Shown: positions 1 to 64,000 of the stretch, one piece after another
Layout: the number at the start of each line of letters is the position of its first letter
How positions within the stretch are numbered: position 1 is the first letter of the stretch
NCBI GenBank assembly: GCA_016213785.1
Contig: JACQZQ010000044.1
Location: forward strand, 62,001 to 126,000
Length of the DNA: 64,000 nt
Source: Acidobacteriota bacterium
GTDB lineage: Bacteria > Acidobacteriota > Blastocatellia > Chloracidobacteriales > JADJPF01
Reading direction: 5' to 3'
Position numbers and translations under genes: made by a program
The notes under the pieces: generated by a model
What the model saw: the letters and a program-made list of their open reading frames with translations, nothing else
Told to the model about the DNA's origin: nothing
Database searches by the model: none

Positions 1-3000
1 AATATCTCAAATCCTGGCGGAATACCAAGATCAATCATCACCATATTTGCAGGCTTACTAGTGTTATTACGGATTGTAACGGTTGTTGTTGCTATATCAT
101 CTTGAGCTAAAGTACTACGGTCATATTTAACACTAATTGAAAGCGGTTCTATGGTTGCTACATCGTCTGATCTGCTCCAAGTTCTATAATAACGGCCTAC
201 AATTTGATAAAGCATTGATCCCTTACCAACAAAACTTATATTTATTTTGTTGCTACCAAACTGAGTGTAAGCTTTAAGGTCAAGTTGGTGCATAAGCTCA
301 TTGTTATCTTTGTTTATCTCTAAGTCGGATACTTTTTGACCATTAATATTTACAGAAATTATTCCTTGAGTCTCTCCCCCTCCAGCTTTTTGTTGTGAGA
401 GTATAAAAGCTTTTAATGAAAGGATAGTTGCTTGGGTTGAATGCCAATTTCCATAAGCATCTTTTTTATCAGTTAAATATTTTAATGCTTTAGTTGCAAG
501 GTTATTATTTCCACCCCATTTGATTAATGCTTGTGCTGCAAGTGCAGTAGTTTCAATATCTGCCATTGCTCCATGTGAATAAGTAGGGGTTTTTCCTTCC
601 TGTTTCCATAAAGCAGTTTTATCTTCTTGGGCTGCTTTAGCTACTAGGGCATTAAACATTTTACTTACCCAAGGTTGATCTTGATGGGAATCTATAGCGA
701 AATTACTTAGGATTGCTAAAGTATAAGCATCTTCTTGACCATTTAAGTTTTTGTCTATAAAGTTTTTAGCTCTTGTAATAGCTTCGCCTTTATATCCTGA
801 ATAAGCTAGTGCCCAAGCAATATAAGCGGTAATTCTGACTTGATCATTATGGAAATTATTAGTTGCACCTTCATCAATAAATTGTGTGTCAGGTGCCCAA
901 CTTCCATCAGCCTTTTGCTCAGAGGCTAACCAGTTTTGTGTACGCTCAATTACTCGAGGATCGACTTCATGGACTTTTGCCATATCATAAAATTCCATCA
1001 ACCCAAATGAAGTTAATATTTTATTAGCAGGCGCTTGACCAAACCAAGAAAACCCACCTCCAGGTACTTCATAAGTCACTAAACGTTGATAACCAGTAGA
1101 TATAAACCCTTCAGCCTTAACTTGAATTTCTGGAGTAATTTTCTTGGTTGTTTTCATATAGTCTAAAACTAAAATATTGGGGTAGGTAGTTGCTGATGTC
1201 TGTTCAAAACAACCACTAGGCATTCTTAACATACTGTCTAAACCTTCAACTACTTGGCTAAGTGGGCCAGGGTAGAACTTAACTAAAATCTTACTTGCAT
1301 CTACAATTGCTGTTTCTGGAATAAGGATTTCTTTTGAAATACTATTTTCTAAACGATCATTAACAGTAATGTTCTGTTGCTCTCCATTAGGTAAAATTTC
1401 TATTTGCCTAGAAATAGCATCCCCATTTGCTATAGAATCACGATTTGTTAAACGTGCAAAAACTGTAAGTTTTCCTAGTCCTAATTTTTTAGCTTGAATC
1501 CGATAACTTGATGCTGTTACCTCACCAGAACCAACACGAACTTGTTTTATAGGATTATCATCAACTAGTGTAAACCAGTCTTCTTGTTTAAGTTTAAGTT
1601 CAACATCTTGAGTATCGCCTAAGTAATTATACACTGCAACAGGAATTGAAACTGTATCATCTTGGGTTAAAGAAACTGGTAGATCTAAGTCAATAAAGAA
1701 ATCTTGGAAAACTTTAATTCCTGCTGTGCTACTACCTAGAGCACCTTGTTTAGTAGAAGCTAGCATAGTCATACGCCAAGTAGTTATAGAGTCAGCCAGT
1801 GGGACTCTAACTAGTACTCGACCATTTTTATCTGTAACTAGTTTTGGGTTCACATAAAGAGTTTCTGGAAAATAAGAACGCACCTTTACATCTCCACCAC
1901 CTTCTCCAGCACTTGCTTGAGTTTCAGCTGATTTAGCATCATCTTTAGATTTTTTAGACTCGGTTTTAGATAAAGCTTTTTTGTCTATATTGGCATCTAA
2001 ATCCATTGCTCTAGCAGGTCTATTAGCTGGAGCAGCAGCTACTTCTACCACATCACCCATAACTTCTGGTCTTACTAAACCTTCTACTCTAACACCATTT
2101 CTAGTTCTTATTTGATGACCATAATAGGCATTTAGGTAAAATACTATAGAAACATTAGCCTGTTTTTGTCCATAAATTGGAAAATAGAATTTTGGACTAG
2201 GATTACTACTATACCAGTCGCTTTCAAATTGATAATAAGAATAACTATCTTGTTTGCTTTGTAAAACTAACTTAAATTCTTGTCCTAGTGGGTCTATTAG
2301 ATCTTGTTTAGCTATATAGTGAGCCTGAGCGATTTTAGGTAATTCTGCTATTAAGTCTGTTTTAGCAGATTTATTTTCTACATAGTATTTGTTTATTCCT
2401 GCTACTACTTTTTGTAACTGTGTATTCATTAGCTGGTAGTATTTACTATAGTACTCAGGAGCTTTTGCTTCATAAACATCACGGCCTTGTTCTTTACGTA
2501 AACTATAAACATTAACCTCGCTTGCCGCAGCTAAAAGCACTTTAGCTGCTCTTTCACGTCTAATTAGCGCTTCTTGATCTTCATTATTTACTACAGGAAC
2601 AATGTTATGAGTATCATTATGAGAGTGAATTTCATAACGAGGTTTAAGTAGTTCTTGTTCTAGATAAAAGAACACTTTTTCAAGTCCAGGTTGTTTTTCG
2701 CTAAGTGCAAAGACTGCTTCATCAACAACTTGGACATCTAAAACCGCTGGTTTAGCTCGGCCAAGTTTATCTTTAACAGTCATTTCAATTTGTGCCTCTT
2801 CTCCTGGGCGGAATGACTCTTTAGCTATTTTGGTTTCAATTTGTAAATCATCAGCAGGATCAACAAAAATCAAACGACGGTCGCTAACTGGGTCAGCATT
2901 ACGACCAAAAATATAAGCTCTAACTTCTATTGTCCCAAATAAATCAGGAGTTAAGTCTAAGCTTGTAGTAGCTTTACCATTATCAAGCTCTAAAGCACGA

Positions 3001-4793
3001 GTTGAAATAGTTTGACGATCTTTAATTATATCTATGTAAACAGAACCTTTAGGGCGAGTTGAAATAGTTGTAATTTCAAGTTTTTCTCCTACTCTATAAA
3101 GCGCTTGAGGAGTACGAAGCATTAAACTATCGCCAGCTATGTCACGGCGTTTTAATGAGATATTTGTAGTCCCTACTTTTCCCCTTTCATCTTTAGCTGT
3201 TAATGAAAGGGAGTTTAGCTGTCCATCAACTTCAATTATTGCAATTCCGTCTTTGTCTGTAACTAAATTAGCGGGCTTAATATTAGTTGTAATAGTAGTT
3301 TTGGCTGGACTTCCATCAGGATAAGCAGTTAAAAGATAGACACGATTATTAAGCCTTGGGACTATATCTCCGCTTTCAGGAACGGCTGTGATTAAAATGG
3401 GGTTATTTGATATTAATAAACTTTCTGAGCGTGTTTCAGTATGGTTTGCGGTGTCTGTAATTTCGACTTGGAGAGCAACTGGGGCTGCTCCTTGTTCAAA
3501 AGAGCGTCCTGCAAAAGAGTTAGGCAATTTCATTGCAAAATTGTACTCGCCTGTTTCGCTTAAAATAGCTTCATCTTTGCCAATTTCCACTGTTTCAACA
3601 TCAAAGGTAGACATCTTTATACTTAGGCGACCTCGTGAGATTGGCTTACCAAAAAGATATTTGGCTGTGATTTTACCTGAGACTGTTTCTCCAGGGCTGT
3701 AATATTTTTTTTGTTGGCGCTCATCTTCACCACCTTGCATTTTTATATCTATCTTAAACTTAGGCAATACATAACGATCAACTACAAAGGATTTTTCTTG
3801 AGTAGTAGCACGGCGGTTATTTTCATCACCTAGAATGGTTCTTAGCTTAAAAGTACCCATATTAACTTCTTCGGCTAGTTGGAATTCTGTTGATGCAATA
3901 CCAAATTCATCAGTAGTTGAGCGTTTTTTGAAAACTTTATTTCCTTTAGCATCTTCTATTTCAAAAATTATTGGACTATTGCTAACTGCCTGACGTGAAA
4001 AACGATCTAAGGCTAAGCTTCTGATATGAACTAAATGTCCAGGCTGATAAATAGGTTTATCTGTTGTAAGTAAGATATTTTCTTTTTGTATTACTTGGAC
4101 TTTTTCAACTATTTCTTGAGTTCCTAAGGGTGTGTTGACACTAACAGTTAGGTTTGCATCGCCTGTAAAATATTGAGGAGTTTTTAATTCTAAAGATGCT
4201 GTTCCATGTTGATCGACTTTAGCTGTAGTTTTTATGTCTGATGAATTAGGTTTATCTAAGCTAACAGACATAGATCCTTTAAGCGCTTTGCCTGATTGAC
4301 CATCAATTACTAGAACACGTAAAGAATTGTTTGCTCCTGAAATAAACTCTTTTTGTCCTAGTAATCTTACTGTAGGAAAATGAAAAATTTTGCTAATAGG
4401 TTGGATTTTTGCATTGCTAGAAGTTGTTTGGCCTTTTTCAATAAAACCATAACGCAAACGATACCAAAATAGATCTTCTTGTTTAAGATCTGTTGGTAAA
4501 GAAAGGTTAATTTTCCATCCATTAGCCTTTTCTTGGTTTGGATCAAGGAGTTGGCGAGCAATGGTTTTATTTTCTGCATCTAAAACTTCTACAAGTAGTG
4601 CAGTAGGCTTTAGCGCAGAAAGCTCATCAGATGGAATAGTTACTTGAAGCTGATTACCAATTTTAATTGCTGCAAGTTCGCTAAACTCTGCTGCTTCCAT
4701 AGATTCTTTAGGAAAAACTGAGTAGAAAATAATTATTAAGATTAATGCAAAGAATGTGAGTAAAAGCCTTAGGGGGATTAGTTTTTGTTTCAT
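1..4793 (-). CDS. Alpha-2-macroglobulin family protein with intact thioester (3' end outside window)
   Basis: About 1597 codons lie in the window; the C-terminus is cut off by the left edge. The N-terminus (MKQKLIPLRLLLTFFALILI...) has a basic start and one hydrophobic helix, a signal peptide or membrane anchor, so the protein should act in the periplasm or at the cell surface. The thioester motif PSGCFEQ is present with its Cys at about codon 1195 (complement of 1209-1211), followed by the alpha-helical thioester-domain repeats and, at the edge, a DLGIPPGFE segment typical of the C-terminal MG domain. Family members covalently trap attacking proteases. A charged Lys/Ser-rich stretch interrupts the middle (about 1880-2040). 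The gene is divergent from eno across a 508-base gap. A second, different family member lies at 39403-45684. The reading frame was followed in several segments rather than at every codon. Confidence 0.88.
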   Translation of the reverse strand, partial: MKQKLIPLRLLLTFFALILIIIFYSVFPKESMEAAEFSELAAIKIGNQLQVTIPSDELSALKPTALLVEVLDAENKTIARQLLDPNQEKANGWKINLSLPTDLKQEDLFWYRLRYGFIEKGQTTSSNAKIQPISKIFHFPTVRLLGQKEFISGANNSLRVLVIDGQSGKALKGSMSVSLDKPNSSDIKTTAKVDQHGTASLELKTPQYFTGDANLTVSVNTPLGTQEIVEKVQVIQKENILLTTDKPIYQPGHLVHIRSLALDRFSRQAVSNSPIIFEIEDAKGNKVFKKRSTTDEFGIASTEFQLAEEVNMGTFKLRTILGDENNRRATTQEKSFVVDRYVLPKFKIDIKMQGGEDERQQKKYYSPGETVSGKITAKYLFGKPISRGRLSIKMSTFDVETVEIGKDEAILSETGEYNFAMKLPNSFAGRSFEQGAAPVALQVEITDTANHTETRSESLLISNNPILITAVPESGDIVPRLNNRVYLLTAYPDGSPAKTTITTNIKPANLVTDKDGIAIIEVDGQLNSLSLTAKDERGKVGTTNISLKRRDIAGDSLMLRTPQALYRVGEKLEITTISTRPKGSVYIDIIKDRQTISTRALELDNGKATTSLDLTPDLFGTIEVRAYIFGRNADPVSDRRLIFVDPADDLQIETKIAKESFRPGEEAQIEMTVKDKLGRAKPAVLDVQVVDEAVFALSEKQPGLEKVFFYLEQELLKPRYEIHSHNDTHNIVPVVNNEDQEALIRRERAAKVLLAAASEVNVYSLRKEQGRDVYEAKAPEYYSKYYQLMNTQLQKVVAGINKYYVENKSAKTDLIAELPKIAQAHYIAKQDLIDPLGQEFKLVLQSKQDSYSYYQFESDWYSSNPSPKFYFPIYGQKQANVSIVFYLNAYYGHQIRTRNGVRVEGLVRPEVMGDVVEVAAAPANRPARAMDLDANIDKKALSKTESKKSKDDAKSAETQASAGEGGGDVKVRSYFPETLYVNPKLVTDKNGRVLVRVPLADSITTWRMTMLASTKQGALGSSTAGIKVFQDFFIDLDLPVSLTQDDTVSIPVAVYNYLGDTQDVELKLKQEDWFTLVDDNPIKQVRVGSGEVTASSYRIQAKKLGLGKLTVFARLTNRDSIANGDAISRQIEILPNGEQQNITVNDRLENSISKEILIPETAIVDASKILVKFYPGPLSQVVEGLDSMLRMPSGCFEQTSATTYPNILVLDYMKTTKKITPEIQVKAEGFISTGYQRLVTYEVPGGGFSWFGQAPANKILTSFGLMEFYDMAKVHEVDPRVIERTQNWLASEQKADGSWAPDTQFIDEGATNNFHNDQVRITAYIAWALAYSGYKGEAITRAKNFIDKNLNGQEDAYTLAILSNFAIDSHQDQPWVSKMFNALVAKAAQEDKTALWKQEGKTPTYSHGAMADIETTALAAQALIKWGGNNNLATKALKYLTDKKDAYGNWHSTQATILSLKAFILSQQKAGGGETQGIISVNINGQKVSDLEINKDNNELMHQLDLKAYTQFGSNKINISFVGKGSMLYQIVGRYYRTWSRSDDVATIEPLSISVKYDRSTLAQDDIATTTVTIRNNTSKPANMVMIDLGIPPGFEI

Positions 4794-5134
4794 AGCTTGA
4801 CATAGGCTGGCAAATTGCCTTATAGCCTCCTCCTTGAAGTTGGAAATGTTTTACCCTGTTTGTTGATGATTTTTGTTTTTAGTGACGGGCTTAGTTAGGA
4901 TTGGTTCCCAAAACTCCCCAAGATTAAAATTTTAATGTGAGATTTGCTTAGCTTATTAAATAAATGGGACAAAGCAGTCCCATAAACGAACAAAAAAATA
5001 GTTTTTAGAAATTTTAATAAACGCTAAAATTCTTACTAACATCAATATTTATAAATAAATTAGGGCTATCCATTTGTTTTGGCATAGAAGTTGGTAAGGA
5101 TTAAAACGTAACTAGTTGCTCAATATTAGGTAAC

Positions 5135-5165
5135 TGCGCCGCAAGAAACGGCGCATTTTTTATTT
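5135..5165 (+). terminator. Intrinsic terminator-like hairpin upstream of eno
   Basis: Perfect 7-bp GC-rich stem TGCGCCG / CGGCGCA (5135-5141 and 5149-5155) with loop CAAGAAA, followed directly by six T and then ATTTT on the plus strand. No plus-strand protein gene ends upstream of it, so it probably ends a short untranslated RNA or the eno leader. Confidence 0.6.
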
Positions 5166-5181
5166 TGTGATAATATTTTTA

Positions 5182-5209
5182 TAGAAGTAGAGACATAGCT
5201 CTACTTCTA
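5182..5209. repeat. Conserved-loop hairpin repeat, copy 1
   Basis: Inverted repeat TAGAAGTAGAG - ACATAG - CTCTACTTCTA, an 11-bp perfect stem with a 6-base loop. Copies 2 (34818-34839) and 3 (36380-36428) have the same loop and the same inner AGA/TCT pairs, but unrelated outer stem sequences that still pair perfectly. This copy lies about 90 bases upstream of the eno start. Confidence 0.6.
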
Positions 5210-5289
5210 CTAGCCTATCTAGGTTGCTCGCTTGCTACTCTCTGACATAAAATAGCCTTCCTTCCTAATTAGTTGCCATTAAATAATGA

Positions 5290-6588
<1,299 letters not shown>

Positions 6589-6601
6589 AATTTTTTACAC
6601 T

Positions 6602-6627
6602 AGGGATAGAATTAAATTTCTATCCCT
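6602..6627 (+). terminator. Hairpin downstream of eno
   Basis: Perfect 10-bp stem AGGGATAGAA / TTCTATCCCT with loop TTAAAT, starting 13 bases after the enolase stop. There is no long T-run behind it, so it may be a weak terminator or a 3'-end stabilising hairpin. Confidence 0.45.
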
Positions 6628-6695
6628 TATAGAGCTACTTTAAATCGTTCTTAGTAGGAATGATTGGGTAAATCTCTGCTATTTATTTGGTAGTA

Positions 6696-7241
6696 ATGAA
6701 AATACTTGATATTGGTTGTGGGAAACATAAAACCCCAGGTGCTATTGGGCTTGATTTTAACCCTCGCACCGATGCAGATGTAATACATAATCTTAATCAA
6801 TTTCCTTATCCTTTTCCTGATAATGAGTTTGATTTAATTGTTGGTAATCAAGTAATTGAACATGTTGATGATGTTCTTGCTGTAGTAAAAGAGCTTTATA
6901 GAATTGCTAAACCTGGAGCAACAATTCGGCTAGATACTCCTCATTATACAGATGTTAGCTCATATCGCGATCCAACACATAAACATCACTTAACTTGTGA
7001 ATCTTTTATGTATTTTACTGAAAAGCGACCAGAGTTTGAGTTTTATAGCGATATAACACTTAAAACAAAGAAAATTTATGTTACTTTGCTAAAACTTTGG
7101 CGAATTTTAGGCATAGAGTTTTTAGTTAATTGTGGTAATAAATATCCACAGTTAAGATTTTTAAGACGCTTTTGGGAATCTTACCTTTGCTATATTATGC
7201 GAGGTAAAAACCTTTACTTTGAATTTGAAGTATTAAAATAG
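6696..7241 (+). CDS. SAM-dependent class I methyltransferase
   Basis: A 181-residue Methyltransf_11-like protein. Motif I is the first thing in it, ILDIGCGKHKTPG, followed by GLDFNP (the acidic residue that contacts SAM ribose) and a motif near LIVGNQVIEHVDD, the usual post-motif Glu-His segment. The substrate cannot be read from the sequence; small proteins of this shape often sit in surface-glycan or lipid loci. An in-frame TTG exists nine bases upstream (6687), but ATG 6696 starts immediately before motif I and is preferred. No clear Shine-Dalgarno is seen. It ends 9 bases before gpmI, so the two are probably co-transcribed. Confidence 0.85.
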   Translation: MKILDIGCGKHKTPGAIGLDFNPRTDADVIHNLNQFPYPFPDNEFDLIVGNQVIEHVDDVLAVVKELYRIAKPGATIRLDTPHYTDVSSYRDPTHKHHLTCESFMYFTEKRPEFEFYSDITLKTKKIYVTLLKLWRILGIEFLVNCGNKYPQLRFLRRFWESYLCYIMRGKNLYFEFEVLK

Positions 7242-7250
7242 GATTTATTT

Positions 7251-8798
7251 ATGAGGCCAGTTGCACTAATTATTTTTGATGGTTGGGGTTTTGAAACCCG
7301 TACTGAAGGAAATGCAATTTATACAGCTAAAAAACCTTGTTGGGATCATCTTTGGCAAACCTATGAACATTCCTTAATTATTCCTTTTGGTCAAAGAGTT
7401 GGCTTACCCATTGGACAAATGGGAAATAGTGAAGTAGGCCATCTTAATATGGGTGCTGGTCGAATTATACGAATGGATATTTCGCGAATTGATCATGCAA
7501 TTGAAACAGGAGAGTTTTATAGCAACAAAGAATTAAAAGAAGCCATAGAGCATGTACAAAAAACAGACGGAGCCTTGCATTTTATGGGGTTAATGTCTGA
7601 TGGTGGTGTACATAGTTTGCAAGTTCATTTATATGCACTACTTGAAATGGCAAAGAATAATGGTCTAAAGAAAATCTTTATTCATGCTTTTACTGATGGC
7701 CGTGATACTGCTCCTGATAGTGGTAAAGTATATATTCAAGAGCTAATTAGCAAATTAAAGGAAATTGGTGTAGGAAGACTTGCTTCTATTTGTGGGCGTT
7801 ACTACGCAATGGATAGAGATAAACGATGGGAGCGAGTCGAGCTAGCTTATAAAATGATGGTAAAGGGTGAAGGTAAAGAGTCCAGTGACCCAGTTAAAGC
7901 TGTTTTAGAATCTTATGAAGAAAAAGTTACAGATGAATTTATTAAACCTATTGTAATCACTGAGAAAGATGGTTCTCCAGTAGGTAGAATTCAAGATGGT
8001 GATAGCGTAATTTTCTTTAACTTTCGTGCAGATCGTGCAAGAGAAATTACTCGCGCACTTACAGAAACAGATTTTACAGGTTTTGAACGAGGTGTAGCAC
8101 CAAAAATTCATTATGTTTGTATGACCCAATATGATGCTACTTTCCCTCTTCCAATAGCTTTTCCTCCTCAGCATGTAAATAATATTCTAGCTGAAGTGCT
8201 TGCTGCGCATAACCTAAGAAACTTGCGAATAGCTGAGACAGAAAAATATGCTCATGTGACGTTTTTCTTTAATGGAGGAGTTGAACAGACTTTTCCCGGA
8301 GAAAGAAGAATCTTAATTCCTTCTCCAAAAGTTGCAACTTATGACTTAAAGCCAGAAATGAGCGCTATAGAAGTTACAGATGCTTTATGTCATGAAATTG
8401 ATCAAGGTACAGCAGATGTCTTTATAGTTAATTTTGCTAATGCTGATATGGTTGGGCATACTGGGATTCTAAACGCTGCAATAAAAGCTGTAGAAGTCTT
8501 AGATAAATGTCTAGACCGTATTATTAATGCTTTACTTCGTGTGGGTGGTAAGGCAATTATTACTGCTGATCATGGAAATGCAGAAAAAATGATTGATTAT
8601 GAAACAGGACAACCTTATACAGCTCATACAATTACTAATCCTGTACCACTAATTTTGGTTGATCCAACATTTCATGGAAAATTAAGAGAAAATGGAGCGC
8701 TAGAAGATGTTGCTCCAACTTTATTAGGTATTTTAGGAATAACACCACCAGCAGAAATGACTGGTAGGGATTTACGTTCATTAAGTAAAGAGGTATAG
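7251..8798 (+). CDS. gpmI: 2,3-bisphosphoglycerate-independent phosphoglycerate mutase
   Basis: Interconverts 3- and 2-phosphoglycerate through a phosphoserine intermediate, with two divalent metals. The 515 residues match the family length. Visible landmarks are the N-terminal metal site IIFDGWGFE, the phosphorylated-serine segment [15 protein letters not shown], the arginine-rich NFRADRARE substrate segment and the C-terminal metal ligands ADHGNAEKM. It follows the methyltransferase closely and is followed four bases later by ychF, whose ribosome-binding site (GAGGT) overlaps the end of gpmI. With eno this covers two successive steps of lower glycolysis. Confidence 0.97.
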
Positions 8799-8802
8799 AA
8801 GA

Positions 8803-9861
8803 ATGAAGGTCGGTATTGTTGGATTTGCTGGTTCAGGTAAAACAACCGTTTTTAATACATTGACAGGGTTAAAAGCTGAAGTAGGCGGTTATGGTGGTAA
8901 GGAAAAAGCTAATATTGGAATAATTAAAGTTCCTGATGCAAGAATTGAAGAATTAGCAAGAATTTATAAACCAAAGAAAAAAGTTTTTGCTGAAATGAAT
9001 TTTGTTGATGTTGCTGGCCCACAAGGTGAAGGTGCTAAAACAGGCTCTCAACTTGACACTAAATTAGTTGCTGAAATGCGCGAGGCTGATGCTTTAGTTC
9101 ATGTAGTTAGGGGATTTGAAAATCCTGCTATTACCCAATCAGCAGACCTAATGAGAGATATTAAAAATTTTGATACAGAACTTATACTAGCTGATTTAAT
9201 TCCTCTAGAAAATCGTCTAGCTAGAATGAAAAAAGAAAAAACTAACCCTAGAGAAAAAGAAGTTATTGAGCAATGTAAAGCTGCTTTAGATGAAGAAAAA
9301 CCTTTGCGTTCACTTGAGTTTTCTGCTGATGAATGGCAAATGCTTGCAGGGTTTCGTTTCTTAAGTCAAAAACCTATAATGCTGTTAGTTAATATCTCTG
9401 AAGATAATATTGGTCAGCCTTTACCAAAAGACGTTGAGCAATATGCTTTAGACAATGGCTATAAATTAATTAGCATGTGTGGTAGAGCAGAAATGGATAT
9501 AGCAGAACTCCCAATAGAAGAACAGGGTGAATTCCTAAAAGATCTAGGAATTACTGAGCCTGCACGAGATCGCTTTATTCGTAGTGCTTATGAACTTTTG
9601 GATTTAATAAGCTTTTTAACCGCTGGTGAAGATGAGTGCCGTGCTTGGACAATTAAACGAGGGACTACAGCACATCGCTCGGCAGGTAAAATTCACTCAG
9701 ATATTGAGAGGGGTTTTATTCGTGCAGAAGTTATTGCATACCTTGATTTTATTGCCGCAGGCAGCGAAGCAAAATGTCGTGAGACTGGTAAACTCCGTCT
9801 AGAGGGCAAAGAATATATAGTGCAAGACGGAGATATAATTAACTTTAGGTTTAATGTTTAA
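8803..9861 (+). CDS. ychF: YchF/OLA1-family ribosome-associated ATPase
   Basis: A translation-factor-class P-loop NTPase; family members prefer ATP over GTP and bind ribosomes. The P-loop is GFAGSGKTT near residue 8, switch II lies in FVDVAGPQG, and a coiled-coil insertion (around residues 130-180) precedes the degenerate NKxD region seen here as VNISED. The C-terminus is the TGS domain (FLTAGEDECRAWTIKRG ... GKIHSDIERGFIRAEV), which shows the gene is complete. 352 residues is usual. It starts four bases after gpmI and is followed by a strong terminator, making it the last gene of the eno-side operon. Confidence 0.96.
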   Translation: MKVGIVGFAGSGKTTVFNTLTGLKAEVGGYGGKEKANIGIIKVPDARIEELARIYKPKKKVFAEMNFVDVAGPQGEGAKTGSQLDTKLVAEMREADALVHVVRGFENPAITQSADLMRDIKNFDTELILADLIPLENRLARMKKEKTNPREKEVIEQCKAALDEEKPLRSLEFSADEWQMLAGFRFLSQKPIMLLVNISEDNIGQPLPKDVEQYALDNGYKLISMCGRAEMDIAELPIEEQGEFLKDLGITEPARDRFIRSAYELLDLISFLTAGEDECRAWTIKRGTTAHRSAGKIHSDIERGFIRAEVIAYLDFIAAGSEAKCRETGKLRLEGKEYIVQDGDIINFRFNV

Positions 9862-9886
9862 CTCTAAACAACTTATCTAACTTATT

Positions 9887-9921
9887 AAAACTAGGAATAA
9901 TATTGTTATTCCTAGTTTTTG
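9887..9921 (+). terminator. Intrinsic terminator after ychF
   Basis: Perfect 14-bp stem AAAACTAGGAATAA / TTATTCCTAGTTTT with loop TATTG, ending in a T-run. It lies 25 bases after the ychF stop and separates this operon from the membrane-protein gene. Confidence 0.8.
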
Positions 9922-9975
9922 TATTTAATATAGTTAGTAAATGGAAAATATTTCAATGGTTAGCTTAAAAAGAGC

Positions 9976-12123
9976 ATGTTAATAGAAATCTTTAAAGATA
10001 TAAACTGGCATAAATATGGATGGTTAACCATTGGGATATTAAGTCTATTTGCTATATTGGGGTTAATAGCTTTTGGAGAAAAACCTACTTTTGCTTTGCT
10101 AGAGTATTCATGGGAATTAGTTTTACATTACGCTTTTGAAACAAATAAGGATTTAGGTAAAGATATAATTTTTACTTTTGGGCCATATGGCTTTCTTTAT
10201 TTTAGGCATTATTACCCGTCAACCTATCCTTTTACTCTAATTGCTTGGCTATGGTTTTCTATAGTTTTTTGGTGGATTAGCTTAAGTATCTCTTATAGGC
10301 TAATAAAAAATCCTTTAATTAGTATAATCTGGCTTGCTTCTTTAATATTTCTTGTAATTAATGATAGATTACACGATACATTATTTATTACTTTTAATAT
10401 ATTTATTTGTATATATTATTTTTATATTGATGAAGAGAAAATTTCTAAAAATTTAATAATACTTACCTTAACCTTAGCTTTAATTAGTTTAATAAAATTC
10501 TCTTTTTTTGTTATTACAGTATCAGTAATTTTTGTAATTGGGCTTAGTGAGATTTTAAAGAAGAAAAAACCGCTACTTTTAACAATTTTTATTTCTACTG
10601 CTTCGATTCTTTGGTTGCTATCAGGGCAGTCTATTTTAAGTTTTCCTAACTTTATTATTAGCTCATTAGAAATCTCTAATGGCTATGAAACAATGGCTTA
10701 TAAGCCAGTTAATACAGTGATTATTCCTCTAGTTTTAACAATAACCTTTTTTTTACTAGTAGTATTTTTTGAATTAAGAAAAAGAAAAAAACAATGGCTT
10801 TTAGTTATTAGTGCTTTATTAAGTATTGTTTTATTTAGTTTTAAGGCAGGTTATTGTAGGGCAGATGGTTTTCATACTAGTATTTTTGTTAAATTAATCT
10901 TTGTTTTAACATTATTTTATACTATTGTTGCTTTTCAGTCTAAAGAACATAGATACTTGAAAATTTTATTTGTACTTTGTTTAATTCAAGCTACTTTTTC
11001 ATTAAACTTACACATATTGAGTAATAAATCTATTACTTTAGTTAGTGATATAAAAAATACTTGTTTGCAAATAGAAAGCAATTATATAAGCTTTTTTAAT
11101 ATAGTAAATGGTAAAGCTAGCTTAAAAGATTCTTATGAAAAAGAACAAGAGAAAATACGTAAAAAATATAGTTTACCTAACTTAAAAGGCGCAGTAGATA
11201 TATATGCATTTCATCAACAAATTGCATTTGCTTATAAGTTGGACTATCAACCAAGACCTGTGTTTCAAAGCTATTCAGCTTATACAGAAAAACTTTCTAA
11301 AATAAATGCTGAGTATTTGAAGGGTAGTAGAGCGCCTGAAAATATTCTTTTTAGAATTGAAACTATAGATAATCGTTACCCTAGTCTAGAAGATAGTTTG
11401 TCTTGGCCGGAGCTTTTAACAAATTATGACATCAAAGAAATTCTTGCTAGAGATTCTTTTATGTTGATGCAAAAAAGCAATTCTTCTCGCAACTGCTCTT
11501 TTACTCCGCAGAAAGATGTTTTAACAAAGTTTAATCAACCTATAGAGGTTGCTTCTATTAATAACACAAGAGTTTGGATAAAAATAAAAATCAACCGTAA
11601 TACTTTAGGTATCATTACCTCAAAATTTTATCAGCCTCCAAAAATTACTTTACGAGTATCTACTATAGCTGGAATAACAAGTGACTATAATATACCTATT
11701 TTAATGGCTGAGACAGGGTTTTTACTTTCTCCTATAGTTACAGACACATTAGACTTTGCTCTACTTGCATCTAGTAATTGGCAAGAATATCTTGATTTAT
11801 CTAAAGTAAAAACCATTACTGTTTTAGTTAGTGAAGAAGATAAAAGGCTAGTTAAAGAAGAAATTAAGGTTTCTTTTTCAGAATTAAACTTTGATAGTCA
11901 AGAAACTCCTCAGATATTAAAAGGTGAATTTTTAAGCAAATACTTAGAAGGCGTTTTAGTAAAAGGGTCAAGTAATGATATTTTTTATATAAATCAAGGG
12001 AAGCTAAAGAAAACTACTAGGAAATTTGACTTAGCCAATCAAACAGATTTAGAAGAAACAAAAGTAATTTCTGATAAGTTACTAGAATTAATACCTAGAG
12101 AGGGTATAGAGGATACAAATTAA
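9976..12123 (+). CDS. Polytopic membrane protein of unknown function
   Basis: 715 residues. The first about 350 contain roughly nine to ten hydrophobic helices; the remaining about 360 are hydrophilic. A segment GKDIIFTFGPYGFLYF between the first two helices recalls the FTFGPxGFL signature of uncharacterised large membrane proteins that resemble GT-C glycosyltransferases in layout, but no catalytic motif can be confirmed. The C-terminal part (about residues 380-700) is predicted soluble and may face the periplasm. Base composition is even more AT-rich than in the neighbours, as usual for membrane proteins. It stands alone between the ychF terminator and a sigma-54-like promoter. Function is not assigned. 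Confidence 0.7.
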   Translation: MLIEIFKDINWHKYGWLTIGILSLFAILGLIAFGEKPTFALLEYSWELVLHYAFETNKDLGKDIIFTFGPYGFLYFRHYYPSTYPFTLIAWLWFSIVFWWISLSISYRLIKNPLISIIWLASLIFLVINDRLHDTLFITFNIFICIYYFYIDEEKISKNLIILTLTLALISLIKFSFFVITVSVIFVIGLSEILKKKKPLLLTIFISTASILWLLSGQSILSFPNFIISSLEISNGYETMAYKPVNTVIIPLVLTITFFLLVVFFELRKRKKQWLLVISALLSIVLFSFKAGYCRADGFHTSIFVKLIFVLTLFYTIVAFQSKEHRYLKILFVLCLIQATFSLNLHILSNKSITLVSDIKNTCLQIESNYISFFNIVNGKASLKDSYEKEQEKIRKKYSLPNLKGAVDIYAFHQQIAFAYKLDYQPRPVFQSYSAYTEKLSKINAEYLKGSRAPENILFRIETIDNRYPSLEDSLSWPELLTNYDIKEILARDSFMLMQKSNSSRNCSFTPQKDVLTKFNQPIEVASINNTRVWIKIKINRNTLGIITSKFYQPPKITLRVSTIAGITSDYNIPILMAETGFLLSPIVTDTLDFALLASSNWQEYLDLSKVKTITVLVSEEDKRLVKEEIKVSFSELNFDSQETPQILKGEFLSKYLEGVLVKGSSNDIFYINQGKLKKTTRKFDLANQTDLEETKVISDKLLELIPREGIEDTN

Positions 12124-12279
12124 TTTTGTTTCAAATGAGATTAACTAAAAACTACACAAAAAAGCCTTTCTTACACCATATCGTTTACAAATAAAAAGTA
12201 AAATTATTAAATTGATAGGGAAAGCAAGTTATTTATTTGAAAAATCACTAGTTTAACGTTTTTCTTAGGAGATTTTTTG

Positions 12280-12295
12280 TGGCACAAAATATGCT
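12280..12295 (+). promoter_or_regulatory. Candidate sigma-54 (-24/-12) promoter
   Basis: TGGCAC-AAAAT-ATGCT: the GG (12281-12282) and GC (12293-12294) dinucleotides are exactly ten bases apart, as RpoN promoters require, and only one base of the core TGGCAC-N5-TTGCT consensus differs. Transcription would begin near 12306, leaving about a 50-base leader before the ATG at 12357. Confidence 0.55.
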
Positions 12296-12356
12296 TTAGT
12301 AGCGAACACAAAAATAAACAACAAAAATAACAAGTATATTTTTAAGGAGTGCCGCT

Positions 12357-12851
12357 ATGAGAAAAAGTTTTTTACATCAACTAAGTTTTGTCACCCTCAC
12401 CGCTTTTGCTTTATTAATAAGCTTCTCGTCTGATGCCAATGCCCAAAATCGTTATTATGAAAATAACTCTAGATATGGAAATAGTTATAGTTATTATTCT
12501 GCTGCTTGGGAAAATGGTTATCGCTTAGGTTATGGTGCGGGTAGTAACGATTACTCTTATAGAAATTCTTATGATGTAGACCGCAACAAAGCCTATCGTG
12601 ATGGTGATAGTGGTTATCGTGGTGAATATGGTAGTAAAGACCAATATAAACGAGAGTTTAGAAGTGCTTATGAATCAGGTTATAGAGATGGTTATCAAGG
12701 TCGTCGTTCTCAAGTAGATTATAGAAATTATGGTCGTAACAATGATTATTATAATCGTCAAGTATATCGTAATAACAATCGTAATTACTCTTATCAAAAT
12801 TGTCCAACACCAAGAAATAACCGAGGTAGAGGTTGGGGAAACCGCTTCTAA
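12357..12851 (+). CDS. Secreted Tyr/Asn/Arg-rich low-complexity protein
   Basis: 164 residues with a clear signal peptide (basic RKS, hydrophobic core, cleavage probably after SDANA). The mature part is dominated by Tyr, Asn, Arg, Gly and Ser and contains loose repeats of the form (A/S)Y-x-x-G-Y-R-x-G-Y, for example AWENGYRLGYGAG, AYRDGDSGYRGEYG and AYESGYRDGYQGR. No catalytic motif is present. Similar short Tyr/Gly-rich exported proteins are frequent and unstudied in Acidobacteriota; a structural or surface role is only a guess. The ribosome-binding site AAGGAGTG lies just before ATG. It has its own sigma-54-like promoter and a strong terminator, so it appears to be a single-gene unit. Confidence 0.75.
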   Translation: MRKSFLHQLSFVTLTAFALLISFSSDANAQNRYYENNSRYGNSYSYYSAAWENGYRLGYGAGSNDYSYRNSYDVDRNKAYRDGDSGYRGEYGSKDQYKREFRSAYESGYRDGYQGRRSQVDYRNYGRNNDYYNRQVYRNNNRNYSYQNCPTPRNNRGRGWGNRF

Positions 12852-12875
12852 ACTAGTTATTTAAATATTTTATGT

Positions 12876-12911
12876 AAGAGGTTAGAGCCTAGGCTCTAAC
12901 CTCTTTTTTAT
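12876..12911 (+). terminator. Intrinsic terminator
   Basis: Perfect 13-bp stem AAGAGGTTAGAGC / GCTCTAACCTCTT with loop CTAG, then a T-run (TTTTATTTTTC). It ends the small secreted-protein gene and may also serve the converging amidohydrolase gene on the minus strand. Confidence 0.8.
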
Positions 12912-12924
12912 TTTTCTTAATTTT

Positions 12925-13827
12925 TTATTGCCAAAGAGAAAGTGCATTTTTATAAAGCCATTTTTCCATAACTTCTGCTCTAAGTGGAAGCTGCTTAAAT
13001 TCTTGCACTATTTCACTATGAGGTCGTCCTAGTAAAAATGCTCCAGTACCAAAAAGCACACGATCTTGAATAATATTATTACCAAAAGCAAAAAGCGGTT
13101 CCCATCCAGTCCCAATCTGCATAAGGTATTTAGGCCGGTGTGCAGCAAGTTCTAAGTAAACATTACGGTGTTTACGTGCAAGCAAGCAAGCCTCTAAAAT
13201 CCAAGGGTAGCCTCCATGACTTAAAATTAATTTTAACTCAGGAAAATCACAGGCAACATTATCAAAATGTCTTGGGTGTGCTAGTTCATTATGTCGCATT
13301 TCTGTCCAATTTGCTGATGCATGGACACTTACAGGAATATTTAATTCTACGCATTTAGCATAAAATGGATAATAACGACGATCATCGGGTGGCAACCCAA
13401 TCATAAAAGGTCTTAAACTTAATCCCTTAAAACCTTCTTCACGAACATAACGCTCTACTTCCCTTACAGCTTTCATTCCTTGGAAAATATCTGCGCCGGC
13501 AAATGGTAAAAATCTATTAGGTGCTTCTCTAGCAATTTCTGCAATTAAATGATTTGGAGAAAATGTTTTTCCACAACTTGTTAATTCATCAAAACCTGTA
13601 ATTAAAATCTGGTCAATTCCTGCTTTATCAAGTATTTGTAAATATTTTTCTACTGATATTCCTCCCTGCATATTATCAACAAATTGCCCAATAGAATTTT
13701 CTGTAATTTCTTGATGATAAAAAATACGTAAATACCCTAGCATTTGTGTTGGGAAGTTGTTTCTTATATGAGCAACTATTTTGGGTGTAGGAATAATAGG
13801 TGCCCACATATCAATAATTTTAGACAT
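12925..13827 (-). CDS. Amidohydrolase_2-fold protein with degenerate metal site
   Basis: 300 residues with the TIM-barrel layout of the amidohydrolase-related family: the domain with GISVEKYLQILDKAGIDQILITGFD, the LPFAGADIFQG strand, PVSVHASANW and LILSHGGYPW, and the final LFGTGAF strand. Two usual metal-binding sites look lost: the opening D-x-H-x-H is DMWAPI here, and the terminal GSD/GTD Asp is Gly (GTGAF). The VHA and SHGG histidines remain. It may therefore be a non-hydrolytic homologue or use one metal. It starts 36 bases after the TetR gene on the same strand and should be co-transcribed and controlled by it. Confidence 0.8.
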   Translation of the reverse strand: MSKIIDMWAPIIPTPKIVAHIRNNFPTQMLGYLRIFYHQEITENSIGQFVDNMQGGISVEKYLQILDKAGIDQILITGFDELTSCGKTFSPNHLIAEIAREAPNRFLPFAGADIFQGMKAVREVERYVREEGFKGLSLRPFMIGLPPDDRRYYPFYAKCVELNIPVSVHASANWTEMRHNELAHPRHFDNVACDFPELKLILSHGGYPWILEACLLARKHRNVYLELAAHRPKYLMQIGTGWEPLFAFGNNIIQDRVLFGTGAFLLGRPHSEIVQEFKQLPLRAEVMEKWLYKNALSLWQ

Positions 13828-13863
13828 TGCTAACTCCTTTATATAGTTAAGATGGATGTAAAG

Positions 13864-14448
13864 TTAAGTACGAGTGAGTGAATTCCAAGCTGCATCTGCA
13901 AGTAGAGCGCTTGCCTCAGTTATATTAGTTTTTACCCTATTGGAAAGCCAATGGCGGGCAAATTCTTGGCTTGGCCCAATTAGAATTGATAGACAAACAT
14001 CAGCAGGTAAATCTTTAACTTTGTCCTTTTTTATGTGAGGTCTAAGCCATTTTGTAAATGCTTGGAAAGCGTCTTTATTCATTGCTTTAAGGTTAGATTT
14101 TTCCGCTCCTATAAATTCTGATTGACGGCTATGAAAAATATATTTAGCTAAATTAGCATTACTTGTAACCCATTCTAAATGATATATAACTAAGGCTTTA
14201 ATACCATTTTCAGCTTCATTATGTTTTTCTAAAACCTCTAGAAACCCTTCTTGGTAACTTCGTAGCCCTTCTAAATAGAGGCTAGCTGCAAGCTGTTCTT
14301 TGTTAGTAAAATGATGATAAATACTACCAATACTTGCTTGTGAACGTATACGGATTTCTTCAATCGTAGTAGCCTGAAAACCTAGCTCATTAAAACACTC
14401 TAGCGCTGTTTTAAGGATTGTTTCACGAGTAGATACTTTGTTTGCCAT
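13864..14448 (-). CDS. TetR/AcrR-family transcriptional regulator
   Basis: 194 residues. The N-terminal helix-turn-helix is textbook TetR: TRETILKTALECFNELGFQATTIEEI followed by ASIGSIYHHFTNKEQLAASLY. The C-terminal ligand-binding helices are variable and do not identify the inducer. Two perfect 15-bp palindromes lie just upstream of its start codon (14454-14481) and are the obvious operator, implying autorepression and control of the downstream amidohydrolase-like gene. The divergent AmrS gene starts 163 bases away, so its promoter region could also be affected. Confidence 0.93.
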   Translation of the reverse strand: MANKVSTRETILKTALECFNELGFQATTIEEIRIRSQASIGSIYHHFTNKEQLAASLYLEGLRSYQEGFLEVLEKHNEAENGIKALVIYHLEWVTSNANLAKYIFHSRQSEFIGAEKSNLKAMNKDAFQAFTKWLRPHIKKDKVKDLPADVCLSILIGPSQEFARHWLSNRVKTNITEASALLADAAWNSLTRT

Positions 14449-14453
14449 AGGTT

Positions 14454-14481
14454 TAGAATAATATTCTAGAATAATATTCTA
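14454..14481. promoter_or_regulatory. Double palindromic TetR operator
   Basis: Two identical perfect palindromes TAGAATAATATTCTA (14454-14468 and 14467-14481) overlap by two bases, giving a 28-base symmetric tract six bases upstream of the TetR start codon. A 13-bp centre-to-centre spacing would let two repressor dimers bind with an offset of slightly more than one helical turn, as in QacR-like cooperative binding. The assignment rests on position and symmetry. Confidence 0.65.
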
Positions 14482-14523
14482 GTCAACAATTATGTTTATA
14501 ACTTGCAGCAAATGCTTATAGGT

Positions 14524-14553
14524 TTGGAAAATTAGTCTTATCAGAGCTATACT
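14524..14553 (+). promoter_or_regulatory. Candidate sigma-70 promoter for the AmrS gene
   Basis: TTGGAA (14524-14529) and TATACT (14548-14553) with an 18-base spacer, about 60 bases before the ATG at 14612. It matches the -35/-10 consensus reasonably well; in so AT-rich a genome, chance matches are common. Confidence 0.35.
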
Positions 14554-14611
14554 TAAGATATAAGGCTAGGCGAGGATATAAATTTTTAATAGAGTAAAAG
14601 GAAATTAAATT

Positions 14612-17098
14612 ATGTCTAGTCAAAAAATTGGTTCAAGAGAAGAAAAAAAAGCAAAGCTAAAGATTATTGGCGATCAATTAGGACAATATACCCAAGAAGG
14701 CGAACTTTATGAAAAACTCTCTGATAGTAAAGTTTTTTGTTATTCCTGTGGTCATCGTTGCCGTATTGCTGATGGTTTAGCAGGTGTGTGTAAAGTCCGT
14801 TTTAACCAAGGTGGCAAATTATATGTACCTTGGGGATATGTTGCAGGGTTGCAGTGTGATCCAATTGAAAAAAAGCCTTTCTTTCATGCAATGCCAGGCA
14901 CAGATGCCTTAAGTTTTGGTATGCTAGGCTGCGACCTACACTGTGATTACTGTTTTACTGGAGAAACAATCATTGTTACTAATCAAGGAGTAAAGACTTT
15001 TCAGGAAATTTTTTCTACAGCAGAAAAAGTCTCTAAAATGCCAAATGTGGAGATAGCCTATCCTACAAACCTACAAGCTATTTCCCAATCAGGTAAATTG
15101 CAACAAGTAAGAGGAGTTTTTAAACATCCTTACAAAGATGAATTAGTTAAAATAACACCTTATTACCTACCAGAGCTATCTTGTACTTTTGATCATAGAG
15201 TTTATGCAACTACTAGCCTTAACGAGCCTCCAAGACTAATTAAAGCAGGAGAACTTACTCTTCGGCACTATTTAACAATACCTCGAAATTATGAGTTTTC
15301 TTCTCAAGAAATAATAAATGTTGGAGAGATATTGGGCAAACACCAAATAACATATAAGGTGTCTTGGGATTTATCTATGGAGGAACGAGAAGCCATTATT
15401 ATGACTAAATTAAATGGTGAAACATCTGGTCAAATAGGTGGTAGATTAGGTAAAGATCCTTCATACATTAGACAGGTTCGCAGCAAAATAAATAGGGGTA
15501 TGGGTGAAAATACTAGAACAGCTTGCTTTATGGTAGAGAGTGAGAAAATTCGGTTTCCTAATGAACATAAGCCTGGCATTCCTATAACTTTACCTTTAGA
15601 TATAAATCTAGCTAAATTATTAGGGTATTATTGTGCTGAAGGTTCTATAACAACAAATAAAGATCGCCCTAATAGTTATACGGTAAACTTTAGCTTTTCT
15701 CACAAAGAAACAGAATTAGCTAATGAAGTTATTAAACTTTTAGAAACCTGTTTTGGAGTAAAAGGACAACTGGTAAAACGAACTACTACGCTTGCTGTTG
15801 CTGTTGGTAAAGCCTCTTTAGGGTTATTGTTCAAAGCATTAATGGGGGAACAAGCAGAGTTTAAGTGTGTTCCTAAGCCTATTCTAAATGCACCTAAACA
15901 AATTATTGAAGTTTTTCTTAATGCTTATATTGAAGGAGGTGGTCATAAATATAGTAATGGCAAAGCTAGTGTTACTACTATTTCTAAAGAGTTTGCTTAT
16001 GGAGTTGCTTGGCTAGTACTAAAATTAGGGTATTTACCTTCTATATCTTGTAAAACTTTTGAAAAAGCCCACATAATTGAAGGGCGTTTGGTAAATAGAG
16101 CAACCCAATACACAATAGTTTGGTATGAAACTAAGGTTGTAAGAAAACTAATTGAAACAGAGTTTTATTATCTTGTTCCAATAAAAGCTATTAGCTTACA
16201 AGAGTTTGAAGGGGATGTTTACAATATGGAGGTTGAAGAGGAACATAATTACTTAGCGGGGTTTTTCTTAGTATCAAATTGCCAAAATTGGATTACGTCT
16301 CAAGTCTTACGTGATCCTAATGCAATAGCTCCTGCAAGGAAAATTTCTTCTGAACAAATGCTTGAAATAGCTGAAAAAGAAAATGCTTCTACAATTACCT
16401 CAACTTACAATGAGCCTTTAATTACTAGTGAATGGGCTATTTCTATTTTTAAGAAAGCTAAGGAAAAGGGTTTTTTAACCTCTTATGTTTCAAATGGTAA
16501 TGGTACTCCAGAGGTTTTAGATTATTTGCGCCCTTGGGTAGATCTTTATAAAGTAGACTTAAAAAGCTTTCGTGATAAGCATTACAGGGAATTAGGAGGA
16601 CTGCTTTCTAATGTTTTAGAGACTATTAAAGGATTAAAGGCTAGAGGATTTTGGCTAGAAATTGTTACTTTAGTTATTCCTGATTTTAATGATTCTCTAG
16701 AAGAACTTAAGGAGATGGCAGAGTTTTTAGTTTCTGTAGATCCCTTTATTCCTTGGCATTTAACAGCTTTTCATAGCGATTATAAAATGATGGATCGAGA
16801 CAATACAAATATTGCTACACTCTTAAAAGCCGCAGAAATGGGTCGAGAGGTTGGACTAAAATATGTTTATATAGGAAATGCCGCAGGAAGGGTAGGGGGT
16901 TGGGAAAATACTTGGTGTCATAATTGTGGGGAACTCTTAATTGAGCGCTATGCTTATCATATTAAGCAAGTTAACTTAAAAGCAGGTTGTTGCCCAAAAT
17001 GTAAAACAGAAATTCCTGGGCGTTGGTCTTCGCCTCGTTTTAAGCTAGATTATCAAATTGATAAAAATCACGGTCATATACATAGATTTGGGTTTTAA
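14612..17098 (+). CDS. amrS: AmmeMemoRadiSam-system radical SAM enzyme (AmrS) containing an intein
   Basis: The 828-residue precursor is a host protein of 385 residues plus a 443-residue intein (residues 114-556). Host features are an N-terminal cysteine-rich YSCGHRCRIADGLAGVC segment (residues 44-60), the radical SAM cluster motif C107-x3-C111-x2-C, the STYNEPLI and YKVDLKSF segments and a C-terminal zinc-like CHNCGELL...CCPKCKTEIP knuckle. The cluster motif is completed only after splicing: the third cysteine is C557, the first residue behind the intein, restoring CDLHCDYCQNW. AmrS proteins occur with AmrA and AmrB (Memo) and their chemistry is not established; neither partner lies in this window. 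An OsmC gene follows 21 bases later. The start has an AAGGAA ribosome-binding site. Confidence 0.92.
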   Translation: MSSQKIGSREEKKAKLKIIGDQLGQYTQEGELYEKLSDSKVFCYSCGHRCRIADGLAGVCKVRFNQGGKLYVPWGYVAGLQCDPIEKKPFFHAMPGTDALSFGMLGCDLHCDYCFTGETIIVTNQGVKTFQEIFSTAEKVSKMPNVEIAYPTNLQAISQSGKLQQVRGVFKHPYKDELVKITPYYLPELSCTFDHRVYATTSLNEPPRLIKAGELTLRHYLTIPRNYEFSSQEIINVGEILGKHQITYKVSWDLSMEEREAIIMTKLNGETSGQIGGRLGKDPSYIRQVRSKINRGMGENTRTACFMVESEKIRFPNEHKPGIPITLPLDINLAKLLGYYCAEGSITTNKDRPNSYTVNFSFSHKETELANEVIKLLETCFGVKGQLVKRTTTLAVAVGKASLGLLFKALMGEQAEFKCVPKPILNAPKQIIEVFLNAYIEGGGHKYSNGKASVTTISKEFAYGVAWLVLKLGYLPSISCKTFEKAHIIEGRLVNRATQYTIVWYETKVVRKLIETEFYYLVPIKAISLQEFEGDVYNMEVEEEHNYLAGFFLVSNCQNWITSQVLRDPNAIAPARKISSEQMLEIAEKENASTITSTYNEPLITSEWAISIFKKAKEKGFLTSYVSNGNGTPEVLDYLRPWVDLYKVDLKSFRDKHYRELGGLLSNVLETIKGLKARGFWLEIVTLVIPDFNDSLEELKEMAEFLVSVDPFIPWHLTAFHSDYKMMDRDNTNIATLLKAAEMGREVGLKYVYIGNAAGRVGGWENTWCHNCGELLIERYAYHIKQVNLKAGCCPKCKTEIPGRWSSPRFKLDYQIDKNHGHIHRFGF
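14951..16279 (+). mobile_element. Intein with LAGLIDADG endonuclease, inserted in the radical SAM motif
   Basis: 443 residues, from Cys1 (CFTGETIIVTNQG, block A) to Asn443 (ending FLVSN), with Cys as the +1 extein residue. Block B is CTFDHRVY (Thr192, His195 of the precursor). Block F/G is VYNMEVEEEHNYLAGFFLVSN, split only by its last residues. Between them lie a helix-turn-helix-like segment (about residues 256-296) and two LAGLIDADG motifs: LLGYYCAEG (337-345), with its acidic residue, and LNAYIEGGG (436-444), where Gly stands in the place of the catalytic acid. The penultimate residue is Ser instead of the common His. Splicing residues Cys1, Asn and Cys+1 are all present, so splicing should work; homing activity may be reduced. 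Confidence 0.93.
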
Positions 17099-17119
17099 TT
17101 ATTTAGGAGAGAATTTTTA

Positions 17120-17539
17120 ATGGTGACAATAACAGTTAGGTCTTTAGATGGGCTAAAGAATCAGATTCAAGCCGGAGCACATACAATAATTGCTGATGAG
17201 CCAGTAAATGCAGGAGGAGAGGACGAAGGGCCAGATCCTTATAGTCTGCTGCTTTCAGCTCTTGGAGCTTGTACTTCTATGACCTTACATCTTTATGCTC
17301 GTCAAAAAGGATGGCCTTTAGAAGAAGTTGAAGTAATTCTTACTCATTCTAAAGAATATGCACAGGATTGTCAGGATTGTGAAACTAAGGTAGGTAGGGT
17401 AGATGAAATTCGTCGTCGAATTCAGCTAAAAGGAAATTTAAGCCAAGAACAGCGCCAAAGACTAATAGAAATTGCTGCTAAATGCCCAGTTCACAAAACT
17501 TTAATGGGTGAAATAAAAGTACGAGATACCCTAGTGTAA
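17120..17539 (+). CDS. OsmC-family peroxiredoxin-like protein
   Basis: 139 residues with the OsmC/Ohr fold. The two redox cysteines are visible in [19 protein letters not shown] (about residue 57) and [10 protein letters not shown] (about residue 121), with the helix following the first typical of the family. Members reduce organic hydroperoxides with thiol partners in the cytosol; this one resembles the general OsmC group more than Ohr. It lies 21 bases behind the AmrS gene with its own AGGAGAG ribosome-binding site, so the two are likely one operon. Confidence 0.92.
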
Positions 17540-17628
17540 TTACTAGTCTTAAAGGAAGCCTCCTATAATCTTAAGACTCTAAAAGAGTTTAAACCTTTAG
17601 TTAAATCAAAATTTAGGAAATCATTTTA

Positions 17629-18960
17629 ATGAGAATAATTATTTATACTGGCAAAGGTGGGGTAGGTAAAACTTCTGTTGCTGCTGCTGCTGCTTTACGC
17701 TCTGCTATGCTTGGGCATCGAACTTTAATTTTAAGTACTGATGCTGCACATAGTCTAAGCGATGTATTTGAAGAAGAGTTAAGCCATGAGGCTAAAGAAA
17801 TAACTAACAATTTATGGGCAATGGAAGCCAATGTTTATACAGACTTAGAAGAAAATTGGGGTGCTGTTCGTGCTCATATTGCAAAACTTGTTGCACTTCA
17901 AGGAATGGATGAAGTTCTAGCCGATGAAGCCGCAATTTTGCCAGGAATGGATGAACTTTTTAGTTTAGCTAGAATTAAAGAATTAAGTGAAACTAATAAA
18001 TATGATTGTATTGTTGTAGATGCTGCACCTACTGGAGAAACCTTAAGGCTTCTTGCCTTGCCCCAAACACTATCTTGGAGTGTAAAACTTTTGCGTAGAG
18101 CAGACCATTATATTATTAAACCGCTAGTTAGGCCGCTTGCAAAGTTTTCTCCAGGTATTGAGGAAATGCTTACTCCAGAAGAAGTTATAGTAGCTCTAGA
18201 AAATATGCTTAAAAAATTAAAAGCAATGAAAAAGCTACTTGCTGATACTAGTCAAACTACTGTACGTTTGGTTATGAATCCAGAAAAAATGGTTATTAAA
18301 GAATCAAAACGAGCATTAACTTATTTAAATATGTATGGTTTGCTTGTTGATTCTGTAGTTGTTAACCGAGTGCTTGCAGCTAATAGTGGCTATTTAGAGG
18401 GTTGGCGGGAAATCCAACAACGTTATTTAGATGAAGTTACTTCAGATTTTACCCCACTTCCAATTCATCAAGCCCCACAATATGGTGCTGAAGTAGTTGG
18501 TCAAACAGGCTTAAATCAATTAGCTAAAGATCTTTATGGTGAACAAGATCCAACTAATATAATGTTTAAGCAAACTGTTTTTGAGATTACTAAACATAAT
18601 GAAGAATATAAAATGCGAGTATGTTTGCCAATGTTAGACCGTAAAAAAATGCGTATTCGTAATACGGGTAGCGAGTTAGTACTACAACTAGAAAATCAAC
18701 GTCGTATTATTAGCTTGCCTGCTGCAATGACAGGCTATAAGCCAGTTAAAGCTAATTATGAACAGGATTATTTAGTAATACAGTTTGCTAAAATAAACAC
18801 TCAAATTGACCCTAAAAATCAAGAAAATCAAACTATAGCAGAAACTCAAGAAGTAGAAAAAAAACAGGCTGAAAGTCTAGAGAATAATGAAAATATAAAC
18901 AATATTTATAGTGAGAAAGTTGTGTCTGAAGATTTAGAAGAGCATGAAATAAGCAGGTGA
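17629..18960 (+). CDS. ArsA/GET3-like anion-transporting or tail-anchored-protein ATPase
   Basis: 443 residues. The deviant Walker A is TGKGGVGKTS (residues 6-15), followed by STDAAHSLSDVF (A-motif/switch I) and VVDAAPTGETLRLLALP (switch II), all diagnostic of the ArsA/TRC40 group. Residues about 300-390 form the HSP20-like C-terminal domain seen in bacterial ArsA homologues. The last about 55 residues are a Glu/Asn/Gln-rich, apparently disordered tail. No arsB/arsR neighbours are present, so arsenite export is unlikely to be its role; single-domain bacterial homologues have unclear functions. The stop codon sits inside the left arm of its terminator. Confidence 0.9.
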   Translation: MRIIIYTGKGGVGKTSVAAAAALRSAMLGHRTLILSTDAAHSLSDVFEEELSHEAKEITNNLWAMEANVYTDLEENWGAVRAHIAKLVALQGMDEVLADEAAILPGMDELFSLARIKELSETNKYDCIVVDAAPTGETLRLLALPQTLSWSVKLLRRADHYIIKPLVRPLAKFSPGIEEMLTPEEVIVALENMLKKLKAMKKLLADTSQTTVRLVMNPEKMVIKESKRALTYLNMYGLLVDSVVVNRVLAANSGYLEGWREIQQRYLDEVTSDFTPLPIHQAPQYGAEVVGQTGLNQLAKDLYGEQDPTNIMFKQTVFEITKHNEEYKMRVCLPMLDRKKMRIRNTGSELVLQLENQRRIISLPAAMTGYKPVKANYEQDYLVIQFAKINTQIDPKNQENQTIAETQEVEKKQAESLENNENINNIYSEKVVSEDLEEHEISR

Positions 18961-18990
18961 CATTAGGGTCAATATCACCTGCTCATTTTA
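18952..18990 (+). terminator. Terminator hairpin overlapping the ArsA-like stop codon
   Basis: Perfect 9-bp stem AGCAGGTGA / TCACCTGCT (18952-18960 and 18975-18983) with a 14-base loop, followed by CATTTTAT. The stop codon TGA is part of the left arm. The converging peptidase gene ends only 18 bases further on. Confidence 0.55.
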
Positions 18991-19007
18991 TAACTTGCTT
19001 AAAATAT

Positions 19008-19478
19008 TTAATCTTTATTAGAGCGAAACTTTAATCTATTAAAGAATGTAAATAAACGAGATATCAACCTAGTAAAAGGGTTATTAAGATTTACTAATTT
19101 ATCTTTACGTTCTATTAAAGTTACTCTGCCAAGTATATTAGCTTGAGGAATAGGTATATCTTGATAATTGGAAGCATCACCGCAAGTAGTAAAATATAAT
19201 ACTCCACTACGATCTTCCATTTTAGTAATTCTATGAACAAGTGCTGTATCGCTAACGCTAGATAAAAGTACTATATCACCTACACGAATTTTTTGATTAG
19301 AATGCTCTACTGTAACAAAGTCACCATCACAGATATTAGGGGTCATACTATTACCAGATACTTGCATACGAAAAGGCCGATTTTTAGATAATTCTAAACG
19401 CGCTAATTCCAAAATATTTGACGATGTAAGACCAATTTCTCGTGTAACTTTAGATTTTGTCTTGCTAAAGGTTTGCAT
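19008..19478 (-). CDS. S24/S26-type signal-peptidase-like protein
   Basis: 156 residues. The serine motif SGNSMTPN places the nucleophile at Ser44, followed by the beta-strand DGDFVTVEH and RVGDIVLL. The second catalytic position reads LVHRI with His82, as in SipW/ER-type peptidases that use Ser-His instead of Ser-Lys. The CGDASN segment is the usual later box. No membrane helix is seen at the N-terminus; residues 115-145 are weakly amphipathic. Relatives process exported peptides or, as S24 proteins, cleave themselves in stress responses; no DNA-binding domain is present here, so the peptidase reading is preferred. Substrate unknown. Confidence 0.78.
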   Translation of the reverse strand: MQTFSKTKSKVTREIGLTSSNILELARLELSKNRPFRMQVSGNSMTPNICDGDFVTVEHSNQKIRVGDIVLLSSVSDTALVHRITKMEDRSGVLYFTTCGDASNYQDIPIPQANILGRVTLIERKDKLVNLNNPFTRLISRLFTFFNRLKFRSNKD

Positions 19479-19648
19479 ACTTAAGACCCTTCCAAAATAT
19501 CTGCTTTTTGGTAAAAGAATAGTGCTATTAGAGAGTATTTCCCAAGACTAATCATATTAAAAGCTGACTTATACAGCAAGCCTATTTTTAAGATTTTTAG
19601 CAGGTAATTATGTTCCTCTTACTTATTAATTAATAGTTAAAATTTTGG

Positions 19649-20092
19649 TCAAAACCGTTGCCAAGCATAGTGATATTTTGATACTAGCGGAAAGAAATCT
19701 TTTTTTAGTTCAATATTTGGTTTAGTAGGTTTAGATTTTTCTAGCAAAATAGCTACTACATCAAAACGTAAGGTGTGGTCTTTAAGCTGAAAAATTTCTA
19801 AAAAACGTTTAGCTACACGGCTTATTTGCCTTTGTTTAGCTAGGTCAACAGCTTTTTCTGGAGCAAGAAAATTACTAGTGCGAGTTTTAACTTCGATAAA
19901 ACAAAGCGTTTCTTGGTCATAGGCAATTATATCAATTTCTCCTGTTATTGGACGGCCTAGGAAATTACGCCCTAAACGAATACTAAAATTAGTTAGCACT
20001 ATTTTATAGTTTTGCTCTTTTAGAAAATCTTTAGCTAGTTTTTCTCCATAAGCACCGATTTCTAGAGTTGAAAAAACTTCTATTTTAGACAT
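19649..20092 (-). CDS. YraN/UPF0102-family nuclease-fold protein
   Basis: 147 residues. The restriction-endonuclease-like core is clear: GAYGEKLAKDFLKEQNYKIVLTNF, then GEIDIIAYDQETLCFIEVKTRT, giving the E...D...ExK signature, followed by AVDLAKQRQISRVAKRFL. Family members are thought to act on branched or damaged DNA, but the role is not established. In many bacteria yraN is next to rnhB; that partner is not visible here. The gene ends about 170 bases from the upstream end of the peptidase gene on the same strand. Confidence 0.9.
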   Translation of the reverse strand: MSKIEVFSTLEIGAYGEKLAKDFLKEQNYKIVLTNFSIRLGRNFLGRPITGEIDIIAYDQETLCFIEVKTRTSNFLAPEKAVDLAKQRQISRVAKRFLEIFQLKDHTLRFDVVAILLEKSKPTKPNIELKKDFFPLVSKYHYAWQRF

Positions 20093-20250
20093 AATATTTT
20101 CCTTTGATTTCTAGAGTTTAATACTAGTATAGAATCTATATTTTTATATTTAGTTATAGATGGAAAAACTAATAAAATAAGCTGAATTGGTTTGTTTATG
20201 CTAGAGGCTTGGCTTAATATAGAGCTTGATTTTCCTACTTAACTCTATAC

Positions 20251-20271
20251 TTTATTCTTTATTCTTTATTC
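20251..20271 (+). repeat. Triple 7-bp tandem repeat before a response-regulator gene
   Basis: TTTATTC occurs three times in perfect tandem (20251-20271), directly upstream of the GAGGG ribosome-binding site and 15 bases before the ATG at 20287. Slippage here would alter promoter or leader spacing. Confidence 0.6.
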
Positions 20272-20286
20272 TTTTGAGGGCTAATA

Positions 20287-21693
20287 ATGAAGACAATTCT
20301 GGTTGCCGTACACGATGAATCACTTCTAACTGTGATAAACGAAGTGTTAGGTACTGTGGCAGCAGAGATGGAAATAGAACCTAAACCTACTGTTAAAGAA
20401 ATAGAACAGTTAATGCCTGCTTTAGTAATTGTTGATTATACAGAAGAACCAGAAAAAATAGATTCTCTTTTTCAGTCTACTATTAATAATGAAGCCACTG
20501 CTTCAATTCCTTTTATGTTTATTATTTCTGAGTCTAGTAAATGGAGCGAAATAGATGACTTTAGATTAGGCTTTGATACTAAAGTTTCTAAAGATAAACC
20601 TAAACTAGGAATTCAACTTAGAGTACAAGCAATACTTAAGAAAAGTAGAACAGAAGAAGGTGCTAGTAATAAAGCAAAAGATCTGCAACAAATAATGCAG
20701 TCTATTATTAAGAAAAATAAAGGAATAGGAGAAGATACAGGTAGTTACCTAACTGCAAAACCTATAACACAACAAGCAAAAATTCTTGTTGTGGAAGATG
20801 AACCTTTAACAAGGGATGTGCTCCAAGCCGCACTTGAAAAAGATTATGTTGTAGTATTTGCTCCTGATGGTAGTAAAGGCTATGAGACAGCAGTAAAAGA
20901 ACTACCAGATTTAATAATTTCTGATTATATGATGCCAATAATGGATGGTATGCAACTTTTGCAAAAAATACGTGGTACTGAAGAACTTAAAAGAATACCA
21001 TTCCTTTTCCTTACTGCTAAAAGCCGAATAGAAGATAAGATTGAAGGTTTAGAACAAGGTGCAAGTGAATATTTAAGTAAACCTTTTTCTATTCGTGAGT
21101 TGCAACTAAGAGTTGGACGTTTAGTAGAAGATGCTCAATATAGACGAAATTCAGCAGGTGCATTACAAGGGCAACTTTCAGAAATTAGCCTCCCAGATAT
21201 ACTTCATATTATTAATAACAACCGTAAAAGTGGTGAACTAGTAGTTACTACTAGCTCTTTTCGAGAGCCAATATATATTTATTTTGATGAAGGTAATGTG
21301 GTCAATGCTTCTTATGGTAAAAGTACTGGATTAAAAGCTTTTTTTCGAAGTCTAACTTTAGAACAGGGTAGTTTTACTTTTGAAACAAAACCAATTTCTA
21401 TTAAACATTTAATAAAAGAAAGAATGGAAAATTTACTTTTAGAAGGTTTTAGACAAATGGATGAATTTGAAATGCTGCGCACTAAATTCCCCTCTGGCCT
21501 AGAAGCGCAACTTCGCCCAGGAACAGAAAAAGCCGTCCAATCAGGTATTTCAAATGTTGATGCTATAGTGCTTTTTGCTGTTGGAGCACACGCTACTGTA
21601 GAAGAAGTCTTAGACAAAGTTGCTTTTACAGATTTTGAGGTAATGGAAAGTATTATAAATTTACTAGACGTTAGACTAATTACTACTGACTAA
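20287..21693 (+). CDS. Response regulator with receiver and DUF4388 (PatA-like) domains
   Basis: 468 residues in three parts. Residues 1-120 form a degenerate receiver (VIVDYTEEPEKI at the phosphoacceptor strand). Residues about 160-285 form a canonical receiver: ILVVEDEPLTRDV acidic pocket, phosphoacceptor Asp in LIISDYMMPIMDG, FLTAKSR and YLSKPFS lysine. Residues about 293-400 are a DUF4388/PatA N-terminal-type domain (GQLSEISLPDILHIINNNRKSGEL). The remaining C-terminus resembles a winged-helix-like tail. There is no obvious DNA-binding or enzymatic output, so it probably signals by protein contacts, as PatA-like regulators do in gliding or cell-differentiation pathways. No histidine kinase is adjacent. 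Confidence 0.88.
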   Translation: MKTILVAVHDESLLTVINEVLGTVAAEMEIEPKPTVKEIEQLMPALVIVDYTEEPEKIDSLFQSTINNEATASIPFMFIISESSKWSEIDDFRLGFDTKVSKDKPKLGIQLRVQAILKKSRTEEGASNKAKDLQQIMQSIIKKNKGIGEDTGSYLTAKPITQQAKILVVEDEPLTRDVLQAALEKDYVVVFAPDGSKGYETAVKELPDLIISDYMMPIMDGMQLLQKIRGTEELKRIPFLFLTAKSRIEDKIEGLEQGASEYLSKPFSIRELQLRVGRLVEDAQYRRNSAGALQGQLSEISLPDILHIINNNRKSGELVVTTSSFREPIYIYFDEGNVVNASYGKSTGLKAFFRSLTLEQGSFTFETKPISIKHLIKERMENLLLEGFRQMDEFEMLRTKFPSGLEAQLRPGTEKAVQSGISNVDAIVLFAVGAHATVEEVLDKVAFTDFEVMESIINLLDVRLITTD

Positions 21694-21740
21694 AATCATT
21701 CCTATAATACAATCACCAAAACACTAGGAGAATATACTAA

Positions 21741-23393
21741 ATGCAACAAATCCATGCACCACACGGCAATCAGCTTAAGTGTAAAGGATGGCATCAAGAA
21801 GCCGCTATGAGAATGCTTATGAACAACCTTGATCCAAAGGTAGCAGAACGCCCTGAGGATTTGATTGTTTATGGTGGTGTTGGCAAGGCTGCTCGTAATT
21901 GGGCTTGTTATCAAGCAATTATTCGTACTTTAACTGAACTAGAAAATGATGAAACTCTATTAGTACAATCTGGTAAGCCAGTAGCAGTTTTTCGTACTCA
22001 TGAATATGCCCCTAGAGTATTAATTGCTAATTCTAACTTAGTTGGTAATTGGGCTAATTGGGATGAGTTTCATAGATTAGAAAAAATGGGTCTAATGATG
22101 TATGGGCAAATGACTGCTGGAAGCTGGATTTATATAGGCACACAAGGAATTGTTCAAGGCACATTTGAAACTTTTGCTTCAGTCGCAGATAAACATTTTG
22201 GAGGAAGCCTTAAAGGAAAATTAGTAGTCTCTGGTGGGATAGGTGGAATGGGGGGTGCTCAACCTCTAGCTGCTGTAATGAACCAAGCCGCTTTCTTAGG
22301 TATTGATGTTGACCCAAGCCGTATTGAGAAACGCATAGAGTCTCGCTATTGTGACCAAATTTCTTACTCACTTGATGAAGCGTTAGAACTAGTTTTAAGT
22401 GCAAAAAAAGAAGGTAGGGCGCTTTCAGTTGGGCTAGTTGGTAATTGCGCTGATGTTTTACCAGAATTAGTAAAACGAGGTGTTGTTCCTGATGTTCTTA
22501 CAGATCAAACAAGTGCTCATGATGCTTTAAGCGGCTATGTTCCTAATGGTTTAACTTTAGATGAGGCTTTTAGTTTACGACTAGAAAACCCTACAGAATA
22601 TGTAAAGCGCTCAAAACAAACTATGGCTAAACATGTTGAGGCAATGCTAGAGTTACAAAAAATGGGTTCCATAACTTTTGACTATGGTAATAACATTCGT
22701 GCTCAAGCTAAAGAACAAGGCGTTGAGGACGCATTTAATATTCCTGGTTTTGTTCCAGAGTATATAAGACCTTTGTTTTGTGAGGGTAAGGGTCCATTTC
22801 GCTGGGTAGCTTTATCAGGAAGCCCTGAGGATATTCGCCGAACAGATGATTTAGCTTTAGAACTATTTCCTAAAAATGAAATCCTAAGCCGTTGGTTAGG
22901 GCTAGCAAGAGATAGGATTGCTTTTCAAGGTTTGCCTGCAAGAATTTGTTGGCTTGGATATGGCGAAAGAGCTATGTTTGCTGAGGCTATGAATGATTTA
23001 GTTAAACAAGGTAAACTCCAAGCTCCAATTGTAATTGGTAGAGATCATTTAGATTGTGGTTCGGTTGCATCTCCATTTCGTGAAACTGAAGCAATGAAAG
23101 ATGGCTCAGATGCTATTTCTGATTGGCCTATTCTTAATGCTTTATTAAATACGGCATCGGGTGCTAGTTGGGTATCATTTCATCATGGCGGGGGTGTAGG
23201 GATTGGTTATAGTTTACATGCTGGACAAGTTAGTGTTGCTGATGGTACACCAGAAGCAGCAAAACGCTTAAACCGAGTTCTTACTAATGATCCAGGTATT
23301 GGTGTTGCTCGTCATGTTGATGCTGGCTATGATGAAGCTATAGATGTAGCTCAAAATAAAGGAATAAAAATTCCTATGCTAAAGCAAGGATAA
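21741..23393 (+). CDS. hutU: Urocanate hydratase
   Basis: Converts urocanate to imidazolone propionate, the second step of histidine degradation, using tightly bound NAD+. 550 residues is the usual length. The NAD-binding glycine-rich segment [13 protein letters not shown] and the QTSAHD, YAPR and [16 protein letters not shown] blocks are clear family features. The start follows CTAGGAG. No hutH, hutI or hutG is found nearby, so the pathway is dispersed. The next gene starts about 90 bases downstream. Confidence 0.97.
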
Positions 23394-23484
23394 TATATAA
23401 GCTTATCCATATCTAAAAAATAAATATATATGGCTGCACATATCTAAAAAATATGTATTTGCTTTTACTTGGGTTAAAAATAAA

Positions 23485-24060
23485 TTGTTAGTAGAAAAGT
23501 CAGATTTTACCATTCCTAATTTTTTAACTCTACTTCGTATTTTATTAATCCCCGTTTTTGTTTGGGCTATACTAAAACTATATTTTACTTTTGCCTTAAT
23601 AATTTTTTTTATTGCTGGAATCAGTGATGGGCTTGATGGGTTTTTAGCTAGGAGACTTAAGCAGCAAAGTAAATTAGGCCAAGTGCTTGATCCTATAGCA
23701 GATAAGCTATTACTTACAATTACTTATTTAGTACTAACTTTGCCAAATCGAGGCTATGATCCTCTACCAATATGGTTAACCTTTACTACTATTTTAAGAG
23801 ATGTAGGTATTGTTATTGTTGCTTTAATAATCCGTAAACTAACAGGTTTTAGCGATTTTAAACCTTCTCAACCTGGTAAATGGAACACAGCAGTATTATT
23901 AGTTACAATACTTGCTTTTCTTGTCACTAATAGTATTGAAAGCTATACTGAGTACTTAATAGGCTTTTATTGGTTAGCTTTAGCAACAACAGTCTTTTCT
24001 GGTCTACATTATATCTATTTTGTTAATCAGGAACTTATAGAGTACCGTCTTAAAAAATAG
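23485..24060 (+). CDS. pgsA: CDP-diacylglycerol-glycerol-3-phosphate 3-phosphatidyltransferase
   Basis: Makes phosphatidylglycerol phosphate, the committed step to anionic phospholipids, in the inner membrane. The CDP-alcohol phosphotransferase motif is complete: DGLDGFLARR...GQVLDPIADK, with all four Asp present. Starts with the typical FTIPNFLTLLRILLIPV helix. 191 residues and about five membrane helices fit PgsA. The start is taken as TTG 23485, since no in-frame ATG or GTG precedes the conserved N-terminus; the Shine-Dalgarno is weak. The AI-2E-family gene follows ten bases later. Confidence 0.93.
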   Translation: MLVEKSDFTIPNFLTLLRILLIPVFVWAILKLYFTFALIIFFIAGISDGLDGFLARRLKQQSKLGQVLDPIADKLLLTITYLVLTLPNRGYDPLPIWLTFTTILRDVGIVIVALIIRKLTGFSDFKPSQPGKWNTAVLLVTILAFLVTNSIESYTEYLIGFYWLALATTVFSGLHYIYFVNQELIEYRLKK

Positions 24061-24069
24061 GGGATAGCA

Positions 24070-25581
24070 ATGCGACCACCTACACAAAATCTAGGAATAA
24101 ACGAAAAAAAAACTACCTGGCCGAGAATTTTTCCTCTTTTATTAACTTTTATAGCCATTTTACTTTTAGGCTATATGGTTATATCTACTTTCCAACAATT
24201 AGGACGTGTTATTGCTCCTGTTTTTGTTCCTCTACTAATTTCTTTAGCTGTAGCTTATCTTTTAGAACCTTTAGTAGAAAGGTTTGAGTCTTACCGAATA
24301 TCTCGCTCTAATTCAACCATTATAGCTTTAGTTTTAACCTCTCTAGTTTTAGCCATTTTACTATTTGTTTTTCTTCCACAATTTTGGACTCAATTAGGGG
24401 ATGTTATTGCTCAACTCCCTTCTACTGCTAAATCTGTTGCTAGTTGGGTCAGACCAAAACTAGATGCTTTACACGATAGAAACCCTGTTGTATTTGATAA
24501 AGTTTCTCAGAAATTTTCTGAGTTTACACAAGATCCAACAACTATAACAGAACCTATAGTAGGATTTATTAAGGGTAGTCTTTTACAAGTAGGTAGTCTT
24601 ACAGCAAGCGTATTAAACTTAATTCTAATTCCATTATTTATTTACTATATTCTAGTAGATTTTCGTAATCTCACAGAAATGCTTTATCAATTAGTTCCTC
24701 CACGTAATCGTGCTACTACATCAGATTTATTTACTCAAGTTGATGGAGTATTACGCAATTTTGTTAGAGGCCAATTATTAGTATGTACTGCTATGGCAAC
24801 CCTTTATGTTATAGCCTTTTTCTTTCTAGATGTGCCAATGTGGTTTGCCTTAGGGGTTCTTTCAGGTTTTGGTCATCTTGTTCCTTATTTTGGAACAGCC
24901 TCAGCCGCAATACTCGTAATTAGTTTTACTGCACTTAGCCATCCTGAATGGTGGAGAATTATTACTGTAATTGCTACTTATCCAGTAGTTCAAAGTATTG
25001 AAGGTTTTATCCTTACTCCAAAAATATTAGGTGAAAAACTAGAACTACATCCTTTTATGGTACTAGTTGGAATTATCTTAGGACATCATTTGTTTGGAAT
25101 TTTAGGAATTGTTCTAGCTGCTCCTGTTATGGCCTGTGCAAAAATATTTATTGCTTATTTTCATGGCCGTTACCTAAAATCAAGTTACTATCAACGTCCT
25201 GCTTCAGTTAGTTCTCAAACTATTCCTTTTGTAGAAATAGGCGTAGGTCAAATTGTTAGTGAAGATAGTTTTGCACAATTTACTAATATTAATACTGGAC
25301 AAGTACAAATGTCTGATAATATAGAAAATATTCCTGATTTACCTCTTGTTCAAGCAACTGTTATAGAAAATAAAATAGAAAATAAAATAGAAAATAAAAG
25401 CGAGGATTTAGCAAATAACTTAGATAAATTAGATGAGCTTAAAACCTTGTTAGAGCCTAAAGAACTTAAAGAACTTAAAGACTCTAAAGAACTTAAAGAC
25501 TCTAAAGAACTTAAAGACTCTAAAGAACTTAAAGACTCTAATAATAAAGCTGCTACTCTTGAATCTATAAAACAAGATTAA
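24070..25581 (+). CDS. AI-2E-family (PerM/TqsA-type) membrane transporter with repetitive tail
   Basis: 503 residues. Residues about 20-375 carry the family layout: two N-terminal helix pairs, a long periplasmic segment, then helices with the conserved GFGHLVPYFGT and EGFILTPKILGEKLELHP signatures. The substrate is unknown; few members export AI-2 and others are ion antiporters. The last about 110 residues are hydrophilic and low-complexity, with IENK three times and KELKDS four times in tandem. Ten bases after pgsA, ribosome-binding site GGGG; likely co-transcribed. Confidence 0.88.
   Translation: MRPPTQNLGINEKKTTWPRIFPLLLTFIAILLLGYMVISTFQQLGRVIAPVFVPLLISLAVAYLLEPLVERFESYRISRSNSTIIALVLTSLVLAILLFVFLPQFWTQLGDVIAQLPSTAKSVASWVRPKLDALHDRNPVVFDKVSQKFSEFTQDPTTITEPIVGFIKGSLLQVGSLTASVLNLILIPLFIYYILVDFRNLTEMLYQLVPPRNRATTSDLFTQVDGVLRNFVRGQLLVCTAMATLYVIAFFFLDVPMWFALGVLSGFGHLVPYFGTASAAILVISFTALSHPEWWRIITVIATYPVVQSIEGFILTPKILGEKLELHPFMVLVGIILGHHLFGILGIVLAAPVMACAKIFIAYFHGRYLKSSYYQRPASVSSQTIPFVEIGVGQIVSEDSFAQFTNINTGQVQMSDNIENIPDLPLVQATVIENKIENKIENKSEDLANNLDKLDELKTLLEPKELKELKDSKELKDSKELKDSKELKDSNNKAATLESIKQD
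25459..25540 (+). repeat. In-frame 18-bp tandem repeat (KELKDS)
   Basis: About four near-identical 18-base units (AAAGAACTTAAAGACTCT) encode KELKDS repeated in the cytoplasmic tail of the AI-2E-family protein, preceded by shorter KELKELK units. Because the unit is a multiple of three, slippage would change tail length without a frameshift. Confidence 0.85.
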
Positions 25582-25649
25582 TTTAATTTTCTTAAGAATA
25601 AAGTCTATAAATTATAAGCTATAAGAATAATTTGATATTGAGAGATAAC

Positions 25650-26063
25650 TTAATCATCTATTGAGCGAAGAGCATTAGTTTTTCTTTCTAAATCAACTTC
25701 AATTAAGTCTCTTTGTGAAACAATACCAATAATTTGTTTTCCTTCAGCTATTAACATATGTCTAAATTTTTTTTCTTTCATTTTTCTTAAACAATACATT
25801 GGTGTTTCATCAGCAGAAGCCATTACAAGCTTAGTAGTCATAACTTGAGAAACTAAAGTATTTTTAACATCAAGTTCTGACGCTACAACACGTTTTAATA
25901 GATCCCTTTCTGTAAAAATACCAATTATGTTTCCTTGTTGATTAGTAACAGGAAGAGCACCAATTTTGCGTTTTACCATAAGTCTTGCAGCATCTAAGAT
26001 ATTAGAAGTTTCTTTTATGGTAAAAAGCTTACGACCTTCAATTAGTTCACGAATCGACCTCAT
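25650..26063 (-). CDS. Tandem CBS-domain protein
   Basis: 137 residues forming one Bateman module: CBS1 (TIKETSNILDAARLMVKRKIGALPVTNQQGNIIGIFTERDLLKRV) and CBS2 (VMASADETPMYCLRKMKEKKFRHMLIAEGKQIIGIVSQRDLIE). Such stand-alone modules bind adenine nucleotides and regulate partner proteins. No enzyme domain is attached. Downstream of a secreted coiled-coil protein on the same strand (22-base gap), so the two may share a transcript. Confidence 0.92.
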   Translation of the reverse strand: MRSIRELIEGRKLFTIKETSNILDAARLMVKRKIGALPVTNQQGNIIGIFTERDLLKRVVASELDVKNTLVSQVMTTKLVMASADETPMYCLRKMKEKKFRHMLIAEGKQIIGIVSQRDLIEVDLERKTNALRSIDD

Positions 26064-26085
26064 TTATCCTCACAAATTTACTAGT

Positions 26086-26748
26086 TTAACGAAATATATG
26101 TGCGTCTACTCCTAAACGACGACCTTCTTCTATCAGGGTATTTAGCTCAGATTGCAATTTAATTATTTGTTTTTGCAAGCTTTCAACGTTATCTTCTGCG
26201 GTTCGGACACCTTCAAAAGCGCTATTACCTTGACTTCCTTTAATAATTTTTCTTCGCTCTTTTTGAATATTCGTTGTTGCTTCATTAGATTGTTTTTCTA
26301 AACTTATTATAGCTATTTTTATTTCAATAAAGCGTTGTTTAAAAGTTAAATCTTGCAGGTCTTTTGAACTAGGTTTAATTAAAGCACTTTGTCTAAGTTG
26401 TGTATTTATATCTATTTGCTGTTGTCGTAAAAGTGAGTTTTGAGGGTCTTGTGCTAAAGCTAGTTTTATATCTAAAGCCTTAATTTGCAAGTTTATAGCA
26501 GGCATTTCTTCTATTTTAGCAGTATTAGAGTTGTTATTAATTGTAGGCTCTACTGAAGGGTTTTGAATAGGGTTTTCAGACCTTTCAAGCTTTTCAGGTT
26601 CTTTAGGCGGGTTAGTAGAAAATTCATCATTAGTAAATACTACTCTAGGTTTTTTAGGTTCATTTTGAGCAAAGGTAGTAAAACTTAAGCTAAATAGTAG
26701 AGTAGTAGCTAAAAATAGTTTATAAATTAAAAGCCCTTCTTTAATCAT
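26086..26748 (-). CDS. Exported coiled-coil protein of unknown function
   Basis: 220 residues. Signal peptide at the N-terminus (hydrophobic FLATTLLFSLSFTTFA, cleavage probably after FAQ). A Pro/Asn-rich linker follows to about residue 80, then helical, heptad-like sequence (residues 85-210) rich in Lys, Glu, Gln and Leu, including VESLQKQIIKLQSELNTLIEE. Similar architectures occur in periplasmic scaffolding proteins, but no family is recognised. It precedes the CBS gene and follows three paralogous genes on the same strand. Confidence 0.65.
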   Translation of the reverse strand: MIKEGLLIYKLFLATTLLFSLSFTTFAQNEPKKPRVVFTNDEFSTNPPKEPEKLERSENPIQNPSVEPTINNNSNTAKIEEMPAINLQIKALDIKLALAQDPQNSLLRQQQIDINTQLRQSALIKPSSKDLQDLTFKQRFIEIKIAIISLEKQSNEATTNIQKERRKIIKGSQGNSAFEGVRTAEDNVESLQKQIIKLQSELNTLIEEGRRLGVDAHIFR

Positions 26749-26786
26749 TGTAGCTAAACCATTAGATTTAGAAGGCTTAACCAGCC

Positions 26787-27218
26787 TTACATAAAGTTAT
26801 TAATTCTTAATAAATGTTGAATTAAGCGATTAAGAGAGTCTAGAGCAGCAGCAGCAGTAGCACGGTAAACTTCATGAGATTCGGCCACAACAGCCCCAGT
26901 AGGTTTAAATGAAAATGTGCCTGCAATAACATCTACAATCACAACAAAAAGAGATTTAGTCATATAAGCGGGCTTCATTTCTTCGGCTACTCTTAAAGTG
27001 ATTTTTAGGGAAAGGTTAATGCTATCAAGCAAAGCTTTGTTGACCCCTTCAAAAGTAGCAAGGGCAATAACACGTAATGCCGATTCAGTACGCTCTGCTT
27101 CATACTGCCCAATATAATCAGTAGCACCTAACCGAAGTAGAACAGTTGCTAGACACTTGTTGCTTTCTTCATCTTCAAGAAACTCTACTTTTCTCAATTG
27201 CAATCTGCTTTTTGACAC
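26787..27218 (-). CDS. Small protein of a three-member tandem family (third member)
   Basis: 143 residues. Shares with the next two genes a two-part layout: a first half ending in a helix (ALRVIALATFEGVNKAL) and a second half with a hydrophobic strand (LFVVIVDVIAG) and closing helix YRATAAAALDSLNRLI. The pattern strand-strand-strand-helix ending in A-x-x-x-A-L-D-x-x-N-R recalls the regulatory domain at the end of 2-isopropylmalate synthase, but no catalytic part is present. It is the most divergent of the three. No function is assigned. Confidence 0.6.
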   Translation of the reverse strand: MSKSRLQLRKVEFLEDEESNKCLATVLLRLGATDYIGQYEAERTESALRVIALATFEGVNKALLDSINLSLKITLRVAEEMKPAYMTKSLFVVIVDVIAGTFSFKPTGAVVAESHEVYRATAAAALDSLNRLIQHLLRINNFM

Positions 27219-27368
27219 AGTTATAACTCCGTGCTATTAACTTTATATTCCAAGAGCTAAGGAACTCAAGGTTATTTAATTTTTCCTAATGGGGCTTTTT
27301 GTAAAGTTTAGGAAATTCTATAGATTATCTAAAGACAAAATTCATTACCTTAAAAATAATTCACATTA

Positions 27369-27755
27369 TTATAAAAATAGACCTACTGGGCGATTTACTG
27401 CATCAAGGGTAGCTCTTACTACTGCACTGACTGTGGATGAACCTGCTTTAGCACTTCCAGGATAGAGTTTTTCTTCGCCTTTAATCCTAATTCCTACTAA
27501 AGTAACAACTACAAATTCTGATAGTTCTTGGAATTTTATTTGTTGAATTTCTGAAACTCTAGTAACAATAGGTGTAGGAATAATTTGATTTAATGCATCA
27601 ATTGTAGCTCTTGTTGCTGCAAAAAGCTTATCGTCTTCATCAGTGGGAGCAACGGTTTTTTGGTAAATTTTGTCTATGTATTTTAGTTCTACTTGTATAT
27701 TGCCATTAGCAAGTAGTCCTATATTATGAATTATTATGCGTTGATTGTTATCCAT
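27369..27755 (-). CDS. Small protein of a three-member tandem family (second member)
   Basis: 128 residues. Strands QRIIIHNIGLLANGNIQVELKYI lead to helix AATRATIDALNQII; a second unit FVVVTLVGIRIKGEEKLYPGSAKAG leads to helix SAVVRATLDAVNRPVG. The two halves look like an internal duplication, and the second half closely matches the end of the 28042-28461 protein (PGS...VSAVVRATLDAVNR versus PGS...VDAVVKATLDATNR). Separate gaps of 150 and 286 bases flank it, so the three genes may be transcribed independently. Confidence 0.62.
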   Translation of the reverse strand: MDNNQRIIIHNIGLLANGNIQVELKYIDKIYQKTVAPTDEDDKLFAATRATIDALNQIIPTPIVTRVSEIQQIKFQELSEFVVVTLVGIRIKGEEKLYPGSAKAGSSTVSAVVRATLDAVNRPVGLFL

Positions 27756-27766
27756 TAGTCGATTAA

Positions 27767-27792
27767 AACATAGCCTTAAAAACTATGTTTTT
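27767..27792. terminator. Hairpin between two paralogous genes
   Basis: Perfect 9-bp stem AAAACATAG / CTATGTTTT with a loop of about eight bases, and a TTTTTT run on the plus side. It lies 12 bases upstream of the 27369-27755 start and could end the transcript of the preceding minus-strand paralogue or form part of the leader. Confidence 0.35.
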
Positions 27793-28041
27793 TGCCTTTC
27801 AGAAATTATTTATTAAATTAGAAAATAGCTTAGATTTTGCTAATTACACTAACATAATTGATTTATTTATTGTAGCTATATTTTAGCCCTAAATCCTATG
27901 TTTGCAACTAATTCGAGAGAGTATTTTATCAAATTAATTTCTAAGAGAAAAAGTCCTAGGGAATATTCTAGATTATTACTTCAATTTAGTAAATTAAACT
28001 TAAATACCACCTAGGAAGTTTTTAGTATATTAAAAACTTCC

Positions 28042-28461
28042 TTAAGCTAAATTTGCTTCAACTAAACGATTAGTAGCATCTAATGTGGCTTTAACTACAG
28101 CATCAACACTATCGCCAGTATTACGACAAGATCCAGGAGTAATCATTTCTGCCTCACCATCATCAATACTTACAACTACTACTAATAGGGTTTCTTCTAG
28201 GCCTTCAAATGCTTCACTAGCATTTACACCTTTTACTGAAAGCTTAAAAGGCTTATCAAGAGCAGAGGCAACGGCTTGTAGTGTAGCCATAGCAGCAGTA
28301 TTTAATTTATCTTCATGTTGTTTTCCTGTTGCTTGACCAACAAAATTAGTCCCTTTTGTTGAAAGTGTAACTTGTATACGATAAGAGCCATCTTCTTGAT
28401 CTATTGTTTCAATTTGTCTTAGTACAAGTCTTTTATTAAAATCGTCCATAATAACCTCCAA
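28042..28461 (-). CDS. Small protein of a three-member tandem family (first member)
   Basis: 139 residues. First unit: KRLVLRQIETIDQEDGSYRIQVTLS with helix NTAAMATLQAVASAL. Second unit: LLVVVVSIDDGEAEMITPGS with helix VDAVVKATLDATNRLVEAN. No signal peptide or membrane segment, so probably cytosolic. The repeated beta-beta-beta-alpha pattern suggests an oligomerising or ligand-binding domain similar in outline to the LeuA allosteric domain; this is inference from pattern only. Ribosome-binding site GGAGGT lies just upstream of the start. Confidence 0.65.
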   Translation of the reverse strand: MEVIMDDFNKRLVLRQIETIDQEDGSYRIQVTLSTKGTNFVGQATGKQHEDKLNTAAMATLQAVASALDKPFKLSVKGVNASEAFEGLEETLLVVVVSIDDGEAEMITPGSCRNTGDSVDAVVKATLDATNRLVEANLA

Positions 28462-28665
28462 AAGTGTCGGTCAATTATGGCTATCCATTATTAATGAGTC
28501 AAGTAGAACCCTATAATTATCCTGGATAAATTCCTAGGCTAGAGTAAAGTCGCTTGCTATGAAAATATGATTTCGTTACCATTTACCGCTTTAGGCTTCT
28601 AATTAAAGACTTAAAGCTTTTTTACTTAACTTATTTAATCTATTTCTTACTAAATAAAATTCCTT

Positions 28666-29388
28666 ATGCGAGTAGTCATTTTACAACCAGGATACCTTCC
28701 TTGGTTAGGTTTTTTTGATCAACTAAGACGTGCTGATTGTTTTGTTATTTATGATGACGTTCAATACACTAGACGAGATTGGCGTAATCGTAACCGAATT
28801 AAAACTAAATCAGGGGAAATATACTTAACGGTTCCTATAATAAACCGAGGACGTTTTCATCAACTAATTAAAGATGCTGAGATAGATTATAGTCAAAATT
28901 GGACTTATAAACATTTAACTACAATTTCAACTAGTTATAAGCGTGCACCTTTTTTTGAAAACTACTATCCAGCACTTGTAAGTATTTTAAGTTCTAAACC
29001 GAAGTATTTAATAGATCTTAATATTCAAATCATTCAAACTTGTGCTAATTGGTTAGCAATTAAAACTCCAATAATTTTTTCTTCTAACTTAAATGCTTCT
29101 GGTTCTAGTACTCTAAGGCTTGTAAATATTTGTAAAGAGCTAAAAGCTGACTCTTACTTAACAGGAGATGCAGCATCAGCTTATTTAGATAAAACTCTCT
29201 TTGATAAGGCTAATATTAAACTAGAGTATCATGGCTATAAACACCCTATTTACAATCAGTTATATCCGCCTTTTTTACCTTATATGTCAATAATTGATTT
29301 ACTTTTTAGTCAAGGCGATGATAGCCTAGCAATTTTATCTGATTTATCTAATTTATCTGATGAAAAAACTTTAGAGAGCGAGGATTAA
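28666..29388 (+). CDS. WbqC-family protein
   Basis: 240 residues. The family opening VVILQPGYLPWLGFFDQLRRADCFVIYDDVQYTRRDWRNRN is unmistakable (quoted here only as its key run QPGYLPWLGFFDQ and YDDVQYTRR). WbqC proteins occur in O-antigen and surface-glycan loci and are suggested to transfer or modify amino-sugar groups; the reaction is not established. It ends 3 bases before the SDR gene, whose product makes nucleotide sugars, which supports a glycan role. Confidence 0.88.
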   Translation: MRVVILQPGYLPWLGFFDQLRRADCFVIYDDVQYTRRDWRNRNRIKTKSGEIYLTVPIINRGRFHQLIKDAEIDYSQNWTYKHLTTISTSYKRAPFFENYYPALVSILSSKPKYLIDLNIQIIQTCANWLAIKTPIIFSSNLNASGSSTLRLVNICKELKADSYLTGDAASAYLDKTLFDKANIKLEYHGYKHPIYNQLYPPFLPYMSIIDLLFSQGDDSLAILSDLSNLSDEKTLESED

Positions 29389-29391
29389 AAT

Positions 29392-30420
29392 TTGAAAACA
29401 GTTCTAATTACTGGCGGAGCAGGGTTTATTGGAAGTAATTTTGTTCGCCATCTTTATAATAAATATCCAGAATATCACTTAATAGTTTTAGATTTACTTA
29501 CTTATGCTGGTAATCCAGAAAATATTCCTAATAAAATTAAAGATAGCACAAGATTTGAGTTTTGGTATGGAAATGTAAATAATGCAGGTTTAGTAGATAT
29601 GCTAGTCTCTAAATCTGATGCTGTAGTCCATTTTGCCGCAGAATCACACGTTGCTCGCTCAATTTTTGATGATCGTATTTTTTTTGAAACAGATGTACTT
29701 GGAACTCAAACTGTTGCTAGTTGTGTTCTAGAGCACTGCAACAAAGTAGAGCGTTTTATTCATATTTCTACCTCAGAGGTTTATGGGACTGCACTAGCCT
29801 CACCAATGACAGAAGACCATCCTCTTAACCCTATGACACCTTATGCTAGTGCTAAAGCAGGTGCAGATAGACTAGTCTATTCTTATTGGGCAACCTATGA
29901 TTTACCAGCCGTAATTATTCGTCCGTTTAATCAATATGGCCCACACCAACACTTAGAAAAAGTCATCCCTCGTTTTATTACAAGCGCTTTAATGGATGAG
30001 CCTTTAACCGTTCATGGCGATGGGTCTAGTCGTCGTGATTGGGCTTATGTTAGTGATACTTGTGCTGGAATTGATAGAGTTTTACACGCTGATTTAGCAA
30101 AAATAAAAGGTCAAGTCTTTAACTTAGGCTCAGGCTTTGATTTAGATGTATTATCAATAGCTAAAAAAATACTTAATATAATGGATAAGCCAGAATCCTT
30201 AATTGAATATATTGGGGAGCGTCCTGGGCAAGTTCAACATCATATTTCTTCTACTAATAAGGCTCTTGATATTTTAGGTTGGCAAGGCGAAATTAACTTT
30301 GAATCAGGATTAAGAAAAACTATTGAATGGTATAGCGCTAATCAAGATTGGTGGAAAAAACTTGCTTGGATGAAGCATGTACCTATTAAAAGCCGTAAAG
30401 GTGGCGTTGAATATTATTAA
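29392..30420 (+). CDS. Nucleotide-sugar SDR (4,6-dehydratase/epimerase type)
   Basis: 342 residues, extended short-chain dehydrogenase. NAD-binding TGGAGFIGSNF at residue 7, HFAAESHVARSI, catalytic YASAKAGADRL and SSRRDWAYVSDTCAGI. Overall closest in pattern to RmlB (LDLLTYAGNPENI), but the diagnostic T-D-E of dTDP-glucose dehydratase is T-S-E here (STSEVYGTA), as in LegB, GMD and related enzymes. The exact sugar nucleotide therefore cannot be given. Starts with TTG three bases after the WbqC-like gene, so the two form an operon. Confidence 0.87.
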   Translation: MKTVLITGGAGFIGSNFVRHLYNKYPEYHLIVLDLLTYAGNPENIPNKIKDSTRFEFWYGNVNNAGLVDMLVSKSDAVVHFAAESHVARSIFDDRIFFETDVLGTQTVASCVLEHCNKVERFIHISTSEVYGTALASPMTEDHPLNPMTPYASAKAGADRLVYSYWATYDLPAVIIRPFNQYGPHQHLEKVIPRFITSALMDEPLTVHGDGSSRRDWAYVSDTCAGIDRVLHADLAKIKGQVFNLGSGFDLDVLSIAKKILNIMDKPESLIEYIGERPGQVQHHISSTNKALDILGWQGEINFESGLRKTIEWYSANQDWWKKLAWMKHVPIKSRKGGVEYY

Positions 30421-30451
30421 ACCTAAAATTTGCTAGTCTTAGGGTTTGATT

Positions 30452-31117
30452 TTATTGATAAATTTTAACCCCGATTTGAGGGCACATATTATTTATAGGG
30501 CAAGACCGACATTTTGGCTTATTTCCTAAGCAAATATGTTTACCAAAAGGTACTAGTATACGATTTATTTCTACCCAATATTCTTTAGGTAACTTTGTTT
30601 CTAATGCTACTAGGGTTTTTTCTGGGCTAGTAGTTTCTACATAATTCCATCGGTTAGTAATTCGATGTACATGAATATCGACCCCAATTTTTGCTTCTCC
30701 TGTAGCAATTCCCATTACAAGATTTGCACATTTAGGCCCAACCCCATTAAATGACAATAATATTTCTGGTTTAGCAACTAAGTTCCCATTATACTCTGTC
30801 ATTATTTTTTGACTTATTTGAAAAATTTGCTCTGCTTTGCGCTCGTAAAAAGTACAAGATTTAATTAACTGAGCAATTTCGCTAACACTTAGTTGGCTAA
30901 CTTCTAAAGGGGTTTTTGCGCTAGCAAAAAGTTTTCGTGATACTGGTAACATTACCTCATCTAGCGTGCGAATAGAGATAATACAAGCTACTAAAAGCTG
31001 AAAAGGTGAGTTAAAACCTTCTTCGGCTAGTTCAAAAAGCCCTGCTTTAGGTAGTGGCTCAACCGCCCTACCAATAAGCTTTATAGCCAAATCAATATCA
31101 AATGGTTTTTTAGACAT
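30452..31117 (-). CDS. nth: Endonuclease III-like DNA glycosylase
   Basis: Removes oxidised pyrimidines in base excision repair. 221 residues. The helix-hairpin-helix reads SFNGVGPKCANLVMG with the catalytic Lys in GPKCA; the catalytic Asp is in VDIHVHRITNR; the C-terminal 4Fe-4S loop is C-x6-C-x2-C-x5-C in CLGNKPKCRSCPINNMC. The start codon ATG (31117-31115) directly abuts the start codon of the divergent NadE-NadD gene, with no base between them. No Shine-Dalgarno is visible, so either it is leaderless or the true start lies slightly inside. Confidence 0.93.
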   Translation of the reverse strand: MSKKPFDIDLAIKLIGRAVEPLPKAGLFELAEEGFNSPFQLLVACIISIRTLDEVMLPVSRKLFASAKTPLEVSQLSVSEIAQLIKSCTFYERKAEQIFQISQKIMTEYNGNLVAKPEILLSFNGVGPKCANLVMGIATGEAKIGVDIHVHRITNRWNYVETTSPEKTLVALETKLPKEYWVEINRILVPFGKHICLGNKPKCRSCPINNMCPQIGVKIYQ

Positions 31118-33577
31118 ATGGATAAATTAAATAATTTGAAAATTTCACTTTGCCAAATGCCAGTAATTGCTGGTCGTCCTGATCTTAACCGTGATTATAT
31201 TATTAAAGAAATCGAGTTAGCCTGTAAAAAAGGCTCTGACATAATTGTTTTTCCTGAAATGTCTGTAACTGGCTATATTATTGGCGATCTTTATGACGAT
31301 GAATATTTTATTAAGGACGCTCAAAGGTGTAATGAACAAATCCGTTTTTCTACTAAATCAGGAATTACTGCTATTTGGGGAAATATTACTTTAGATATTA
31401 AAAATAAAGGGGAAAATGGACGACCCAGAAAGTTTAACACTGCTTTAATAGCCCAAAATGGTCAATGGTTAGGTTATACATATAAAACTTTACAACCAAA
31501 CTATAGAATTTTTGATGATGATAGACATTTTTACTCTACTAGAAAGGTTTTTGAAGAAGAATTACAAAACTTAAGCTTAGAAGATAAAGAAAATAGCTTA
31601 ATAGTCCAAGATTATTTCTTGCCATTTGAAATTCAAACTAAAATAGGCGAAATAAAAATAGGGATAACTCTTTGTGAAGATATGTGGTGTGAAGATTATT
31701 CTTATAATCCTACAAAATACTTTGTTGATAATGGTGCAGAGCTTATTTTTAATCTTTCAGCTTCTCCTTGGTCTTGGCAAAAAAATAGAAAACGGCATGA
31801 AATAGTAAAAAAACTTCTTTCAATATCTAAAGTCCCCTTTGTTTATGTAAATAATACAAATATTCAAAATACAGGAAAAAATTTAGTAGTTTTTGATGGT
31901 AGCTCAACCGTCTATAACTCTGAAGGCGAGATTATTTTTTCAATTCCTGCTTATGAAGAAGGCACAAAAGAGTTAACTTTTAGCCAAAGTATGTTAGTAG
32001 CCTCTCTTGCACCTCCTGATGATACAAAAGAACTCTATCTTGCTCTTAATACTGCAATTAGAGAATATTTTAAGACTCTTCCTCCCACCCATCGTAAAGT
32101 TATAGTAGGTTTAAGTGGTGGTATTGATTCAGCCCTAACCCTAGCGCTTTATGTAGATGTACTAGGAAAAGAAAATGTGTTTGCTATCAATATGCCATCA
32201 CGTTTTAATAGTGAGGCTACTAAAAATATTGCCCAAAAAATAGCTACAAACCTAGATGTAATTTATGAAATACGGCCAATACAGGAAATCGTAGATTTAA
32301 TTGCTGAAAAAACAGGAGTTAAAGAAAATAGTCCAAGTTATGAAAACATCCAAGCTAGAGCTAGAATGGAAATCCTAGCAGCACGTGCCCAAAGTTTAAG
32401 TGCTGTGTTTAGTTCAAATTGGAATAAAATAGAAGCCTCTTTTGGCTATGGGACACTTTATGGTGATATGGCAGGTTTTGTTGCTCCAATTGGGGATTTA
32501 GTTAAACGAGAGGTCTATCAATTAGCCGACTACTTAAATAAAACTATCTATAAAAAAGAAGTTATCCCACAAGAATGTTTTGAAATAGCACCTACTGCTG
32601 AACTACAAGAAAATCAGCAAGATCCCTTTGATTATGGGAACTTGGAGCGACGAGGCTATCACGATGAAATGGTAAGAGCTTTTACTGATTTTAGGCTTAA
32701 TCCAGAATGGTTTTTAGAAAAATATGCTCAGAAAACTTTAGAAAAAGAACTAAAACTATTACCTAATACATTAAAAAGGCTTTTTCCTTATACCTCTGAT
32801 TTTATTAAAGATCTAGAAAAGCATTGGCAGCTATTTTATGGCTCTTATTTTAAGCGTATTCAAAGCGCCCCTGTTCCAATTGTAAGCAAAAGAGCTTTTG
32901 GTACAGACTTGCGAGAGTCTATTCTTTCTGCTCATTTTACCAGCCGCTATTTAGAGTTAAAAAGATTTTTGCTTTCACAAGAAAGAAAAATTGCAATTTT
33001 TGGTGGTAGCTTTAACCCTGTAGGTAAACACCATCGCCAAATTGCTGAAAACCTGCTTCCTCACTTTGATTTGATAATAATTGTCCCTTGTGGTATTCGC
33101 ACAGATAAAGCTTCGGTAAATGCTATTTCTTTAGAACACCGTAGAGAACTTGTTAAAAGAGGCTTTGAAGGGTTAGAAAAAATCGAGTTTGATTTTTTTG
33201 ACTTAGATAATGATACTTATACTCCAAATTATTTATTAGAAAAACGCTATAAAGAACGTTTTCCAAATCAAGATATCTGGTATGTTATTGGAGGCGATAT
33301 CGTTACAGGAGGTCGAGACAAAAAATCAGAAATTCATAGAATTTGGCAACATGGAGAAGAAATCTGGGAAAAAATGAATTTTCTAGTAATAGTACGTCCA
33401 GGTTATTTAGTCGAAAAAACAGATCTTCCCATACACTCTAATGTAATGGAAATAAATGATTTATATGGCTCAGGTAGTCTTATACGTGAACTTTTAGCCG
33501 CAGGAAAACCTATCGATGAACTAGTTGTTGCTAGTGTTGCAGAATATATAAATCAACATAAACTTTATCAAAAATAA
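31118..33577 (+). CDS. nadE: Glutamine-dependent NAD+ synthetase fused to nicotinate-nucleotide adenylyltransferase
   Basis: 819 residues in three domains. Residues 1-290 form a nitrilase-type glutaminase with triad Glu47 (FPEMS), Lys123 (YKTLQPNY) and Cys186 (TLCEDMW). Residues about 305-600 are NAD synthetase with the P-loop SGGIDS at 333-338. Residues 624-819 are a NadD-like nucleotidyltransferase with GGSFNPVGKHH at 629-639, the HxGH-region equivalent, and an YVIGGDIVTGG loop. The protein could therefore perform the last two steps, NaMN to NaAD to NAD+, in one chain. The third nucleotide-binding motif (ISTxxR) is seen as the SGSLIREL segment. Start codons of this gene and nth abut head to head. 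Confidence 0.9.
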   Translation: MDKLNNLKISLCQMPVIAGRPDLNRDYIIKEIELACKKGSDIIVFPEMSVTGYIIGDLYDDEYFIKDAQRCNEQIRFSTKSGITAIWGNITLDIKNKGENGRPRKFNTALIAQNGQWLGYTYKTLQPNYRIFDDDRHFYSTRKVFEEELQNLSLEDKENSLIVQDYFLPFEIQTKIGEIKIGITLCEDMWCEDYSYNPTKYFVDNGAELIFNLSASPWSWQKNRKRHEIVKKLLSISKVPFVYVNNTNIQNTGKNLVVFDGSSTVYNSEGEIIFSIPAYEEGTKELTFSQSMLVASLAPPDDTKELYLALNTAIREYFKTLPPTHRKVIVGLSGGIDSALTLALYVDVLGKENVFAINMPSRFNSEATKNIAQKIATNLDVIYEIRPIQEIVDLIAEKTGVKENSPSYENIQARARMEILAARAQSLSAVFSSNWNKIEASFGYGTLYGDMAGFVAPIGDLVKREVYQLADYLNKTIYKKEVIPQECFEIAPTAELQENQQDPFDYGNLERRGYHDEMVRAFTDFRLNPEWFLEKYAQKTLEKELKLLPNTLKRLFPYTSDFIKDLEKHWQLFYGSYFKRIQSAPVPIVSKRAFGTDLRESILSAHFTSRYLELKRFLLSQERKIAIFGGSFNPVGKHHRQIAENLLPHFDLIIIVPCGIRTDKASVNAISLEHRRELVKRGFEGLEKIEFDFFDLDNDTYTPNYLLEKRYKERFPNQDIWYVIGGDIVTGGRDKKSEIHRIWQHGEEIWEKMNFLVIVRPGYLVEKTDLPIHSNVMEINDLYGSGSLIRELLAAGKPIDELVVASVAEYINQHKLYQK

Positions 33578-33587
33578 ATATCAAAAT

Positions 33588-33630
33588 AATTTTGTGAAAG
33601 TTTTCACAAAATTTGCTTGCGCTTTTTTTT
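33588..33630 (+). terminator. Terminator-like hairpin after the NadE-NadD gene
   Basis: Inverted repeat AATTTTGTGAAA / TTTCACAAAATT (33588-33599 and 33602-33613); the tight centre will open a few pairs. A run of eight T follows at 33623-33630. Lies ten bases after the stop codon. Confidence 0.5.
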
Positions 33631-33707
33631 ATATTTGTGTATTTTATACACGAAGGTAGGAATTATTTATTAAATGCTTTTGAGGCATTTTAGAAGCGAG
33701 GTATTTT

Positions 33708-34814
33708 GTGAGTAATGAATTAGAAACAACCTACCAAATGGTTTTACAAGCCGAGTTTCCAGAAGATGTTTTTGGTGCTCTACTAGCAGAAACTCCCGAA
33801 GCAAAAAAAGAACAGCTAAATACAATATATAAACAGCTTGCAAAAATTCTCCATCCAGATCGCTATCAAAATAAAGCATCATTTCACCAAAAAGCAGCAG
33901 AAGCTTTTCCAATTCTCTTAGAACTCTATGAACGAGCTAAAACTAGAATTGATAAAGAAATCTATGGCTCAAAAGCTCCTGATGAAGAAGAGGAAATAGA
34001 CTTTATTATCCAAACACGTAAGCAAGAATATCATTTACGCGCTACTTTGGCAGAAGGTGATTTATCTATTCTCTATAAAGGCGATTTTGTTAATGAAAGC
34101 GGCCAGACTGTAAAAATTGTAGCTAAAGTAATCCAAGATCCTGCTGATAATGACCTTGCTCAAAATGAGATCAAAGTATTAAGAACTCTTTTAGCTACAC
34201 CAAGTAAGGCTAGTAAGCATTTACCTGTTTTCTATGATCAGTTTAAGACTACTGAAGGCCAATTAGGTCTAATTCTAAATTATTTAGAAGGCTATTATGA
34301 TTTCTACTCAGTTTATGAAAAATATAAACAAGGTATTGCTGAAAAACATATGGTTTGGATGCTAGGTAGATTGCTTAGTATTGCTGGGTTTGCCCATAGT
34401 AGAGGCGTTGTTCATGGAAATATAGAACCCGCACATGTAATGATTAGACCTAGCGATCATAATTTATGCTTAATAGATTGGTCTTATGCTGCTATAAATC
34501 CATTTCAAACAGGAGATAGTTTTAAGGTTTTTAACGAGGATTATAGTGCTCCAGAAGTTGCTGAACGTAAAAAACCTATTCCATCTTCAGATCTTTATTC
34601 TATTGGAAAATGTATGATCTTTCTTTTAGGAGGAGATATTAAAACAAATTCAATTCCAAATACTGTTAATGAGAGGTTGCGAAGATTTATACAGTATTTT
34701 GTATTACCTAGCCCTCTACAACGCGCCCAAGATGCTTGGGAAATGCACGAGCAATTAAGTAAGTTAATTGTAGAGTTATGGGGGCCAAAGAAATTTTTAG
34801 AATTTAAAATGTAG
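33708..34814 (+). CDS. J-domain protein fused to a pseudokinase
   Basis: 368 residues. Residues about 5-85 form a J domain with the diagnostic HPD at 49-51 (KILHPDRYQ), so it should stimulate an Hsp70 ATPase. Residues about 105-330 have the protein-kinase fold: a VAIK-like Lys in KIVAKVIQ, alpha-C Glu in QNEIKVLR, APE-like DYSAPEV. The catalytic loop, however, is VHGNIEPAHVMI instead of HRDxKxxN, and DFG is DWS, so phosphotransfer is unlikely. GTG start with GCGAGG ribosome-binding site. The VWA gene follows after a gap that holds a conserved-loop hairpin. Confidence 0.85.
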   Translation: MSNELETTYQMVLQAEFPEDVFGALLAETPEAKKEQLNTIYKQLAKILHPDRYQNKASFHQKAAEAFPILLELYERAKTRIDKEIYGSKAPDEEEEIDFIIQTRKQEYHLRATLAEGDLSILYKGDFVNESGQTVKIVAKVIQDPADNDLAQNEIKVLRTLLATPSKASKHLPVFYDQFKTTEGQLGLILNYLEGYYDFYSVYEKYKQGIAEKHMVWMLGRLLSIAGFAHSRGVVHGNIEPAHVMIRPSDHNLCLIDWSYAAINPFQTGDSFKVFNEDYSAPEVAERKKPIPSSDLYSIGKCMIFLLGGDIKTNSIPNTVNERLRRFIQYFVLPSPLQRAQDAWEMHEQLSKLIVELWGPKKFLEFKM

Positions 34815-34817
34815 AAG

Positions 34818-34839
34818 GGACAGACCTATGTGTCTGTCC
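34818..34839. repeat. Conserved-loop hairpin repeat, copy 2
   Basis: GGACAGAC - CTATGT - GTCTGTCC: 8-bp perfect stem, loop CTATGT, which on the minus strand reads ACATAG. It is thus copy 1 in reverse orientation with a different outer stem. It sits three bases after the J-pseudokinase stop and upstream of the VWA gene's AAGGAGG ribosome-binding site. Confidence 0.6.
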
Positions 34840-34869
34840 ATACATCGTTAATAAAGAAAGGAGGCCACT

Positions 34870-36363
34870 ATGGGTGGTGGATATTATGATGGTGATGTAG
34901 GTGAACGTAGTCGTTCAACTCAACGAGAAGTTTTTACTTATCAAGGGTATAGCTCAGATCCTAACGCGGCAACAGGTCGGCGTGAATGTCATGCTGAATT
35001 AAATGTTAAAGGAAAAAAACGAGAATGCCGTGACTCTCCTCAACACCCTACTTCAACCCCAATTGTTGTAGCAATGGATGTTACCCGCTCTCGTGGTGAT
35101 GATGCTAAAGTTATCTATAGTAAACTTCCTATGTTTATAGGCCAAATAATCTTAAAAGGCTATGTTCCTGACCCAGAAGTAAGCTTTTGTGCTATTGGTG
35201 ATGCTAATTCAGATAATGCTCCAATTCAAGTTGGACAATTTGAGTCAGATAACCGATTGGATGAAACTTTAAGTAAAATTTGGTTAGAAGAAGGCGGTGG
35301 TGGAACAGGGCAAGAATCTTATGAATTAATGGCATATTATTTTGCAAAACATTCAATACTTGACGCTACAGCGCGAGGTAGAAAAGGCTATTTCTTTTTT
35401 GTAGGCGATGAGGGTTTTTATAGCAAAGTAGATAAAAATCATATTAAAAACTATATTGGTGATGATGTTGCTGAAGATGTTCCTTCTGCACAAGTTTTTG
35501 CTGAACTACAGCAAAAATACCAAGTTTTTTTTATTTACCCGCAAAAAACTTGGCAAGAAAGAAAAAGCGATATTGATGCAGAAATTAAAAAACGTGTTGA
35601 GGCCGCAGGCGGTCTTTATGAAGGTGTAGATATTCGTGCCTCACTACTTTGGAATAACCGTAATGATCTAGATTTACATATAGTTACACCAGCAGGACAC
35701 CATATTTATTATGGAGATAAACGTGCTCCTTGTGGTGGCTGGCTAGATGTAGATATGAATGTTCAAGGTGAAACCACTAAACCTGTAGAAAACATTCGAT
35801 GGAAAAAAGGCGATGCTAAAAAAGGGCGCTATAAAATCTATGTCCAAAATTATCGTTTTCATGAAAGTAATCAAGCCGCTACCCATTTTAAGCTTGAAGT
35901 TGAAGTAAATGGTGAAGTTAAACACTTTGAAGGCCAAACACCTGCTTATAAATATGGCTCAGATAGTAATGTTGATGTATATGAATTTACTTATGATCCA
36001 AATTTGCGCCCTGTAGATGCAAGCGAAGAAGATAAATATGCAGGATATGATGATGCCACTATTAAACGTCAATGGGCTAGTGTAATCGCTCCTGAAAATA
36101 TTTTACTTATTGATGATCCTCAAGGAATTGTAGATGTGATGTTAGGTGCATTAGCTTTAGTAGAAGGCACTTCAGACCTAGATACTTATCTTGTTGATAT
36201 GCAAGGTCGAGGTCAAACCGAAATTCGCCAAGGTCAAACCAGAAAAGCACTAGAAGGTCTAGCCGTAAGCTCTTCTGCTACAGCATTAACCAAAATTGAA
36301 GGTAGCGGGCTACCTAGCAAAGACGCTGGTAAAAAACGAGGCGGGAAATCTAAGCGCTTGTAA
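34870..36363 (+). CDS. VWA-domain protein with DUF2135-like C-terminal domain
   Basis: 497 residues. Residues about 63-265 form a von Willebrand A domain with a plausible complete metal site: D70-V-T-R-S (VVAMDVTRSRG), a Thr in GGGGTGQES and Asp in FVGDEGF. Residues about 270-395 resemble DUF2135/YfaP (NRNDLDLHIVTPAGHHIYYG ... GWLDVDMN ... GRYKIYVQNY), a beta-sandwich. No signal peptide or membrane helix is seen, so it is probably cytosolic. Preceded by a strong AAGGAGG ribosome-binding site. In tellurium-resistance-type clusters VWA proteins (TerY) pair with kinases; the pairing here with a J-domain pseudokinase is similar in spirit but not the same. Confidence 0.83.
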   Translation: MGGGYYDGDVGERSRSTQREVFTYQGYSSDPNAATGRRECHAELNVKGKKRECRDSPQHPTSTPIVVAMDVTRSRGDDAKVIYSKLPMFIGQIILKGYVPDPEVSFCAIGDANSDNAPIQVGQFESDNRLDETLSKIWLEEGGGGTGQESYELMAYYFAKHSILDATARGRKGYFFFVGDEGFYSKVDKNHIKNYIGDDVAEDVPSAQVFAELQQKYQVFFIYPQKTWQERKSDIDAEIKKRVEAAGGLYEGVDIRASLLWNNRNDLDLHIVTPAGHHIYYGDKRAPCGGWLDVDMNVQGETTKPVENIRWKKGDAKKGRYKIYVQNYRFHESNQAATHFKLEVEVNGEVKHFEGQTPAYKYGSDSNVDVYEFTYDPNLRPVDASEEDKYAGYDDATIKRQWASVIAPENILLIDDPQGIVDVMLGALALVEGTSDLDTYLVDMQGRGQTEIRQGQTRKALEGLAVSSSATALTKIEGSGLPSKDAGKKRGGKSKRL

Positions 36364-36379
36364 TGTTAGGGTAAATTTG

Positions 36380-36428
36380 TGTGTTGGGGTAGACACATAG
36401 GTCTACCCCAACAGTCTACCCCAACACA
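36380..36428. repeat. Conserved-loop hairpin repeat, copy 3, with duplicated right arm
   Basis: Left arm TGTGTTGGGGTAGAC (36380-36394), loop ACATAG (36395-36400), right arm GTCTACCCCAACA (36401-36413), then a second right arm GTCTACCCCAACACA (36414-36428). The left arm can pair with the first right arm (13 bp) or the second (15 bp), so two exclusive hairpins are possible. It lies between the VWA gene and the PK-like gene. Confidence 0.65.
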
Positions 36429-36441
36429 GATAAGAGGGAAA

Positions 36442-37374
36442 ATGTTAATAGCGACTCTACCTGCTATTCACCAAGAGAGATTACTTACCCAAATTATTCA
36501 GCATCCATTGGTTGGAGAGCTACGTTATAACACTGGGGTTATTTCTGCTTACTCACCTAGAGAAACTTTAACAAGAATACTTCTACTAACTGAACGTTAT
36601 GGAAAAAAACTTTGGATAGACTTAAAAGGCCGCCAGCTAAGAATTACTAATTGGGCTGTGCCAAATTATGGAAAAATAGAACTTAATCATGAAATAGAAG
36701 TAGATTGTCCTGCTAAAGTTTACTTTCGTGGAAATGATTTTTCTGAGCTAAAAATAGTACGAGGTAATATTATTTATGTTGATCCTCCACCTCGTTATGC
36801 CGTAGGTAGTGGTCAAGCAATTAATATTCATGGTAATAACTTAAAAATAAAAGGGTATTTTACTCAAGAAGACTTAGCCTATATTGCTCTAGCAAGTGAA
36901 CTAGGTGTTAATAATTTTATGCTTTCTTTTGTAGAAGGCTTTTCAGATATAACCGATTTTCAGAGTCTTTGGCAAAAATATTTACTAATTAATAATCCAA
37001 ATATAGTGCTAAAAATAGAATCTCCTAAGGGGTTAGAGTTTATTAATAGTTTTGAAATAAAGTCTATCCCTAATTGTTCATTAATGGCTGCTCGTGATGA
37101 TTTAATGATTAATATTGGAGAAAATAAAGCTGAAATCCTACTTGCCCTTAAGCAAATTATTAAGCAAGATCCACAGGCTATAGTAGCCTCACGTATTTTT
37201 GCTAGTTTAGAAAATGGTTCTGTTTCAATGGGCGATTTTGCTGATTTAGCCTTAATGCACCATCTTGGCTACTCTCGCTTTATGTTTTCTGATGGAATTT
37301 GTAACCAATATTTTGATAAAGCTATTCAAGCATGGGAGAATTTTTTATCTGTATTTGATAAGCTAGATTTATAA
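36442..37374 (+). CDS. Degenerate pyruvate-kinase-like barrel protein
   Basis: 310 residues from ATG 36442, preceded by AGAGGGA; the upstream GTG at 36379 would translate through hairpin copy 3 and is rejected. The order of motifs follows pyruvate kinase: LWIDLKGRQLRI (for DTKGPEIR), a short beta-domain stretch, LASELGVNNFMLSFV, VLKIESPKGLEFI (KIE kept), LMAARDDLMINIG (for MVARGDLGVEI, Asp kept, Gly changed), IVASRIFASL (for ATQMLES) and a final SRFMFSDGI. Catalytic Lys/Glu/Asp positions are thus retained while the rest is eroded, and the C-terminal regulatory domain is missing. A PEP- or pyruvate-binding role is inferred, not shown. Third gene of the J-pseudokinase/VWA cluster. Confidence 0.75.
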   Translation: MLIATLPAIHQERLLTQIIQHPLVGELRYNTGVISAYSPRETLTRILLLTERYGKKLWIDLKGRQLRITNWAVPNYGKIELNHEIEVDCPAKVYFRGNDFSELKIVRGNIIYVDPPPRYAVGSGQAINIHGNNLKIKGYFTQEDLAYIALASELGVNNFMLSFVEGFSDITDFQSLWQKYLLINNPNIVLKIESPKGLEFINSFEIKSIPNCSLMAARDDLMINIGENKAEILLALKQIIKQDPQAIVASRIFASLENGSVSMGDFADLALMHHLGYSRFMFSDGICNQYFDKAIQAWENFLSVFDKLDL

Positions 37375-37418
37375 TTTGTAAAATAGTAGAGGAAATTTCT
37401 TTTTAAGGCTAAAAACCA

Positions 37419-37450
37419 ACATAACTTGTAAAGCAAATTACGAGTTATGT
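37419..37450. terminator. Bidirectional hairpin between convergent genes
   Basis: 13-bp stem ACATAACTTGTAA / TTACGAGTTATGT with one G-T pair and loop of six bases, between the ends of the PK-like gene (plus) and the STAS gene (minus). T-rich flanks are only modest. Confidence 0.45.
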
Positions 37451-37479
37451 CGATTTCTAATAAAATTACTTAAGAAAAC

Positions 37480-37821
37480 TTAAAAGCTGTCAATAGCTTT
37501 TCCTTCATCGTCAAAAGTATCAAAAACTGTTAATAATTTGGTAATAGCTAAAAGCTCTGTCATTTTCTTAGTTAAGTTAAGTAGTTTAAGTTTGGCACCG
37601 CGGTTTTGTGCAGAAGTATAGCAACCTACTAAAGTTCCTACTCCAGAACTATCCATATAATTTAATTCTGCTAAATTAAGCAAAATACTTTTGCATCCAC
37701 CATCTATTGCTTTATTTACATGATCACGTAGTGCTATGTTGCTTTCGCCTAAAGTGATACGACCAGAAACATCAATAATAGTTACACCTGATACCTCTCG
37801 CACGTTAAAAGTAACAGACAT
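37480..37821 (-). CDS. STAS-domain anti-sigma factor antagonist
   Basis: 113 residues, SpoIIAA/RsbV type. The phosphorylatable serine lies in NYMDSSGVGTLVG, with preceding strand SILLNLAEL and N-terminal VTIIDVSGRITLGES. In partner-switching systems the unphosphorylated form binds the anti-sigma kinase and frees a sigma factor. No RsbW-like kinase or PP2C phosphatase is in the window, so its partners are elsewhere. Good ribosome-binding site AGGAGG upstream. Confidence 0.93.
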   Translation of the reverse strand: MSVTFNVREVSGVTIIDVSGRITLGESNIALRDHVNKAIDGGCKSILLNLAELNYMDSSGVGTLVGCYTSAQNRGAKLKLLNLTKKMTELLAITKLLTVFDTFDDEGKAIDSF

Positions 37822-37952
37822 TGAATTTGCCCTCCTAGAAATTTATTTTGCCCGAGTTTATCAAAATTTATTAATAAAATGGAATGATTTTATGCCAAAA
37901 ATTAAAATAAATGTTTTTATTTAGGATAATATATTTTTATTTATTATATTTC

Positions 37953-38585
37953 TTAAGTATTTTCTACTGTAATGTTTATAAGATCTAAGAAATTTTTCTC
38001 TGAAAATGTTACTGATAAATTTTTAGCAATACATTCAAATGTATTATCTTTTAGTGCAAAAATAAAATGTTTATAGCCATTATTTGATAAATTGCAGCTT
38101 TCTAGAACAGGGAATTTTTCTATTACAGCTATTTTCCATAGTGAGTTTACCACCTCTCCAACTCCTAAACATTCATCTAACCCTTTAGAAAATAAAGGAT
38201 GTTCTGATAAATTTTCTTCATTAGGATAACCAAATTGGCTAATCAAAGGCTCTTGAATTTCTACTATAGCATTTCCTAATTCTAGATAAGTCCCATTATT
38301 AGAAATATTTGGAGACAAAGCTTTAAATATTAAAAGTGTTTTTTGGGCTATTTCTAAAACAATTTCTCTTGAATCCGATAGATCAGGAATACAACCTATA
38401 TCATAGTTAATTACATATTCTTCGCCTTTAGCTAAAGCCAATTGTTGTTTAGCTAGTGCATATTCATCACGAGCAATTAAGTAATCTTGCCAGTTATCTG
38501 AATGGCTTTCTAAAATTTTAATGCTAGCTTGGTTAAATTTTTCTTTAGCAGAAAAAAATATAGCAGCAACTTCTTCTATATTCAT
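37953..38585 (-). CDS. Hypothetical protein
   Basis: 210 residues, no signal peptide or membrane helix. The first about 60 residues look helical (IFFSAKEKFNQASIKILES, EYALAKQQLALAKGEE); the rest is mixed, with several aromatic and acidic stretches. No family is recognised. Codon use resembles the neighbours. A terminator-like hairpin lies upstream (38672-38705), so it is probably transcribed separately from the FKBP gene. Confidence 0.55.
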   Translation of the reverse strand: MNIEEVAAIFFSAKEKFNQASIKILESHSDNWQDYLIARDEYALAKQQLALAKGEEYVINYDIGCIPDLSDSREIVLEIAQKTLLIFKALSPNISNNGTYLELGNAIVEIQEPLISQFGYPNEENLSEHPLFSKGLDECLGVGEVVNSLWKIAVIEKFPVLESCNLSNNGYKHFIFALKDNTFECIAKNLSVTFSEKNFLDLINITVENT

Positions 38586-38671
38586 AAAATATTGAATTGG
38601 AGTAAGTTATTTGAAAAGATTACTTTGTCTAAAAAGCTTTTTTCCTGTTTCCAGCAAATAATTGATAGTTG

Positions 38672-38705
38672 ATAATAACCCAGTGATTTATTGCTGGGTT
38701 ATTAT
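38672..38705 (-). terminator. Terminator hairpin after the FKBP gene
   Basis: Perfect 12-bp stem ATAATAACCCAG / CTGGGTTATTAT with a ten-base loop, 15 bases beyond the FKBP stop codon in its direction of transcription. The AT-rich outer part supplies a short T-rich end. Confidence 0.55.
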
Positions 38706-38719
38706 ACTACTATCTTAAA

Positions 38720-39232
38720 TTACTTAATATCAACTAATTCAACCACAAAAATTAATGTAGCGTTAGGAGGAATTACTCCCCCTGCACCGCGTTCACCATA
38801 AGCAAGTGGTGAAGGGATAACAAGTATTGCTTGATCGCCAATTCCTAGCTTTGCAATACCTTCATCCCAACCTTTAATAACTTGTCCAGTCCCTAGCTTA
38901 AAAGCTATAGGTTCACCTCGACCAGGATCACGCGAACTATCAAACTTAGTTCCATCTGTTAAAGTTCCTGTATAGTGAACTAATACTGTATCGCCAGTAG
39001 CAGGTTTACGCGCTGTAGGGTTTGTTTTAGTAGGAACAAATGTTAATCCTGTTTCTGTAGTAACAGCAGTAGTACTAGCATTAGTCGCAGCTTTAGTAGG
39101 TGTTGTAGCAGGTTTGGTTGCAACAGCACGAGGTTTTTTGCGGCGCACTGGAGGCTTTTTTCCTTCTGTTTGGCTATATCCAAAAGAGCTAAATAGACAA
39201 ATTAACAATGTAGTTAAAATAAATTTTCTCAT
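38720..39232 (-). CDS. Exported FKBP-type peptidyl-prolyl isomerase
   Basis: 170 residues. Signal peptide (FILTTLLICLFSSFGYSQ), an Ala/Thr/Lys/Pro-rich linker to about residue 65, then a single FKBP domain: GDTVLVHYTGTLTDGTKFDSS, GQVIKGWDEGIAKLGIGDQAIL, PLAYGERGAGGVIPPNATLIFVVEL. All active-site aromatic positions expected of an active isomerase appear present. It probably assists folding of exported proteins and is divergent from the giant macroglobulin gene 170 bases away, though a functional link is not shown. Confidence 0.93.
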   Translation of the reverse strand: MRKFILTTLLICLFSSFGYSQTEGKKPPVRRKKPRAVATKPATTPTKAATNASTTAVTTETGLTFVPTKTNPTARKPATGDTVLVHYTGTLTDGTKFDSSRDPGRGEPIAFKLGTGQVIKGWDEGIAKLGIGDQAILVIPSPLAYGERGAGGVIPPNATLIFVVELVDIK

Positions 39233-39402
39233 TATTTTTCCTTTAGTTTTTAAGAATGCAGAGATAAAACAGAGATAAGGATAGATTATAAACCTAATTC
39301 ATAGTAAAAAGTAGAAGGCATTTGGGAACATTCTTACCCTTTTGTGCGACTAAACATTGATTTCTATTAATCTTAACCCTGTAAAAATTTAAGGTGGTTG
39401 TA

Positions 39403-42400
39403 ATGAATGATAATAAAAAAGCCGTTCTTGTTGCATTATCAGTGTTTTTAATTGTATCGGTTGTTGGTGCAACATGGTTTTATTATAGAAAAACACATGT
39501 TGAAACTGAACCTATCAAAAAACTGATCTCATCCAAAAATAAAAAAGGTTTGCAATTTCGCTTAAGTGATGGTGAAGCAGAGTTACCTAAACGAGTTCCA
39601 GTTGTTGAGGCTAAACCTATTTCAGATGCTGATGCTGAGAGCATATTGAGCCGCTTAGAACCAATAAAATCAGAAGAAAGCGATAAAACTGAGTTTGCTT
39701 TAAGAGAAAATTCTCTCCCTCCACCTAAAACAGGGACAATAATTAATACGAAATTTCCACCCAATAAAAATCTAAAAGTCGATGAGTCTTCTAAATCAGG
39801 CGTTTTAGAAGTTGTAAGATATTCCCCTCAAGGTGATGTCCCAGTAGCGGTTAACTTAAGTGTTACTTTTTCTCAGCCAATGGTTGCATTAACTTCGCAG
39901 TCTGAAGCCTCACAAAATGTTCCAGTTAAAATTAGTCCTCAAGTCGAAGGCAAATGGCGTTGGCTAGGAACAAAGACTTTAGTTTTTGAACCTAAAAACC
40001 GTTTTCCTATGTCTACAGAATATTCTGTTGACATTGATACAACAATAAAATCAGCCTTAGGGCAAAGTCTGCAAACCCCTACTAAATGGAAGTTTAAGAC
40101 TCCAACCCTAACCTTAAAAAATCACTTTCCTACAGGCGGCTCTGTAGGTACTGACCCAGTAATTTTTTTAGAATTTGATCAGGAAATAAATAAAACTACA
40201 GTACTTGAAAGTATTAAAGTAAAGTCTGATAAAGCTAGCTATAAAGTTAGATTAGCAACAAAGGCAGAAATTGAAGCAAATAAAGAAATACAATATCTAG
40301 TTAAATCAGCTAAAGATAAATATTCTTTGGCTATTAAAGTCGATAATGGGTTGGTTGATAAGCTAATTTCACCACTTCCAAATGATACAAATATAACTGT
40401 TAGTCTAGAAGCAGGCGCTAGATCAGCAGAAGGAACTCTTAAAACACCTGCTAAACAAGAGTTTGGATTTACTACCTATAGCCCTTTACAAGTAACCTCA
40501 CATTCTTGTTATGAGCAGAGATACGCATGTGAGCCTTCAGGATATGTAAATTTGTCTTTTAATAATTTGCTAGATCCTAAATCTTTAGACCTTTCTAAAA
40601 CAGAAATTACCCCTAAGCTTGAAGGTATGAAAATGCAAGTTAATGGTTATTACATAACTATTACAGGGAAATTTAAGGGTAAAAGAGTTTATAAATTAAA
40701 ACTTCAGAAAGGCTTTATTAAAGATGTTTTTGGGCAGTATTTAGAAACTCCTACAACTCTTGATTTTTATATTGGCCCAAGCCCTAAAAAGCTATCATCT
40801 TTAGGACAATATTTTTTAGTCCTAGACCCATTTGGCCCAGCAAAATTGCCCGTATTTACAACTAACCATAAAGAATTAAGAGCAAACCTTTATGCCGTTC
40901 AACCTGAAGATTTTAAGGAATTTGTTAAGGTTAACAGCACTCTTTATGACTATGAAAAAGAGACTTATAGGCAAACTGTAGGAAAATTAATTTCTTCAAA
41001 CATAATAAAAATAAATTCTATTGATGATGAGCAGATTGAAACATCAATAGACCTAGGTGATGTACTTCAAACTAGTGGGGGGCAAGTTTTTGTCTTAATT
41101 GAACCTACAGACCAGCCAAAAGAGGTTTGGAAACGTCAATATATTAGAAAATGGGTGCAATACACTGATATAGGGCTTGATGCTATAGTTGATAATGAAG
41201 AAATGCTTGTTTGGGCTAATTCACTAAAAACAGGTAAAGCCCTAGCAGGTGTAGAAGTTTCTTTGAGAAATCAAACTGCTACAACAGGAGCAGATGGAAT
41301 TGCTAGGCTTAAGCTAGATAATTTAAGAAACCCTGCGGTTTTAGTAGGAAAAAAAGGCAAAGACACTGTGATTTTGCCTCCTAATAATTATGGCTATATA
41401 GAAGAAGGTATTTGGACAAGGGTAGAGACAGAAAATACTCTAAGTTGGTATGTAGTTGATGATAGAAAGACTTATCGCCCTGGCGAGAAAGTTACTATAA
41501 AGGGGTGGGTAAGAGCTTTTGAAAATAAAAAAGGTGGTGATATAAAACTTGCTGGTGAAGTTAAAACTGTTAACTACAAATTAAATGACTCTCAAGGTAA
41601 TAAAATCTCTAATGGCACAACACAGGTTAATCCATTGGGAGGGTTTAACTTAGAGCTTACTCTTACTCCAACAATGAATTTAGGTAATGCTAATTTAGAG
41701 TTTCAGGCTGTAGCGCCAAACTCAAATTACAACTACTTGCAGTTTTATCATAACTTTGAAGTACAAGAGTTTCGCCGACCTGAATTTGAAGTCTCAACTA
41801 AGGCTAGTGAAAATATTAATATAATTGGTGGACATAGCAATGTTACTGTTTCAGCAAACTACTATTCTGGAGGAAACCTTAATAATGCTGATGTAAATTG
41901 GCAAGTTACCCAATCACCAACAACTTATACACCTCCTAATCGTGGTGATTATACTTTTGGCAAATGGACACCTTGGTGGACAACTCCTTCCTACAGTTAT
42001 TATGGCCGTCATGGTCGTTATTATGCTGATGAAGAAGATAGAGAAGCTATTAATGAAGGCTCTAGCTCAGAACCAGAAACTTTTCCAGCAAAAACTAACC
42101 CTAATGGAACACATAATTTAAGAATAGACTTTGATTCTGTTAATCCCGCTCAACCTACAAGCTTAAATGTCCAAGCAACTGTAATGGATGTTAACCGACA
42201 AGCTTGGTCATCATCATCAACTTTACTTGTTCACCCATCTAACCTTTACGTAGGGTTGCGTAGCGAGAAGACTTTTGTTGATAAAGGAGAACCCTTTCTT
42301 ATTAAGTCTATTGTTACTGATATTGATGGAAAAGCCATTGCTAACACCAATATTAACTTAAGTTTAGTAAGAATTGAGTATGAGTATGATAATGATGGTA

Positions 42401-45400
42401 GACTTAAGACTAAAGAACTTGATCTTCAAACTCAAACTATAACATCTGTTAGTGATGGAATAGATGTTAAATTCTTACCAAAAGAAGGTGGTAGCTATCA
42501 GCTTACTGCAACAATTCTTGATGAAAATGCCAGACCAAACCAAACGCAATTAACGCTTTGGGTATCAGGTGGAAAATCCTTACCTGAAAGAGACTTAAAA
42601 CAAGAACAAATACAGTTAATTCCTGATAAGAAAGAATATAAAGTTGGTGAGACTGCCCAAATCCTTGTACAAGCGCCATTTTATCCTGCTGAGGGTTTGT
42701 TAACTTTACGCCGCTTAGGTGTTATAAAGAGCGAAAGATTTACTATCACCTCATCAACTTACACAATAAAAGTGCCAATTGATGAAAGCTATTTGCCTAA
42801 TCTTTATGTTCAGGTTGACTTAGTAGGAGAGTCTGAAAGAGTAAAAACTGATAAAGGCGGCGAGCAAGATGGTAGCGTTGATGTGCTACTACCTAAGCGG
42901 CCTGCTTTTGCTGTAGGACAATTAAACCTATCAATTCCACCTGTTTCTAGAACTTTAATAGTAGATGCTAAGCCTAAACAAAGTGCAGTTGAACCAGGAG
43001 GAGAAACTGTTATTGAGCTAAACTTAAAAGATTCAAATAACAAGCCTGTAGAAAATGGTGAAGTAGCACTTTTTGTTGTAGATGAAGCTATTCTTGCGCT
43101 TTCAGGCTATAAAATGCCAAACCCTATAGATACTTTTTATGCCCAACGTAGCCCTTCCGTTTCAGATACTCACTTAAGAAGTTCCGTAGTCTTAGCTAAT
43201 AATAAAGACATAGAAACTCAATTAGCTTCAAATGAGCAAAATATTCCAGCAGATAAACAAGTTCTTAGAATGGAAGAAGATCTTAGAGAGAAAGCAAACC
43301 GTGATATGAGTGGAGTTGCTGGTGGGGTTGAGGGAGGTGTTATTGGCGGTGTAGTTGGAGACGCTGCGCCACCACCACCACCAATGCCAGTCGCCGAAGC
43401 ACCTGCTCAATCAGCACGCGCCAGTAAAATGGAGGCTAGAAAGATTGCAGATCTTCCTGCAAATGGTCGTGGTTTTACATCGGAACTAAAAGCAATTTCT
43501 GTTATTGAGCCTAAACCTGATGGAAAACCTATTCGTGTTAGAGAAGATTTTAATGCTTTAGCAATTTTTGAAGCCGCGCTATCTACTGATAATAAAGGAC
43601 ATGCTGAAGTAAAAATTAAACTTCCTGATAGTTTAACTCGCTATCGTATAATGGCTGTTGCTGTAGCAGGTGAAAAGCAATTTGGTATGGGAGAATCTAC
43701 ACTAACGGCTCGAATGCCTTTGATGGTAAGACCTTCAGCCCCACGCTTTCTTAATTTTGGTGATAAATTTGAATTTCCAATTGTTGTACAAAATCAAACA
43801 GATGCACCACTAAGTGTAGATGTAGCGATGAGAGCCACAAATGCTACATTAACTTCTGGCTTAGGCCGCCGTTTAACTGTTCCAGCTAATGAACGTGTAG
43901 AAGTTCGCTTGCCTGTTTCAGCAGAAATGGCTGGAAAAGCTCGCTTTCAAATAGGTGTAGTCTCAGGTAAATGGACAGATGCAGCACAAGTTTCTTTACC
44001 TGTTTGGACTCCTGCAACTACTGAGGCTTTTGCAACTTATGGGACTTTTGAAGAAGACGCAATTATCCAACCAGTTAAAGCTCCAGCAGATATTTATAAA
44101 CAATTTGGAGGTTTAGAAATCTCAACCTCTTCAACCCAACTCCAAGAACTAACTGACGCAGTCCTCTATATTGTCTCTTATCCTTATGAATGCAGTGAAC
44201 AAGTCTCATCAAGGGTTATGGCAATTGCTGCATTAAAAGATGTTCTAGGAGCTTTTAAGGCCGAAGGTTTACCTAAAGCAGAGGAATTAGAAACTGCTTT
44301 AGCGCGAGATATGAAAAGACTTCAATCATTACAAAATAATGATGGAGGCTTTGATTATTGGCGAAAAGACTATGAATCCGATCCTTACCTTACAGTTCAC
44401 GTTACGCATGCAATAGTGCGAGCAAAAGAAAAGGGTTTTGCTGTTCCTGAGAACACTTTAACACGCGCTCAAAATTACTTGAGAAATATAGAGAGCTATC
44501 TTTATCGTCCTTATTACAGCCAAGAAATAAGAGACTCTATAGTTTCTTACTCTCTTTATGTTAGAAAACTAATGGGAGATAAAGACATAAATAAAGCTAA
44601 ACAATTAGTTTATCAGCGTAAATTGGAAAAACTTCCTATAGAAGCAATTGGTTGGTTATGGTCTGTTCTAGCAGGTGATCCTGGTTCAAAACAAGAGCTA
44701 GAACAAATTCGGCAATTTATTATTAATAAAGCTACTGAAACGGCAGCAACGGCTCATTTTGTTACAGATTATAAAGATGGCGCATACCTACTACTTGCTT
44801 CAGATTATAGGACAGATGCAATCCTTTTAGATGCATTACTTACAGATCAACCAAGTAGCGATCTAATCCCTAAATTAGTTCGAGGGCTACTTGACCATCG
44901 CAAAGCAGGTAGATGGGAAAGCACACAAGAAAATGTGTTTGTTTTACTAGCTTTAGACCGTTATTTTGCCACTTATGAAAAAGCTACACCTAATTTTATA
45001 GCTAGAATTTGGTTAGGAGATAAATTTGCTGGTGAACACGCATTTAAGGGGCGAACTACGGAAAAACATCAAGTTAATATTCCTATGAATTACTTAAGCG
45101 ATACAGAACAAAACCTAACATTAAGTAAAGAAGGAGTTGGAAGAATCTACTATCGTGCTGGAATGCGTTATGCTCCAAAAAACTTAGATTTACCTGCTGC
45201 TGAGTATGGTTTTACTGTAGAAAGAAAATATGAGGCTATTGATAATCCAGAGGATGTAAAGCTCGATAAAGACGGGATTTGGCGAATTAAAGCAGGCGCT
45301 AGAGTAAGAGTTCACTTAAGTATGGTTGCTCAAGCTAGGCGCTATCATGTAGCCTTAATAGATCCATTACCAGCTGGTTTAGAAGCCTTAAATCCTGCAC

Positions 45401-45684
45401 TCGCTACAACTGGGGCAATTCCTCAAAATAATTCTAGGGCAAGTGAAGAATCATTAAAATTTGGTCGCTATTACTGGTATGGCCCTTGGTATCAACACCA
45501 AAATTTTAGAGATGAGCGAGTAGAAGCTTTTACTCAGCTACTTTGGGATGGCGTTTATAATTATAGTTATGTTGCTCGTGCTACAACCCTTGGGACTTTT
45601 GTTGTTCCTCCAACAAAAGCCGAGGAAATGTATCATCCTGAAACTTTTGGAAGAAGTAAGACAGATAAAGTAGTGATTTATTAA
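39403..45684 (+). CDS. Giant alpha-2-macroglobulin family protein with thioester motif
   Basis: 2093 residues from ATG 39403 (an in-frame GTG at 39394 lies inside the AAGGTGG ribosome-binding site). One N-terminal membrane helix (VALSVFLIVSVVGATWFYY) makes it probably periplasmic and inner-membrane anchored. Bacterial MG domains follow: VNLSVTFSQPM Big-like start, MG2 LSWYVVDDRKTYRPGEKV, bait-like region with a Gly/Pro-rich GGVEGGVIGG...PPPPPMP stretch, then PDSLTRYRIMAVAV and the thioester YPYECSEQ with Cys near residue 1597, then QNNDGGFDYW. This is the YfhM-like long type; E. coli YfhM associates with PBP1C, but no pbpC gene lies here. Ends at a bidirectional terminator. Confidence 0.93.
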   Translation: MNDNKKAVLVALSVFLIVSVVGATWFYYRKTHVETEPIKKLISSKNKKGLQFRLSDGEAELPKRVPVVEAKPISDADAESILSRLEPIKSEESDKTEFALRENSLPPPKTGTIINTKFPPNKNLKVDESSKSGVLEVVRYSPQGDVPVAVNLSVTFSQPMVALTSQSEASQNVPVKISPQVEGKWRWLGTKTLVFEPKNRFPMSTEYSVDIDTTIKSALGQSLQTPTKWKFKTPTLTLKNHFPTGGSVGTDPVIFLEFDQEINKTTVLESIKVKSDKASYKVRLATKAEIEANKEIQYLVKSAKDKYSLAIKVDNGLVDKLISPLPNDTNITVSLEAGARSAEGTLKTPAKQEFGFTTYSPLQVTSHSCYEQRYACEPSGYVNLSFNNLLDPKSLDLSKTEITPKLEGMKMQVNGYYITITGKFKGKRVYKLKLQKGFIKDVFGQYLETPTTLDFYIGPSPKKLSSLGQYFLVLDPFGPAKLPVFTTNHKELRANLYAVQPEDFKEFVKVNSTLYDYEKETYRQTVGKLISSNIIKINSIDDEQIETSIDLGDVLQTSGGQVFVLIEPTDQPKEVWKRQYIRKWVQYTDIGLDAIVDNEEMLVWANSLKTGKALAGVEVSLRNQTATTGADGIARLKLDNLRNPAVLVGKKGKDTVILPPNNYGYIEEGIWTRVETENTLSWYVVDDRKTYRPGEKVTIKGWVRAFENKKGGDIKLAGEVKTVNYKLNDSQGNKISNGTTQVNPLGGFNLELTLTPTMNLGNANLEFQAVAPNSNYNYLQFYHNFEVQEFRRPEFEVSTKASENINIIGGHSNVTVSANYYSGGNLNNADVNWQVTQSPTTYTPPNRGDYTFGKWTPWWTTPSYSYYGRHGRYYADEEDREAINEGSSSEPETFPAKTNPNGTHNLRIDFDSVNPAQPTSLNVQATVMDVNRQAWSSSSTLLVHPSNLYVGLRSEKTFVDKGEPFLIKSIVTDIDGKAIANTNINLSLVRIEYEYDNDGRLKTKELDLQTQTITSVSDGIDVKFLPKEGGSYQLTATILDENARPNQTQLTLWVSGGKSLPERDLKQEQIQLIPDKKEYKVGETAQILVQAPFYPAEGLLTLRRLGVIKSERFTITSSTYTIKVPIDESYLPNLYVQVDLVGESERVKTDKGGEQDGSVDVLLPKRPAFAVGQLNLSIPPVSRTLIVDAKPKQSAVEPGGETVIELNLKDSNNKPVENGEVALFVVDEAILALSGYKMPNPIDTFYAQRSPSVSDTHLRSSVVLANNKDIETQLASNEQNIPADKQVLRMEEDLREKANRDMSGVAGGVEGGVIGGVVGDAAPPPPPMPVAEAPAQSARASKMEARKIADLPANGRGFTSELKAISVIEPKPDGKPIRVREDFNALAIFEAALSTDNKGHAEVKIKLPDSLTRYRIMAVAVAGEKQFGMGESTLTARMPLMVRPSAPRFLNFGDKFEFPIVVQNQTDAPLSVDVAMRATNATLTSGLGRRLTVPANERVEVRLPVSAEMAGKARFQIGVVSGKWTDAAQVSLPVWTPATTEAFATYGTFEEDAIIQPVKAPADIYKQFGGLEISTSSTQLQELTDAVLYIVSYPYECSEQVSSRVMAIAALKDVLGAFKAEGLPKAEELETALARDMKRLQSLQNNDGGFDYWRKDYESDPYLTVHVTHAIVRAKEKGFAVPENTLTRAQNYLRNIESYLYRPYYSQEIRDSIVSYSLYVRKLMGDKDINKAKQLVYQRKLEKLPIEAIGWLWSVLAGDPGSKQELEQIRQFIINKATETAATAHFVTDYKDGAYLLLASDYRTDAILLDALLTDQPSSDLIPKLVRGLLDHRKAGRWESTQENVFVLLALDRYFATYEKATPNFIARIWLGDKFAGEHAFKGRTTEKHQVNIPMNYLSDTEQNLTLSKEGVGRIYYRAGMRYAPKNLDLPAAEYGFTVERKYEAIDNPEDVKLDKDGIWRIKAGARVRVHLSMVAQARRYHVALIDPLPAGLEALNPALATTGAIPQNNSRASEESLKFGRYYWYGPWYQHQNFRDERVEAFTQLLWDGVYNYSYVARATTLGTFVVPPTKAEEMYHPETFGRSKTDKVVIY

Positions 45685-45702
45685 AATCGTTTCCGATACC
45701 TT

Positions 45703-45736
45703 CTCCCAGCCTTGGAAAAGCTAGCAAGGCTGGGAG
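45703..45736. terminator. Bidirectional terminator between convergent genes
   Basis: Perfect 12-bp GC-rich stem CTCCCAGCCTTG / CAAGGCTGGGAG with a ten-base loop, 19 bases after the macroglobulin stop and 8 bases from the end of the converging phosphatase gene. Confidence 0.6.
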
Positions 45737-45743
45737 ACTTATC

Positions 45744-46577
45744 TTAAGAATTATTTCTATTAAAAGGAAGAGTAATTAAATCCTTCATTCCTTCTATTAA
45801 CTCATTATGACGTTTGCCATTGCTGACTAAAATACCATTAAAAGTTCTTTGTACTTTGTTTTGGTAATCAATAGGATTACCAGCAAAGTCTGTTACAAGC
45901 CCACCAGCACCAAGAAGTATTGCTTCTGGAGCGCAAATATCCCAAATTTTATAACCTGCTGAGGCACTAGCCATTAATTCGGCTTTTGCCTGAGAAATCA
46001 GACCAATTTTAATACCACCACTACCTGATACTATCTCGTTGGTAATATGAAGTTTAGCAAAAATTTTATCTAGCAGTGCGCTACGATGTGAACGGCTAAC
46101 TACAGCACGCATAGCTTGAAAATCTTTTGTTTCTGAAACTTGTAAAGTGGTTTCTTTTCCCTTTTCTAGTAGAAAAGATTTGGTTTTATCACCCCACCAA
46201 AGTCTATTTTCAGTAGGTTGAAATACTGCACCAACTACAGGTTTACCCTCTTCAACTAGGCCAATCATTACAGAAAATTCACCATTACGAGCTAAAAATT
46301 CTTTTGTACCATCTAGAGGGTCAACAAGCCAAAATCGTTTTGCAGTAAGGCGTTCAGGGCTATCTGCTTTTTCTTCAGAAATAATTAAATCTTCGGGAAA
46401 AGCTTTCTCTAGATTTTCTATAATAAAGTTATTTGCAGCATGGTCGGCTTCTGTAACAGGCTCATCTCCTGATTTCATAGTTACAGAAACGCTTTTTGCA
46501 TAATGTTCTAAAATAATCTGTCCAGCGGCTAAAGCTGTTTGTTTAGCTACTTCTTTTTCTTTTGCGTAAAGTGACAT
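45744..46577 (-). CDS. cysQ: CysQ/inositol-monophosphatase family phosphatase
   Basis: 277 residues. Metal-site motifs of the family are present: GDEPVTEADHAAN, SEEKADS, DPLDGTKEFLARNGEFSVMIGL and the C-terminal YKIWDICAPEAILLGAGG. The DPLDGTKEF form favours 3'(2'),5'-bisphosphate nucleotidase (PAP recycling in sulfur metabolism) over inositol phosphatase, though the specificity cannot be proved from motifs. No sulfate-assimilation neighbours are present. Confidence 0.88.
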   Translation of the reverse strand: MSLYAKEKEVAKQTALAAGQIILEHYAKSVSVTMKSGDEPVTEADHAANNFIIENLEKAFPEDLIISEEKADSPERLTAKRFWLVDPLDGTKEFLARNGEFSVMIGLVEEGKPVVGAVFQPTENRLWWGDKTKSFLLEKGKETTLQVSETKDFQAMRAVVSRSHRSALLDKIFAKLHITNEIVSGSGGIKIGLISQAKAELMASASAGYKIWDICAPEAILLGAGGLVTDFAGNPIDYQNKVQRTFNGILVSNGKRHNELIEGMKDLITLPFNRNNS

Positions 46578-46773
46578 AAAAAGCTATCCTAATTCTTATA
46601 AGGCAAAGCGCCTAAATAGTTTTTCTTTTCTTAATAATGTGTGGTTTTAACTTTTACCATAGTTTGCTAGTAAACCCAAATAGGATCAAACTATGCTATT
46701 AATAAGTGAGTTTGTTATAATTACTTTAGTTACTAGAAAATAAAGGGTTAAGAACTAAAAGGAGGTAAGGGAA

Positions 46774-47625
46774 ATGCATCCACTAATTAGTTATAACCAC
46801 ACTCTTATGTCTATTGAAGAAGTAAGTATTAGCCCTATAAATGCAGGGTTATTACATGGTTATGGAGTATTTACTACCCTACGTATTTATAATGGAATCC
46901 CTTTTCAATTTAAAGAGCATTGGACACGTTTAGAAATGCATGCTCATATGATAAAACTGCATTTAGATGAAGACATTGAAACACAAATACATGCAGATTT
47001 GATTTCTTTGATAGACGCTAATAATTTATTAGAAGGAAAATCTCGAATCACTTTACTTGAGCGCCAAAGCCCTTTTTGGCAACTAGGAGAAAAAAAAATA
47101 GGAGTAGATGTATTAATTTTTACTGCTGATTTACAGCCTAAATCTATAGAACTTAATTTAACTATCTCACCTTATAGAATTTTATCTAGCCCTTTAAGTG
47201 GAGTAAAAACAACAGCTTATATTCCACAGTTACTTATGCTTGAAGAAGCCCGAGTACGAGGTTTTGATGATGCAATTGTACTTAATGAACGAGGAGAGAT
47301 TTCTGAAGTAACAACAGCAAATATTTTTTGGATTAGACATAAAGTACTTTATACACCTACGCTTTCAACAGGATGTTTAGCCGGAACAACAAGTGGGTTA
47401 ATAAGAAAACTTGCTAGGGAAATGAAAATAGAAAGCACTACAGGGGCTTTTCATGTCGAACACCTTCTATCAGCCGAAGAATGTTTTGTGACTTCATCAA
47501 CTCGCGAGATTGTTAGAGTTAAAAGTATAAATAATAAACATTTTGAAGCAATGCCAAATTCTATCTTTGAACGCTTAACAATAGCTTTTAAGAAATATGT
47601 TCATAAAACTACATATCCTAGATAA
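46774..47625 (+). CDS. Class IV PLP-dependent aminotransferase (BCAT/PabC type)
   Basis: 283 residues. Pattern of fold-type IV enzymes: GLLHGYGVFTTLRIYNG near the start, the PLP-lysine in GVKTTAYIPQLLMLEEARVRG, FDDAIVLNERGEISEVTTANIFWI and LAGTTSGLIRKL. It could be a branched-chain aminotransferase, D-amino acid aminotransferase or 4-amino-4-deoxychorismate lyase; the short length and absence of the BCAT large domain features favour the PabC/Dat side slightly. Preceded by a near-consensus GGAGGT ribosome-binding site at 46761-46766. Confidence 0.87.
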   Translation: MHPLISYNHTLMSIEEVSISPINAGLLHGYGVFTTLRIYNGIPFQFKEHWTRLEMHAHMIKLHLDEDIETQIHADLISLIDANNLLEGKSRITLLERQSPFWQLGEKKIGVDVLIFTADLQPKSIELNLTISPYRILSSPLSGVKTTAYIPQLLMLEEARVRGFDDAIVLNERGEISEVTTANIFWIRHKVLYTPTLSTGCLAGTTSGLIRKLAREMKIESTTGAFHVEHLLSAEECFVTSSTREIVRVKSINNKHFEAMPNSIFERLTIAFKKYVHKTTYPR

Positions 47626-47752
47626 AAGGTATAAATGTGAAAATATGTGAAATGCCACAGTGATTATATGAGGTATCTCGCATAGTGAAAATTATGATGT
47701 GTAGGTTAAGCTTGCGCCTTCCAAAAATAGAACAGATAGGATAAATAATTTA

Positions 47753-48201
47753 ATGAAAAAGCTATTGAAAATACTGGTAGTAATACTTGTTATTTATGTA
47801 CAAACAAAGGCACAAGACTCAAAGATAGTTTCTCTTGAACCAAACTCAGCTACACACAACACACAATACAAAAATAAACGCATCAGTACACCAGAAGATA
47901 TCGCTGCTATAAAAAAAGTTCTTGAAGATTTTATGCAGGCTATTTCAAACAAAAATGGCAAACAACTTTCTAATCTTGTTTTGCATTCTAGAATTTTATT
48001 TACCTCTCCTGGAGATCAAGCAAGAGTTGATAGTGTAAGAGAATTTGATGTCATTTAGCTTGGGTTACTTTTGATTACGAATTTTATTCTAATGATAAGC
48101 TTTCTAACTTTGGCATTGAGCACTGGCAATTACGTAAGATTGATGCAAAGTGGAAAATTTATTCTGTCATCTGGACTCAATATGAGCCTGTTAATAAATA
48201 A
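47753..48201 (+). pseudogene. NTF2/SnoaL-like secreted protein gene, frameshifted and probably internally deleted
   Basis: The first part (47753-48058) encodes a signal peptide (KKLLKILVVILVIYVQTKA) and a helix STPEDIAAIKKVLEDFMQAIS followed by LHSRILFTSPGDQARVDSVREFDV, then a stop. From 48058 another frame continues with AWVTFDYEFYSNDKLSNFGIEHWQLRKIDAKWKIYSVIW and ends at 48201. Together they form the beginning and end of an NTF2-like domain. The frame change sits at about 48045-48058, and the middle strands of the fold appear to be missing, so a deletion rather than a simple one-base error is likely. Either a decayed gene or an assembly error. Confidence 0.7.
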
Positions 48202-48208
48202 TTGTTGG

Positions 48209-48280
48209 TGTATAACAAACATTGCAGCAGACTTAGAACATTGCTCCTATCTCCCACCGCTGCAATGTTTATTCGGTGTT
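48209..48280 (-). other. attC-like inverted repeat behind the acetyltransferase gene (site A)
   Basis: Read on the minus strand, directly after the stop codon: ACCGAAT-AAACATTG-CAGCGG ... GTCTGCTG-CAATGTTT-GTTATAC. The 12-bp arms AAACATTGCAGC / GCTGCAATGTTT (complement of 48259-48270 and 48217-48228) enclose about 30 bases. L''-like CAGCGG, L'-like GTCTGCTG and a terminal GTT core follow the integron attC order, but the outer R boxes do not pair well. Its left half matches 17 of 19 bases with site B. Confidence 0.4.
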
Positions 48281-48784
48281 TTAGCGTAAGTCTTTCTTAA
48301 AATCTATCCTAAAATACTGTTTTTGATAAGGTTGCCCTTGATTATCATAATAAATAGCAGAAACAAGATAAGGTTCTGGTTGTAATGGTATGTAAGAAAG
48401 TTTATTTGCTAAAGAAATCATCTCTAAACTCTCAGAAGGATCAATGCTAACATATATATGTAGATAACCATATTGTTTAGCAATGGTTTCCCTAGCTTTA
48501 ATTAAAGCCGTTGCTACACCTTTCCTCCTATATTCTTCAATAACATATAAATCACTAAGTTTTGGCAAATGAGATTTCTTTTTCCCTTTCTTTGTAGCAT
48601 CCAAATATACAAGCCCAAATCCAACTACCTTCTTTCCTATTTCTGCTAATAAAAAATATGCTCTTTCTCCATCACATTCTTCTAAATATTCTCTAAATAA
48701 CTTTTCATTATTTCTTATGTTACATAATTGTTCTATATCTTCGATTTTTGCTTGTCTTATTTTTATTTCTTCGCTGTTTTTCAC
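48281..48784 (-). CDS. GNAT-family N-acetyltransferase
   Basis: 167 residues. Motif A for acetyl-CoA binding is LYVIEEYRRKGVATALIKA; motif B/C region is YVSIDPSESLEMISLANKLSYIPL. Acceptor unknown. GTG start with AAGGAG eight bases ahead on the minus strand. The gene is tightly framed by repeats: an attC-like inverted repeat directly behind the stop codon and another similar element in front of the start, the arrangement of a gene cassette, in which acetyltransferases are common. No integrase gene is in the window. Confidence 0.88.
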   Translation of the reverse strand: MKNSEEIKIRQAKIEDIEQLCNIRNNEKLFREYLEECDGERAYFLLAEIGKKVVGFGLVYLDATKKGKKKSHLPKLSDLYVIEEYRRKGVATALIKARETIAKQYGYLHIYVSIDPSESLEMISLANKLSYIPLQPEPYLVSAIYYDNQGQPYQKQYFRIDFKKDLR

Positions 48785-48792
48785 TACTCATG

Positions 48793-48862
48793 CTCCTTAC
48801 AAAAAGTGTCAAACCCAAAGTTTTCAGCACCGACCCAAGTCTACTGCAACGTTTGTTCGGTG
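48793..48862 (-). other. Repeat element between the two cassette-like genes (site B)
   Basis: On the minus strand: CACCGAACAAACGTTGCAG (complement of 48844-48862), then GTAGAC...GTCGGTGCTG, and a 22-base stretch GTTTGACACTTTTTGTAAGGAG ending at 48793 that supplies the ribosome-binding site of the acetyltransferase. The first 19 bases match site A at 17 positions; the last 22 recur at 49525-49545 with one mismatch and one indel. The right half does not pair as well as in site A. Confidence 0.35.
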
Positions 48863-48913
48863 GCTTAAAAAGAATGGCTTTAATCAAGGTGAGAAAAAAA
48901 AGCAAGATTAAGA

Positions 48914-49453
48914 TTAAGTTTGGAAACTAGGAATAAGATAACGGTTTATGATTCTTTTGAAGATTAGAGGCCCCAACAAAGTATTAAGTTTTGCCCAATT
49001 TCCTATACCCTGACCTGAAATAGAAATTAATGTGGCGGAGTTTTCTTCAACAACAGCTAACTTGACAAAACCAGGGAAAAGAATATGTTGTGGTAAAGTG
49101 ATGTTATAAATTACAAATTCAGAATCACTAACTAATCTTACGATTTTATCCTGGAATGGGCGTAAAATTTCGACTTTACCTGTATAGATAGGCATACTGC
49201 TAAAAGTAGGTGCACTACACCTACCATCTTTCATCATTATTTCAAATACAGCTTTCTTAAAATTCCCTTCACATATCTTAATTTCAAAAGGCCCATAAAT
49301 ATGCATTGCTGCATTTGCTATAAATCTACTCCTTTTAGGCTCAGGTTCTTCATCTAGGTTTTCTCTACAGGCTGACTCTATTATTGAAGCCCAAGGGCTT
49401 TGAAAGCTTTTTTTCAAATAACCTATTCCTTCTTCATAATTACGTTTCCTCAT
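48914..49453 (-). CDS. Hypothetical protein in the cassette-like region
   Basis: 179 residues with no recognisable family, signal peptide or membrane helix. Visible features are two short Cys-containing segments (ESACRENLDEEPEPKRSR, KICEGNF), and a beta-rich centre (MPIYTGKVEILRPFQDKIVRLV). The gap upstream holds a copy of the CTCCTTACAAAAGTGTCGAAC element (49525-49545). Its lone, unknown character and flanking repeats fit a gene-cassette passenger, which is inference. Confidence 0.6.
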   Translation of the reverse strand: MRKRNYEEGIGYLKKSFQSPWASIIESACRENLDEEPEPKRSRFIANAAMHIYGPFEIKICEGNFKKAVFEIMMKDGRCSAPTFSSMPIYTGKVEILRPFQDKIVRLVSDSEFVIYNITLPQHILFPGFVKLAVVEENSATLISISGQGIGNWAKLNTLLGPLIFKRIINRYLIPSFQT

Positions 49454-49524
49454 TTTGTCTCTTTTTTTAGCCTTCTCACCAATATTTTTATTCTCAATAT
49501 ATCATTTTTTGATTGCTAAATCAT

Positions 49525-49545
49525 CTCCTTACAAAAGTGTCGAAC
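49525..49545 (-). repeat. Copy of the leader element shared with site B
   Basis: CTCCTTACAAAAGTGTCGAAC on the plus strand; the minus-strand reading is GTTCGACACTTTTGTAAGGAG. It differs from 48793-48814 by one base and one missing A. It lies about 75 bases upstream of the unknown gene's start, so here the AAGGAG is not positioned as its ribosome-binding site. Confidence 0.6.
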
Positions 49546-49561
49546 TAGCTGTTAGAAGGGA

Positions 49562-49599
49562 ATAAAAGCCAATTAAGTAACACTTAATTGGCCTTTTAT
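49562..49599 (-). terminator. Terminator after aconitase
   Basis: Near-perfect 16-bp hairpin ATAAAAGCCAATTAAG / CTTAATTGGCCTTTTAT with a five-base loop and one bulged C, 32 bases beyond the aconitase stop in its direction. A TTTTAT end completes it. Confidence 0.7.
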
Positions 49600-49631
49600 G
49601 TACAAACTAGTAAATTATAAATTTTAAAGCC

Positions 49632-52379
49632 TTAAGCATTTGCAATTAAATTTCTTAGAACATAAGGCAATATGCCACCATGTTGATAGTATTCAATTTC
49701 AATTGCCGTATCAATACGTAAAGTTAAAAGAACTTCCTCTTTTTCACCATTAGAGCGATGGATTACAAGCGTTACATCTTGTTGTGGTTTAGGTGTTGGT
49801 TCTAGCCCAAGTAAGTCAAAAGTTTCTGTCCCATCAAGTTTTAAGCTTTGTGCTGATGTACCTTCCTTAAATTGGCAAGGTAGCACACCCATTCCTACTA
49901 AATTACTACGATGAATACGTTCAAAACTTTGTGCTACTACAACATTAATTCCTTGAAGACGTGTTCCTTTAGCTGCCCAATCGCGAGAACTTCCTGTTCC
50001 ATATTCTTGACCAGCAAAAACAATTAATGGAGTGTTGTTAGCCTGGTATTTTATTGCTGCATCATAAATACTTAGTTGTTCGCCATTAGGTTGATAAGTA
50101 GTCACGCCGCCTTCAACTCCTGGCACCATAAGGTTTTTAATCCGTACATTAGCAAAAGTCCCTCTAACCATTACTCTATCATTACCACGACGTGAGCCAT
50201 AGCTATTAAAATCTGCTACTTCAACGCCTTTTTCTTGTAGATAAACGCCTGCTGGAGAGGTTTTCTTTATTGAGCCTGCTGGGCTGATATGGTCAGTTGT
50301 TACTGAATCACCAAAGATTGCTAGTGGTCTAGCACCTTTAATATCAGCATATTTTCCTGCTGATAGGCTAAAGTTTTCAAAGAATGGAGGTTCTTGAATA
50401 TAAGTAGAATCCTCATCCCATTCATAAACATCACCAACGCTGCTTGGGATTTCGTTCCAAAGAGGATTGTCGTCTGTAAAGTTAGAGTATAAACGGCGGA
50501 AAGTCTCAGCATCCATTGCTGTAGCTAGTACTTGACCTAATTCCTCGCTAGAAGGCCAAATATCTTGTAAATAAACATCATTACCATCGCTGCCTTTACC
50601 AATAGGCTCATTTGTCATATCAAGATTAACTCTTCCTGCAATTGCAAATGCTACTACAAGTGGAGGACTCATTAAGAAATTAGCCTTAATGCTTTGATGA
50701 ACCCTAGCTTCAAAATTACGATTACCGCTTAAGACACTGGCTGCAATTAAATCATTTTTTACTATTGTATCCTCTACATCGCTATCAAGTGGGCCTGAAT
50801 TACCAATACAGGTTGTACAGCCATAGCCAACAGTATAAAAGCCTAATTTGTCTAAGTAGGGCTGTAATCCTGATTTTGCTAGGTAATCAGTAACAACACG
50901 AGAACCTGGCCCAAGAGAAGTTTTAACATGTGGAGGAACTGATAAACCTTTTTCTACAGCTTTTTTAGCAAGTATTCCTGCTGCAAGCATTACACTTGGG
51001 TTAGATGTATTGGTACAGGAAGTTATTGCAGCAATTAAAACATCGCCATGTCCTAAATCTACAGCTTTGCCATTAGCGCGGGATTCTACAGTAGAAGTTA
51101 AAACGGGTAAGGATTTTTTACCGCTAAAACTTACTTCTACACGTTTGCTAAGTTCATCACTAGGCTTGTTATAACCATTTTCTTTAATAGGTTTTTGGAA
51201 AAGATCAGTAAATTTAGATTTTACTTCAGAAAGGTTAATACGGTCTTGAGGGCGTTTGGGGCCAGCAATTCCTGGCTCTACATCAGCTAAATCAAGCTCT
51301 AGTAAAGTGCTATAATCGCACTCACCTTTTTCAGGCATTCCAAACATTGCTTGAGCTTTAAAGTAGTTACGAAATGCATTTACTTGGTCTTCTGTTCGGC
51401 CTGTGGCTTGAAGATAACGACAACTTTCTTCATCAACAGGGAAAAACCCCATAGTTGCACCATATTCTGGTGCCATATTAGCAACTGTTGCACGGTCAGG
51501 AAGTGAAAGTGATGCTGCGCCCTCACCAAAGTACTCTACAAATTTTCCTACTACTTTAGCTTTACGCAACATTTCAGTACAATGTAGTACAAGGTCTGTT
51601 GCTGTAACGCCTTCACGTAATTTTCCTTTCATATAAAAACCAACAACATCAGGAGTTAGGAAGTAAACAGGCTGTCCAAGCATTCCTGCTTCAGCTTCGA
51701 TTCCACCTACACCCCAAGCAACAATACCTAAGCCGTTAATCATTGTTGTATGTGAATCTGTACCAACAAGGGTATCAGGATAATAGACACCATCTTTTTG
51801 TAGTACACCTTTGGCTAAATATTCTAGATTTACTTGATGAACAATACCAATACCAGGAGGAACAACCTTAAAGCTTTCAAAAGCTTGCATACCCCACTTT
51901 AAGAACTGATAGCGCAAGCGGTTACGTTCAAACTCAATTTCCATATTAAGCTTAAGCGAATCGCTTTGATTAGAAACATCTACTTGAACTGAATGGTCTA
52001 CAACAAGATCTACAGGCACAAGAGGCTCAATAATTTTAGGATTTTTTCCCATACGATGAACTGCTGAACGCATTGCGGCTAGATCTACAAGTAGTGGGAC
52101 TCCAGTAAAGTCTTGTAGGACAATTCTAGCTACAACAAAAGGGATTTCTTCTGTTCGTTCTGCATTTGCTTGCCAATTAGCTAGAGTACGAACATCTGTT
52201 TCACGTATTTTTTTATCATCATAGTTACGTAAGACAGATTCTAGAACAATACGAATGCTAACAGGCAATTTAGAGATAGGGCCAACGCCTTCTTTTTCTA
52301 ATTGAGGTAGAGAATAAAATTTAGCTGTTTGACCATTACCAAGCTCAAAAGTCTGTAAAGTGTTAAAAAGATTATGCAT
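49632..52379 (-). CDS. acnA: Aconitate hydratase A
   Basis: Isomerises citrate and isocitrate in the TCA cycle with a 4Fe-4S cluster. 915 residues is the length of the AcnA/IRP type. Cluster cysteines are in [11 protein letters not shown] and [12 protein letters not shown]; other blocks are [50 protein letters not shown] and [14 protein letters not shown]. Starts at ATG 52379. Stands alone between the cassette-like region and a 383-base divergent gap. In some bacteria AcnA also binds RNA; that cannot be judged here. Confidence 0.97.
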
Positions 52380-52762
52380 ATCTGTTCCACCTATTTTAGT
52401 TAAAATTATAAACCCTTGTTCATAAAATGATTATGAACACTTGCAGTTAACCATTTATTTAACAGCGAAACAGTTTAATTGTCAGTTACTACTACGTCAA
52501 GCAAGACTTAACCAAGAAATCTATTTAATTCTCTTTCCTAGTAAAAACTTAGGACGAGAGTTTCCAGACAAGATATTTTGCCTGTGCAAACTATGGTATG
52601 CTTTTGCGCATCAGTTATTTTATACAGAATCCTCTTACAAGCTTTTCTATTTAAGCAAAACCTGCTTGAGCTTAGAGCTTTTTAGAGCATCCTGAGATCA
52701 GGTTTAGCAAATAGTTGCAACCTATCAAATTAATTTTTGAAAGAAGATTAGGATAATAATTA
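52380..52762. other. 383-base divergent gap between aconitase and a radical SAM gene
   Basis: Contains no gene that can be supported. An 84-codon open frame (52441-52695) has no ribosome-binding site and no recognisable protein character. The gap must carry the acnA promoter on the minus strand and the radical SAM promoter on the plus strand. No clear operator or riboswitch was recognised. Confidence 0.5.
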
Positions 52763-53725
52763 ATGAAATCTAGTGATGTACTACGCGCTTGGAACCGTAT
52801 CTTAGCTGGGCAATATCCCTCTTTATCAATTGAAATTACTAAAGAATGCCCTTTGCGTTGTCCTGGGTGTTATGCTTATGAAAATTCACACTTAGGTAGC
52901 CTTGGCACTTTAAGACAACTAGCTGATTATAAAGGCCAAGCTTTAGTTGATGGAGTTATTACACTGGTAAAACAGCATAAGCCACTTCATTTATCGATTG
53001 TTGGAGGTGAGCCTTTAGTTAGATTTAGAGAGCTAAACACACTCTTACCAATACTTAGCGAAATGGGTATAGCTGTTCAGCTTGTTACAAGTGCTGTAAG
53101 AGAAATCCCAGCAGAATGGGCAAAAATAAAAGATTTATATTTAGTAGTCTCTATTGATGGGCTTCAGCCAGAGCATGACGAGCGACGTAAACCAGCAACT
53201 TATGAAAAAATACTAAAAAATATTGTTGGGCATAATATAACAGTACATTGCACAATTACTAATCAAATGACTAAAAAGCCTAAGTATTTTGAAGACTTTT
53301 TATCATTTTGGTCAAGTCGTGAAGAAGTTAAAAAAATTTGGTTTAGCCTTTTTACTCCTCAAATCGGCGGCCAAGATGAAGAAATTATTTCTGGAGAGAC
53401 TAGAGAAAATTTACTTACAGAGCTTGCAGCTTTACGTAACAGATTTCCTAAGCTAAACTTGCCTGATTTAGTGATTGCAGGTTATCGCAAGCCTCCTGAT
53501 TCACCAAAAGAATGTATATTTGCTCGTACTACATTAAATATTACTGCTGATTTACAAGGTAAGATTAGCCCTTGTCAGTTCGGAGGAAATCCAGATTGTA
53601 AACAATGTGGTTGTATTGCTTCAGCTGGGCTTAATGCTGTAGGCGACTATAAACTATTGGGATTACTACCTTTAAGGTCAATTTATCAAATATCTGATAA
53701 AATTGGTAAAATGCGAACAGCTTGA
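52763..53725 (+). CDS. Radical SAM protein with C-terminal cysteine cluster
   Basis: 320 residues. The SAM-cluster motif is C-x3-C-x2-C in ITKECPLRCPGCYAY (Cys30, 34, 37), followed by SIVGGEPL (GGEP box) and YLVVSIDGLQPEHDERR, typical of SPASM-type enzymes that hold auxiliary clusters. The C-terminus has ISPCQFGGNPDCKQCGC, probably the ligands for one extra cluster, though shorter than a full SPASM domain. Substrate unknown. The cyclic-phosphate receiver gene follows closely, so the two may be co-expressed. Confidence 0.88.
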   Translation: MKSSDVLRAWNRILAGQYPSLSIEITKECPLRCPGCYAYENSHLGSLGTLRQLADYKGQALVDGVITLVKQHKPLHLSIVGGEPLVRFRELNTLLPILSEMGIAVQLVTSAVREIPAEWAKIKDLYLVVSIDGLQPEHDERRKPATYEKILKNIVGHNITVHCTITNQMTKKPKYFEDFLSFWSSREEVKKIWFSLFTPQIGGQDEEIISGETRENLLTELAALRNRFPKLNLPDLVIAGYRKPPDSPKECIFARTTLNITADLQGKISPCQFGGNPDCKQCGCIASAGLNAVGDYKLLGLLPLRSIYQISDKIGKMRTA

Positions 53726-53754
53726 TTTTACTTAAGCTTAGTCTCTTAAGAACA

Positions 53755-54144
53755 ATGAGAGTTTTTTTATTAGAAGATAGTTATGAAAGGATGCGAAGGT
53801 TTCGCTCCCTTTTTTCTGCTCACTCAATTACTCACTCAGCAGATTCTCAAGAAGCAATAGAAATTCTTGGGAGTAGAGAATTTGACTTAATTTGCCTAGA
53901 CCATGACTTAAATGAGCATGATAATGATTGGATTGCTTCAGGTGATGGCTATGAAGTAGCTAGTTTTTTAGGCGATAATAACACACCTAACAATAATGCC
54001 TTAATTTTAATTCATACTATGAACCCATCAGGTGGAGATCGTATGGTTGCAGCATTAAAGGTTAATAATAGGAAAGTTGTTCGTACTTCAATTATACAGA
54101 TATTTAATTTAGAGTTTCTACACTCTCTTGGAATAGAAGTTTAA
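53755..54144 (+). CDS. Cyclic-phosphate-processing receiver-domain protein
   Basis: 129 residues from ATG 53755. An in-frame TTG at 53722 would overlap the upstream gene by four bases but adds eleven poorly conserved residues. Receiver-like fold with FLLEDSYERMRRF, CLDHDLNEHDNDW, and the diagnostic ILIHTMNPSGGDRMVAAL. This subgroup (cREC) is predicted to handle cyclic-phosphate nucleic-acid ends rather than phosphotransfer; that prediction comes from comparative work and is not tested for this gene. Confidence 0.78.
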   Translation: MRVFLLEDSYERMRRFRSLFSAHSITHSADSQEAIEILGSREFDLICLDHDLNEHDNDWIASGDGYEVASFLGDNNTPNNNALILIHTMNPSGGDRMVAALKVNNRKVVRTSIIQIFNLEFLHSLGIEV

Positions 54145-54163
54145 GTACTTAGTTTTTAATAAA

Positions 54164-54200
54164 ATAAAAAAGGGTAAGTTTTTAGCTTACCCTTTTTTAT
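54164..54200. terminator. Bidirectional intrinsic terminator
   Basis: Perfect 15-bp stem ATAAAAAAGGGTAAG / CTTACCCTTTTTTAT with a seven-base loop, between converging genes (cREC on plus, monooxygenase-like on minus). A-rich and T-rich arms provide T-runs in both directions. Confidence 0.8.
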
Positions 54201-54220
54201 TTCTAAACTTTAATCTTAAA

Positions 54221-55753
54221 TTAGTGGCACAATGGTTTTTGAGGAATATCTTCATTTTTTGGTGAACGCCAAGGTAGAATATTCATTTGTGATTTACTAT
54301 AAGCAGGTGCCCAGTTATACATCTCTGATGGAGAGCTGCTTAAAATAGAACCCATTAGGCGAATATTAGCTTGCTCCATTAAGTCTTTTCCGCCCATTTT
54401 GATTTTAGGATTAGCAGCAGGATCTAGAGCAATTTTATCTACCATAGGTGCCATAATATTTGCTTCCTGAGCAGAAGTAGGTTTACGGTCTAAAATATAA
54501 CTAACAAAAGCTAAACACATTTCATCAGTGGTTTGTTCGCCCCAAGTAACGGTTTTGGGTGGATTATTTGGGTTAAATGGATTATTAGTAGAGTTATCAT
54601 AAATTGCTGTTAGCTTAATTTTACTTCCACCAGGTAAAAGCATAGATTCTTTATAAGTATAAGTTCCTTGCCACTTAAAATCCCACTTAGGTATGTCTAT
54701 CATACAATTTGGTTTCTGACCATTAGGTAGTGTTACTTCTACTTTCATTTTTTGACCAAGCAGGTGCATATGTGGAGTAACGCCTATAGCCTTGATATTA
54801 ACGCCAGTAGGAACGGTATATTGACCAATAACTTTATGTTTTTTGGCTCCGGGTGGGATTGCAAACCCTATATTAAAAATAGGAAAACTACGAAGTTCGC
54901 TTTCTAAAGGAGTGTCAGAAAAGTGTAACCCTATCTTGGTTTGGTCAGGGGTTGTTTTACCATTGGAATGGTAATGTACTTGCATAACAATACGTGAGCC
55001 TTTAGGTATTTTAATACCAACACCTTTAGGAGAAAAACGAGGGGTGTTTCCTGGTGCCCAACCACCTAAACCAGCAGTTGGAGCAAAGCCCGGGCCGCCA
55101 AAAGAAGTATAACCTGGGCCAGGATCGGCTTCATCTAGTTTTACTGATGTACCTTTGCCATCCACAAAAAGTAGCACGTGATGGACTACTTCAGCTGCAT
55201 CAGGTAGAACTTCTACAGCCGTAACATATTTATCCTCTTCAAAAACATGAGGCATTACAAAACAACGATAAATATCATCGCCAGTAGCACGAAGTTCATA
55301 AGGCTCAGGAGATTTTAATGCTAAATCTGGTTCGCCCAGTCCCCAACTACTATTAAATTGAACTGGTGGGGGAAGGTCTGCTATATCACCTTCAGGTGCA
55401 CCAGCTTCAGCCCATTTACTTAGAGTATCAATTTGGTCATTTGTTAAAATACGTTCATCATTAAAACTTCCACAACCTTCGGCTGCTTTCCAAGGCGGCA
55501 TAGTTTTAGATTGAACTGCCGTTTTAATGGCTTCTGCAAAGGGTTTAGCCTCGGAATAAGTCATTAGTGAAAATGGAGCAATATAACCAGGATGATGACA
55601 GGTTTGACAATTTTGCTGGAATATTCTTACAACTTCTTTGTTAAAAGTTGGACTGCTTGTTGCAGAAGAACCCTTAGTAGATTTTGTTAAACTTGGGCCT
55701 AAAGTAAGCATTCCACAAGCAAATAAAAACATTATCAATAATACTTTTTTCAT
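54221..55753 (-). CDS. Exported haem/copper protein resembling ascorbate-dependent monooxygenases
   Basis: 510 residues. N-terminal hydrophobic signal ending LFACG, possibly a lipobox. A c-type haem site C49-x2-C52-H53 (NCQTCHHPGY) and the MPPWKA segment form a small cytochrome-like domain (residues about 38-120). Further on, copper-ligand patterns like those of type II copper monooxygenases (PHM/DBM) occur: EVVHHVLLF, MQVHYHSNG and GVTPHMHLLGQKM. This combination is known in Acidobacteriota and Planctomycetota genomes without a tested substrate. It would act outside the cytoplasmic membrane. Confidence 0.85.
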   Translation of the reverse strand: MKKVLLIMFLFACGMLTLGPSLTKSTKGSSATSSPTFNKEVVRIFQQNCQTCHHPGYIAPFSLMTYSEAKPFAEAIKTAVQSKTMPPWKAAEGCGSFNDERILTNDQIDTLSKWAEAGAPEGDIADLPPPVQFNSSWGLGEPDLALKSPEPYELRATGDDIYRCFVMPHVFEEDKYVTAVEVLPDAAEVVHHVLLFVDGKGTSVKLDEADPGPGYTSFGGPGFAPTAGLGGWAPGNTPRFSPKGVGIKIPKGSRIVMQVHYHSNGKTTPDQTKIGLHFSDTPLESELRSFPIFNIGFAIPPGAKKHKVIGQYTVPTGVNIKAIGVTPHMHLLGQKMKVEVTLPNGQKPNCMIDIPKWDFKWQGTYTYKESMLLPGGSKIKLTAIYDNSTNNPFNPNNPPKTVTWGEQTTDEMCLAFVSYILDRKPTSAQEANIMAPMVDKIALDPAANPKIKMGGKDLMEQANIRLMGSILSSSPSEMYNWAPAYSKSQMNILPWRSPKNEDIPQKPLCH

Positions 55754-56183
55754 GCCTCTTCTCCAAGGTTAGAAACTAATAAATAATATTAATTTTTTGG
55801 TTGAAAGTAATAGGTTTATTGTGCTAAAGGTCTAACCATTATATAAAAGAATTCTCTTAAGTAGCAACCAGATTCTTGTTTAGTTTCGCATATTTAGCCT
55901 TAAAGCACGAAAAATTAGCCTTAATAGACTTTCTTTAATTTTTTAACCTAAAATTTTCTACAAAGAAAAAGCTAACAAAAAGCTAACAAAAAGCTAACAA
56001 AAAGCTGACCAGTAAATACATTACGGGGTTTTGCAGGAATATAAATTAAGAAGATATTTAAATCAGCCTAAGGAAAGTTACTTTTAATAAGAGGTTTAGC
56101 AAATAGGATTTTGTCTTATATAATGTCTTAAACCTATGATTGAGTAGATATGTTATAGTTATTTTGAAAGGGATAAAGGGTTT
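55754..56183. other. 430-base gap between divergent genes, with a tandem repeat
   Basis: No gene is supported. The main structure is an 11-bp tandem repeat at 55966-56009. AT-rich stretches upstream of both genes (for example ATTATATAAAAG near 55840) could hold promoters for the minus-strand monooxygenase-like gene. A weak AAAGGG ribosome-binding site precedes the coiled-coil gene. Confidence 0.5.
55966..56009. repeat. 11-bp tandem repeat, four units
   Basis: AAAAAGCTAAC repeated at 55966-55976, 55977-55987, 55988-55998 and 55999-56009, the last with one change (AAAAAGCTGAC). The 11-bp period is close to one helical turn, so the A-tracts are in phase and could bend DNA. Confidence 0.85.
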
Positions 56184-56489
56184 ATGACAAACGAAGAAAT
56201 CCAAAAGTTAATGGAATTTATTGTAACTCAACAAGCTGAGATAACAGTTAAACAATCTCAAATACTTGATATTCAATTTGAAACAGCAAAAAGACAAGCT
56301 GAATATGAAAAACGCCAAGAAGAATTTGAAATCAAATTTAACAATAAACTAGGTGCACTATTAGATTGGCAAGCTCACTTTGATACAAAACTAGAAGAAC
56401 TTACAGCTAATGTCAAAGATTTAACAGATGGTTTGCGGTCTGTTTCTAAACGGGTTGATAAGCTTGAGGACGACAGAAAAAAAGAATGA
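56184..56489 (+). CDS. Small coiled-coil protein
   Basis: 101 residues, almost entirely heptad-like and charged (Glu/Lys/Gln rich), for example QAEYEKRQEEFEIKFNNKLG and VKDLTDGLRSVSKRVDKLEDDRKK. No signal or membrane helix. Similar short coiled-coil proteins are widespread and uncharacterised. It is convergent with the kinase-sigma gene (106-base gap). Confidence 0.65.
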   Translation: MTNEEIQKLMEFIVTQQAEITVKQSQILDIQFETAKRQAEYEKRQEEFEIKFNNKLGALLDWQAHFDTKLEELTANVKDLTDGLRSVSKRVDKLEDDRKKE

Positions 56490-56594
56490 TCCAACTTGCT
56501 AGCATAAACTATGAGATTACTTATATTTAGGAACAAAACTTGTAGTGTTCTGGGAACATTTTATCAAAATAAATCTTATGTTTAAATCTTTTGA

Positions 56595-58667
56595 TTATTT
56601 AGATTCTTTTGATAATAAGTCTTTTAACCAAACTTTAGCCGCAGTCAATTCACGTCTTACTGTTGCATCAGAAATACTTAAGAGCTTAGCTATTTGTTCA
56701 GATGTAAACCCGCCAAAGAAATTTAATTCTATTATTTGTGCTTGCCTTGGATTTATTTCTAAAAGCTTATTTAGTGCTTCTTCTAGTGCTATTAAATCCC
56801 AATCTTGTTGCTCAGATAAATAGGAAATATCCTCAATAGGAATTTTATAAAAACTTCCCCCTCGTTTAGCACTATTATGAGCTATAGCATAGTTCACTAA
56901 GATACGTCGCATAATACAAGCAGCAGAGGCTAGAAAATGTTTGCGATTTTCCCACTCTAGTTCTGACTCTACCATTTGGATATAGGTTTCATTAATAAGC
57001 GCTGTGCTTTGAAGTGTGTGATCCATACGCTCTTTTCTTATGTAACTAGCAGCTATTTTGTGGAGTTCTGTGTAAACTAAAGGTAGAAGTTTGTCTAGTG
57101 CTAATTTTTCACCATTATTCCACTCATTAAGTATTTGAGTAATGGATTGGTTATCAAGAAACTCTGCCATAGTATTATCATTAATAAAATCAGGCTTTAC
57201 TCCATTGGTGATACTAGCTGGAGTTATCTGATTAGGTGTTTCTGCATACTCACTTAAAGACTCATTTAAAGACTCATTTAAGGGTTCATCTAAAGATAGT
57301 TGACTAGAATCAATTCCTAGTAATAAAAGCATCTGTTCAGCAAATTGATTTGGAGTAGGGCGCTTTTTTGGGTCTTTAGCTAAAGTGCTCATAATTAGTT
57401 CTTCTAAAGGAGAAGAAATTTCAGGGTTTAATTTTCTAAGTGGGATAGGTTCTTGAGTTAGAAATGTTTTTATAATAGAGAAAAAGTTGGTAGGTTCTGA
57501 TAAAAAAGGTAGGGAGCCACAAAGCATTTGATAAGCTATAACGCCTAAACTATAAACATCAGCCTGTCCATTATAAGGTAGGTTTTCAAACCTCTCAGGA
57601 GCCATATAATTAGGTGTACCAATAAAATGGCCTGTTTGAGTTAAAGAGTCTTGAGAAAATCCTTCAACTTCACTAACAAGTTTAGCAATACCAAAATCTA
57701 CAACCTTAACCATTTCACCTTTTTGAGATTTATGTAAAAAAATATTATCTGGTTTAATATCTCTATGAACTATACCTAGTTGATGAGCTTTACTTAGAAC
57801 TTTACAAATAGGAACAATTATTTCAGCACAACGCAGTGGTGAGAAAATAGGCTTTTGTGACATTTCAGTAGCGAGAGTATGTCCTTCTAGTAACTCCATA
57901 ACTAAGTAGGCAATACCATTATCAGAAACTCCAAAGTCAAGAATTGTAACTACATTAGGATGGTTTACACGACAAGCTGAAATACCTTCTAGTCGAAATC
58001 TCTCTAGTGCTTGGCTGCTTTGGCTGCCTGTAAAAGGGCGAAAGATTTTTATTGCTACTAGATTTTGCAAGTTTAGATGAACAGCGCGATAAACTGCACC
58101 AAACCCACCTTTGCCTATTTTTTTTTCTAACCTATATTTTTTATCTAAGATTAAGCCTGGCAGTAACTCGACTAGAGTAGAAAAAACTTTGTCTGTACGT
58201 TTTTGTTCTTCTAACAAAGCATCTTTTTCTTTTTGTAGTTCTTGATATTGATGCTCTAATAGTTGGTTTTTTTCTTCTAGCTCTTTACGAAGAAAATGTA
58301 TAGTTAGCTGGTTTTCTACTCTTACAAGGACTTCTTCAACCTGAAAGGGTTTAGATATATAATCAGTTGCTCCTACCTTAAAGGCTTTAACTTTATCTAG
58401 CACATCATCCATAGCACTAATAAAAATCACTGGTATTTTACTAGTAACAGAGTACTCTTTTAGTTGCTGACAAACTTCATAACCACTCATTTCTGGCATT
58501 GAAATATCTAGTAAAACTAAATCAGGTGGGGCAGTGCGTATTGCAGTTAAAGCACGGATTGCAGAGCTAGCTTTTCTAACTTTATATTGATGCTCTTTTA
58601 AGATTTTTTCTAATACATTTATATTATCTATATTGTCATCTACAATAAAAATATCTGCTTTAACCAT
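56595..58667 (-). CDS. Receiver-Ser/Thr kinase-sigma factor fusion protein
   Basis: 690 residues in four parts. Residues 1-122: receiver with phosphoacceptor Asp54 (LVLLDISMPEMSG) and Lys in YISKPFQ. Residues 123-165: coiled coil. Residues about 178-450: an apparently active Hanks-type kinase, with GKGGFGAVY, VAIK Lys207, HRD 301-303, DFG 324-326 and GTPNYMAPE. Residues about 505-690: a sigma-70-like domain of the TIGR02999 type, with region 2 (LHKIAASYIRKER, ALINETYIQ) and region 4 (LNFFGGFTSEQIAKLLSISDATVRREL). Thus phosphorelay input, kinase and promoter-recognition output are on one chain. Its ATG shares one base with the stop of the upstream histidine kinase. Confidence 0.93.
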   Translation of the reverse strand: MVKADIFIVDDNIDNINVLEKILKEHQYKVRKASSAIRALTAIRTAPPDLVLLDISMPEMSGYEVCQQLKEYSVTSKIPVIFISAMDDVLDKVKAFKVGATDYISKPFQVEEVLVRVENQLTIHFLRKELEEKNQLLEHQYQELQKEKDALLEEQKRTDKVFSTLVELLPGLILDKKYRLEKKIGKGGFGAVYRAVHLNLQNLVAIKIFRPFTGSQSSQALERFRLEGISACRVNHPNVVTILDFGVSDNGIAYLVMELLEGHTLATEMSQKPIFSPLRCAEIIVPICKVLSKAHQLGIVHRDIKPDNIFLHKSQKGEMVKVVDFGIAKLVSEVEGFSQDSLTQTGHFIGTPNYMAPERFENLPYNGQADVYSLGVIAYQMLCGSLPFLSEPTNFFSIIKTFLTQEPIPLRKLNPEISSPLEELIMSTLAKDPKKRPTPNQFAEQMLLLLGIDSSQLSLDEPLNESLNESLSEYAETPNQITPASITNGVKPDFINDNTMAEFLDNQSITQILNEWNNGEKLALDKLLPLVYTELHKIAASYIRKERMDHTLQSTALINETYIQMVESELEWENRKHFLASAACIMRRILVNYAIAHNSAKRGGSFYKIPIEDISYLSEQQDWDLIALEEALNKLLEINPRQAQIIELNFFGGFTSEQIAKLLSISDATVRRELTAAKVWLKDLLSKESK

Positions 58668-60790
58668 TAGTTAGCCCTTTCAATAAGATCTAATAGCTTA
58701 TCAACTTGTAGGTTATTAATCATAGATTGCATTTGCTTTGCTAGTTCTAAATCTTTTTGCATAATTTGGTCAACTAGAGTTTCAGCTTTATCAGTGTCAC
58801 AAATTGTAAGTGCTTCGGTAAACTCTCTTAACCATTCAGAAGGGAGTTGTGCTAATCGTTCTTTTTCAAAAATTTCTTTAAGGGATTGATTAGGCAGATT
58901 TACTATAGATTGTTGATGAATATCTTCATAAAGAAATTCTACTTTTAAGTATTTAGCTAAAATTTCAAAAATCTCTGTTTCCCGAAAGGGTTTAGTTAAA
59001 ACATCATTACAGCCACAATTTAAGCTTTCTGATTCATCTTGCTTAAAAGCACTAGCTGTTAGTGCAATTATTATAGTAGGTTTTAAAATAGTTTTTTCTT
59101 TTTCTAGTTTTCTAATAAGTTTAGTTGCTTGATAGCCGTCAAGTATTGGCATTCGCATATCCATCCAAATTAAATGAGGTTGCCAGTTTTGCCAAATTCC
59201 AATTGCTTCTTGTCCATTAGAAGCTTCTTTAACTAGAAAACCAACTTTTTTTAGTATTAGGGAAAGTAAATAGCGACTTTCTAGATAATCATCCACTATT
59301 AAAATACGAAAATCAGGCTGATCTTTTGCTAAACTAATTACTCTACTAGTTTTAGGCTGACTTGGGTCCATATTGCTTTGAGCTAGTCTTATGTTAAAAA
59401 AGAAAGTAGTTCCTTTTCCCAAAATACTTTTAGCATAAATATCTCCTCCCATTAGACGGACAATATTTCTACTAATAAATAGCCCAAGCCCTGTTCCTTC
59501 TTGGGTTGCTTCTCTATTGCTGGCTTGTACAAATGGCTCAAATATTTTTTCAAGTTCATTTTCAAAAATACCTATTCCTGTATCTTCAATTTCAAAACTA
59601 GCAATATTTTGGTTCCAACTAACCCGCAACGTAACTTTTCCATTAGGTGTAAATTTTATTGCATTACTAATAAGGTTAACTAGTACTTGGCGTAATTTAC
59701 TTGAGTCAGCTAAAGCATATTGTGGTAAGTTTGTAGCAAACTCATAGATAAACTCTAAATTCTTTGCTTTGGCGCGAGTAATAAAAGTAGATGCAATATC
59801 TTCTAAAAATAAAAAAGGCTCAAAAGGCTTTTCTACAAGAGTTAAGCGGCCTGTTTCGATTTTTGATATAGATAAAACATCATTAATTAATCCAAGTAAC
59901 TGTTCTCCATTTCGAGTCATAATGGATAAATATTTTTTTTCTTCAATTTCTCGCTCATTTTTATACTGCATTATTTGCAGTAGCCCTAAAATTACATTAA
60001 GCGGGGTACGTAATTCATGACTCATATTTGCTAAAAATGTGTTTTTAGCTTGGTTTGCTTCTAAGGCTTTCTTTTCAGATAGTTTTACTTTATAAATTTT
60101 TTCTTTTAGTTCTTCATTTTTTCTATCAAGTAATAAATTTTTTGTTTCCAAATCTATAGTTTGTTTTTCTATTATTTTAGCACTATTAAAATTAAGCATT
60201 TGTACATTAAAAGAAAACCTAGCAAAATAAAAAGCTACAAAAGTGCTTAATGTGCCTGCCCAGTAAGCTTCTGGAATATTTAATAGTACTCTTACTGATA
60301 GGATGAAAAAAAGATAGTTAAAAAAAAGCGGTAAAATTAATTTGCTTGGATAATAAAAGACAGAGGATAAAATAAAAGTCAACAACAAATAAATATATGC
60401 AAATTTTCTAACTATTATTGTTTGTAAAAATATCACATCACAAAATGAAACAATAAAAACAATGTAAACAAATGACAAAGATCTATGAAAAGATGCTATA
60501 ACTTTGCTAGATTTTGGAATGTTATAATCAAAAACTAGCCAAAATATTATAGAAGCAATAAGAAAAACTGAATGTAATAACCAAAAAGATTTTGCAAAAT
60601 CTCCTTCAAGAGAAAAAATATTAAATAAATGAAAAACCATTGCAATGCCACTCCAAATAATGCAAAACCATGCAAAGGTTTTTAATTGAAGATAGCTAAC
60701 ATATGTTAGGTTGTTTAAGAGTTCTTGTTTATGGTCTTCTGGCATTTGATCAAAAGTGCCAAAAAGAATTTTTCTTAACCGTTTTATCAT
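58667..60790 (-). CDS. Membrane hybrid histidine kinase
   Basis: 707 residues. Residues about 35-195 form roughly six membrane helices with little periplasmic sequence, followed by a coiled coil (205-245). HisKA: FLANMSHELRTPLN with His258. HATPase: LVNLISNAIKF (N box), IEDTGIGI (G1), EGTGLGL (G2). Receiver: ILIVDDYLESR, Asp544 in HLIWMDMRMPILDG, ALTASAFK and VLTKPF. The last about 75 residues look helical but have no HPt histidine signature. It overlaps by one base with the next gene, encoding the receiver-kinase-sigma protein, its probable phosphotransfer partner. Confidence 0.94.
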   Translation of the reverse strand: MIKRLRKILFGTFDQMPEDHKQELLNNLTYVSYLQLKTFAWFCIIWSGIAMVFHLFNIFSLEGDFAKSFWLLHSVFLIASIIFWLVFDYNIPKSSKVIASFHRSLSFVYIVFIVSFCDVIFLQTIIVRKFAYIYLLLTFILSSVFYYPSKLILPLFFNYLFFILSVRVLLNIPEAYWAGTLSTFVAFYFARFSFNVQMLNFNSAKIIEKQTIDLETKNLLLDRKNEELKEKIYKVKLSEKKALEANQAKNTFLANMSHELRTPLNVILGLLQIMQYKNEREIEEKKYLSIMTRNGEQLLGLINDVLSISKIETGRLTLVEKPFEPFLFLEDIASTFITRAKAKNLEFIYEFATNLPQYALADSSKLRQVLVNLISNAIKFTPNGKVTLRVSWNQNIASFEIEDTGIGIFENELEKIFEPFVQASNREATQEGTGLGLFISRNIVRLMGGDIYAKSILGKGTTFFFNIRLAQSNMDPSQPKTSRVISLAKDQPDFRILIVDDYLESRYLLSLILKKVGFLVKEASNGQEAIGIWQNWQPHLIWMDMRMPILDGYQATKLIRKLEKEKTILKPTIIIALTASAFKQDESESLNCGCNDVLTKPFRETEIFEILAKYLKVEFLYEDIHQQSIVNLPNQSLKEIFEKERLAQLPSEWLREFTEALTICDTDKAETLVDQIMQKDLELAKQMQSMINNLQVDKLLDLIERAN

Positions 60791-60818
60791 TATCTAGATT
60801 ATATTCGGTGTCTTAACT

Positions 60819-60849
60819 CTAAAGGCTGCCAACTATCGGCAGCCTTTAG
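60819..60849 (-). terminator. Hairpin between the Tal-Pgi gene and the histidine kinase gene
   Basis: Perfect 12-bp stem CTAAAGGCTGCC / GGCAGCCTTTAG with a 7-base loop, 49 bases beyond the Tal-Pgi stop and 29 bases ahead of the histidine-kinase start. No T-run on the minus side, so termination may be partial. Confidence 0.5.
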
Positions 60850-60897
60850 AATTAAATTCTTAATTTTCTTATAACCCCGTCTTTTAGGGCTAGGTTA

Positions 60898-63825
60898 TTA
60901 AGCATCAGCAGTTTTCTTTAGTGGAATTGCTTGATGAACGATTTGTAAAAGTTTTTCAAGCCCAGCATGACGATCTTTACCTAAATGTAGGCGAATAGCG
61001 CGACGATTACGTGAAGCTAAGGATTGGAAATCACCTAATGCTTGAGCAGCTTTAAGTACACCAAAGGTATAGCTTTCACCTGGTACAGGCATATCTTGAT
61101 CATCATCAGCGGTGATTTGAATAAATAAACCTGCATCACTACCGCCTTTATGGAGTTGGCCTGTAGAGTGTAAGAAACGTGGGCCATAACCTACTGTAGT
61201 TGCTACTCTTAGACCATCACGAACATGGGTGCGCAAGTCTTGAAGCAGACTATCATGCCCTTGAGTTTCATTAACATAAGCTAAGAATGCACAATAATCA
61301 CCAGCCTTAGCTTGATTTAGGTGTGCTGCAACTAAATCAGCAACAGAGCCAGAATTACCTTCTGAAAGATGTGCTTTAGTTGCCTCATCACAATAAACTG
61401 TTAATCCATCGCCGCTTGCAGCAACAGATTGTTCTGGTAATTTACCTTTTTCAGCATATTCAGCAAGTAAAGCTTTGGTGTTATCTTTACTTTCTTGAAC
61501 ATTTGGCTGATCAAAAGAATTAATTCCAAGTACTGCACCAGCAAAAGCTGTAGCAAATTCCCATAAAAAGAATTGTTCTCCTAAGTCTAATTTATCGTGT
61601 AAGATATGACGAACAACAGGATGTCCTTGAGCTTCTAAGGCTTTTAATTTAGCATCAATATCAGCACTAATGGAGCCGCCTATGCTCATTGCTACAAAAA
61701 GACGATCATCGCCATAAGAAGATGGGCTTCCAAGGGCTTCACCTGCTACAGGCAAAATTCCACGACCATCTTTACCAGTACTTTCAGCAATTAATTGCTC
61801 AATCCATAAACCTAAAGAAGCAAGCTCTGGTGAAGTTACTATAGTGAGTTTATCTTTACCAGCTTTAGCCATTTCACCCATTATTGCACCAAGGTGAGCA
61901 CCTGGATTTTCTGCGCCAGGAACACAGCTATCACAAGCATGAGCAATACGATCAGCACGATCTAATAATGTTTTGAAATCAAAACCTTGAACAGCAGCAG
62001 GAACCATTCCAAAATAAGAAAGTGCAGAATAACGTCCACCAATATCGGCAGGATTTAAGAAAATACGACGAAAATCAGCGTCTTTAGCACGTTGTTCCAT
62101 ACTAGTTCCAGGGTCGGTGATAGCTACAAAGTTTTCTCCTGCACGAGCACCTTTAGCGGCTTTTACCTTATCATAGAAATATTGGAAAAATGCATTTGGT
62201 TCAGTAGTGCTACCAGATTTACTAGCAACTATAAAAAGTGTATCTGCAACATTTATTTGATCTTCAAGAGCTTTAATTGCTAAAGGATCTGTACTATCAA
62301 GTACTAGAAGAGTTGGAGAGCCTTCTTGCTTCCCAAAGGTTTGTCTAAAGACTTCTACACAAAGGCTAGAACCTCCCATACCAAGTAACATCAAGTGTTT
62401 AAAGCCAGCACGACGAATATTAGCGGCAAATTCTTCTAATTCTTGGCTATGCTCATAGACTTTATTTGCCACTGTTAGCCATCCTAAGGCATTTTTAATG
62501 ATTGCTTGATGTTCAGACTCAGATTTCCAAAGACTTGCATCTTTTTTCCAAATTCGCTCAACCCATTTTTCTTTTTCAGCACTCTTAAATCTTTCTCTAA
62601 CGCGATCAGCATTTGAACCTAAGGAAGAAGTAAAGCGATCAAAAATACCTGAAAGAGCAGCAGCTCGTTTAGCTTCAAGTGATGCAAATAGGGTATCAAA
62701 AGAGGTCATAAATGATTTAACACCTTCAACTTGTAGTTGATGTGTGACTTCGGCTAGGCTGATACCAAAACCCTCTAGTTTTTCAATTATTTTACGAGCG
62801 CCATCATGGTCTTCTTCAAGGGTTGCACCTCGGACTTTACCGTGATCACGAAAAGCACTATAAGTAGCTGGAGGGACAGTGTTTACTGTATCTGAACCAA
62901 TAAGCTCTTCTAAATAATAAACATCTGAATAAGCAGGGTCTTTTGTACCTGTTGAAGCCCAAAGAGGTCTTTGAGCTTTAGCACCTTTTTCTCTTAATGC
63001 TGCAAAGCGATCTCCATAGTAAATATCCTTAAACTTAGCATAGGCAATTTTAGCATTAGCAATAGCAGCTTTGCCTTGGAGGGCAGTTAATTCAGCCTTT
63101 TCAGCTTCATCAGTGGTAAGACGGGCGCGTTCTCTTAACTTGCCATCTATAGCCGTATCAACGCGGCTAACAAAGAAGCTTGCTACTGAGGCTACATCAT
63201 CTACAGGGTTTCCTTCGGCAGCACGTCGCTCTAAGCCTTTAATATGGGCTTCGGCTACGTCGATATAGGATTTAAGAGAAAAGATTAGCGTAACGTTGAC
63301 ATTAATTCCACAAGCAATCAATTCAGTAATTACAGGAATACCGGCTTCTGTTGCAGGTACTTTAATCATTACATTTTTACGATTAAGTTCTTTAAATAGG
63401 CGTTTTGCTTCAATTATTGTGCCTTCGGTATCATGAGCAAGCTTAGGTGATACTTCTAGACTTACATAACCATCTACTTCATTTGTACGTACAAAAACAG
63501 GATAAAGTAAGTCTGCGGTTTGGCGAATATCATCAATAACTAAAGCTTCATAGATTTCATTTACTTCTTTACCAGTAGCAATTAACTTTTTAAGTTGTTC
63601 ATTATAGTCAGTGCTACCCATAATGGCTTTTTCAAAGATGGTTGGGTTAGAAGTTACACCACGTAGGTCATCCCCACCAATCTTAGCTTGTAAGGTGGAG
63701 GTGATGCCCCGCATGTCATAACCTATTTTGGATTGAAGATCACCAGTAACTAAAAGTGCTTTACGAATGTTATCATACCAAATGCTTTGACCCAGTTTTT
63801 GTAATTCTACTAAAGGGTTGCTCAT
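60898..63825 (-). CDS. Bifunctional transaldolase / glucose-6-phosphate isomerase
   Basis: 975 residues from ATG 63825, which has AGGAG at the proper distance; an upstream in-frame codon at 63897 would add 24 unconserved residues. Residues 1-about 370: transaldolase (SNPLVELQKLGQSIWYDNI, GVTSNPTIF, Schiff-base Lys in NVMIKVPATEAG). Residues about 430-970: phosphoglucose isomerase (LGMGGSSLCVEVFR, VASKSGSTTEPNAFF, GGRYSALSYFGMVPA, catalytic regions FGINSFDQPNVQ-like GINSFDQPNV). Together the two enzymes link the pentose-phosphate pathway to fructose 6-phosphate. Such fusions are known in some bacteria. Confidence 0.93.
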   Translation of the reverse strand: MSNPLVELQKLGQSIWYDNIRKALLVTGDLQSKIGYDMRGITSTLQAKIGGDDLRGVTSNPTIFEKAIMGSTDYNEQLKKLIATGKEVNEIYEALVIDDIRQTADLLYPVFVRTNEVDGYVSLEVSPKLAHDTEGTIIEAKRLFKELNRKNVMIKVPATEAGIPVITELIACGINVNVTLIFSLKSYIDVAEAHIKGLERRAAEGNPVDDVASVASFFVSRVDTAIDGKLRERARLTTDEAEKAELTALQGKAAIANAKIAYAKFKDIYYGDRFAALREKGAKAQRPLWASTGTKDPAYSDVYYLEELIGSDTVNTVPPATYSAFRDHGKVRGATLEEDHDGARKIIEKLEGFGISLAEVTHQLQVEGVKSFMTSFDTLFASLEAKRAAALSGIFDRFTSSLGSNADRVRERFKSAEKEKWVERIWKKDASLWKSESEHQAIIKNALGWLTVANKVYEHSQELEEFAANIRRAGFKHLMLLGMGGSSLCVEVFRQTFGKQEGSPTLLVLDSTDPLAIKALEDQINVADTLFIVASKSGSTTEPNAFFQYFYDKVKAAKGARAGENFVAITDPGTSMEQRAKDADFRRIFLNPADIGGRYSALSYFGMVPAAVQGFDFKTLLDRADRIAHACDSCVPGAENPGAHLGAIMGEMAKAGKDKLTIVTSPELASLGLWIEQLIAESTGKDGRGILPVAGEALGSPSSYGDDRLFVAMSIGGSISADIDAKLKALEAQGHPVVRHILHDKLDLGEQFFLWEFATAFAGAVLGINSFDQPNVQESKDNTKALLAEYAEKGKLPEQSVAASGDGLTVYCDEATKAHLSEGNSGSVADLVAAHLNQAKAGDYCAFLAYVNETQGHDSLLQDLRTHVRDGLRVATTVGYGPRFLHSTGQLHKGGSDAGLFIQITADDDQDMPVPGESYTFGVLKAAQALGDFQSLASRNRRAIRLHLGKDRHAGLEKLLQIVHQAIPLKKTADA

Positions 63826-64000
63826 ATGTGTTTGTCTCCTAAAAAAATGTGGATAGTTTTTAGTGCTAAGCGTTGAGATCGCTTGTAGAACGGCCAATGT
63901 GCAATAAATATATAATTACACTTAAGTGAAGAAATTAAAACTTGTAGCCGCGCCCAAAATTATAATGTGGCTTATAACTATTTACAATGGTTATAAATAG

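Follow-up and report, generated by a model that had tools for sequence, protein, structure and literature searches.

A class-1 intein at the third cluster cysteine of an AmrS-like radical SAM enzyme: a probable homing element whose site may confer redox sensitivity as a by-product

Does an intein that lies at a cluster cysteine of a radical SAM enzyme act as a sensor of cell state, or is it mainly a parasite of conserved DNA? The question is raised by one gene in the stretch of 64,000 nucleotides analyzed here (hereafter the window), which comes from an Acidobacteriota bacterium of the Blastocatellia (GCA_016213785.1, contig JACQZQ010000044.1). In a profile search the precursor scores 259.6 bits against NCBIfam TIGR04337 (AmmeMemoRadiSam radical SAM enzyme, cut-off 220) and 54.3 bits against the Radical_SAM profile, with the TIGR04337 match confined to the two flanks, as two stretches, and intein profiles lying in between. 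The features of the gene, all on the forward strand and in window coordinates, are as follows.

14612..17098 (+): precursor open reading frame, 828 aa in a single open frame; radical SAM enzyme of the AmrS/TIGR04337 family, interrupted by an intein
14612..14950 (+): N-extein, residues 1-113, ending in CDLHCDY; cluster Cys107 is position -7 and Cys111 position -3
14930..14953 (+): CDLHCDYC, with cluster Cys107 and Cys111 followed by intein Cys1 (residue 114) at the place of the future third ligand; Cys-3/Cys1 is the candidate redox pair
14951..16279 (+): intein, residues 114-556, 443 aa; class-1 Hint domain with an inserted LAGLIDADG endonuclease
15182..15196 (+): block B, Cys191 (intein Cys78) and TFDH (TxxH)
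15602..16051 (+): LAGLIDADG homing endonuclease region, approximately residues 331-480; motif 1 LLGYYCAEGS, with Glu343 kept
15938..15940 (+): motif-2 Gly443 (GGT), giving GGG where GDG would carry the catalytic Asp
16211..16279 (+): blocks F/G, GDVYNMEVEEEHNYLAGFFLVSN, with terminal Asn556 and penultimate Ser
16280..17095 (+): C-extein, residues 557-828, beginning CQNW; Cys557 is +1 and the third cluster ligand once spliced

The first-pass annotation had placed the intein at 14951-16279 (residues 114-556), and both the open reading frame and the profile boundaries agree with this exactly to the base. NCBIfam intein_Nterm covers residues 114-198 at 28.7 bits (cut-off 24.5) and intein_Cterm residues 535-557 at 17.8 bits (cut-off 15.6), while Pfam Intein_splicing matches the same stretch at 32.7 bits, just below its cut-off of 35.8; a Pfam LAGLIDADG_3 match lies inside the intein. 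The splicing residues that the annotation had pointed out are in place as Cys114 (codon 14951-14953), Asn556 (16277-16279) and Cys557 (16280-16282), and together with T192-F-D-H195 they make up the full class-1 set. The fold points the same way. An AlphaFold2 model of the intein, built from an alignment of 19 sequences, has a pLDDT of 88.5 and a pTM of 0.85 and superposes end to end on solved endonuclease-bearing inteins (best 7qsu with Z 36.7 and 2cw7 with Z 34.7); in the 2cw7 alignment, model residues 13..455 fall on 1..537, with Cys114 on residue 1 and Asn556 on the last residue. A Hint fold is thus confidently predicted. The combination of Hint domain and LAGLIDADG endonuclease is shared with the TliVMA/PhoVMA and PI-PkoII inteins (7qsu, 7qst, 2cw7) at Z 32-37 over 320-360 residues, although those inteins sit in other hosts and are only about 20% identical to this one.

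Removal of residues 114-556 in silico gives GCDLHCDY|CQNW: the intein separates the second cluster cysteine from the third, and its excision restores the contiguous C-x3-C-x2-C of CDLHCDYCQNW, as had been proposed. The alignment to intein-free homologues that was set beforehand as the test of this proposal bears it out, with C-x3-C-x2-C-[QH]-N at the site in all 34 of the 34 homologues fetched, and with the same-subfamily empty alleles reading CDLHCDYCQNW (L090) and CDLHCSYCQNW (L091). At the DNA level empty alleles run straight through the junction. The window has an insert of exactly 1329 nt there; in most relatives it measures 1335 nt, and two mini-inteins take up 474 and 555 nt. About 20 other genomes share this very junction, which excludes chance. 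Inteins have landed repeatedly on the third cysteine of the radical SAM motif.

The explanation in which we have high confidence is that a class-1, endonuclease-bearing intein at CxxxCxx^C of AmrS splices canonically and is mainly a homing parasite, any redox sensitivity being a by-product. Its anatomy, site, distribution and selection are observed directly; that it splices, moves or regulates anything is inferred. Cys114 would attack the Tyr113-Cys114 bond, the N-extein would be transferred to Cys557, Asn556 would cyclize to release the intein, and the exteins would be ligated as CDLHCDYCQNW, leaving active enzyme with an ordinary cluster motif. The enzyme's activity almost certainly depends on this reaction because 443 residues break up the radical SAM core, and the earlier argument holds: since the +1 Cys supplies the third ligand of the spliced product, an active enzyme should require splicing. 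The stronger statement that no cluster can assemble until splicing finishes goes too far, however: Cys1 itself fills the place of the third ligand, CDLHCDYC is intact both before and after excision, and a cluster could therefore in principle form on the precursor.

Two residues call for some care in predicting that the intein splices. A penultimate His is common in class-1 inteins but is no strict requirement, and the window intein has Ser555 in its place; since the penultimate residue is Ser in 18 of the 21 full-length AmrS inteins (Lys in 2 and His in 1), Ser appears to be a conserved variant of this group. Block B reads TFDH in the window as against T-P-[DE]-H in nearly all relatives. In the copies compared Cys1, TxxH, Asn and Cys+1 are all kept, one copy having a block A deletion. 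The endonuclease has fared less well, with only one of the two catalytic acids of an active LAGLIDADG enzyme left: Glu343 is retained, while in place of the motif-2 Asp the window copy has Gly443, unlike every other full-length copy compared, so the window's endonuclease is probably inactive.

These same departures (penultimate Ser, TFDH and the lost endonuclease Asp) could be read as marks of a relic whose insertion killed splicing and inactivated the gene, as could the fact that the intein-bearing gene is the only AmrS gene found in the window's genome. We consider this reading hardly credible, given a single open frame with intact splice residues, an extein dN/dS of 0.07-0.08 across the genus, and the presence of the intein in both species compared. 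The second species is represented by a congener (JAHFUF010000053, Blastocatellia) with an intein at the same site that is 79% identical, the exteins being 90% identical. Between window and congener the intein has a dN/dS of 0.17 and a dS of 0.68, and the N-extein a dN/dS of 0.08 and a dS of 0.68. The low ratios imply that both intein and N-extein are coding and under purifying selection, and the equal dS fits an intein that was already there when the two species diverged, intein and N-extein alike being under constraint.

Beyond the genus, the same AmrS codon is occupied in Acidobacteriota, in Anaerolineae and other Chloroflexota, and in Rokubacteria, and the split TIGR04337 profile was found in 8 of the 195 relatives searched. 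Mini-inteins without an endonuclease occupy the AmrS site in one member of the Acidobacteriota (L073) and one of the Chloroflexota (L116). In a tree of the exteins, monophyly of the intein-bearing rows is rejected (AU p = 1e-6), full, mini and empty states change into one another at least 7 times, and empty alleles are nested among occupied ones. Such mixing of intein-free and intein-bearing genes is as expected of a homing element, and from the patchy distribution we infer transfer of the intein between genomes. The loss of the endonuclease Asp in the window, and of the first endonuclease acid in another copy (L037, CAGG), fits a homing cycle of invasion, fixation and decay. The intein would then persist mainly as a parasite of highly conserved active-site DNA, being gained, lost or shrunk to a mini-intein repeatedly, with the window copy caught while its endonuclease decays and its splicing residues are retained. 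Searches of phage and plasmid sequences and of IMG/VR for a carrier of the whole intein gave distant endonuclease matches only, or none.

Some copies in relatives may be broken or misassembled. In L054:5001-6212 (the same gene as L034) the AmrS intein is about 57 residues short in block A with the frame left open, which is either a true deletion or an assembly error, and the L057 copy is frameshifted.

In a second family of radical SAM proteins, a related intein, 32-33% identical to that of the window, is inserted at the corresponding third cysteine (CNLKCVFC^...CQNF) in Acidobacteriota and Chloroflexota (L092:835-3198, reverse strand; L111:1168-3546, forward strand), although the exteins of the two families are only about 20% identical. 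No NCBIfam host model matched this second protein confidently; we take it to resemble PflX/COG1313. Similar partial-profile matches occur in the Rokubacteria-group genomes G896, G899, G900 and G912.

With the site established, the question of control can be addressed. The first-pass annotation had suggested that splicing could respond to redox state through the +1 Cys that serves both splicing and the cluster. This puts the chemistry in the wrong place, the likelier pair being Cys111 (-3) and Cys114 (1), as in the trap of the Pyrococcus abyssi MoaA intein, which is reported to form a disulfide between Cys-3 and Cys1 and to stay unspliced when oxidized (Callahan et al., 2011, as recounted in PMC3922620 and PMC10663303). 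The AmrS intein has the same geometry in CDYC, with Cys-3 and Cys1 invariant in 21/21 full-length copies, and by analogy redox trapping may occur here as well. One may go further and suppose an evolved switch, in which the oxidized Cys111-Cys114 disulfide keeps the precursor unspliced, so that enzyme forms only under reducing conditions favorable to the cluster. The MoaA disulfide lends this some plausibility, as does the fact that Cys-7, Cys-3, Cys1, Cys+1 and a block B Cys (intein Cys78) are all invariant in 21/21 full-length AmrS inteins. However, the need of the enzyme accounts for the invariance of Cys-7, Cys-3 and +1, and splicing for that of Cys1, with no sign of selection for a switch; the block B Cys is absent from the mini-inteins at the same site; and related genes manage without an intein. 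The Cys-3/Cys1 pair is itself no evidence for evolved sensing since any intein at this site acquires it automatically, Cys-3 being taken over together with Cys-7. The story that splicing protects the enzyme from oxidants is also weakened, because two purified radical SAM enzymes, viperin and HemN, withstood superoxide as well as hydrogen peroxide but not copper(I) (PMC9576991). Redox sensitivity is not universal among class-1 inteins (PMC6195587). We therefore regard an evolved redox switch as doubtful. The block B Cys was also considered in its own right as the mark of a special redox design; it is missing from the related second-family intein as well as from the mini-inteins, may simply follow ancestry, and was set aside as a lead only.

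The metal response that had been raised alongside takes the form of a precursor in which Cys107, Cys111 and Cys114 serve as ligands for a soft metal or a [4Fe-4S] cluster, blocking Cys1 until the metal leaves. The contiguous CDLHCDYC of the precursor, with Cys1 as third ligand, would allow this, and mycobacterial DnaB inteins are reported to be reversibly inhibited by zinc (PMC7360933). Against it, the radical SAM barrel is broken right after the motif, and the single-sequence model of the whole 828-aa precursor is unusable at a pLDDT of 33 and so offers no reliable picture of such a site; we hold this form of gating to be very improbable. A wider proposal is that, with Cys1 standing in for the third ligand, the cluster loop gates splicing, whether by forming the Cys-3/Cys1 disulfide or by loading CxxxCxxC1 with a metal or Fe-S, and that an intein family spread over several radical SAM enzymes and phyla would thereby report on cellular redox or iron. 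This also seems improbable to us. Under the preferred explanation of splicing and homing, the Cys-3/Cys1 CxxC could still confer redox-sensitive splicing, which we regard as a by-product of the site.

The first-pass annotation knew of no earlier description of an intein at this site in AmrS, and for the AmrS host gene this stands: a search of the literature on radical SAM and AmrS inteins, which left subscription papers mostly outside its reach, returned no description of one. Neither the site nor the idea is without precedent. In P. abyssi the intein of MoaA likewise sits in a radical SAM host, with an N-extein Cys-3 that pairs with Cys1 in the CxxC geometry seen here, but its host is an archaeal MoaA and redox trapping is reported there, whereas in AmrS it is only presumed; the two sites are probably identical, judging from the description of Cys-3 and the radical SAM motif. 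The intein-containing tetraether lipid synthase Tes (NCBIfam NF045703) has an intein at the same radical SAM cysteine by profile alignment on both sides (query 107-474 to profile 149-508; the C-side junction of L111 to profile 566-634), yet the AmrS precursor falls far below its cut-off and so belongs to another family. More distant parallels are mycobacterial SufB, an Fe-S assembly host with oxidation-sensitive splicing, and mycobacterial DnaBi1, in which one residue both takes part in splicing and coordinates Mg in the host protein (PMC6195587). Both hosts lie outside the radical SAM enzymes, and the DnaBi1 disulfide is Cys48-Cys118, unlike the candidate Cys-3/Cys1 pair. MoaA thus already provides a radical SAM enzyme whose intein forms a CxxC redox pair, and the AmrS allele joins that kind. 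The third-cysteine landing site now takes in AmrS, from three phyla, as well as a second radical SAM family; by description, MoaA and Tes use it too. Full-length, mini and empty alleles of one enzyme family make the question of sensor or parasite testable side by side.

Other inteins were noticed along the way. The window's own genome has a second one (L043, G000:C42), with a penultimate His and Ser+1, in what looks like a DnaB replicative helicase, and endonuclease-bearing inteins occur in SufB-type-looking Fe-S assembly proteins of Acidobacteriota and Chloroflexota (L070, L071, L113).

The name AmrS given to the host is a fair one, with TIGR04337 above its cut-off and both AmrS partners in the window's genome: AMMECR1 scores 135.7 bits on a contig other than that of the intein gene, and adjoining it is a weak Memo match (28.5 bits against 27). 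This assignment is by profile, and we treat the reaction as putative rather than established, since the subfamily motif FGMLGCDxHCxYCQNW is distinct from the GTAGCNLxCxFCQNWDIS of the high-scoring AmrS type and the Memo profile has no match in the genomes of several intein-bearing relatives. The idea of a conserved gene neighborhood was discarded, since OsmC adjoins AmrS solely in the congener among the loci compared.

Upstream of the radical SAM gene lies a divergent TetR gene (13864-14448, reverse strand), and between the two are two head-to-tail copies of TAGAATAATATTC (14454-14479), a tandem pair of which none is expected by chance. The pair may be a TetR operator, through which the radical SAM gene could be controlled as well. 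Elsewhere in the window, an unusual 690-aa frame (56595-58667, reverse strand) fuses a response regulator receiver, a Ser/Thr protein kinase and an ECF sigma factor.

Follow-up and report, generated by a model that had tools for sequence, protein, structure and literature searches.

The locus described here lies on the plus strand of an Acidobacteriota contig, within a stretch of 64,000 nucleotides that was analyzed as a whole (the window). An earlier note on this DNA had reported a three-gene cluster encoding a J-domain pseudokinase, a VWA protein, and a pyruvate kinase barrel (named JK, VWA, and PKL throughout), and all three open reading frames are indeed present on that strand. The run as drawn is incomplete, however, and should be extended upstream by a NadE-NadD fusion gene (31118 to 33577, plus strand), its first gene, which on Pfam/NCBIfam matches joins a glutamine-dependent NAD synthetase to a nicotinate-nucleotide adenylyltransferase domain. 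A PurA-like ligase, the fourth gene in most such modules and located on another contig in the window species, had likewise been overlooked.

JK (33708 to 34814, plus strand, 368 aa) combines a J-domain with a protein kinase fold. The Pfam Pkinase match lies above the cutoff (E = 7e-14), and the DnaJ match is weak (E = 7e-4; 20.1 bits, below the 27.8-bit cutoff), with the HPD motif intact; DnaJ was matched in 7 of 13 JK members at E ≤ 0.01. By its HPD motif, JK probably is a J-domain protein, even with the window DnaJ match under the Pfam cutoff. In the kinase fold, the HRD Asp is replaced by Asn (HGN) and DFG by DWS, with the Lys, Glu, and DFG Asp retained, and JK is predicted not to be an active Ser/Thr kinase for want of the HRD Asp. 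The earlier description of an HPD J-domain joined to a kinase fold without the catalytic Asp thus holds.

The VWA protein (34870 to 36363, plus strand, 497 aa) carries a DxTxS motif (D70, T72, S74) together with D180, all conserved in VWA alignment A3, and the MIDAS site, previously judged probably intact, seems to be so; it appears to conform to the pattern DxSxS/T/D at its DxSxS and Asp positions. The label VWA-DUF2135 stands only in part: a DUF2135 match exists (E = 0.04, weak), but the DUF2135-like segment is an insertion inside the VWA region that is missing from the phage and G017 homologues.

An interspersed palindromic repeat, probably noncoding, separates VWA from PKL (36364 to 36441, plus strand); it has 18 matches in the genome and a hairpin z of -3.8, and it falls outside the aligned PKL homologues. 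The PKL open reading frame as called spans 36379 to 37374 (plus strand, 331 aa). Because its first 21 codons fall in the repeat, the most likely start is the ATG at 36442, which leaves a single-domain barrel of 310 aa (36442 to 37374). The Pfam pyruvate kinase barrel match is just above the cutoff (E = 2e-7), the conserved region could be aligned to pyruvate kinase chains, and the A- and B-domain motifs are present. Residues R28, N30, D60, R67, K191, E193, and D220 do not vary, or hardly vary, among the 13 homologues of alignment A5; we take their pyruvate kinase-numbered counterparts at the PEP/Mg site to be R72, N74, D112, R119, K269, E271, and D295. PKL ends after the barrel, and the C-terminal allosteric domain of pyruvate kinase is missing. 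Judged from these alignments, PKL is a true pyruvate kinase homologue and not a member of an unrelated family, the outcome that would have undone the initial assignment. It is truncated, not catalytically degenerate, as far as the PEP/Mg-site residues that could be mapped are concerned: the note had correctly recorded the ligands Lys/Glu/Asp (K191/E193/D220) and the lost regulatory domain, but its term "degenerate" does not agree with the conserved site.

Gene order, NAD context, and the PurA-like ligase

The order JK-VWA-PKL is common to Acidobacteriota, the candidate phyla Parcubacteria and Falkowbacteria, and large phages, being found in 20 of the 25 PKL loci examined, with VWA directly upstream of PKL in 24. 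Pairwise distances among JK, VWA, PKL, and the PurA-like protein correlate (r = 0.71 to 0.91, whole proteins). Because the order is kept across phyla and phages and the distances correlate, the grouping is more than chance; the three families are neighbors in distant genomes, as the earlier note would have required. At its core, a conserved four-gene module has JK, VWA, and PKL; its fourth member, the PurA-like ligase, is encoded directly after PKL in G001, G002, G521, G058, G080, G086, G065, G059, G688, G680, G644, and phage L046. PKL relatives in viral sequences were matched by an alignment query, a plain-sequence query giving none. No published account of a JK-VWA-PKL module was found in a literature search.

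In bacteria, the module often lies inside NAD-biosynthesis or salvage operons. The NadE-NadD neighbor of the window recurs in G001, G002, G080, and G086, and separate NadE (C91) and NadD-like genes are also present elsewhere in the window genome. Of the 19 bacterial PKL loci, 10 have NAD-biosynthesis genes next to them, and these encode non-homologous enzymes (NadE-NadD, NadD, NadM-type NMNAT, NadE); no NAD gene is nearby in nine bacterial and nearly all phage loci. Relatives of the window module occur in a NAD-salvage operon context, and NrtR-like regulators were found in three bacterial loci. In L183, a gene beside PKL that matched the NadE profile turned out to encode MnmA and was left out of the count.

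The PurA-like gene stands beside VWA in 76 of 84 untruncated viral loci, mycobacteriophages included. Its product shares with PurA and PurZ the P-loop, K16, H41, Q224, and T239, and with PurA also D13, at which PurZ has Ser; D13, K16, and H41 occur in all aligned rows, and Q224 and T239 in all but one. The Asp- and IMP-binding residues of PurA are replaced: almost every row has His at V273 and Gln at T301, T300 is changed, and in the Asp-binding loop R303 is replaced in most rows and R305 is a gap in all. The substrate proposed below is therefore conjectural. In the tree, the family forms a branch separate from PurA and PurZ (93/74), and by these sequence features it is neither of the two; both it and PKL look like enzymes. 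The family is large in phages, where it is annotated as "2-aminooxy adenylosuccinate synthetase." A 2026 survey placed 147 of 481 phage PurA homologues in the PurZ group, which has Ser throughout at the position of PurA Asp13, and its E. coli PurA group (n = 251) was nearly all prokaryotic (246), so that many phage homologues are left unassigned (PMC12884076).

Loss of the kinase Asp is associated with this partner. The kinase Asp is absent in 29 of 30 PurA-linked JKs, with Asn in its place in the window protein and every PurA-linked bacterial JK, whereas it is retained in 9 of 11 JKs that are not PurA-linked and in all nine PKL loci without a PurA-like gene. The HPD motif is retained in all 20 PurA-linked viral JKs surveyed, and its persistence in phage proteins with a decayed kinase would fit a chaperone-recruiting role. 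It is missing in L050, L051, L053, L178, and several PurA-less loci, and Hsp70 recruitment is therefore not universal. In L050, L051, and L053, a PHRGHIEYI motif in the C-terminal region of the second kinase suggested an NMNAT-like domain, for which hhalign gave no support.

Possible role of the module

We tentatively favor chaperone-assisted enzyme assembly, in which the JK/VWA pair would serve enzymes that use PEP and nucleotides in the vicinity of the NAD pool. The J-domain of JK is predicted to recruit Hsp70, the dead kinase fold would act as a scaffold, and VWA may hold the client through the metal of its MIDAS, a mode of client binding proposed, on the evidence of mutants, for NorD in the MoxR/VWA pairs (PMC9976466). 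The clients would be PKL, using PEP or pyruvate and a nucleotide, and the PurA-like protein, a putative NTP-driven ligase of a 6-oxopurine nucleotide, both perhaps working on nucleotides of the NAD pool or close to it. In a simple version, PKL might regenerate, from PEP, the NTP spent by the ligase; since the two are separable in viral loci (five with PKL only, most with the PurA-like gene only), a fixed relay from PKL to the ligase cannot apply to every module. Gene order, co-inheritance, the NAD operon setting, family membership, the retained catalytic residues, and the loss of the kinase are direct observations, whereas the complex, the recruitment of Hsp70, the substrates, and the product are what we infer. 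Together these would amount to an undescribed four-protein system of phages and bacteria, in which an Hsp70-J-protein/VWA chaperone pair is reserved for two purine/PEP enzymes whose task is to produce or safeguard an unusual NAD-pool-linked nucleotide, and in which the kinase fold has become a scaffold in every module that has the PurA-like protein; this fuller proposal is credible while falling somewhat short of probable. The module is directly testable, because Bixzunavirus mycobacteriophages carry JK-VWA-PurA-like and their hosts include M. smegmatis.

The pseudokinase, the PKL without a C-terminal domain, and the loci lacking JK or the PurA-like gene in which PKL is directly beside NadE or near an NMNAT (G801, G742, G017) would also suit a metabolic sensor or regulator, in which PKL binds PEP or pyruvate without turnover and JK-VWA passes its state to neighboring NAD-synthesis enzymes. 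We consider this unlikely: the mappable PEP/Mg-site residues are kept in bacteria and phages beyond the needs of mere binding, and PKL and NAD genes are missing from most phage modules.

It is likewise doubtful that the module answers an attack by phages or toxins by repairing or refilling NAD and ADP-ribose derivatives while VWA chaperones modified proteins, in the manner of the predicted systems centered on ADP-ribosylglycohydrolase (ARG), which include vWA chaperones and Nudix regulators (PMC9503650). Genes for ARG, an NrtR-type Nudix regulator, a nicotinamidase-like protein, and Nudix proteins do occur in CPR loci, and huge phage LR745208 has an ARG gene ~4 kb downstream. The ARG profile, however, had no match in window positions 24000 to 46000, and besides LR745208 it matched just 2 of 19 bacterial loci (G058, G065); ARG, Nudix, and phosphatase genes are absent from the window run.

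A phage DNA- or nucleotide-modification module, captured by bacteria, in which the PurA-like protein makes an unusual purine, has a precedent in PurZ and 2-aminoadenine (PMC8342488, PMC12884076), and VWA-PurA-like is most widespread in phages, with the bacterial PurA-like copies nested among phage sequences in the midpoint-rooted tree. The Asp found in all PurA-like rows in place of PurZ Ser13 and the location of the bacterial copies in NAD operons make this explanation improbable. A stress or nucleoside-metabolite module of the Ter type (TerY-P) built from different parts, the parallel originally drawn, is very unlikely: VWA, a kinase fold, and the HAD-like and PRTase_3 genes (the latter presumably Ter connected, and the sole faint link) that precede VWA-PurA-like in a Rhizobium phage point that way, but the window run has neither a phosphatase nor an active kinase, and its VWA and kinase proteins matched no Ter-named models among the Pfam/NCBIfam matches listed. 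Another Rhizobium phage gene, annotated NMNAT/Nudix, did not align with NMNATs and is probably Nudix only.

Comparison with known systems

PKL and pyruvate kinase share the fold family, the PEP/Mg-site residues, and the A- and B-domain motifs, but PKL, at ~310 aa, is a family apart, encoded in NAD and phage loci. With TerY-P/Ter modules, the window has VWA and a kinase fold in common, its kinase being dead and no Ter partner having been found. The ARG-centered anti-ADP-ribosylation systems also bring together an NrtR/Nudix regulator, ARG, and VWA, as some CPR loci do, whereas most module loci lack ARG, and DnaJ, pyruvate kinase, and adenylosuccinate, or JK, PKL, and the PurA-like protein, do not appear in the text of PMC9503650.

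The MoxR AAA+/VWA pairs (NorQ/NorD, CbbQ/CbbO, RavA/ViaA) resemble the module in having a MIDAS VWA and a chaperone-type partner encoded beside an enzyme possibly served. A gene assigned at the AAA+ level takes the JK position upstream of VWA in G680 and G644 only; the window has, instead of a MoxR AAA+ protein, a J-domain pseudokinase, with PKL and the PurA-like protein as the presumed clients. If chaperone-assisted assembly is correct, the J-domain on a dead kinase and the VWA adaptor linked to it would provide Hsp70 with a specific system of metabolic clients, a counterpart of the MoxR/VWA pairs.

Gene run in the window and its conservation in bacteria

Four forward-strand genes form the run: a NadE-NadD fusion (31118-33577; NAD synthase and nucleotidyltransferase families), JK, which joins a J-domain to a protein-kinase fold (33708-34814; kinase family supported, DnaJ match weak), the MIDAS protein VWA (34870-36363; DUF2135 match weak), and PKL, a single-domain pyruvate-kinase barrel (36379-37374; barrel family supported), as judged with Pfam and NCBIfam. 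The intergenic gaps are 130, 55, and 15 bases (78 from VWA to the likely PKL start), and the genes next downstream of PKL lie on the opposite strand. A palindromic repeat (36364-36441; core GTTGGGGTAGACACATAGGTCTACCCCAAC; 18 matches in the genome) sits between VWA and PKL, and a 2096-codon open reading frame at 39394-45684 reads as a putative alpha-2-macroglobulin-type protein.

The PKL profile matched 102 PDB sequences, and all 60 among the matches listed were pyruvate kinases; PKL is a pyruvate-kinase homologue, as the earlier note proposed, and not a member of an unrelated family. Across 13 homologues, residues R28, N30, D60, R67, K191, E193, and D220 are invariant or almost so.

Among 58 relatives, VWA turned up at genus level with 92% identity, at family level with 73%, and in a single further genome of the class, with PKL at the same loci; in G001 and G002, NadE-NadD, JK, VWA, PKL, and a PurA-like ligase gene form a single run. 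JK, VWA, PKL, and PurA-like also stand together in G521, from another family of the phylum, and a search of genome contigs found Parcubacteria (62%) and Falkowbacteria (49%) loci. Of 288 genomes related to a CPR genome, 11 contain PKL; within the window's phylum, 3 of 396 genomes gave strong matches and one more a weaker match, and 3 of 295 relatives of G521 also matched strongly. Across 25 PKL loci, comprising all 19 bacterial loci read and 6 viral ones, VWA and PKL are adjacent in 24 (the exception is G801) and JK precedes them in 20, bearing out the gene cluster that the earlier note had described. No description of this module was found in open-licence literature.

NadE, NadD, or NMNAT genes, non-homologous to one another, adjoin 10 of the 19 bacterial loci (the window genome G000, G001, G002, G017, G058, G080, G086, G065, G742, and G801), counting G065, where the run also includes NadD, though several genes away; the other 9, and nearly all phage loci, showed no NAD gene nearby. 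CPR loci further carry NAPRT, NAD kinase, nicotinamidase-like, PRPP synthetase, Nudix, ARG, and NrtR genes. Because the window genome has, elsewhere, a further NadE, a gene resembling NadD, and a NadD domain fused to a putative NAD kinase (contig C52, L071 1654-3036), the NadE-NadD copy of the window looks dedicated.

Phage loci and the PurA-like ligase

PKL accompanies JK and VWA in LR745208, a huge phage, and in five further IMG/VR contigs. A tblastn search gave 99 viral relatives of VWA. When 88 viral loci, cleared of known duplicates, were searched locally with profiles, PurA-like was found in 76 of the 84 untruncated ones, JK in 27, and PKL in 6; PKL is present in 5 of the 8 untruncated loci without PurA-like. 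Bixzunavirus mycobacteriophages such as Nappy carry JK (gp260), VWA (gp261), and PurA-like (gp263), and Rhizobium and Vibrio phages are other named carriers. In a phage collection, VWA matched 207 records and PurA-like 227. The two lists, compiled separately, nearly agree in their counts for Mycobacterium, Rhizobium, and Vibrio; the mycobacteriophages among them are closely related. Nappy gp261 (L065 5897-7678) is interrupted by an intein-like block just ahead of the conserved FIGDE motif (Hint and Intein_splicing matches weak), and in Rhizobium phage RHph_Y65 (L066 2747-8762), HAD-like and PRTase_3 genes lie upstream of VWA-PurA-like.

The PurA-like gene of the window species lies apart from the PKL locus, on contig C124 (L064 7804-9171); since the same transglycosylase gene adjoins it both there and in G001, the locus is split, either by rearrangement or by assembly. 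In an alignment of 85 rows (9 bacterial, 74 viral, and 2 viral repeated under a "bact" label), K16, H41, and D13 are present in all, and Q224 and T239 in 84; in PurZ of phage SH-Ab 15497, residue 13 is Ser. V273 is replaced by His in 85 rows, T301 by Gln in 84, and N38 by Gln in 83; the stretch around R303/R305 also differs. In a midpoint-rooted tree, a 93/74 branch sets the family apart from PurA and PurZ, and bacterial copies fall among phage ones (L046 and L065, labelled bacterial, are phage rows).

Kinase degeneration and likeness to known systems

Of 30 PurA-linked JKs, 29 carry another residue in place of the HRD Asp; of 11 other JKs, 9 retain it (Fisher p 1.5e-6, no more than a guide, because the sequences are related). 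The sole PurA-linked exception, L101, has lost Lys and DFG. Two PurA-less JKs lack the Asp, and one of them is from L146, a short contig similar to L145, where a PurA-like gene is present; reassigning L101 and L146 gives 3.7e-8. HPD persists in all 20 PurA-linked viral JKs compared, including those without Lys, Glu, and DFG, and in 6 of 10 PurA-linked bacterial ones. Three CPR loci, whose JKs lack HPD, have a second kinase (L050 14983-17277, L051 3514-5610, L053 3004-5094) with a conserved but unassigned C-terminal domain; its neighbours are a second VWA-like gene and another unassigned gene.

The Ter-type likeness suggested in the earlier note is not supported; no Ter-type partner set was seen in the window. 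Apart from the NorD precedent and a proposed chaperone arm, the mechanism is inferred. NorD shows that a VWA MIDAS can bind the client, with work performed by a chaperone partner (PMC9976466); JK would form the chaperone arm here, with AAA+ in its place in genomes G680 and G644.
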